NCBI GenBank assembly: GCA_025455465.1
Contig: JALOMI010000010.1
Span: 1 to 32,406 of the forward strand
Source: Cyclobacteriaceae bacterium
GTDB taxonomy: Bacteria; Bacteroidota; Bacteroidia; Cytophagales; Cyclobacteriaceae
Direction: 5' to 3'
Length of the DNA stretch: 32,406 nt
Part shown: positions 1-32,406 of the stretch, one piece after another
How positions within the stretch are numbered: position 1 is the first letter of the stretch
Layout of the letters: every line of letters begins with the position of its first letter
Notes under the pieces: generated by a model
The model's input: the letters and a program-made list of their open reading frames with translations, nothing else
Told to the model about the DNA's origin: nothing
The model's database searches: none
Translations under genes and position numbers: made by a program

Positions 1-335
1 GGCACAAACACGAACCGCTTGTCGTAAATCGTTTGTCCGATGTAATAGCTCACCCAGTACTCGTTGTTGAGGTGGAACACGGCCGAATCAATCGGCTCCA
101 CCAGTACGGCACTTTCTGCCGGCACAGTTTCCAGGTAATGGCGTAAGACGGATGTTTGCTGTTGTTCACCGTTTTTTTCTCCGTAGCCTTTGCTGGCCAC
201 CAGGGTATTCTCTATCGGAAACGAATTCTTATTGATCAGATATACTTTCCATTCATCGCTTTCTCCTGGATGCCTTTTGCGGGCGATGGCCACGGTTACA
301 TTTTTTACTTCCGGTATTTCAATATCGCGAATCAT
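1..335 (-). CDS. Conserved hypothetical protein, C-terminus cut off by the window edge
   Basis: Reverse-strand reading from ATG at 335: MIRDIEIPEVKNVTVAIARKRHPGESDEWKVYLINKNSFPIENTLVASKGYGEKNGEQQQTSVLRHYLETVPAESAVLVEPIDSAVFHLNNEYWVSYYIGQTIYDKRFVFVP..., open to the edge. Its ATG overlaps the lipB TGA (ATGA), typical of an operon. Missing from the ORF track because it has no stop inside the window. Confidence 0.75.
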   Translation of the reverse strand, partial: MIRDIEIPEVKNVTVAIARKRHPGESDEWKVYLINKNSFPIENTLVASKGYGEKNGEQQQTSVLRHYLETVPAESAVLVEPIDSAVFHLNNEYWVSYYIGQTIYDKRFVFV

Positions 336-1048
336 ATCCACACCATGTTGAAGAGTTCTCCGATGTTTTTTTTCAGCACGTCATTGATTTCGTTCATGTT
401 TACTTTCCGACCGGTTTCCTTCTCCAGCGAAGTTACCGCCTTGTCGCTGATGCCGCAGGGCACAATGTGATCAAAATAGGAAAGATCGGTATTTACATTA
501 AAGGCAAAGCCGTGCATGGTGACCCAGCGGCTGGTCTTAACGCCCAGGGCGCAGATCTTTCGTGCATGAACGGCATCATCCGGATCAATCCATACACCGG
601 TCAGTCCAGGTATACGGCCGGCTTCTACTCCATAATGCTTGAGCGTTTGTATGACGGCTTCTTCCAGCAAGCGCATGTACCGATGAATGTCGGTAAAAAA
701 ATTTTCGAGGTCAATTACCGGGTACCCGACAATCTGCCCGGGGCCGTGAAAGGTAATATCCCCGCCACGGTTACTGTGATAGTATGTTGCCCCGATGGTA
801 GAAAGGTCATCCTTGCTGATTTTAAGATTGGATTCGTCACCGCTCTTGCCGAGGGTGTACACAGGCGGGTGCTCGCAGAATATCAGGTAATTGCTGGTTG
901 GTAGCTGCCGCTCCGCAGGCAACTCCCGGTTTTGTTTTTTGATGTCGAGGATGCCGGAGAAAAGTTCAGCCTGGTAATCCCAGGCTTGCCGGTAATCCGT
1001 TAGCCCGAGATTTATGCACTGCGTTTTCCGGTTGATGACGGCATTCAC
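332..1048 (-). CDS. lipB: Octanoyltransferase LipB (lipoyl(octanoyl) transferase)
   Basis: 238 aa ORF with LipB motifs: CEHPPVYTLGKSG, NRGGDITFHGPGQIVGYPVIDL, RKICALGVKTSRWVTMHGFAFNVNTDLSYF, IVPCGI. Confidence 0.95.
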   Translation of the reverse strand: MNAVINRKTQCINLGLTDYRQAWDYQAELFSGILDIKKQNRELPAERQLPTSNYLIFCEHPPVYTLGKSGDESNLKISKDDLSTIGATYYHSNRGGDITFHGPGQIVGYPVIDLENFFTDIHRYMRLLEEAVIQTLKHYGVEAGRIPGLTGVWIDPDDAVHARKICALGVKTSRWVTMHGFAFNVNTDLSYFDHIVPCGISDKAVTSLEKETGRKVNMNEINDVLKKNIGELFNMVWI

Positions 1049-2058
1049 TTGATCTTATCCAGCTCTCCTTTGAGATATACAATCGAATCAATCGGGTCAG
1101 GCTCCACCCCGTTTTCTTTCGCCAGGTAGAATGACACCCAGTCCGTCAGGTGAATCAGGTAGTAATATTGTTCCAGCAGTGAGGCGCCTTCGCCCACCAC
1201 ATCAATGATCGGGTTCGATTTTTTCTCAAAAATATCGCGGCAGATTTCCATGCGCTTCTCCACACGTTCATGGTCGTGATCCGAGTAGAGATAAATCACT
1301 TGCAAGTAAGGCATGAGGGCTTCCGGAAACTGCCAGCCCACCAATTCGTTGTGGTTCATCTCCGGGAAGGTGTTGACATGGGCCAGCTGCTTGGCGTTCT
1401 CATTCAGCTGTTGCTGAAAGCGCAACGCCATGGCATGCAACCGGCTGTCGCAGTAAATCACCGGCAGTTTGCCTTTGAGTTTGCGCGCAATCAGTTCGGC
1501 TTCGTTCTGGATGCCCTTCTCCCCGCGGTCCAGAAACTGGATGGCATTTTCTGTTTCTTTGATATAGGTGGAGCCGATGAGGTTTGTGTGATACAACACT
1601 GATAACAGGGCCACCATATTATACGCCAGCATAGCGCGTGGGCTGTCAGAGCCAGCCGGCAACTGAATGTAAAACAGGTTGTATTCCCTGGCGATATCAA
1701 GCAGCTTACCGCCTGAAGCAATGGCTATGACATGGGCCCGCTTGAGCAAGGCTTTATTCAAAGCAGCAATGGTTTCTTCGGTGTTGCCGCTGTAAGAGCT
1801 GGCGATAAAGAGTGTATGCGGACTAACAAACTGCGGAATGTTGTAGCTTTTACATACGGTAATGGGAATGGGAATGCGGCCGAATGTTAATGATTCCACC
1901 AGGTTGGCACCAATGCCGGAACCGCCCATGCCGGCAATAACGATGTTGCGGATATCACTGCCGGGTCTTACCAGGTCGATAGAAGCACTAATGCGCAGTG
2001 CGTCCGCCAATTGGCGGGTAAAGCTTTCGATATATTTTTTTGTAGCAGACATGATCAT
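1045..2058 (-). CDS. SIS-domain bifunctional phosphoglucose/phosphomannose isomerase
   Basis: About 335 aa ORF with GMGGSGIGANL, SSYSGNTEET, IASGGKLLD, PEMNHNELVGW, typical of the Pgi/Pmi SIS family. The track start at 2061 is a TTG; ATGs lie at 2058 and 2052. Overlaps lipB by 4 nt. Confidence 0.9.
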   Translation of the reverse strand: MIMSATKKYIESFTRQLADALRISASIDLVRPGSDIRNIVIAGMGGSGIGANLVESLTFGRIPIPITVCKSYNIPQFVSPHTLFIASSYSGNTEETIAALNKALLKRAHVIAIASGGKLLDIAREYNLFYIQLPAGSDSPRAMLAYNMVALLSVLYHTNLIGSTYIKETENAIQFLDRGEKGIQNEAELIARKLKGKLPVIYCDSRLHAMALRFQQQLNENAKQLAHVNTFPEMNHNELVGWQFPEALMPYLQVIYLYSDHDHERVEKRMEICRDIFEKKSNPIIDVVGEGASLLEQYYYLIHLTDWVSFYLAKENGVEPDPIDSIVYLKGELDKIK

Positions 2059-2069
2059 CAAATAACGTT

Positions 2070-2077
2070 CAAAGGTA
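2070..2077 (-). promoter_or_regulatory. Candidate Bacteroidota -7 box TACCTTTG upstream of the isomerase-lipB operon
   Basis: The minus strand reads TACCTTTG (consensus TAnnTTTG) 12-18 nt upstream of the candidate ATGs. Confidence 0.4.
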
Positions 2078-2125
2078 TCAGATAAAGTACGAATTTAGAA
2101 TGTTCAAAACAGATTAGTTGACGGC

Positions 2126-2476
2126 ATGAGCGATAAGCAGACCATCGGCAAAATGGGGGAAGAAATGGCCGCCCGTTTTATGGAAGAAATGGGCTTTCAG
2201 GTAGTTGCACGTAATTACCGACATAAGCATGCAGAAATTGACTTGATTGTTCACCGCGACAACTGGTTGATTTTTGTGGAAGTTAAGACGAGAAGTTCAA
2301 CAACTTACGGTGAGCCCGAAACGTTTGTTGATTTTAAAAAGGGACGTAAAATCATGGAGGCAGCTGAAGAATATATTTTCACTACCAACTGGCGCGGGCA
2401 TATTCGCTTTGATATTGTGTCGGTCAAGCTTGGCAATCCTCCGGAGATCAGACACTTTGAGGATGCGATCAACTGA
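2126..2476 (+). CDS. yraN: YraN family protein (UPF0102, endonuclease-like fold)
   Basis: 116 aa; KMGEEMAARFMEEMGFQVVARNYRHKHAEIDLIVHRDNWLIFVEVKTRSSTTYGEPETFVDFKKGRKIMEAAEEYI, the UPF0102 signature. Confidence 0.92.
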   Translation: MSDKQTIGKMGEEMAARFMEEMGFQVVARNYRHKHAEIDLIVHRDNWLIFVEVKTRSSTTYGEPETFVDFKKGRKIMEAAEEYIFTTNWRGHIRFDIVSVKLGNPPEIRHFEDAIN

Positions 2477-2539
2477 GGTGTTTAGGTGTTTAGGTGCTTA
2501 GGTGTTTAAGTGTTTAAGTGTTTAGGTGTTTAGGTGCTG
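2476..2539 (+). repeat. Tandem repeat, eight copies of an 8-bp unit (consensus AGGTGTTT)
   Basis: AGGTGTTT AGGTGTTT AGGTGCTT AGGTGTTT AAGTGTTT AAGTGTTT AGGTGTTT AGGTGCTG read directly. The first base is the last base of the yraN TGA. Confidence 0.95.
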
Positions 2540-2599
2540 ATGCGTGCGCGAGATGAGGAAGATTTTAGGATTTTTGTACACCGAACTCGCGCAGCAGGC

Positions 2600-3228
2600 T
2601 CAGGAGGTTTTGTTGTTGCGGTAGATTTCGCGACCGCGTTCATTCCACTCAACCCGGATGAAGGGTTTCAGATTTTTATCGAACGGATCTCTCGGGTAGG
2701 CAATTAATTTCTTTCTCCGGCCGGTGGGGTAGTATTCATACCAGTCGCCCACCCTTCGGTTCCATTTGTATTCACCGGTAACGGCCAGTTGACCCGACTC
2801 ATAGAACATGTAGTAGTAGCCTTCTTTTTCTCCTTATTCTGGGTCTTCTTATAAGGGCCGTGCACGAGTACGCCTTTCTTCGGGTCGAAGCGGCTCGTGC
2901 GCACCACTTCACGCCTGGCGTAGTCATAATAATAGATATCACGCACCAGGGTGTTGGGCACTTCCGGTTTTTTCAGGTAGTAAAAATTTTCATACACGGT
3001 TCGGTCACCAGTGCCTTTGCGGGAAAATCCTTTCTTGGTTTTGATTCCATAAAAGACCTTCTTTTTGGGCTTCTTCTTTTTGCGGGTGTTCATCGGCTCC
3101 TCTTCTTTTTCAAAGTCGAGGCTCACCGGGGTGTCAATCACAAACGGGCGGTCTGGTTCTTCCTGGGCAAATACCGGAAGTGTGAAGCAGAAACAAATAA
3201 AAGCAATTGCAGACCGGCAGAACTTCAT
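2600..3228 (-). pseudogene. Secreted/periplasmic MORN-repeat-like protein split by a -1 frameshift near 2820-2835
   Basis: Frame 1 from ATG 3228: signal peptide MKFCRSAIAFICFCFTLPVFAQ ... VHGPYKKTQNKEKK. Frame 2, ending at 2600: EGYYYMFYESGQLAVTGEYKWNRRVGDWYEYYPTGRRKKLIAYPRDPF... has MORN-like E(S/G)G..G.Y..... G.W..Y repeats. The frames join in an A-rich stretch (AAGGAGAAAAAGAAGGC on the minus strand). Confidence 0.75.
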
Positions 3229-3280
3229 ATCGGGTAAACGCCTCGAAAGTTCAAAAAGTATAGGGAAATCAACAAGTCCT

Positions 3281-3324
3281 AAAAAAGCAAGTCTCCTGCA
3301 ATTGACCGGCAATGACAGGAGACT
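3281..3324 (-). terminator. Probable rho-independent terminator of htpG
   Basis: AGTCTCCTG (3290-3298) pairs with CAGGAGACT (3316-3324), with an inner ATTG/CAAT stem; on the minus strand this is followed by TTGCTTTTTTAGG. Confidence 0.7.
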
Positions 3325-3344
3325 CTCTCTTTTATTCAAAATGA

Positions 3345-5277
3345 TCAGGATACAAACTCAACGCTTCGCCTGATGAAGTTGGTGAGGTCGGCACCGGTGA
3401 GCATGTTCTGCGACAAGAGGGCAAGGTCGAAGGCTTGCTTGGCCAGTTTCACTTTTGCATCTTCACTGTCGGCTTTCAGAATTTTCTGTACGATGTTGTG
3501 GTTTCCGTTGATCGCTACCTGGTAGCTGTCGGGCATACTGCCCATGAACGCATAGCCGCCACCCCCCATCTTCGCCATGTCTTTCATCCTGCGCATGAAT
3601 TCGCTCATCGTGATGACTACCGGGAAGTCATCCGCTGCCATCGGTTCTACACTAACGGTCATGTGGGTGTTGTTGATGGCCTTTGTGAAGATATCTTTCA
3701 CCTGCTCCTGCTCATCGCTGGTGAGTACGGTTTCCAGTTTTTCATCTTTATCGATGAGCTTATCAGCTGTATCACTGTCAACACGCTTGATATGGGTTTT
3801 CTCCAGCTTCTGTTCGAGGGTGTTGATATAATGGTTGTCGAGAACGCCATCCATCAGCAATACATCATAGGCTTTGTTTTTCGCAGCCTCGATGTAGCTG
3901 TGCTGTTTGCCGGCATCGGAAGCATAGAGGTAGATGGTTTGCTTTTCTTTATCCGTCTGGTTGGCTTTTACTTTCTCCTTGTATTCTTCGAAGGTAAAGT
4001 ATTGGCCATCCACATTTTTAAACAGGGAGAAATCCTTGGCACGGTCGTAGAACTTCTCATCACTGATGATACCGTACTTCACGAAGATGTTGATATCATC
4101 CCACTTTTTCTCAAAGTCAGTGCGATCCTTCTTGTAAAGTTCCTGGAGTTTGTCGGCTACTTTCTTGGTGATATGCTGGCTGATTTTCTTCACGTTGGCA
4201 TCGCTCTGCAGGTAACTGCGCGATACATTCAGCGGGATATCGGGTGAATCCAGTACGCCATGCAGGAGCATCAGGAAGTCGGGCACAACATCTTTGACCT
4301 CATCGGTGATGAACACCTGGCGGGAATAGAGCTGGATTTTATTTTTCTGCATCTCGAAATCATTCTTCACTTTCGGGAAGTACAGAATACCGGTCAGGTT
4401 GAACGGGTAATCCACATTCAGGTGTATCCAGAACAACGGTTCTTCACTGAACGGATAGAGTTCCTTATAAAACTTCAGGTAGTCTTCGTCCTTCAGGTCG
4501 TTGGGGGATTTCGTCCACAGCGGCTGCGTGTTGTTGATGATGCGGTCTACGGTAACGGTTTTGTATTTCTTCTTGCCCTCTGCGTCCTCACCATCTTCTA
4601 CGCTTTCTTCTTTCGTGCCGAACTTGATTTCTACCGGCAGGAATTTGCAGTACTTTTCGAGAATACCTTTCAAACGCCATTCATCCAGGAATTCTTCTGA
4701 ATCGGCATTGATATGAAGGATAACATCGGTTCCGCGGGTTTCTTTTTTGGAGGAAGTGATTTCAAACTCGGTGGAACCGTCACAAATCCATTTAGCCGGA
4801 TCGGCATTGTCCTGGTAGGAACGGGAGATTACTTCTACTTTATCGGCCACCATGAATGCGGAGTAGAAACCTAATCCGAACTTGCCGATGATGTCTTTGG
4901 CATCGGTTTTATCCTTGAACTTCTCCACGAACTCGGTGGCTCCGGAGAAGGCAATCTGGTTGATGTATTTTTTAATCTCCTCAGCCGTCATGCCAATACC
5001 CTTATCGCTCACCGTGATGGTTTTCTTCTTCTTATCGAAACTCACCTCGATTTTCAGGTCGCCCAGCTCACCGTTGAACTCGCCCAGGGAGGCCAGTTTT
5101 TTCAGTTTCTGGGTGGCATCAACCGCGTTGCTGACCAGTTCGCGGAGGAAGATTTCATGATCGGAATAGAGGAATTTTTTAATGATCTTCATGATCGGAA
5201 TAGAGGAATTTTTTAATGATCGGAAAGATGTTCTCGGTATGGATGGAAATACTGCCTTTTTCCTTTACGGCTGCCAT
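3345..5277 (-). pseudogene. htpG: Molecular chaperone HtpG (Hsp90), 5' end disrupted by a 34-bp tandem duplication
   Basis: Body ORF 3345..5192 (615 aa) is clearly HtpG (FLRELVSNAVDA, DKGIGMTAEEI, FGLGFYSAFMVADKV, DVILHI, PLNVSRSYLQSD). The usual N-terminus MAAVKEKGSISIHTENIFPIIKKFLYSDHE starts at ATG 5277 but stops at 5179 because the 34 bp is duplicated. Removing one copy restores one ORF of about 632 aa. Confidence 0.93.
5154..5221. repeat. Perfect 2 x 34-bp direct tandem duplication inside htpG
   Basis: TTCATGATCGGAATAGAGGAATTTTTTAATGATC at 5154-5187 and again at 5188-5221, with no mismatches. Confidence 0.98.
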
Positions 5278-5327
5278 AGTGTTCGATTTTTAAATGAGAC
5301 AAAACTTCTGCCGGGGAGTAAAACAAA

Positions 5328-5351
5328 AAATCCCCGCGCACGCGGGGATTT
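5328..5351 (-). terminator. Probable rho-independent terminator after the DUF4293-like gene
   Basis: AAATCCCCGC-GCAC-GCGGGGATTT, a 10-bp stem with 4-nt loop; the minus strand continues TTTGTTTT. Confidence 0.8.
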
Positions 5352-5391
5352 CAAATGTTGTTCCAGCAAGTTAAAAATGACAGGATGGCAG

Positions 5392-5844
5392 TCAGCGCAG
5401 GCGGTTGGAGTCCTGCACAATGCGTTCATCCCTGCGAATGAACCGGATTGCCAGCCAGTTGCTGATCACCGCCACAAAGGTGAGGTAAAGGCCTGGTCCA
5501 TACTGAAAACCAGCCGGGTAATCTTTGGATAGCTCAGAAGCAAACCATACGGCAGAGATCATGTAGCAGGCAAGAATCAACGTATTCAGTGCGCCTAATT
5601 TTATCTGCATCTGGCGGTTGTCGTAACGCCTGATTTCGATAATGGCCAGCGTGATGGCCGCTACCGCGAGTACTGCGGTAATGGTGTACGGCAAATACGT
5701 GTAGACAGAACCTTTCAATAAATAAAAGGGCGTTAGTACGATGGTGGTTTCACCTTCCTGAATTTGCCAGATCGGCTGCACCAGCGCCACCAGTAAGGCG
5801 ATGATGGTCATAACCAGAAATACCGTTTGAATTCTTTGCCACAT
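5392..5844 (-). CDS. DUF4293-like integral membrane protein
   Basis: 150 aa, four hydrophobic helices, starts MWQRIQTVFLVMTIIALLVALVQPIW and ends RRDERIVQDSNRLR. Resembles the Bacteroidota DUF4293 family. Confidence 0.75.
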   Translation of the reverse strand: MWQRIQTVFLVMTIIALLVALVQPIWQIQEGETTIVLTPFYLLKGSVYTYLPYTITAVLAVAAITLAIIEIRRYDNRQMQIKLGALNTLILACYMISAVWFASELSKDYPAGFQYGPGLYLTFVAVISNWLAIRFIRRDERIVQDSNRLR

Positions 5845-5886
5845 ATAGGGGTTGCGTTAACTTGGACGGCAAAAGTAAGAAGAATA

Positions 5887-6451
5887 TTGAGGAGGAGACA
5901 GGAGAATTGAAGTGACGAGTTTAGGAGCTGGATGGCAAGTAGATCAGAATACAAATAATTGGTTCGGGTTGCTGTGACTTAAGCCGAAAATAAAGTTTTA
6001 AAGTATGGAGAAAACCAAGTCTTTTGAAGAACTGATTGTTTGGCAGAAGGCTCATCAATTTGTTCTGGATGTCTATGCCCTGACCCAATCCCTTCCTCGG
6101 GAAGAACAATTTGGTCTCACCAGTCAGTTTCGCAGGGCCTCAATTTCAATTGCGGCTAATATTGCCGAAGGCTACAAAAAGAAAGGTCATCGTGATAAAT
6201 TGAAATTTTTCAATACCTCACAAGGCTCAATTTCCGAATGCCGTACTATTTGCGCCTGGCCCATGATCTCAGGTATGCGGAGACAGCAGAACTCTGTAAT
6301 AAACTGGAAGAAGTGAGCAAGTTATTAAGCACTTACATGCGTGGAATAATCAGAAACAATAATCCATGAACTTGCAAAACAATTAGAAATCCCCACTCAC
6401 TCCCAACTCCTGATTCCTAGTCTCCTGACTCCCAACTCCTCATCTCCTCAA
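5887..6451. repeat. Short inverted repeat bounding the four-helix-bundle gene, with GA/CT-rich degenerate repeats inside it
   Basis: TTGAGGAG (5887-5894) and CTCCTCAA (6444-6451) are an exact 8-bp inverted repeat. The left side continues GAGGAGGAGACAGGAGA; the right side has a 13-bp direct repeat ACTCCCAACTCCT at 6399-6411 and 6428-6440. Confidence 0.55.
6005..6369 (+). pseudogene. Four-helix-bundle protein (S23 / 23S rRNA intervening-sequence protein family), frameshifted near 6242
   Basis: MEKTKSFEELIVWQKAHQFVLDVYALTQSLPREEQFGLTSQFRRASISIAANIAEGYKKKGHRDKLKFFNTSQGSISECR, then out of frame. The alternative frame continues YYLRLAHDLRYAETAELCNKLEEVSKLLSTYMRGIIRNNNP* to 6369, the expected family C-terminus. 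Confidence 0.88.
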
Positions 6452-6452
6452 A

Positions 6453-7202
6453 ATGCCCCGCTACTTCTTTGAAATTGCTTATCACGGTGCCGGCTACGCT
6501 GGCTGGCAAACACAAGCCAATGCCACCGGTGTGCAGGAGGTAGTGGAAGATGCCCTCAGCAAACTCTTGCGAACATCAATTAAAATAGTGGGCAGCGGGC
6601 GGACCGACACCGGAGTACATTGCCGGCAGCAATTTTTTCATGCCGATATTGAAAAGTTCTTTGAAACTGAAAGCCTGATTCACCGGCTGAACAGTTTTTT
6701 ACCTCGTGATATTGCCATCCGCTCGATCCGAAAAGTTAAATCCGATGCCAGTGCACGTTATTCGGCCATGGAGCGAGAATACGAATACCGTATAACCCGC
6801 GTAAAGGATCCGTTGCTTACCGGCCTGGCCCTCCATTATTTTAAGTCGTTGGATATTCAAAACATGAATAAGGCGGCTGCGTTACTGCTGGGTACCCACG
6901 ACTTTACCTGTTTCAGCAAGGTAAAGACCGATGTAAACCACTTTATTTGCACCGTGAAAAGGGCAGAATGGAAGGCAAAAGGAGATCAACTGGTTTTTTC
7001 CATTGCTGCCAACCGGTTTTTACGGGGGATGGTGCGGGCTATCGTTGGAACGCTGCTGGATGTAGGTATCGGTAAACTAAGCGTGAACGATGTTCAAATG
7101 ATTATCGAAGGTAAAGACCGGAAAAAAGCAGGTGCCAATGCAGAGCCTTATGGGCTCTACCTGGTGCGTGTGAAGTATCCGCAGAAAATATTTATTAAGT
7201 AA
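6453..7202 (+). CDS. truA: tRNA pseudouridine synthase A
   Basis: 249 aa; YFFEIAYHGAGYAGWQTQ, VGSGRTDTGVHCRQQFFHAD, REYEYRI, FLRGMVRAIVGTLLDVG. Confidence 0.95.
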   Translation: MPRYFFEIAYHGAGYAGWQTQANATGVQEVVEDALSKLLRTSIKIVGSGRTDTGVHCRQQFFHADIEKFFETESLIHRLNSFLPRDIAIRSIRKVKSDASARYSAMEREYEYRITRVKDPLLTGLALHYFKSLDIQNMNKAAALLLGTHDFTCFSKVKTDVNHFICTVKRAEWKAKGDQLVFSIAANRFLRGMVRAIVGTLLDVGIGKLSVNDVQMIIEGKDRKKAGANAEPYGLYLVRVKYPQKIFIK

Positions 7203-7227
7203 TCAATAATCCGCTGCTGAAAGAGCG

Positions 7228-9009
7228 GTGAATGATGTGGAAAAAGAACAAGTAAGCAGCGGTAATATTATCGACTTCAAGGTGCTCAGGCGCATCATGA
7301 AGTTCGTACAACCGTACAAGGGAAGATTTTATTTTCTGATCTTCCTCACGCTGGCCATCGGCATCCTGACCCCTATACGACCGGTGTTGATTCAATGGAC
7401 GCTGGACAACCCTGTGGCTGACGGGGATTACAACACCATGCTCACCATGATGCTTGTGCTGTTCGGCTTACTGCTGGTACAGTCGGTGGCACAGTATGTT
7501 CATACCTACCTGTCGGGATGGATGGGGCAGCAGGTGATACGAGATATCCGAACACAGCTTTATCAGCACTTAGTAAACCTTCGACTGCGCTTCTTCGACA
7601 AGACACCTATTGGCCGTTTAGTTACCCGTACGATCAGCGATGTGGAAACCCTGGCCGATGTATTCAGCGAAGGACTGGCCGCTATGGTGAGTGATCTCTT
7701 ACAACTTATCTTCATTCTCTCGTTTATGTTCTATGAAGACTGGCGCCTGGCCTTGTTGAGCCTCGCTACAGTGCCCCTGCTGATGATTTCCACCTACGTC
7801 TTCAAGGAAAAAATCAAAGTCGCTTTTAATGATGTTCGCAATGCGGTTGCCAACCTGAATACATTTGTGCAGGAGCATCTTACCGGCATGAACGTAGTGC
7901 AGATTTTTGCCAGTGAACAACGCGAGTTCGAAAAATTCAAAACCATTAATGAAGAGCATCGCCAGGCCAACCTGCGATCGGTGTTGTATTATTCGATCTA
8001 CTTTCCGGTAGCGGAAATCATCGCTGCAGCAGGCATTGGGTTAATGGTATGGTACGGGGCCAAAGGAGCCATCAATGTCGAAGAAACCGGCATCACCATC
8101 GGTAAACTCATTGCGTTCATCATGTATATCCAGATGTTCTTCCGGCCTATTCGTATGATAGCCGACCGCTACAATACCTTGCAGATGGGCATTGTGAGTT
8201 CGTCACGGATTATCAATCTGCTGGATAACGATGAACATGTGCAGGATACCGGCACGCACAAACCCGAACACATTCAGGGTGAGGTGAAATTTGATCACGT
8301 ATGGTTTGCGTATAACGGAGAAGAGTATGTATTAAAGGATGTGAACTTCGAAGTGAAGCCCGGAGAAATGATTGCCCTGGTGGGCGCAACAGGTGCTGGG
8401 AAATCGTCCATTATCAACCTGCTAAACCGTTTCTACGAAATTAATAAAGGCAGCATCACCATTGATGGTGAAGATATTCGTGCTTATGATCTCGGTCATT
8501 TGCGAAAAAACATTGGTGTGGTACTACAGGATGTATTCCTGTTCTCCGACACCATCATGAACAACATTACGTTGGGTAGTCCGGAAGTAACGGAAGAGAT
8601 GGTATGGCACGCAGCTGACCTGGTTGGCGCGAGGAAGTTCATTAAAAAATTACCCGGCCAGCTTTCCTATAATGTGATGGAACGCGGTGCCACGCTTTCT
8701 GTCGGGCAGCGTCAGTTGATCTCTTTCATTCGCGCGATGGTCTATGATCCGAAGATTTTGGTGTTGGATGAAGCAACATCATCGGTTGACAGCGAGACCG
8801 AGCGGATGATCCAGCGAGCCATTGAAAAGATGATGAAAGGAAGAACATCCATCGTTATCGCCCACCGCTTATCCACCATCCAGAAAGCCGATAAAATTCT
8901 TGTTCTCGACATGGGTGAAATCCGCGAAAGCGGTAAGCATGAAGAACTGTTGGCTCAGGAAGGTTATTACGCGCAACTGCATAAAATGCAGTATAAGGAG
9001 TTTGCCTAA
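7228..9009 (+). CDS. ABC transporter, fused permease/ATPase (MsbA/MdlB-like, canonical Walker B)
   Basis: 593 aa, GTG start. ABC_membrane domain, Walker A GATGAGKSS, signature LSVGQRQ, Walker B ILVLDEATSSVD, H-loop IAHRLST. Confidence 0.93.
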   Translation: MNDVEKEQVSSGNIIDFKVLRRIMKFVQPYKGRFYFLIFLTLAIGILTPIRPVLIQWTLDNPVADGDYNTMLTMMLVLFGLLLVQSVAQYVHTYLSGWMGQQVIRDIRTQLYQHLVNLRLRFFDKTPIGRLVTRTISDVETLADVFSEGLAAMVSDLLQLIFILSFMFYEDWRLALLSLATVPLLMISTYVFKEKIKVAFNDVRNAVANLNTFVQEHLTGMNVVQIFASEQREFEKFKTINEEHRQANLRSVLYYSIYFPVAEIIAAAGIGLMVWYGAKGAINVEETGITIGKLIAFIMYIQMFFRPIRMIADRYNTLQMGIVSSSRIINLLDNDEHVQDTGTHKPEHIQGEVKFDHVWFAYNGEEYVLKDVNFEVKPGEMIALVGATGAGKSSIINLLNRFYEINKGSITIDGEDIRAYDLGHLRKNIGVVLQDVFLFSDTIMNNITLGSPEVTEEMVWHAADLVGARKFIKKLPGQLSYNVMERGATLSVGQRQLISFIRAMVYDPKILVLDEATSSVDSETERMIQRAIEKMMKGRTSIVIAHRLSTIQKADKILVLDMGEIRESGKHEELLAQEGYYAQLHKMQYKEFA

Positions 9010-9026
9010 GCCAGCCTGTTATTCGG

Positions 9027-9034
9027 TATCTTTG
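9027..9034 (+). promoter_or_regulatory. Candidate -7 box TATCTTTG just upstream of ATG 9040
   Basis: TATCTTTG matches TAnnTTTG; a TTG lies at 9002-9004, 22 nt upstream. Confidence 0.4.
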
Positions 9035-9039
9035 ATACT

Positions 9040-9744
9040 ATGCGGTTAGCAAGACCCTTATTGTTGTTTTGCCTGATGATCATGGCTACGTTGGCCATTG
9101 GCCAATCCCGAACGTACAACGGTAAGAAGTTGTCCCCGCTTCGCAGCTATGATAATCCTGCTTCGGTACGATCCAAGAAAGGTTCTTCCGTGCCCGTATT
9201 TGATGAGGCGGGCTATCCGTATCAGGGTATCGGTATCAAACTGGGTGACCCGATGGCCCTAACGTTTAAATTTTATTTCAGTGAACGGCTGGCATTGGAA
9301 GCTGACTTCGGCCGCGCCCTCAGCGGACTTTACTCATCCTACTCTGAAGGTTTGTTTGACACATTTTTCTCAGAACCATCTAAGACATTCAGTTATGATG
9401 ACCATGCAGTGGATAAAGATTGGACCGGTAACCTGAAAATCCTGTATCATATACCGGCAGAAAATCTGGTGAAGAGCATGCGCGCGTACACCGGTCTCGG
9501 ATGGCAGGTGCGTGATGCGCGGATAAACTATACCTACCTGGTTACTTCTCAGGTTGGTACGGTCCCTGAAACTACAGACGTACGTTATCAAACTCAGGGT
9601 GCTACGCTTACATTGGGCGTTGAGCACAATCCGGCCAGCTCTCCTATCGTATTGTTTGCAGAAGGTGTTTTGTTTTATGATCTGGATAAAGACCCGGGAA
9701 GGATGCGGGTGCAGGGTGGTGTTGGCCTTCGTTATGTGTTTTGA
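9040..9744 (+). CDS. Predicted outer-membrane beta-barrel protein
   Basis: 234 aa with signal peptide MRLARPLLLFCLMIMATLAIGQ, alternating hydrophobic segments and C-terminal VQGGVGLRYVF. Confidence 0.65.
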   Translation: MRLARPLLLFCLMIMATLAIGQSRTYNGKKLSPLRSYDNPASVRSKKGSSVPVFDEAGYPYQGIGIKLGDPMALTFKFYFSERLALEADFGRALSGLYSSYSEGLFDTFFSEPSKTFSYDDHAVDKDWTGNLKILYHIPAENLVKSMRAYTGLGWQVRDARINYTYLVTSQVGTVPETTDVRYQTQGATLTLGVEHNPASSPIVLFAEGVLFYDLDKDPGRMRVQGGVGLRYVF

Positions 9745-9761
9745 AACGCTGATTGTTAACG

Positions 9762-11555
9762 CTACTCCTCCACCTGAATTTCATCGGCTTTAATCTGCCG
9801 CTCATACAGGTCTTTGTAGAAACCGTTATACGCCAGCAACGATTCGTGCGTTCCTTCTTCCACCATAGCGCCATCCATCAGCACAATAATCTTGTTGGCC
9901 AGTTTGGCGGACGATACACGGTGCGAAATAATAATGGTGGTGCGCCCCTGCATGATACGCTTCAGGCTGTTGAGGATGTTGTTTTCGGTTTTCGTATCCA
10001 CAGCAGAGAGGGCGTCATCGAGCATGAGGATCTTCGGTTCATGAACGATTGCCCGTGCGATGGATACCCGTTGTTTTTGACCACCGGATAAGGTGATACC
10101 CCGCTCGCCTACCCGCGTACTGAAGCCTTGAGGAAAGGCCACGATGTTGTTGTAAACATCGGCATCTTTTGCTGCCTGGATGATTTTATTTTCATCAGGC
10201 GTTTTCATACCAAACGCAATGTTATTGGTGATCGTATCGCTGAAAAGGAAGACATCCTGCGGCACATATCCGATTTGGTTGCGCAGGCTGTTTAAGTTGT
10301 ACTGACGGAGGGGAATATCATCAATAAAAATTTCGCCTTCGGTAACATCATACAGCCTGGGTATTAAGGAGGCAATGGTGCTTTTTCCGGAGCCGGTCGT
10401 GCCGATGATGGCCAGCGATTCACCCGGATTAACCGTGAACGAAAGATGGCGAAGCGCTTTGATGCCTGTGTCCGGGTAGACAAACGTCACATCCTTGAAT
10501 TCAACTTTGCCCGCAATTTCCCGGCTCAGGTTTTCGGTTGTCACCAGGTCAGATTTGGTTTTAAGAAACTCATTGATCCGTTTCTGTGAGGCTTCTGCAC
10601 GTTGCACTAAACTGCTGGTATACCCAAGCGAAGCAACCGGCCAGGTGAGGAGGTTGACGTAAATAATAAACTCGGCAATATTTCCCAGGGTCAGGTTGCC
10701 GTTGATGACCTCAGCACTACCGGCATAAACAGTAAGAATGGTGCTCAGACCAATCAAACCCATAATCAGCGGGAAGAATAGCGACTGCACCCGGGTGAGT
10801 TTGAGTGACTGGCGTTTATAGTCATCGCTTTCGTTTTCGAATTTGTGGATGGAGTCGAGTTCGCGGTTGAAAGATTTGATGACACGAATGCCGCTGAATG
10901 CTTCCTGCACAAATGTGCTGAGCCTCGACTGGCTCTTCTGAATTTCCTCCGATCGCTTTTCAATGATGTTGTTGACGAAATAAATACTCAGCGATAATAT
11001 GGGCAGGGGAATCAGCGCATACCAGGTGAGCGTGGTGCTGATGCTGAACATGAACGGGATCAGCATCAGGAAGAGAATAATCAGTTGCAGGCCGTACATG
11101 ATGGCCGGCCCCAGGTACATGCGCACACGGCCTACATCTTCGGATATGCGGTTCATCAAATCACCCGTATTCTGTCTTCGGTAGAAACTCAATGGAAGCG
11201 CCTGGTAGTGCTGAAAGATTTCGTTCTTCAGATCATATTCCATATGCCTTGACATGACGATGAGTGTCTGGCGTACGAGGTATAAAAAGAAGCCACGCAG
11301 CAGGGCCATCAACAGGATCAGTATGGAATAAACCAGGATGCCGAATGCAAAAATCTGAAAGTAGTCTTGCTGCAGGGAAAATCCATCTAAAGCCCGGTAC
11401 ACCTTAATATTATCGACCACCAGATCGATGGCGTAACGCACCAGCGGGGCCGGAAAAATCTGGAAGGCGTTGGAGATGACGACAAACAGCGTTCCAAGGA
11501 GGATCAGTTTTTTGTATTTGTAAAGGTATTTATTGAGGTAACTAAGCTCCTTCAT
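9762..11555 (-). CDS. ABC transporter, fused permease/ATPase (YheI/MdlA-like, degenerate Walker B)
   Basis: ORF to 11588; MKELSYLNKYLYKYKKLILLG at 11555 is the likely start. Walker A GTTGSGKST, LSGGQKQR, Walker B ILMLDDALSAVD, H-loop ISHRVSS. Confidence 0.93.
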   Translation of the reverse strand: MKELSYLNKYLYKYKKLILLGTLFVVISNAFQIFPAPLVRYAIDLVVDNIKVYRALDGFSLQQDYFQIFAFGILVYSILILLMALLRGFFLYLVRQTLIVMSRHMEYDLKNEIFQHYQALPLSFYRRQNTGDLMNRISEDVGRVRMYLGPAIMYGLQLIILFLMLIPFMFSISTTLTWYALIPLPILSLSIYFVNNIIEKRSEEIQKSQSRLSTFVQEAFSGIRVIKSFNRELDSIHKFENESDDYKRQSLKLTRVQSLFFPLIMGLIGLSTILTVYAGSAEVINGNLTLGNIAEFIIYVNLLTWPVASLGYTSSLVQRAEASQKRINEFLKTKSDLVTTENLSREIAGKVEFKDVTFVYPDTGIKALRHLSFTVNPGESLAIIGTTGSGKSTIASLIPRLYDVTEGEIFIDDIPLRQYNLNSLRNQIGYVPQDVFLFSDTITNNIAFGMKTPDENKIIQAAKDADVYNNIVAFPQGFSTRVGERGITLSGGQKQRVSIARAIVHEPKILMLDDALSAVDTKTENNILNSLKRIMQGRTTIIISHRVSSAKLANKIIVLMDGAMVEEGTHESLLAYNGFYKDLYERQIKADEIQVEE

Positions 11556-11626
11556 TCTATAAAATTTGGCAAACGCTGGCGAAAACAAAAGATTCCCTTT
11601 TAAAGCAGCGCAAACGTTTGTTTAGC

Positions 11627-11656
11627 TTGATTTCACCATAAAAAGGGGTACTTTTG
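11627..11656 (+). promoter_or_regulatory. Candidate Bacteroidota promoter upstream of the dehydrogenase
   Basis: TTG (11627-11629), 19 nt, then TACTTTTG (11649-11656); consistent with the TTG / TAnnTTTG consensus. Confidence 0.5.
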
Positions 11657-11731
11657 TACGTCCTTCGGGCAAGGGAAATTCCGCGTTTTGCGGCTGGTAA
11701 AAGTAGTACAATCATTCCTAAAACAAATCTG

Positions 11732-12832
11732 ATGGAGATCAAAGAACTAGCGAAAGTAGAGCAGGCCGGTTTGTTCGGTACGCTCACTCAACTCGGACAT
11801 GAACAAGTGGTTTTCTGTTATGACGAAGCCACCGGCTTAAAGTCCATTATCGCCATACACAACACCACGTTAGGTCCCGCCCTGGGGGGTACGCGCATGT
11901 GGAATTATGCTTCGGAGCAGGATGCACTCACAGACGTGTTGCGCCTGTCACGCGGCATGACGTTCAAAGCCGCCATCAGCGGTTTGAATCTGGGTGGTGG
12001 CAAAGCCGTGATAATCGGAGATGCCAGAACGATGAAGACCGAAGCTTTCCTGCGCAGGTTTGGAAAGTTTGTGAACAGCCTGAATGGAAAATACATCACC
12101 GCTGAAGATGTGAACATGAAGACCTCCGACATGGAGTATATTCATATGGAAACCAATCACGTTACCGGACTTCCGGAATCCATGGGCGGAGGCGGAGATC
12201 CTTCTCCGGTTACGGCCTATGGCACCTATGTGGGGATGAAGGCATCCGCAAAGAAGCAATACGGCACCGACAGCCTGAACGGTAAGCGCATTATGGTACA
12301 GGGTGTAGGCCAGGTGGGTATGCACCTGGTGGAATACCTGGTAAAAGAAAATGCCAAAGTTTTCATCAGCGATATCTCCGAAGAAAAGGTAAAGGCTCTG
12401 GCCAAGAAACACGGTGTTACTATGGTGAACCAGGATGATGTGTACAGCATGGATGTGGACATCTACGCACCGTGCGCACTTGGAGCAACCATCAATGATG
12501 ATACTATCCCGCAATTGAAGTGCAGCATTATAGCCGGTGCCGCCAACAACCAGCTCAAGGATGAAGTAAAGCACGGCTACATGCTCATCGACCGCAGCAT
12601 TACCTATGCGCCTGATTTTCTGATCAATGCCGGTGGCCTGATTAATGTCTATAACGAATACCTCGGCAATTACAACCGCGAGCGCGTCTTTGCGCATGCT
12701 GATAAGATTTATGATACCTGCATGAAGGTATTCCGCCTGGCCGAAAAAGAGAAGATTAATAACCAGGAAGCGGCTATCCGTGTGGCAGAAGAGCGCATTG
12801 AAGCGATCGGCCGGGTAAGAATACCGCGCTGA
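11732..12832 (+). CDS. Glu/Leu/Phe/Val dehydrogenase, leucine dehydrogenase-like
   Basis: GPALGGTRMW, LSRGMTFKAAISGLNLGGGKAVI, TAEDVNM, GVGQVGMHLVEYL, YAPDFLINAGGLINV. ORF open from 11654; MEIKELAKVEQAGLFG at 11732 is the likely start. Confidence 0.92.
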   Translation: MEIKELAKVEQAGLFGTLTQLGHEQVVFCYDEATGLKSIIAIHNTTLGPALGGTRMWNYASEQDALTDVLRLSRGMTFKAAISGLNLGGGKAVIIGDARTMKTEAFLRRFGKFVNSLNGKYITAEDVNMKTSDMEYIHMETNHVTGLPESMGGGGDPSPVTAYGTYVGMKASAKKQYGTDSLNGKRIMVQGVGQVGMHLVEYLVKENAKVFISDISEEKVKALAKKHGVTMVNQDDVYSMDVDIYAPCALGATINDDTIPQLKCSIIAGAANNQLKDEVKHGYMLIDRSITYAPDFLINAGGLINVYNEYLGNYNRERVFAHADKIYDTCMKVFRLAEKEKINNQEAAIRVAEERIEAIGRVRIPR

Positions 12833-12851
12833 TTAGTAGCGAATTGTTTCA

Positions 12852-12886
12852 GTCGTCTGTAGTTTTGTGCTGCAGACGACTTTTTT
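12852..12886 (+). terminator. Rho-independent terminator after the dehydrogenase
   Basis: GTCGTCTGTAG-TTTTGTG-CTGCAGACGAC, an 11-bp stem with one G-U, followed by TTTTTTATTT. Confidence 0.8.
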
Positions 12887-12911
12887 ATTTACGATAACCG
12901 TTCTTTGAATT

Positions 12912-14048
12912 ATGCTGAACCGAAGGAGCCTCCGCGTTAAAGTTATGCAAAGCCTTTTTGCCTATCACCAAAGCCAGGAGGCAGCACACCTGTTAAGTCA
13001 GGATTACATTGAGGAGGTATTTTCTCCTGACCTGAATTCCATGGAGGTGCAGGACAAGAAAGAACTTGGCCGCAAGAAAAAGGAGGCTCTGAAAGTATTC
13101 ACCAAAGCTTTTGAATCAGGCCAGCCGGCAAAGCATGAGGATGCCGACATCGAAAAGGCAGTACATAGCGCCCTTGACCTGTACAAGAAGACAGAAAAAA
13201 AAGATCTCGACTTTTTTGGCAAAAACCTGGTCAAGGAAGTGGAGAAAATCTATGCCCACTACCTCTCCGTCTTGAATCTTGGGCTTGCCCTGACAGATGC
13301 TGCTGCTGCAGACAAAAAAATCAATCATGCCAACCTGCTGAAAAATGCATGGATCGCTGCGCTGCGCAACAGCGAAGAATTATCTAAAGAAACCCTGCGT
13401 CTGCATGCCGGTTGGGATAAAAAGGCAGATCAGGTAAAACTCTGGCTGCGTGATGTTGTCAAGCAGGATGGCGAATACATGGATTACCTCGACCGCAGGT
13501 CGCCTTCCATGGATGATCAGAAGCGCATCATCAACCATCTCTACCGCAAGATTATTTTAGGGAAGACCATCATCAACGATTATTACGAAGAGGAAGTGCT
13601 TCGGTGGGCCGAAGACCGGGATATTGTGAAGGGCATGGTTGAAAAAACCATCAAGTCGTATAGTCCCGAAACAGGTGGAGCAATTACCCTCTACTCCCTG
13701 TCACTAAACTGGGAAGACGATCTGCACTTTATTGAAAAGCTCTATAAAGGCTCGGCAACACTGCCGGAAGAATTCCGCCAGCTGATTGCAGACAATACCC
13801 GAAACTGGGAAGTAGAGCGCCTGCCGCTGACGGACCGGGTTATCCTGGAGATGGCGATCACTGAAATGATGTCTTTTCCCGGCATCCCGGTTAAGGTAAC
13901 CATCAACGAATATATAGAGCTGGCGAAAGGATACAGTACCCCGAAAAGCCGACAGTTTATCAACGGAATTCTTGATGTTATCGCCAAAGAGCTCAAAACA
14001 CGTGGTGTGCTGAAGAAAAGCGGGCGAGGCCTGATGGACAATAAATAG
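12912..14048 (+). CDS. nusB: Transcription antitermination factor NusB (long Bacteroidota form)
   Basis: 378 aa; N-terminal NRRSLRVKVMQSLFAYHQS and C-terminal NusB part WEVERLPLTDRVILEMAITEMMSFPGIPVKVTINEYIELAKGYSTPKSRQFINGILD. Confidence 0.93.
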   Translation: MLNRRSLRVKVMQSLFAYHQSQEAAHLLSQDYIEEVFSPDLNSMEVQDKKELGRKKKEALKVFTKAFESGQPAKHEDADIEKAVHSALDLYKKTEKKDLDFFGKNLVKEVEKIYAHYLSVLNLGLALTDAAAADKKINHANLLKNAWIAALRNSEELSKETLRLHAGWDKKADQVKLWLRDVVKQDGEYMDYLDRRSPSMDDQKRIINHLYRKIILGKTIINDYYEEEVLRWAEDRDIVKGMVEKTIKSYSPETGGAITLYSLSLNWEDDLHFIEKLYKGSATLPEEFRQLIADNTRNWEVERLPLTDRVILEMAITEMMSFPGIPVKVTINEYIELAKGYSTPKSRQFINGILDVIAKELKTRGVLKKSGRGLMDNK

Positions 14049-14181
14049 CACTTCTGGTACAACATCGCATTTTTTGTTGTCCCGGATTAACAAAGTATCC
14101 CCGGAGGCGTGTAATTTTAGGTCCGTTTTAATAAACGGAGTACGACAAAATCATTTAATCAACTCCTGAAACCTTCACATT

Positions 14182-14490
14182 ATGAGCAAAAAAGGCGGAG
14201 ATACACTGATGGCATTTCTGGTGGGCGCGGCTGCAGGTGCTGTGCTGGGCATTTTGTATGCACCGGATAAAGGTGTTAACACCCGGCAAAAGCTATCCTT
14301 TCAGCTGGAGAAATACCGTGACATGTTGCAGAGTATGATCAACGACTTTGTGGAAGGAAAGGAAACGGCCTTTACCTCTGATGCAAAAAAAAAGGGGCAG
14401 CAGGTGGTAGACGAAGCCAAGACGAAAGCTGAGAAACTGCTGGAGGACGTGGATGAACTGCTTGACCAGATTAAGGGAAAGAATAAATAA
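14182..14490 (+). CDS. YtxH domain-containing protein
   Basis: 102 aa; MAFLVGAAAGAVLGILYAPDKGVNTRQKL membrane/GxxxG segment followed by a charged coiled coil. Confidence 0.85.
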   Translation: MSKKGGDTLMAFLVGAAAGAVLGILYAPDKGVNTRQKLSFQLEKYRDMLQSMINDFVEGKETAFTSDAKKKGQQVVDEAKTKAEKLLEDVDELLDQIKGKNK

Positions 14491-14513
14491 ACTATCTGAT
14501 AATTAAACTGACC

Positions 14514-15032
14514 ATGACAATGAAGAAGAGCTTATGGATTTTTGGTCTTGTGCTGTTGGCCATGACGGCCTGCAAGGACAAGGATGCGGAGAAGAAAATA
14601 GCAGCGTTGGAAGCCCGCCTGGCTGAAGTGGAAGGCAAGCGTGCAGCATCACCTATTTCCCCGATGGCTACACCGGCTGAAGAGAAACCGGAAGGACCAC
14701 TGCCCCTGCTGGCTTTTGAAAAGACTGATCATGACTTCGGAACCATCAAGGAAGGAGCCAAGGTTACTCATGTTTACAAATTCAAGAATACCGGTGAAGT
14801 TCCGCTGATTATTGAGGATGTAAGACCTTCCTGCGGATGTACAGCTCCGGAGTGGTCGAAAGAACCTGTTCCTCCGGGAGGTGAAGGTTTTGTGAAGGCT
14901 GAATTTGACAGCAGCGGCAAGCCAAACATGCAAAACAAAACTATCACAGTGGTAGCCAACACCTGGCCAAAGCAGACCACGTTGAGCTTTAAAGCGATGG
15001 TGACTCCGAAAGCGGGAGCTCCTGTACAATAA
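14514..15032 (+). CDS. DUF1573 domain lipoprotein
   Basis: Lipobox-like LAMTACKD, then FEKTDHDFGTIKEGAKVTHVYKFKNTGEVPLIIEDVRPSCGCTAPEWSKEPVPPGGEGFVKAEFDSSGK, typical of DUF1573. Confidence 0.92.
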   Translation: MTMKKSLWIFGLVLLAMTACKDKDAEKKIAALEARLAEVEGKRAASPISPMATPAEEKPEGPLPLLAFEKTDHDFGTIKEGAKVTHVYKFKNTGEVPLIIEDVRPSCGCTAPEWSKEPVPPGGEGFVKAEFDSSGKPNMQNKTITVVANTWPKQTTLSFKAMVTPKAGAPVQ

Positions 15033-15051
15033 GTATTTGTTCACTACCTTG

Positions 15052-15091
15052 CACATCCCAAACCCAAACCGGGTTTGGGATGTGTATTTTT
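15052..15091 (+). terminator. Strong rho-independent terminator
   Basis: CACATCCCAAACCC-AAACC-GGGTTTGGGATGTG, a 14-bp perfect stem, then TATTTTTAA. Confidence 0.88.
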
Positions 15092-15129
15092 AAGCAATCA
15101 TAAAATTTCAATTCAATTCAATTAATACC

Positions 15130-15441
15130 ATGTTTTATCCGATTTTAGCACAAGCCCAGGCCCAGGGCGGTAATTTCAGTTTCTACATCATGATGGGTTT
15201 AATGATCGTGATCTTCTACTTCTTCATGATCAGGCCTCAGCAGAAGAAAGCCAAAGACCAAAAAAAATTTATCGATGAGATAGAGAAAGGCGATTACGTA
15301 GTTACCATTGGCGGTGTCCACGGCCGTATAGCTGAAATGGAGGGGGATACGTTTATCCTGGAAGTAGAAAAAGGCGGGCGTATCAAATTCAACAAATCCG
15401 CTATTGCCATGGATTCAACCAAAGCGGCCTACAAGAAATGA
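15130..15441 (+). CDS. yajC: Preprotein translocase subunit YajC
   Basis: 103 aa; one TM, FYFFMIRPQQKKAKDQKKFIDEIEKGDYVVTIGGVHGRIAEM. Confidence 0.95.
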   Translation: MFYPILAQAQAQGGNFSFYIMMGLMIVIFYFFMIRPQQKKAKDQKKFIDEIEKGDYVVTIGGVHGRIAEMEGDTFILEVEKGGRIKFNKSAIAMDSTKAAYKK

Positions 15442-15468
15442 TTAACCGGTGCACAGCATGAAGTCTCC

Positions 15469-16407
15469 ATGAGGATCATCAACACCTTGTTCAGCCTGTT
15501 TCGCTTCCAGCACAAAAGCTGGAAAGCGGTTCTTCTGTGCATCGTGGCAGCAACGGTCTTCTGGTTCTTTAATGCGCTGAACAAAACATACTCCACCAAC
15601 CTGAATTTTCCCGTTCAGGTTGACTATGATGAGGCAACGTACATACCCGTTACACAGCTTCCGGATAATGTCCGGTTGAATGTGAGCGGACTGGGGTGGG
15701 ATCTTTTCCGCAAGAGTCTTGGGCTGAAATTACAACCACTCCACATCCAGTTGGAGAGCCCTGCCGAAGTCCGCAAAATACCCGGTGCTTCCCTGATGGC
15801 ATTGTTCTCTCCCCAACTGGAAGGAATTCAGCTAAACCTGGTATTGACGGATACTTTGCATATCCATATGGATCAGCGATCGATGCGAACAGTTGGCATT
15901 GAATTAGATTCCATGGAGCAATACCTGCGCGAGGGATACGGTTTATCTTCGGAGATACTTATTCAGCCCAGGGAAGTAATGGTAGAGGGTCCGAAAAGCA
16001 TCATCAACGCCATGGCTGTTCACGCCATCCGCCTGCCCCAAAGACGCCTTGACCGCAACTTCAACGAAGTGATTGAACTGGAATGGGGCAGCCCTTACAT
16101 CTCCAGCAACCCGCCAGTGGTTACGGTTAGCTTTCAGGTCGACCGGCTGATGCAGGTTACAGACACAATTCCGTTGAAGTTGATCAACATTCCCCCGGAA
16201 GTAAAGGGCATTTCCATCCGGAGCAAAGTCATCCTTACCTACCAGATACCGTCAAAATTGGCGGCCTCGGTAAATCCTGATTCGTTGCATGCCGTACTTA
16301 ATCTTCATTCAATCACCCGGGGCCGCAGCAAAGCTTTGCCGGTTATCCACGGACTTTCTCCGTTCTCGCGGATTGAAAAAGTAGACTCGGTCGATATCAT
16401 TTTCTGA
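15469..16407 (+). CDS. YbbR-like / CdaR family protein
   Basis: 312 aa; N-terminal TM (KAVLLCIVAATVFWFFNALNKTYS), then YbbR-like repeats (PVQVDYDEATYIPVTQLPDNVRLNVSGLGWDL). Confidence 0.75.
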   Translation: MRIINTLFSLFRFQHKSWKAVLLCIVAATVFWFFNALNKTYSTNLNFPVQVDYDEATYIPVTQLPDNVRLNVSGLGWDLFRKSLGLKLQPLHIQLESPAEVRKIPGASLMALFSPQLEGIQLNLVLTDTLHIHMDQRSMRTVGIELDSMEQYLREGYGLSSEILIQPREVMVEGPKSIINAMAVHAIRLPQRRLDRNFNEVIELEWGSPYISSNPPVVTVSFQVDRLMQVTDTIPLKLINIPPEVKGISIRSKVILTYQIPSKLAASVNPDSLHAVLNLHSITRGRSKALPVIHGLSPFSRIEKVDSVDIIF

Positions 16408-16410
16408 CTC

Positions 16411-17013
16411 ATGCCAGCACCCTTACAAATCGGTATCACCGGAGGCATTGGCTCAGGTAAGAGTATCGTTTGCCGGATTTTTCAATGTCTTGGAATTGCC
16501 GTATACGATGCCGACAGCCGAGCGAAAGCGGTAATGACCACCGATGGAATAGTAATCGATGAGATCAAAAAAGAATTCGGAGGTTTGTCGTATTATGAGA
16601 ATGGTGCCCTCAACCGGGAGTACCTGGCGAGAACCGTTTTTCATGATCCGGAAAAGCTCAGCAAGCTGAACCAACTGGTACATCCGCGTGTTCATGACGA
16701 CTATAAGCGTTGGCTTGAAAAGCATCAGCACGACCGTTATGTGATCCGTGAAGCAGCCTTATTGTTGGAGACCGGTGCAGACAAGCAACTGAACAGACTG
16801 GTAGTTGTTTATGCGCCTGAGGCGTTGCGCACGGAGCGCACACTAAGGCGTGATCCGCACCGGACTTTTGAACAGGTAAAGGCCATCATGGCACAGCAGT
16901 GGCCTGATGAGGAAAAACTGAAACGGGCCAATGCAGTTATCTACAATGACGATACGCGGTTGGTAATCCCCCAGGTACTGGAATTGCATCGTCAGCTGCT
17001 GGACGGAAATTAA
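16411..17013 (+). CDS. coaE: Dephospho-CoA kinase
   Basis: 200 aa; GITGGIGSGKSIVCRIFQCLGIAVYDADSRAK, HPRVHDDY, EAALLLETGADK. Confidence 0.95.
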   Translation: MPAPLQIGITGGIGSGKSIVCRIFQCLGIAVYDADSRAKAVMTTDGIVIDEIKKEFGGLSYYENGALNREYLARTVFHDPEKLSKLNQLVHPRVHDDYKRWLEKHQHDRYVIREAALLLETGADKQLNRLVVVYAPEALRTERTLRRDPHRTFEQVKAIMAQQWPDEEKLKRANAVIYNDDTRLVIPQVLELHRQLLDGN

Positions 17014-17043
17014 TTGTGAACGCTTACTGCGATAAAAAATAGT

Positions 17044-18111
17044 ATGAAGAAAAAAATCCTGACCATTACTGTTGTTGCAGTGGTTATTTTTCTACTGGCT
17101 TTGCCCAAACTGAATCTGTTCGGTCCGAAAGAATCTGCTGAACAGGCTGCCGATGGCGCACAGGGGCAGATGCGCTTACCGGTTGAAGCCATCATCATCA
17201 AGCCTGAACGACTGGACAATAAGCTGGTCATCACCGGTTCGGTGCTGCCCAACGAATCCCTGGAGGTAAGAAGCGAGATTTCCGGCAAGATTCACCGAAT
17301 CCATTTCCGCGAGGGGAAGCAGGTACGCAAAGGTGAGCTTTTGGTGGAAATCAATGACGATGAACTTGTCGCTCAGGTGGAGAAACAGAAGTATAACCGA
17401 AAGCTGTACGAAGATAACGAGTTCCGCCAGCGTAAACTGCTGGAAAAAGAAGCCATCAGCCAGGAAGAATATGATAACGCTCTAAACCGGCTGAATACCA
17501 CCATTGCTGACATTCGTCTGCTGGAAGCCCAGTTGGCCAAGACGCAAATCCGCGCACCGTTTGACGGTACCATCGGCCTTCGCTTTGTCAGTGAGGGAGC
17601 CTTCATCAATTCGAACACTGTGATTACCACATTGTATAATCTGAGCCCTGCAAAAATTGATTTTTCCATACCGGGACGTTACAGCACACAGATAGCGGCA
17701 GGACGTAAAATATTCTTCACTATTGAAAATGATGACCAGGTATTTGAGGGCGAAGTCTTTGCCATTGAGCCGCAGATTGATGCCAATACCCGCACCTTAA
17801 AAGTTCGCGCAATTGCCGATAACCGCAGGAATCTTTTATTGCCCGGACAGTTCGTACGAGTTGAACTGATTTTACAAACGGTGATGAACGCCTTACTTGT
17901 TCCTTCCGAAGCAGTTGTTCCTGAACTGAATGGTCACAAAGTGTACCTCGTCAGAAATGGAAAAGCAACAGAAGCACCGGTAGAAATAGGTCTCCGCACT
18001 GATCGCAATGTGGAAGTTATTTCAGGAATTAAACCGGGTGATACATTAATTACTACAGGCATGCTGCAAATGCGCAATGGCCTGGGTGTTGCCCTTACCA
18101 AAGTTCAATAA
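17044..18111 (+). CDS. RND efflux periplasmic adaptor (membrane fusion protein)
   Basis: 355 aa; ITGSVLPNESLEVRSEISGKI, QIRAPFDGTIGLRFVSEGAFI, LLVPSEAVVPELNGHKVYLV. Confidence 0.93.
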   Translation: MKKKILTITVVAVVIFLLALPKLNLFGPKESAEQAADGAQGQMRLPVEAIIIKPERLDNKLVITGSVLPNESLEVRSEISGKIHRIHFREGKQVRKGELLVEINDDELVAQVEKQKYNRKLYEDNEFRQRKLLEKEAISQEEYDNALNRLNTTIADIRLLEAQLAKTQIRAPFDGTIGLRFVSEGAFINSNTVITTLYNLSPAKIDFSIPGRYSTQIAAGRKIFFTIENDDQVFEGEVFAIEPQIDANTRTLKVRAIADNRRNLLLPGQFVRVELILQTVMNALLVPSEAVVPELNGHKVYLVRNGKATEAPVEIGLRTDRNVEVISGIKPGDTLITTGMLQMRNGLGVALTKVQ

Positions 18112-18128
18112 AACTAACCCCGCAGAGT

Positions 18129-21100
18129 ATGGCAAGTTTATCGAACATCAGCATTAACCGGCCGGTACTCGCGATTGTCATGTCGCTGGTGATCGTGCTG
18201 TTTGGTGTTATTGGTTTTACCTACCTGGGAGTTCGTGAAGTTCCGAGCGTTGACCCTCCGGTGATTACCGTTCAAACCAACTATGTTGGCGCTAATGCTG
18301 ACGTAATGGAGTCGCAAATTACTGAACCGTTGGAAGACGCGATCAACGGAATTTCAGGGATACGTATGATCACTTCCTCCAGCCGTGAAGGCCGAAGCAA
18401 TATTACGGTTGAATTCGAACTGGGTGTTGATCTGGAGGCTGCAGCCAATGATGTGCGCGATAAAGTTTCCGGTGCAATCAGGAATCTGCCGCCTGATGTT
18501 GATCCTCCGGTGGTATCCAAAGCAGATGCAGATTCCAGTCCGATTATTTTCTTCTCTGTAGTGAGCGATAAGCGCGATCTTTTGGAATTGTCGCGTATTG
18601 CCGAGATCTATTTCAAGGAACGTCTTCAGACCATTCCCGGAGTAAGTGTGGTTAACATCTGGGGACAGCGCAGGTACTCTATGCGCTTATGGATGGATCC
18701 TATCCGGCTGGCCTCCCTGAAACTGGCACCTTCGGATGTTCTTCAGGCCCTGAACCGGGAGAATGTTGAATTGCCGTCAGGGCGGGTGGAAGGACAAGCA
18801 ACTGAGTTGACCGTTCGAACAGTAGGGCGCCTGGTAACCGAGGAAGATTTCAATAATCTGATCATCAAAGAAGACGGAGATAATATCGTCCGCTTCAGCG
18901 ATGTAGGTTACGCCAAATTAGGCGCAGAAAACGACCGTACCATTTTGCGCAGGGATGGAATACCCAGCGTAGCGTTAGCCATTGTTGCGCAGCCAGGGGC
19001 CAATAATATTGATATTGCCGACCGCATGTATGCCCGTCTGGAGCAGATCAAACGTGATCTCCCTCCGGATGTAAGTGTTATGTTAAGTTATGATTCAACC
19101 CAGTACATCAGGGCATCCATTCGCGAAGTGCAGGAAACAATTTTAATGGCGTTCATCCTGGTGTTGTCGATCATCTTCATTTTTCTGCGTGACTGGCGCA
19201 CCACACTCATACCCGTAGTTACTATTCCCATTTCCCTCATCGGTACCTTTTTCCTCATGTACTTGCTGGGATTTACCATCAATGTGCTCACTTTGCTGGG
19301 AATTGTTTTGGCGATCGGTCTGGTGGTTGACGATGCCATTGTGGTGCTGGAAAACATTTACTCGAAGATTGAAGATGGCGAAGAGCCACAAACTGCGGCT
19401 AAGCGCGGGGCCACTGAAATTTACTTTGCGGTCATCTCAACCACCATCGCTGTTGTTGCCGTATTTCTGCCGGTAATCTTTCTGCAAGGTCTTACCGGAA
19501 AACTCTTCCGTGAATTCGGTCTCGTGGTTGCCGGTGCGGTCGTGATATCTTCCTTTGTGTCGCTCTCGCTTACTCCGATGATGTGTTCGCGCATCCTGAA
19601 GCGAAGAGCAAAGCAACCCTGGCTTTATACAGTAACCGAGCCGTTTTTCAATTGGCTGAATGAAGTCTACGCAAGTTCCCTGAGGGGATTTATGAAAAGA
19701 CGCTGGCTGGCCTTTGTGATTATTGCTGTTTCAGCAGTATTTATCTACTGGTTGGGTGCAAGCCTGCCCACTGAACTGGCGCCCATGGAAGACCGCGGAG
19801 AATTCAGGCTGCAGATGCAGGCAGCGGAAGGGGCTACCTATGAATACATGGATAGTTATGTGTATTCCATTACTGATTCTATTCGCAGAGGCTGGATTCC
19901 GGAAAGTGCCGGGCTTATCAGTGTAACTGCGCCTGGCTTTTCAGGGGGAGGTGTAAACTCAGGATTTGTTCGTGTTCTTCTGACCGATGCCCAGCAACGT
20001 CAACGCTCCCAGCAGGATATTGCCGATGACGTTACATCCCGTGTACGTGGTATGACCGGTGTGCGTACCTTTATATCACAACCGCAAACCATTGGCGATC
20101 GCAGGGGAGGTCTCCCGGTTCAGTTTGTCATTCAGGCAGCTGAACTTGAAAAACTTAAAACTGTATTGCCGGAGTTTGTGCAGAAGGCTTCGGCCAGTCC
20201 GAAGTTCACCTTCGTTGATCTTGACCTGAAGTTCAACAAGCCGGAAATCAACATCTCCATTAACCGCGATAAGGCACGAACACTTGGTGTAAATGTATTT
20301 GATATCGCACAAACCCTGCAGCTTGGTCTGAGCGGATCGCGTTTCGGTAACTTTATCATGGATGGCAAACAGTACCAGATCATCGGCCAGGTGGAGCGAC
20401 ATAATCGTAATGAACCGCTTGATCTGAAAACATTGTATGTGAAAAACCGAAGGGGTGAACTGATCCAGCTGGACAACCTTGTTACCATTTCAGAGATGAG
20501 CAGTCCGCCACAATTGTATCGGTTTAACCGGTACTCTTCTGCGAAGGTGAGTGCGCAATTGGCAAAAGGTGTTTCGCTCGGTGAAGGTATTGAAGAAATG
20601 AGACGCATTGCCGATGAGGTGCTGGATGAAAGTTACAGCACCAGCCTGGACGGAACTTCCCGTGAATTTGCCGAGAGTTCTTCCACCATCTATCAGGCCT
20701 TCCTCATCGCGCTGGCCATTATTTACCTGGTGCTTGCCGGCCAGTTTGAAAGCTTCCGCGATCCGTTTATTATCATGTTTACCGTACCGCTGGCACTGGC
20801 AGGCGCCTTATTGTCATTGTGGTATTTTGATCAGACACTGAATGTGTTCAGTCAGATAGGGATTATTATGCTGATTGGTTTAGTGACCAAGAACGGTATC
20901 CTGATCGTGGAATTTGCCAATCAGCGCAAGGAGCAGGGTATGAAAAAACTGGATGCAGTAATTAATGCAGCGGAGTCACGCTTCCGTCCGATTCTGATGA
21001 CCAGCATGTCGACCGTGCTGGGTATTCTTCCGATTGCATTGGCGTTGGGTGCCGGATCTGAAAGCCGCGTATCCATGGGTATTGCGGTTATTGGCGGACT

Positions 21101-21188
21101 GGTGTTTGCCACCGTGCTGACGTTATACGTTATCCCTTCCATCTATTCCTATTTCAGCAGTAAAGAAGGACGTGTTATCATTGACTAG
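18129..21188 (+). CDS. RND efflux permease (AcrB/MexF-like, HAE1 type)
   Basis: 1019 aa; SINRPVLAIVMSLVIVLFGVIGFTYLGVREVPSVDPP, GIVLAIGLVVDDAIVVLENIY, LIGLVTKNGILIVEFANQRKEQG. Confidence 0.96.
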   Translation: MASLSNISINRPVLAIVMSLVIVLFGVIGFTYLGVREVPSVDPPVITVQTNYVGANADVMESQITEPLEDAINGISGIRMITSSSREGRSNITVEFELGVDLEAAANDVRDKVSGAIRNLPPDVDPPVVSKADADSSPIIFFSVVSDKRDLLELSRIAEIYFKERLQTIPGVSVVNIWGQRRYSMRLWMDPIRLASLKLAPSDVLQALNRENVELPSGRVEGQATELTVRTVGRLVTEEDFNNLIIKEDGDNIVRFSDVGYAKLGAENDRTILRRDGIPSVALAIVAQPGANNIDIADRMYARLEQIKRDLPPDVSVMLSYDSTQYIRASIREVQETILMAFILVLSIIFIFLRDWRTTLIPVVTIPISLIGTFFLMYLLGFTINVLTLLGIVLAIGLVVDDAIVVLENIYSKIEDGEEPQTAAKRGATEIYFAVISTTIAVVAVFLPVIFLQGLTGKLFREFGLVVAGAVVISSFVSLSLTPMMCSRILKRRAKQPWLYTVTEPFFNWLNEVYASSLRGFMKRRWLAFVIIAVSAVFIYWLGASLPTELAPMEDRGEFRLQMQAAEGATYEYMDSYVYSITDSIRRGWIPESAGLISVTAPGFSGGGVNSGFVRVLLTDAQQRQRSQQDIADDVTSRVRGMTGVRTFISQPQTIGDRRGGLPVQFVIQAAELEKLKTVLPEFVQKASASPKFTFVDLDLKFNKPEINISINRDKARTLGVNVFDIAQTLQLGLSGSRFGNFIMDGKQYQIIGQVERHNRNEPLDLKTLYVKNRRGELIQLDNLVTISEMSSPPQLYRFNRYSSAKVSAQLAKGVSLGEGIEEMRRIADEVLDESYSTSLDGTSREFAESSSTIYQAFLIALAIIYLVLAGQFESFRDPFIIMFTVPLALAGALLSLWYFDQTLNVFSQIGIIMLIGLVTKNGILIVEFANQRKEQGMKKLDAVINAAESRFRPILMTSMSTVLGILPIALALGAGSESRVSMGIAVIGGLVFATVLTLYVIPSIYSYFSSKEGRVIID

Positions 21189-21192
21189 TGCT

Positions 21193-22620
21193 ATGAGGTA
21201 TATTCTTACGATGGCCGTTTTACTGGCCTATTCATCGGTGATCAGGGCACAGGAACCTTTGAGTCTTGCACGCGCCATTGAACTGGGCCTGCAAAATAAT
21301 TTTGATGTTCAGATTCAGCAGCTGGAGATAGAGATTGCCTCCGAAAACAATACGTGGGGCGTGGCCGGTGCCCTGCCATCCATAAACCTGTTAAGCAACT
21401 TCAATAACAACGTTACCTACCGAAAGCCGGCTAACCCATTTGCTGTACCAGGCCGGAATATTTCAGACAACCTCAACGGACAGTTGGATGTTCAATTCGT
21501 ACTCTTTGACGGCTACTTTATTCGTGTTTCCAAGCGCAGGCTCGAACAACTCGAACAACTGAGCTATGGCAATGCCACATTGGTCATCGAGAGCACGATT
21601 CAGGCAATTATTCTCCAGTATTACCAGGCTTTGATGGAGCGCGAGCGTGTGGAAGTGCGCAGGCGTGTGATGGAATTTTCACGCGAACGGTACGGTTATG
21701 TCAAGCTGCGTAAAGAACTGGGCGGTGCCATCACCTTCGATGTGCTGCAGGCACAAAATGACTACCTCACCGATTCGACTAATTTTCTTTTATCTGAACA
21801 GGTCTACCGCAACGCGTTCAGAGACCTCAACCTGCTTATTAATGAACCGATCAACAATGTTTATATACTGACAGACTCCTTATCCTATTTTGATGAGAGC
21901 TACGCCATGGATGATTTAAAGGCGAAGATGTCTTCTACGAATACCAACCTGCGTAACCAGTATATCAGCCAGGAGTTGGTTCGGCTAAATACGCGGGCAG
22001 CCATGGCCGACCGTTATCCAACGATTGCGTTCAATATGGGTGCAACAGGTTCATTGGACTGGCTCAATGCCAATTTCGGATCGAATACGGGTCCTGAAGT
22101 GACCAACACAGTAGGCTTTGTCAATGGTAACCCGAATTTTCCGGTAACGAATACAGTACCCTCCCGCATCCTGGTAAACCAGACCAATGATGGTCATTCC
22201 TACGGTGCCTATGGCAACTTTTCCTTGCGTTACACATTATTCAATGGCGGTCAAATCACACGGAATATTGAAAATGCCAAAATCCGGGAGCGCATTGCGC
22301 AGCTGGATGTTGATCAGCTGAAGCTGTCATTGGAAAACGACTTATATATAACGTACGAGAACTATAACTTACTGCGGCAGCTGGTGGAGATCGCCAACAT
22401 CAAACTGAAGGCAGCTGAACTGAACCTGGAGTTGGGAAATGAGCGGTATAAAAACGGAGCGCTTAGCGCGATCGACCTGCGCATTGTACAGGAGGCCTAC
22501 CAGAATGCGGCCCTTGAAAATTACCTGGCTATCTATTCCGTGCTGGCCCGCAAAACCGATCTGATCAGACTAACCGGTGGCCTGGTGGACGAATTCAATG
22601 CCCGGCCCCAAAAGCCCTAG
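21193..22620 (+). CDS. TolC family outer membrane efflux protein
   Basis: SLARAIELGLQNNFDVQIQQLEIEIA N-terminus, two OEP repeats, C-terminal YKNGALSAIDLRIVQEAYQNAALENYLA. Start at MRYILTMAVL (21193) preferred over the upstream in-frame start at 21172. Confidence 0.93.
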   Translation: MRYILTMAVLLAYSSVIRAQEPLSLARAIELGLQNNFDVQIQQLEIEIASENNTWGVAGALPSINLLSNFNNNVTYRKPANPFAVPGRNISDNLNGQLDVQFVLFDGYFIRVSKRRLEQLEQLSYGNATLVIESTIQAIILQYYQALMERERVEVRRRVMEFSRERYGYVKLRKELGGAITFDVLQAQNDYLTDSTNFLLSEQVYRNAFRDLNLLINEPINNVYILTDSLSYFDESYAMDDLKAKMSSTNTNLRNQYISQELVRLNTRAAMADRYPTIAFNMGATGSLDWLNANFGSNTGPEVTNTVGFVNGNPNFPVTNTVPSRILVNQTNDGHSYGAYGNFSLRYTLFNGGQITRNIENAKIRERIAQLDVDQLKLSLENDLYITYENYNLLRQLVEIANIKLKAAELNLELGNERYKNGALSAIDLRIVQEAYQNAALENYLAIYSVLARKTDLIRLTGGLVDEFNARPQKP

Positions 22621-22626
22621 CCCGGA

Positions 22627-23400
22627 TCAAGGCTGAGCTTCTTCTACCGGCTCGGTACTGGTAATCCAGAAATTATTGTATCCCTCACCCACCTGGATAC
22701 CCAGCCTGCCGATAGCCAGCAGTTCGAGAATAGCCAGGAAATTGAAGATCAGGGCAATTCGGGTTTTATAGGTTTCTACGATATCGACAAAGGAAATCCG
22801 CTTTTTGGTGGATACTTCGCTCAGCAGGTAGTTTTTCTGTTCTTCGATCGTGTACGGATATTGAATCACCTGGTGAACGGGTTTGTTTTTAACTGCTTCA
22901 AACCGCTTCAACACCTTTTCAAAAACGTTCATCAGCTTAAAGAGGTCAACATCCTGCAATTCGGCTTCCACGTTGCTGCTTTCGGCCAGCGCTTTGATTT
23001 CCTTTATCAGGTTACCCCGCTTCTCCTTCATTAATTCGGTTTCCTCCATTTTTTGCAGCGTTTCAACCACTGATTTGTACTTTTTGTACTCCAGTAAGTG
23101 TTTTACCAATTCTTCACGCGGGTCTATTTCATTGCCTTGTTCATCCAGTTGCGGGCGTGGTAGCAGCATTTTTGACTTGATGCGCATGAGGGTAGCTGCC
23201 ACCAGGATGAATTCGCTGGCTACTTCCACATTCAGCGTGTCCAGGTGATGCAGGTAATCGAGAAAATCGTTGGTGATTTTTGCAATAGGGATATCATAAA
23301 TATCCAGTTCATCGCGTTCAATGAAAAACAGCAACAGGTCGAACGGTCCTTCAAAAAGAGGAAGTTTTACCTCAAAATTTTCGTTGGTGGCAGTGGTCAT
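22627..23400 (-). CDS. scpA: Segregation and condensation protein A
   Basis: FEVKLPLFEGPFDLLLFFIERDELDIYDIPIAKITNDFLDYLHHLDTLNVEVASEFILVAATLMRIKSKMLLPRP. The track ORF runs to 23541, but M at 23400 (MTTATNENF) is the likely start. Confidence 0.93.
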   Translation of the reverse strand: MTTATNENFEVKLPLFEGPFDLLLFFIERDELDIYDIPIAKITNDFLDYLHHLDTLNVEVASEFILVAATLMRIKSKMLLPRPQLDEQGNEIDPREELVKHLLEYKKYKSVVETLQKMEETELMKEKRGNLIKEIKALAESSNVEAELQDVDLFKLMNVFEKVLKRFEAVKNKPVHQVIQYPYTIEEQKNYLLSEVSTKKRISFVDIVETYKTRIALIFNFLAILELLAIGRLGIQVGEGYNNFWITSTEPVEEAQP

Positions 23401-23577
23401 AACTGCGGCAAAGGTATTTGAAATTAGCGGTATCTGTACCGTAATGGGTGGGTTTAAAGGCCTTCTTGATGAAGGATGACCTGAATTGTTTAGTTTTACA
23501 GGCTTCCCGGACGGCAGCAGCTTAAACAAAAGACCCGGCAACGTGTTTTTTTCACATATTAAAGCCTTTACCTCAGC

Positions 23578-25503
23578 ATGTTAATTACTCCCGGCCCGCT
23601 TCTGTCAAAAATCAACACCCCTGATGATGTTCGTAAGTTAGACCAGCCGCAATTGGTTCAATTGTGTGACGAACTCAGGCATTTCATTATCGATAATGTA
23701 TCCGTGTATGGCGGGCATTTTGGTGCCAGCCTGGGGGTGGTTGAATTAACAGTTGCTCTGCACTATGTTTTTCAAACACCGACAGATCAACTGGTTTGGG
23801 ATGTTGGACACCAGGCCTATGGTCATAAAATTCTTACCGGCCGCAAAGATGTTTTTCATACTAACCGTTTCTATAAAGGCATTTCAGGTTTCCCCAAGCG
23901 AAGCGAAAGTATTTACGACACCTTTGGTGTAGGTCATTCTTCTACCTCCGTATCGGCTGCATTAGGGATGGCGGTAGCCTCTAAGTATTTGAACCTTCAT
24001 GATAAGCAGCACATAGCCGTGATCGGTGACGGAGCACTTACCGGAGGTATTGCCTTTGAAGGCCTCAATCATGCCGGAGTCTCCGATTCCAATGTCCTCA
24101 TCATTCTGAACGACAACTGCATGTCCATCGACCCGAATGTGGGGGCACTGAAGGATTACCTGACGGATATTACCACATCGCGGACGTACAATAAACTGAA
24201 GGACGAGGTTTGGAACCTGCTGGGCAAACTCTCAACGTTCGGAAAAAACGCTCAGGAAATTGTATCAAAGGTTGAGAATGCAGTTAAGTCTGCAGTGTTG
24301 AGTCAAAGCAATCTTTTTGAGTCGCTGAACCTGCGATATTTCGGTCCGGTTGACGGGCATGATGTAGACCACCTGGTGCATGTGTTGAATGACCTGAAGA
24401 ACATCAAGGGTCCGAAAATTCTGCATTGTGTAACGGTGAAAGGCAAAGGCTATGCCCCTGCTGAAAAGGGTAACGCTACTACGTGGCATGCACCCGGCAC
24501 CTTTGATAAAATTACGGGAGAAATTCACAAAAAAACTTATGATAAGCCGCAGCCGCCCAAGTATCAGGATGTCTTTGGACATACCATGGTTGAGTTAGCC
24601 AAGGCCAACGATAAAATAATTGGTATAACACCGGCCATGCCTTCCGGCTCTTCCATGAATATCATGATGAAGGAAATGCCCGACCGTGCTTTTGATGTTG
24701 GCATCGCGGAACAACATGCAGTAACATTCTCTGCCGGTCTTGCTACCCAGGGACTTATTCCTTTCTGTAACATTTACAGTTCATTCATGCAGCGCGCTTA
24801 TGATCAGGTGGTGCATGACGTCTGCATTCAGAATCTGCCGGTGAACTTCTGTCTCGACCGGGCAGGCTTTGCCGGGGCAGACGGACCAACGCATCATGGC
24901 GCTTACGACATCGCATTTTTCCGGTGCCTGCCCAACATGATTGTTGCGGCCCCAATGAACGAGCAAGAGTTACGCAACCTGATGTATACGGCCTCACTGC
25001 CGCGTAAGGGCCTAGCCTTCTCCATTCGTTACCCACGGGGTCAGGGCGTTATGCCCGAATGGCGCACTATGCTGGAATCTGTAGAAATCGGTAAGGGCAG
25101 AGTGATACGGGAAGGTGAGGAACTCGCTATCCTTACTATTGGTCACATCGGTAACTATGCGGTAGATGTTTGTAATCAACTGGAAAAAGAAGGAATATCC
25201 ATTGGCCATTACGATATGCGCTTTGTGAAGCCGCTGGATGAAGCGCTGCTTCATGAGGTATTCAGGCGTTACAGCAAAATAATTACAGTAGAAGACGGAT
25301 GTATACAGGGGGGCTTTGGCAGTGCCATACTCGAATTCATGGCCGATAACCGGTACCACGCAGAAGTGGTTCGTCTGGGCATCCCCGACCGTATTGTTGA
25401 ACACGGAGAGCAGATTGAACTACACCGTGAGTGTGGATTCGACCCTTACGCGATCCGTCAGGCAGTTATCAGCCTGCTGGCACCGGTAACTAAATCAGTT
25501 TAA
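23578..25503 (+). CDS. dxs: 1-deoxy-D-xylulose-5-phosphate synthase
   Basis: 641 aa; GGHFGASLGVVELTVALHYVF, VWDVGHQAYGHKILTGR, GDGALTGGIAFEGLNHAG, DVGIAEQHAVTFSAGLA, DRAGFAGADGPTHHGAYD. Confidence 0.97.
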   Translation: MLITPGPLLSKINTPDDVRKLDQPQLVQLCDELRHFIIDNVSVYGGHFGASLGVVELTVALHYVFQTPTDQLVWDVGHQAYGHKILTGRKDVFHTNRFYKGISGFPKRSESIYDTFGVGHSSTSVSAALGMAVASKYLNLHDKQHIAVIGDGALTGGIAFEGLNHAGVSDSNVLIILNDNCMSIDPNVGALKDYLTDITTSRTYNKLKDEVWNLLGKLSTFGKNAQEIVSKVENAVKSAVLSQSNLFESLNLRYFGPVDGHDVDHLVHVLNDLKNIKGPKILHCVTVKGKGYAPAEKGNATTWHAPGTFDKITGEIHKKTYDKPQPPKYQDVFGHTMVELAKANDKIIGITPAMPSGSSMNIMMKEMPDRAFDVGIAEQHAVTFSAGLATQGLIPFCNIYSSFMQRAYDQVVHDVCIQNLPVNFCLDRAGFAGADGPTHHGAYDIAFFRCLPNMIVAAPMNEQELRNLMYTASLPRKGLAFSIRYPRGQGVMPEWRTMLESVEIGKGRVIREGEELAILTIGHIGNYAVDVCNQLEKEGISIGHYDMRFVKPLDEALLHEVFRRYSKIITVEDGCIQGGFGSAILEFMADNRYHAEVVRLGIPDRIVEHGEQIELHRECGFDPYAIRQAVISLLAPVTKSV

Positions 25504-25504
25504 G

Positions 25505-26278
25505 TTGATCGGTATCCATCATCAGGAGCGGGGAAAAGGGTACCCCATCATTTTAATTCATGGCTTCTGTGAAAGCCTGGAAATCTGGAATCAGGTTACT
25601 GAGATCCTATCAGTTAATTACCGTGCCGTGGCGATTGACCTGCCCGGATTTGGAAAAAGTAAACCGTTAGCAAGCCCTTTTACTATTGATGATGTTGCCC
25701 AGGCTGTCGGGATTTTTCTAAAGAGCGAATTGGGTATAGAGGAGTGTATCGTCATGGGGCACAGCCTGGGTGGCTACGTAACTCTGGCGCTGGCTGAGCA
25801 GGACCCGAAACTGGTAAAGGCATTCGGCCTCATCCATTCTACCGCCTATGCAGACACTGAAGAGCGCAAAGCAGCCCGGCTAAAAGTGGTGGAGTTTGTA
25901 AAGGCGTATGGCGTAAAGGCTTTTATTGACTCGTTTATACCTCCGCTATTTGCTGACAAGAGCAACCCGCAAATACCTGCAGTTATACAGATGGCAGGAG
26001 ATACATCACTGCAAACCGTAATTGATTACACGCTGGCAATGCGTGGAAGGCCTGATCGTACTGACTTGATATCCAGAACAAACAAGTCCCTATTGTTTCT
26101 GGCCGGAACGGAAGATTCTGTGATACCCGTTGAAACGGTAAACCAGCAGGCTAAGTCAGTCAGCCGTGCAGTCGTTACCGTACTCCAACATGTTGGCCAC
26201 ATGGGAATGATTGAAGCGTCCGAAAAGACAGCACACCACATCGGGGATTTTGCAGCGATGCAAGTAACCGGAGTTTAG
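25505..26278 (+). CDS. Alpha/beta hydrolase
   Basis: 257 aa, TTG start 2 nt after dxs; PIILIHGFCESLEIW, VMGHSLGGYVTLALAE, LFLAGTEDSVIP, HVGHMGMIE. Confidence 0.9.
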   Translation: MIGIHHQERGKGYPIILIHGFCESLEIWNQVTEILSVNYRAVAIDLPGFGKSKPLASPFTIDDVAQAVGIFLKSELGIEECIVMGHSLGGYVTLALAEQDPKLVKAFGLIHSTAYADTEERKAARLKVVEFVKAYGVKAFIDSFIPPLFADKSNPQIPAVIQMAGDTSLQTVIDYTLAMRGRPDRTDLISRTNKSLLFLAGTEDSVIPVETVNQQAKSVSRAVVTVLQHVGHMGMIEASEKTAHHIGDFAAMQVTGV

Positions 26279-26429
26279 GCGAGAACTCTTTACAGGTTAT
26301 TGTTCAGTTTTTTTGTCATTTTCAGGAAAAGTATATTAACTTGTGATGCCTATTGTGTCAAAAGAAAACCGATAGGCATTTATTTAGTACATTCACCAAA
26401 TTAAACCATAACCAAAACCACCCTCACAC

Positions 26430-27176
26430 ATGGAAGAAGTAATGGCGGCTTATGAACCCTGGAACAAGTTAGCACAGAACATTGCCTATGGAAGCTGGGC
26501 GCTCGCACTTTTGATTGTGCTTGGCCACCTGGTAAAGCTGATGACTACAGGCGATCCAAAAGCAAAATACGACTACATCAACCGTTATGAAATACGCAAT
26601 TTGTGGTTCGCCACAATTGTACTCGTTATTGGATGCTGCTTTTATGCGAATTCCTATATCATTGAACTGAACACCATTCTCGTAATTGTGCGCGTGTTTA
26701 CAACAGTTTCAATGGGTCTGATTGCAGCGCTTATTGTACAAAACCTGTTGAAATTCTATTATCCGTTTTACATTGAAAAGCGCTTGAAGGAACTTCGCTA
26801 CCGCCCCAGAATTTCTCCGAAGTCAGGCAAACCCATGCAGCTGCTCAGTGAAGAAGAGGAAGATGCTTACCTGGATGAAGGTATGCAGGCGGAAGAAAAT
26901 GTCTTTTCTGTTGATTATGATGTTTGGAAAGACGAAGCAACTGGCTTCATTAAAATAGAGAAGTATGCAGGGCACCTCCATGCACTGGAATGCCCTGAGT
27001 GTAACTATCAAACGTTTAAGGTTACTAAGGAAGAAATCCTTAAAACACCAACGCCAATGGAAGAAGGCGAACTGATGAAACATTATCAGTGCAGTTATTG
27101 CGGCTATAAGGCAAAGAAGACAGTCACACTGAGATCAGCTGCCTCCAGCAAGTTTGAAGAATCAGCCACTGCCTGA
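26430..27176 (+). CDS. Membrane protein with C-terminal zinc-ribbon-like domain (conserved hypothetical)
   Basis: 248 aa; three TM segments, then C-terminal LECPECNYQTFKV...HYQCSYCGYKAKKTVTL (two CxxC knuckles). Confidence 0.7.
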   Translation: MEEVMAAYEPWNKLAQNIAYGSWALALLIVLGHLVKLMTTGDPKAKYDYINRYEIRNLWFATIVLVIGCCFYANSYIIELNTILVIVRVFTTVSMGLIAALIVQNLLKFYYPFYIEKRLKELRYRPRISPKSGKPMQLLSEEEEDAYLDEGMQAEENVFSVDYDVWKDEATGFIKIEKYAGHLHALECPECNYQTFKVTKEEILKTPTPMEEGELMKHYQCSYCGYKAKKTVTLRSAASSKFEESATA

Positions 27177-27200
27177 TTACAATCGCACAGAGAATCACGC

Positions 27201-27230
27201 AAAAGCCGGTACCTTCGTATCGGCTTTTTT
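27201..27230 (+). terminator. Rho-independent terminator
   Basis: AAAAGCCGGTAC-CTTC-GTATCGGCTTTTTT, a 12-bp stem with one G-U. Confidence 0.85.
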
Positions 27231-27234
27231 ATTG

Positions 27235-27489
27235 TTAACAAATTTCCCGGGGCAGCCTGATCTGGTCTGAATAAAATTTCATCCGACTGTGCGATGGATT
27301 GAGCGGAAGAATCTTTTCGATGGAAGCACACTTGTGCCGGATGAAGACCTCTACGTACTGATTGCCGAGCAAATAGAGGTTGATTTTATATCGGTAATAG
27401 CGAATGGCCATCACAAATGAGCCATGTTCATACAAAGTCTGGATTTTTTTATCCAGCGGATATTGTTGAAACTCAGCCAGCGCAATCAT
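27235..27489 (-). CDS. Small hypothetical protein (84 aa)
   Basis: MIALAEFQQYPLDKKIQTLYEHGSFVMAIRYYRYKINLYLLGNQYVEVFIRHKCASIEKILPLNPSHSRMKFYSDQIRLPREIC. Free-standing and coding-like; ends opposite the terminator of the preceding gene. Confidence 0.6.
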   Translation of the reverse strand: MIALAEFQQYPLDKKIQTLYEHGSFVMAIRYYRYKINLYLLGNQYVEVFIRHKCASIEKILPLNPSHSRMKFYSDQIRLPREIC

Positions 27490-27655
27490 GAGATAAACAT
27501 ACGATAATTATTCCATATGGATTTTCATGAAGCAGGGGAAGGCTTCATTAGGTATTTTGAAATTGTTATCACAGGTAATGGAATTGTACGGACATGTCTG
27601 CACACTATGCCTGCAGTCACCAATCGCTTTTGCTGAACTGATCGGTGGATGCCAG

Positions 27656-28558
27656 TTATTTCGTAAGCGAATTATCCAGCAATTGTATTGCCTGAAGGAT
27701 GGTTTCTACGCTGTCTTTATAAAAATCAAGATCAATCTTTTCAACCGTATCGGTGGGCTGATGGTAGTCGGGGTGATCTTCTACACCAAAATAGAGGAAC
27801 GGAATTCGTTGACGATGAAAGTTGTAATGGTCGGATTGATTTGTCCAATCATTGCGTCCACTGGCAGGGTCGTCATGTCCATAACGCAGCAACATTTTTT
27901 CAGGTACTTTCAGCGGAGCAAGTGCCTGGCGAAGCGAGGGTGTAAAAGAGGTACCGCAGATGTACAACTCACCGATTTCACTACGGCTGATCATATCCAT
28001 GTTGATGTTTAGCACAATTTTTTCAGCAGCAAGATCAACTGACCGAACAAAGTGTTCAGAACCTTTAAGTCCTATTTCTTCGGCATCAAAAAAGGCCAGT
28101 ATCAGCCGGTGCCTGGGCTTATGACGTTTGAAATAATCGGCTATGGCCAGCAAAGCAGCAGCACCGGAGGCATTGTCGTCTGCACCATTATAAATATTCT
28201 GACGCATGACGCCAACATGATCATAGTGTGCGCTGATTACGATCGTCTCTTTACGCTGTCCGTCAATCACTCCCAGAATGTTAACACCGTCTCCCGACTG
28301 AAGCATGCCAAATTGCCGGGTGATTGTAAAGGGCTGTTCATAATTGTTAAGCAAAGGTTTAACCTGAATGTCCTTCAGTCTGCTGATAAGAAAATTGCGC
28401 GCTTTAAAATTTCCCGGAGTGCTTGTCTTACGGCCCTCCATGCTGTCGGCAGCAAGAATTTTAAGATCCTGAAATAGCCGGTCGGTCGAATACAAATGTT
28501 GAGCCTGGCAGATCGCCACCCACAATACCAGCCCTGCCACCGCAACGATTCGATTCAT
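27656..28558 (-). CDS. M28 family metallopeptidase, secreted
   Basis: 300 aa; signal peptide, VISAHYDHVGV, NGADDNASGAAALLAIADYF, LAFFDAEEIGLKGSEHFV, NINMDMISRS, zinc-ligand motifs of M28. Confidence 0.93.
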   Translation of the reverse strand: MNRIVAVAGLVLWVAICQAQHLYSTDRLFQDLKILAADSMEGRKTSTPGNFKARNFLISRLKDIQVKPLLNNYEQPFTITRQFGMLQSGDGVNILGVIDGQRKETIVISAHYDHVGVMRQNIYNGADDNASGAAALLAIADYFKRHKPRHRLILAFFDAEEIGLKGSEHFVRSVDLAAEKIVLNINMDMISRSEIGELYICGTSFTPSLRQALAPLKVPEKMLLRYGHDDPASGRNDWTNQSDHYNFHRQRIPFLYFGVEDHPDYHQPTDTVEKIDLDFYKDSVETILQAIQLLDNSLTK

Positions 28559-28576
28559 GATTTCAAAGGATATCTA

Positions 28577-28604
28577 TTAAAAAAGGCCCTTATTACAGGG
28601 CCTT
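28577..28604 (-). terminator. Rho-independent terminator downstream of tRNA-His
   Basis: AAGGCCCT-TATTAC-AGGGCCTT (28583-28604); the minus strand continues TTTTTTAATAG. Confidence 0.75.
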
Positions 28605-28608
28605 GATG

Positions 28609-28683
28609 GGTGAAAGACGGGACTCGAACCCGCGACCCCCAGAACCACAATCTGGTGCTCTAACCAACTGAGCTACATTCACC
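28609..28683 (-). tRNA. tRNA-His(GTG)
   Basis: Reverse complement GGTGAATGTAGCTCAGTTGGTTAGAGCACCAGATTGTGGTTCTGGGGGTCGCGGGTTCGAGTCCCGTCTTTCACC: D-arm, anticodon loop TTGTGGT (GTG), TTCGAGT T-loop, and G-1/C73 as expected for tRNA-His. Confidence 0.93.
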
Positions 28684-28689
28684 GTTTCG

Positions 28690-28710
28690 CTTAAGCAGTA
28701 GCTGCTTAAG
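28690..28710. repeat. 9-bp perfect inverted repeat in the 5' leader of tRNA-His
   Basis: CTTAAGCAG-TAG-CTGCTTAAG, 7 nt from the mature tRNA 5' end. Confidence 0.7.
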
Positions 28711-28758
28711 GGGGCACAAATTTAGCAACTGCCAAGAAATTACAAAAAGAACAGATTA

Positions 28759-30096
28759 TTACCGGTCAAATAATAGCCGCATGCCCATCCTACGATCATC
28801 CAGTTGATTATTGGAGTAAGCCAGGTGGCCGGAAACAAAGGTGTGTGTCACTTTAGACCGGAAGGTGGTGCCTTCAAAGGGTGACCATCCGCATTTTGCC
28901 AGTATGTTGGATGCATGCACTGTCCAGGGATCATTCAGGTCAACCAGGGCCAGGTCGGCATAATAACCTTCACGGATATACCCGCGTCTGTCAATCTGAT
29001 ACATAATAGCCACGTTATGCGCCATCTTGCGGGCAATCCAGTCTAAACTGACTTGTCCGCGATGATAGAATTCCAGCATGGCCACCAGGCTATGCTGTAC
29101 TAATGGACCACCGGAAGGAGCTTTAAAATAGGTTTGATTTTTTTCGTCCAGCGTATGCGGGGCATGATCGGTCGCGATAACATCAATACGATCTTCCAGT
29201 AATCCCTTCAGAATACGCTGCTGGTCGCTGGCCGTTTTAATGGCGGGATTCCATTTGATTCGTGTTCCCAAACGATCATAATCCTGGTCATTGAACCAGA
29301 GGTGATGGATACACGCTTCTGCCGTTATTTTCTTTTTTTCCAGCGGCACGGAGTTATCAAATAAATCGACTTCACGGGCCGTAGAGATATGAAGGATGTG
29401 GAGACGCGTGCCGTGCTTTTTTGCCAACCCAACAGCAAAGGAAGAAGAAGTATAGCAGACATCTGCATTCCGGATTTGGGCATGGTAGCTGACCGGAAAG
29501 TCTTCTCCGTATTTTTCTCGGAATGCTGCCGTGTTCTTTCGGATAGAAGGCTCATCTTCACAATGGGTGGCAATCAAAAATGGCACACGCGAGAAAATGC
29601 TTTCCAGTGTTTTCGGATCATCAACCAATAAATTCCCGGTGGAAGATCCCATAAAAATCTTCAGGCCGCATACCTTGCTCGAATCGGTCTTCAGAATTTC
29701 TTCCAGGTTATCATTGGAAGTGCCGATATAGAAAGAATAATTCGCCAGCGAGTTACGCGAGGCAATGGCATATTTTTGTTCCAGCAATTCCTGGGTGAAC
29801 GTTGGCGGAACCGTGTTGGGCATCTCCATGTAGCTGGTCATACCTCCTGCGACAGCGGCACGCGATTCAGTGTAGATATCCGCCTTATGCGTCATGCCGG
29901 GCTCGCGAAAATGCACCTGGTCATCAATTACTCCCGGGAACAGGTGTTTTCCCCGGGCATCAATCACCTGATCTACCGGTTGGCTGGAAAGATCCGGTCC
30001 GATGCGCTCAATAAACATTCCGCGGATAAGCACATCACCGGAAGTGACCTTACCCTCATTAACTATATTTGCATTGACAATCAGTGTAGTTTTCAT
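28759..30096 (-). CDS. pyrC: Dihydroorotase
   Basis: MKTTLIVNANIVNEGKVTSGDVLIRGMFIERIGPDL, HLFPGVIDDQVHFREPGMTHKADI, FMGSSTGNLLVDD, ATDHAPHTLDEK. Track ORF to 30126; M at 30096 is the likely start. Confidence 0.93.
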   Translation of the reverse strand: MKTTLIVNANIVNEGKVTSGDVLIRGMFIERIGPDLSSQPVDQVIDARGKHLFPGVIDDQVHFREPGMTHKADIYTESRAAVAGGMTSYMEMPNTVPPTFTQELLEQKYAIASRNSLANYSFYIGTSNDNLEEILKTDSSKVCGLKIFMGSSTGNLLVDDPKTLESIFSRVPFLIATHCEDEPSIRKNTAAFREKYGEDFPVSYHAQIRNADVCYTSSSFAVGLAKKHGTRLHILHISTAREVDLFDNSVPLEKKKITAEACIHHLWFNDQDYDRLGTRIKWNPAIKTASDQQRILKGLLEDRIDVIATDHAPHTLDEKNQTYFKAPSGGPLVQHSLVAMLEFYHRGQVSLDWIARKMAHNVAIMYQIDRRGYIREGYYADLALVDLNDPWTVHASNILAKCGWSPFEGTTFRSKVTHTFVSGHLAYSNNQLDDRRMGMRLLFDR

Positions 30097-30116
30097 AACT
30101 GCTAAAATACAGTTGA

Positions 30117-31379
30117 ATGACAGCAATTGCAGGGTTTCAGGATTTTAAATTAAACAAGCAGTTGCTGACCGCAGTGGCTGAAGCCGGTTTTATCGAACCG
30201 ACAGAAATTCAGCGTAAATGCATTCCCATTCTTATGGGCGGTCAGGAAGTGATCGGCATCGCACAGACGGGCACCGGCAAAACAGCGGCTTACTTGTTGC
30301 CGGTGCTGATGAAAGTGCGTTATGCACAAGGAACAGAGCCCCGTGTGGTTATTCTGGCGCCAACGAAAGAACTTACCTTACAGATTGCCGAGCATGCACA
30401 CGTTCTGGCCCGCTATACTGACCTGCGCATTGTACCTATTTACGGTGGTGTTGGTCCGAAGACACAGCTGGAATCCATTCAAGCAGGTGTGGATATCCTG
30501 GTGGCCACACCGGGAAGGTTTATGGAGTTGTATTTGAAGAAAGAGCTGCCGGTCAAACAAATCAAGACGCTGGTGCTCGATGAGGCCGACCGGATGATGG
30601 ACATGGGCTTTATGCCGCAGCTACGGAAAATTTTTGAGGTGATTCCTTCCAAACGGCAGAACATGCTCTTCTCGGCAACCTTCAATGAGCGGGTCGAAAA
30701 ACTTACCGCTGAGTTTCTCGAATTTCCGGTGAAGATAGAAGTTACACCACCGGCTACTCCGGCCAGCCAGGTAAAGCAGGAAGTGTACTTTGTACCGAAC
30801 CTGAAAACCAAAATCAATTTTCTGGAACACTTGCTGAAGGACGAACAGTCGTTTAACCGGGTCATGATTTTTACCCGCTCGAAAGAAAGTGCCAATAATG
30901 TCTTTAAATACCTGGAGCGTAAGCACATGGGTCCGATACGGGTTATTCATTCCAACAAAGGACAAAACACCCGCATCAATGCGGTGAATGCGTTCAAGGA
31001 AGGAAAACTTCGCATTTTGGTGACTACGGATGTTACCGCACGAGGCATTGATGTTACGAATGTTTCGCATGTCATCAACTTTGATGTGCCGGTAGTGTAC
31101 GATGATTATGTGCACCGCATTGGCAGAACAGGACGTGCGTTTAAAAAAGGCACAGCCATTACCTTTGTTACGGAGGCGGAGTTGTACCACATCCAGAAAA
31201 TTGAAAAGCTGATCCGCGAATCGATTGCTGTGAAGCAGCTGCCTGCAGCTGTGGAGATAGCTGAGACATCATTTGAAGAGGCCCAGGAGATGGCACGGGA
31301 AATTGACCGGCAGAAACGCAAAGAAGATCCTGATTTTCAAGGAGCTTTTCATGAACGGGCAAAATCAAAAAGAAAATAG
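30117..31379 (+). CDS. DEAD/DEAH-box RNA helicase (RhlE-like)
   Basis: 420 aa; AQTGTGKTAAYLLP, PTKELTLQI, ATPGRFMEL, VLDEADRMMDMGF, FSATF, TTDVTARGIDV, HRIGRTGR. Confidence 0.96.
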   Translation: MTAIAGFQDFKLNKQLLTAVAEAGFIEPTEIQRKCIPILMGGQEVIGIAQTGTGKTAAYLLPVLMKVRYAQGTEPRVVILAPTKELTLQIAEHAHVLARYTDLRIVPIYGGVGPKTQLESIQAGVDILVATPGRFMELYLKKELPVKQIKTLVLDEADRMMDMGFMPQLRKIFEVIPSKRQNMLFSATFNERVEKLTAEFLEFPVKIEVTPPATPASQVKQEVYFVPNLKTKINFLEHLLKDEQSFNRVMIFTRSKESANNVFKYLERKHMGPIRVIHSNKGQNTRINAVNAFKEGKLRILVTTDVTARGIDVTNVSHVINFDVPVVYDDYVHRIGRTGRAFKKGTAITFVTEAELYHIQKIEKLIRESIAVKQLPAAVEIAETSFEEAQEMAREIDRQKRKEDPDFQGAFHERAKSKRK

Positions 31380-31533
31380 TGGTTTCGGTGCGGTGGTTTG
31401 TTGCCCGTTTTACAGTTTGAAATTGTTCATATCAAAATGATGGGTATTTTTCCTGACCAATGCATGAAGTGATTGATGCGATTGGGGCAACGCATAGCAA
31501 TAACCAGTGAAGTTTTTGTAAAGTTGATGGGCT

Positions 31534-32337
31534 ATGATCTACATCTTACTCGGCATAATTGCCGTACTGCTTTCATTGATAAGATATCATTATCATCAAC
31601 TGAGGTTGTTACGACAAAAGTTGAGTAACCTGGAGTATCAGGTTTCAGAGGCTCATGAAGCGTTATCGCAGGCACATGGTGTACTGGAGAAGCAGAAGGA
31701 ATTTATTCAAAGTCATCTTGCTTCGGATGAGAATATCTTAAAAGTGGAGCGAAAACGAATTGCCGATGACTTGCATGATGATACTGTTCAGCGCCTGGTA
31801 CTGGTGCGATTGCGGATGCAGCAATTGCTTTATTATCGCATTCCTGCTCAGGTTGAAGCTGAAGTTAATCAGCTTCAGCGCGAGATGAACTAGATTATAG
31901 GCGATATACGTTATCTGCTGGATGATCTGGTACACCCGAAATTTGAGCAGCAAACATTTACTGAATTGCTTCAAGGCCTTGCTCATCATTTGAGCAGGGC
32001 ATTGCACTGCAAGGTTGAATTTGATGTTCGTGCAGAGCAGATGGAATTTATTATCAGCTCACATGTAAAACGCGAACTCTACTTTATCATTCAGGAGGTG
32101 GCTCAGAACACCCTTAAGCATGCATTCGCTAATCTGCTAACGATAAAATTATCATGGGAAAACGGATTACAGGTAATCATTCAAGATGATGGGCAAGGCC
32201 TGCTGCCGCTGGGCATGGGTAAGGGCTTTGGTTTGGCCTCCATTCAAAACCGTGCCCATGCGATCGGTGCACAAATGTCGATGCATAATACTACACCCGG
32301 CCTGATAGTTATCCTGGAATATCAACAATTACAATAA
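31534..32337 (+). pseudogene. Sensor histidine kinase (NarL/LuxR-type partner) with internal TAG at 31891-31893
   Basis: ORF 31534..31893 has an N-terminal TM, coiled coil and HisKA_3 H-box (ERKRIADDLHDDTVQRLVL). The same frame continues after TAG as IIGDIRYLLDDLVHPKFEQQTFTELL... with HATPase_c (QEVAQNTLKHA, IQDDGQGL, GKGFGLASIQNRA) to TAA 32337. Confidence 0.88.
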
Positions 32338-32406
32338 CCCGTTGCGCAGGGCAAAGGCCACCAGCCCGGCCGTACTTTTGGTGTTAGTTTTTTTTAACAT
32401 CCCTTT
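32329..32406 (-). CDS. LuxR/NarL-family response regulator, C-terminal HTH end only (truncated by window)
   Basis: The minus strand reads ...KGMLKKTNTKSTAGLVAFALRNGLL*, the end of a LuxR-type HTH. Convergent with the kinase and overlapping its 3' end. Confidence 0.75.
   Translation of the reverse strand, partial: KGMLKKTNTKSTAGLVAFALRNGLL

Follow-up and report, generated by a model that had tools for sequence, protein, structure and literature searches.

Why should a gene of the S23 type, a family carried in 23S rRNA intervening sequences (IVS), stand free between a DUF4293-type gene and truA with repeats on either side? The locus lies in the window, the whole 32,406-nucleotide stretch of Cyclobacteriaceae DNA that was analysed, and an earlier note on this DNA had read it as a candidate gene-plus-repeat module that moves. 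The block represents a worn copy of an S23 module of ~0.5 kb that is widespread and mobile-looking, and it and its neighbours comprise the following features.

5392 to 5844, - strand: left neighbour, DUF4293-type membrane protein (family name from the earlier note), with an orthologue in relatives by tblastn
5887 to 5931, + strand: left heptamer array, decayed and purine-rich (GGAGACA GGAGAAT ...), pairing with the right array (inverted pairs I1 and I17)
6005 to 6369, + strand: S23 / 23S_rRNA_IVP four-helix-bundle gene (PF05635, TIGR02436), with one frameshift near 6242
6395 to 6451, + strand: right heptamer array (ACTCCCA ACTCCTG ATTCCTA. TCTCCTG ACTCCCA ACTCCTC. TCTCCTC), direct repeat D3, lag-7 identity 0.50
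6453 to 7202, + strand: right neighbour, truA, present in 58 of 59 relatives

The ends of the block were found as first described, with a GA-rich left and a CT-rich right flank, TTGAGGAG starting at 5887 and CTCCTCAA ending at 6451, ACTCCCAACTCCT occurring twice (6399-6411 and 6428-6440) and the right array ending one base before the truA ATG at 6453. Of the 8-bp terminal inverted repeat proposed in the earlier note, the flank sequences and their inverted pairing stand while the repeat itself does not, the borders being degenerate heptamer arrays in which the longer inverted pair, I1 (5894-5921 / 6405-6432), spans 28 nt at 75%. Taken by themselves the window arms are only weakly beyond chance, their alignment score of 14 being a value that 1.9% of dinucleotide-model shuffles and 3.6% of arm swaps also attain (p ~0.02-0.04), and their meaning derives from the other S23 loci described below. 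The block sits between DUF4293 and truA, not within an rRNA gene, and an Rfam scan of 4800-7800 found no known RNA family above threshold and no rRNA family. Between htpG and DUF4293, a sub-threshold match to Chlorobi-1 RNA (5326-5382; 23.1 bits against a gathering cut-off of 50) is probably a terminator hairpin.

The gene proved to be the S23/IVS-type four-helix bundle anticipated from the letters alone, standing alone at truA and matching PF05635 (E 4.9e-29) and TIGR02436 (E 9.4e-27). A 1-nt frameshift near 6242 interrupts it: set beside the intact G011 orthologue, the frame-1 ORF (6005-6316, 103 aa) breaks after ...SECR and the C-terminus is carried on in frame 3 as YYLRLAHDLRYAETAELCNKLEEVSKLLSTYMRGIIRNNNP, with its stop, up to 6369; intact orthologues occupy the same truA site in both G011 and G014. 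The frameshift is either real or an artefact of the draft assembly. Some 1 kb away htpG (- strand, start ~5277) carries an exact 34-bp tandem duplication near its 5' end (5153-5220) that shifts its frame (MAAVKEKGSISIHTENIFPIIKKFLYSDHEDH, then stop), and an out-of-frame duplication at this distance makes sequence error plausible, the two together suggesting sequence error or decay in this contig.

The predicted fold of the S23 protein (pLDDT 95.9) has as its best structural match Xanthomonas XCC0516 (2gsc), for which GGGANTN arrays are predicted in both flanks, followed by BT_0352 (2rld) and then the Avd protein of diversity-generating retroelements (DGRs; 4dwl, 8ubb; TM ~0.79). Both S23 crystal structures (2gsc, 2rld) contain five chains each, consistent with a pentamer like Avd. 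This likeness, together with weak matches to the Avd families DivGenRetAVD (1e-5, 25.8 vs a cut-off of 80) and bAvd (1.7e-4, 22.5 vs a cut-off of 40), would fit a gene that serves as Avd in a DGR with its reverse transcriptase nearby or in trans. Such a reading is scarcely credible, being contradicted by the lack of RVT_1 in the window's own assembly (87% complete) and in 9 of 11 relatives rich in S23, some of them closed genomes carrying 7-10 S23 genes; as reverse transcriptase is absent from most S23-rich genomes, the module is not a DGR. A reverse transcriptase acting in trans is likewise unsupported by this distribution.

The draft genome to which the window belongs holds six PF05635 genes, most of them flanked by short degenerate 7-nt arrays with the left array inverted relative to the right and a text unique to each locus (GTCCATAGTCGATTGTCCATTG by metH, TTGACAGTTGACAA in fadB-fadA, ACTCCCAACTCCTGA by truA and CCAGCAACCAGCAA at L004). 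Several copies with the same borders would have counted as support in the earlier note; instead each S23 gene has its own border text and only the inverted, period-7 architecture is shared. The arrays are weak around L006, the copy between two tRNAs. At L004 (C57) the S23 gene has around it, besides its own arms, a pair of similar hairpins that lack a gene and lie in direct orientation, giving a composite arrangement.

Extending the comparison to other genomes gives a general rule, in that free-standing S23 (PF05635) genes are bracketed by inverted arrays of degenerate 7-bp repeats. S23 genes occur in 49 of 59 relatives with up to 15 per genome. At each locus the left flank was aligned to the reverse complement of its own right flank with swapped flanks as control, and a score of at least 14 was taken as matched arms. 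Matched inverted arms were found in 70% of 170 S23 loci from many phyla; among 95 loci of the window's clade the figure was 65%, against 3.6% for same-genome swaps and 1.5% of 536 control ORFs. Arms over the threshold are missing from the remaining ~30% of S23 loci, which are old, decayed or built in another way. Within one locus the arms match, the text varying from locus to locus, with mean scores of 17.1 for matched against 10.7 for swapped arms at 36 loci, medians of 16 against 9 at the 95 loci (10 in direct orientation) and medians of 18 against 10, with the same 7/14/21 periodicity, at 77 named loci that are mostly from Bacteroidota. In the set of 95 loci both flanks are periodic at exactly 7, 14 and 21 nt, identity at these lags being 0.37/0.35/0.34 on the left and 0.36/0.33/0.31 on the right over a background of ~0.27, and the periodicity was found neither in the S23 gene itself nor farther upstream. 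Usually one or two of the seven columns vary within an array, the spacing of the variable columns showing a mild excess of adjacent ones and no clear rule.

Arrays were also visible at loci labelled, as the metagenome-assembled genomes were filed, Ignavibacteriae, Clostridia, Syntrophus, Planctomycetaceae, Peregrinibacteria, Opitutae and Fibrobacter. Likewise all 11 plasmid loci (10 cyanobacterial, 1 Gemmatimonadota) are array-bracketed, with a median score of 28 against a swapped mean of 12; AGGGAAC/GTTCCCT and GGGAGTA/TACTCCC are examples of their inverted units. In two cyanobacterial genera a plasmid-borne S23 module lies between cas6 and cas4 (L251, L256). It had been allowed that low-complexity GA/CT-rich flanks around an ordinary gene might mimic an inverted repeat by chance, as the weak score of the window arms alone would permit. 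For the S23 class this is refuted by the gap between S23 loci and control genes, and for the window copy it is opposed by the truA-site copies in G011 and G014, which also have GA-rich left and CT-rich right arms, leaving it a negligible probability. Array text that differs at each locus also rules out a fixed terminal repeat.

Mobility of the S23 module is well supported, both by the linkage of array text to protein and by variation in site occupancy. The score between arrays of different loci climbs with S23 protein identity, from 8.7 at 30-40% to 15.6 at 70% or more (Mantel rho 0.197 vs a permutation maximum of 0.087), and pairs of S23 proteins at least 70% identical yet lodged at different sites keep a mean cross-array score of 15.4 (n=13). 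For example, AGATNTGAG arrays are found around the genes of close S23 relatives that occupy different sites in Mucilaginibacter, Pedobacter and Daejeonella. At a cysD/cysN-like junction a clean empty site of 3 nt in G002 stands against a ~517-nt module in G012, while the same junction holds an array remnant in G009, other S23 types with other heptamers in G014 and G015, a gene-less inverted pair in G008 and an unrelated gene in G004; a second junction shows similar mixed occupancy. At the site B junction the locus L236 (G004) has an 8-nt-period variant, CAGCGCCTTGGCGGTAAA...ACCGCAGAGACGCAAAGACGCAG, where sister species have 7-nt arrays.

The DUF4293-truA junction is similarly polymorphic, with S23 in the window's own genome, G011 and G014, a gene-less hairpin in G001 and G007, a bare solo array ACTCCTGAACTCCTGAACTCCTCAA in G010 and a plain short gap in G004, G008, G015, G016 and G031. 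The moving gene-plus-repeat module of the earlier note is supported, though in a form other than the one it pictured, by this occupancy, the clean empty site of a sister module, text shared between different sites and the solo arrays described below. The target-site duplication that it proposed to look for was not visible at the clean empty site, so that duplication of the IS or MITE type is rejected, and no transposition event was seen; the empty-site comparison draws on one genome per species, some of them drafts.

Arrays also occur without a gene. A generic scan for inverted pairs was too noisy for counting solo arrays and runs at lag 7 were therefore used, giving 33 arrays in 1.2 Mb from three S23-rich genomes of one genus against 3 in 1.19 Mb from several S23-less genomes (p 2e-7), two of the latter three being low-complexity; at other lags S23-rich and S23-less genomes did not differ. 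The texts of the solo arrays resemble S23 modules of the same genus and in several cases of the same genome, and the arrays, often single-sided, outnumber S23 genes. Their near-confinement to S23-bearing genomes suggests movement in trans, and their dependence on S23 is a strong lead that is phylogenetically not independent, as the S23-rich genomes belong to one genus. The excess of solo arrays over S23 genes could also mean that the host makes heptamer arrays, by slippage or from G-quadruplex-prone repeats, and that S23 genes merely travel between them by recombination with no role in the arrays, heptameric repeats being known without a linked protein (PMC4692102, PMC4679880). This passive role for S23 is improbable, for the arrays nearly vanish in S23-less relatives, their text co-varies with the S23 protein even across different sites, and arms within a locus match far better than arms from other loci of the same genome.

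The placement of the modules among genes is just as regular. Outer blocks have a median length of 482 nt, with 28 nt from array to start codon and 11 nt from stop codon to array, and left arms carry more G than C in 100 of 112 cases. Modules occupy tight gene junctions at which the neighbours agree in direction in 94% of cases, compared with ~70% of neighbouring pairs overall (633/908). S23 lies in sense between co-directional neighbours at 139 of 156 loci, and where both neighbours run the same way it does so in 139 of 146 (95%) vs 81% for middle genes generally (433/535); the window copy, with its divergent left neighbour, is one of the exceptions. As a three-frame stop sequence the left arrays rose barely above shuffle (2.07 vs 1.82 frames). 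The metH junction hosts S23 modules in several genera (L001, L036, L054, L060, L061, L066, L070, L072, L082), mostly with arrays of the GTCCATAG/GTCGATAG type, and is an old resident site. The fadB-fadA junction is repeatedly occupied by modules of differing repeat text (L002, L098, L110, L136), in three of which the array starts at the fadB stop codon. Vertical persistence also accounts for part of the pattern, given this recurrence at metH and fadB-fadA across genera.

The sense bias would also be expected of an intervening sequence acting at the level of RNA, whose arms would pair in mRNA and let RNase III excise the module from operon transcripts as it does for rRNA IVS, the module spreading or persisting because its RNA is silenced and S23 only packaging or stabilising RNA. 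RNase III cleaves the Coxiella IVS, which is built of the same parts, in vitro (PMC4990558), and Avd, a structural relative, acts within an RNA-protein complex (8ubb). Set against these, mismatches in the arms show no excess of pairs rescued by G-U wobble in sense RNA (165 vs 205), the neighbours at these loci are separate genes that need no excision, and solo arrays are often single-sided, so that this remains a rather unlikely account. This wobble count likewise lends no support to a sense-RNA stem kept by G-U pairs.

The best explanation as a whole, to which we assign a probability of roughly 60%, is that the window block is a decayed member of a selfish class of ~0.45-0.6 kb in which an S23 gene lies inside inverted period-7 arrays and S23 drives their copying. 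Under this explanation the S23 protein, with its Avd-like predicted fold, would recognise the heptamer text of its own module, as DNA or as RNA, and would drive or guide copying of that module and, in trans, of solo arrays, with cutting and synthesis supplied by host enzymes. Since the arrays abut stop and start codons, insertion between operon genes would be tolerated. More tentatively, these may be a class of mobile element whose ends are self-matching, freely diverging 7-mer arrays, their units read or written one by one by a pentameric S23 ring, and which would bring along neither a transposase nor a recombinase nor a reverse transcriptase, a possibility that we hold to be doubtful in this full form. 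We know of no catalytic function for S23.

Among known systems, REPIN-RAYT pairs a HUH tyrosine transposase, RAYT, with REPs, palindromes of 20-40 nt. The likeness lies in one gene flanked by short inverted repeats and many gene-less copies dependent on a gene-bearing genome, the gene-less copies here, with S23 in place of RAYT, being analogous on the strength of one S23-rich genus vs several S23-less genomes. The difference is that the gene here is a four-helix bundle without known catalysis rather than a HUH (Y1) transposase, and that the repeats are period-7 arrays.

The 23S rRNA IVS of Coxiella burnetii is closer in its parts, having a terminal stem of 28 bp and an S23 ORF with tandem GACAGAT heptamers beside its start, and this ORF was long ago suggested to be a mobility component (PMC4990558). 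Elements of this kind, of ~430-480 nt and patchy in distribution, have in common with the window block terminal inverted repeats around an S23 ORF in an element of ~0.4-0.6 kb, differing in that the present modules lie outside rRNA at gene junctions, vary in text at each locus, and occur as several unrelated modules per genome together with solo arrays. As such the Coxiella IVS looks like the same module inside rRNA, and other S23-bearing 23S rRNA intervening sequences would be so too.

Degenerate tandem heptamers, intergenic, near genes and often in inverted pairs, have been named STRR and otherwise in Nostoc, Calothrix and Anabaena, GGGANTN in Xanthomonas and TAACTGA in Beggiatoaceae (PMC4692102, PMC4679880). 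In Xcc they number 186 sites with 70 inverted pairs, and neither for Xanthomonas nor for Nostoc was a protein partner or a link to mobile elements described (PMC4692102). Cyanobacterial S23 loci carry such arrays, and the window copy has the tandem 7-nt repeat in decayed form; to the heptamers as published, the present loci add an S23 gene lying between the arms. In the open-access literature no paper was found that connects heptamers with S23 genes standing free.

These results tie the S23 protein family to the unexplained 7-base repeats of cyanobacteria, Xanthomonas and the Coxiella rRNA insert. S23 genes are very common yet without an assigned function, and heptamers between genes, familiar for decades, have lacked a protein partner; joining them gives each a testable partner and makes the rRNA IVS a single instance of a more general module. 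The loci also offer a natural experiment in which a short repeat diverges in text while staying matched to a protein. If true, a class of array-ended S23 elements would explain S23 genes together with rRNA intervening sequences and many of the orphan STRR-type heptamer repeats across bacteria.
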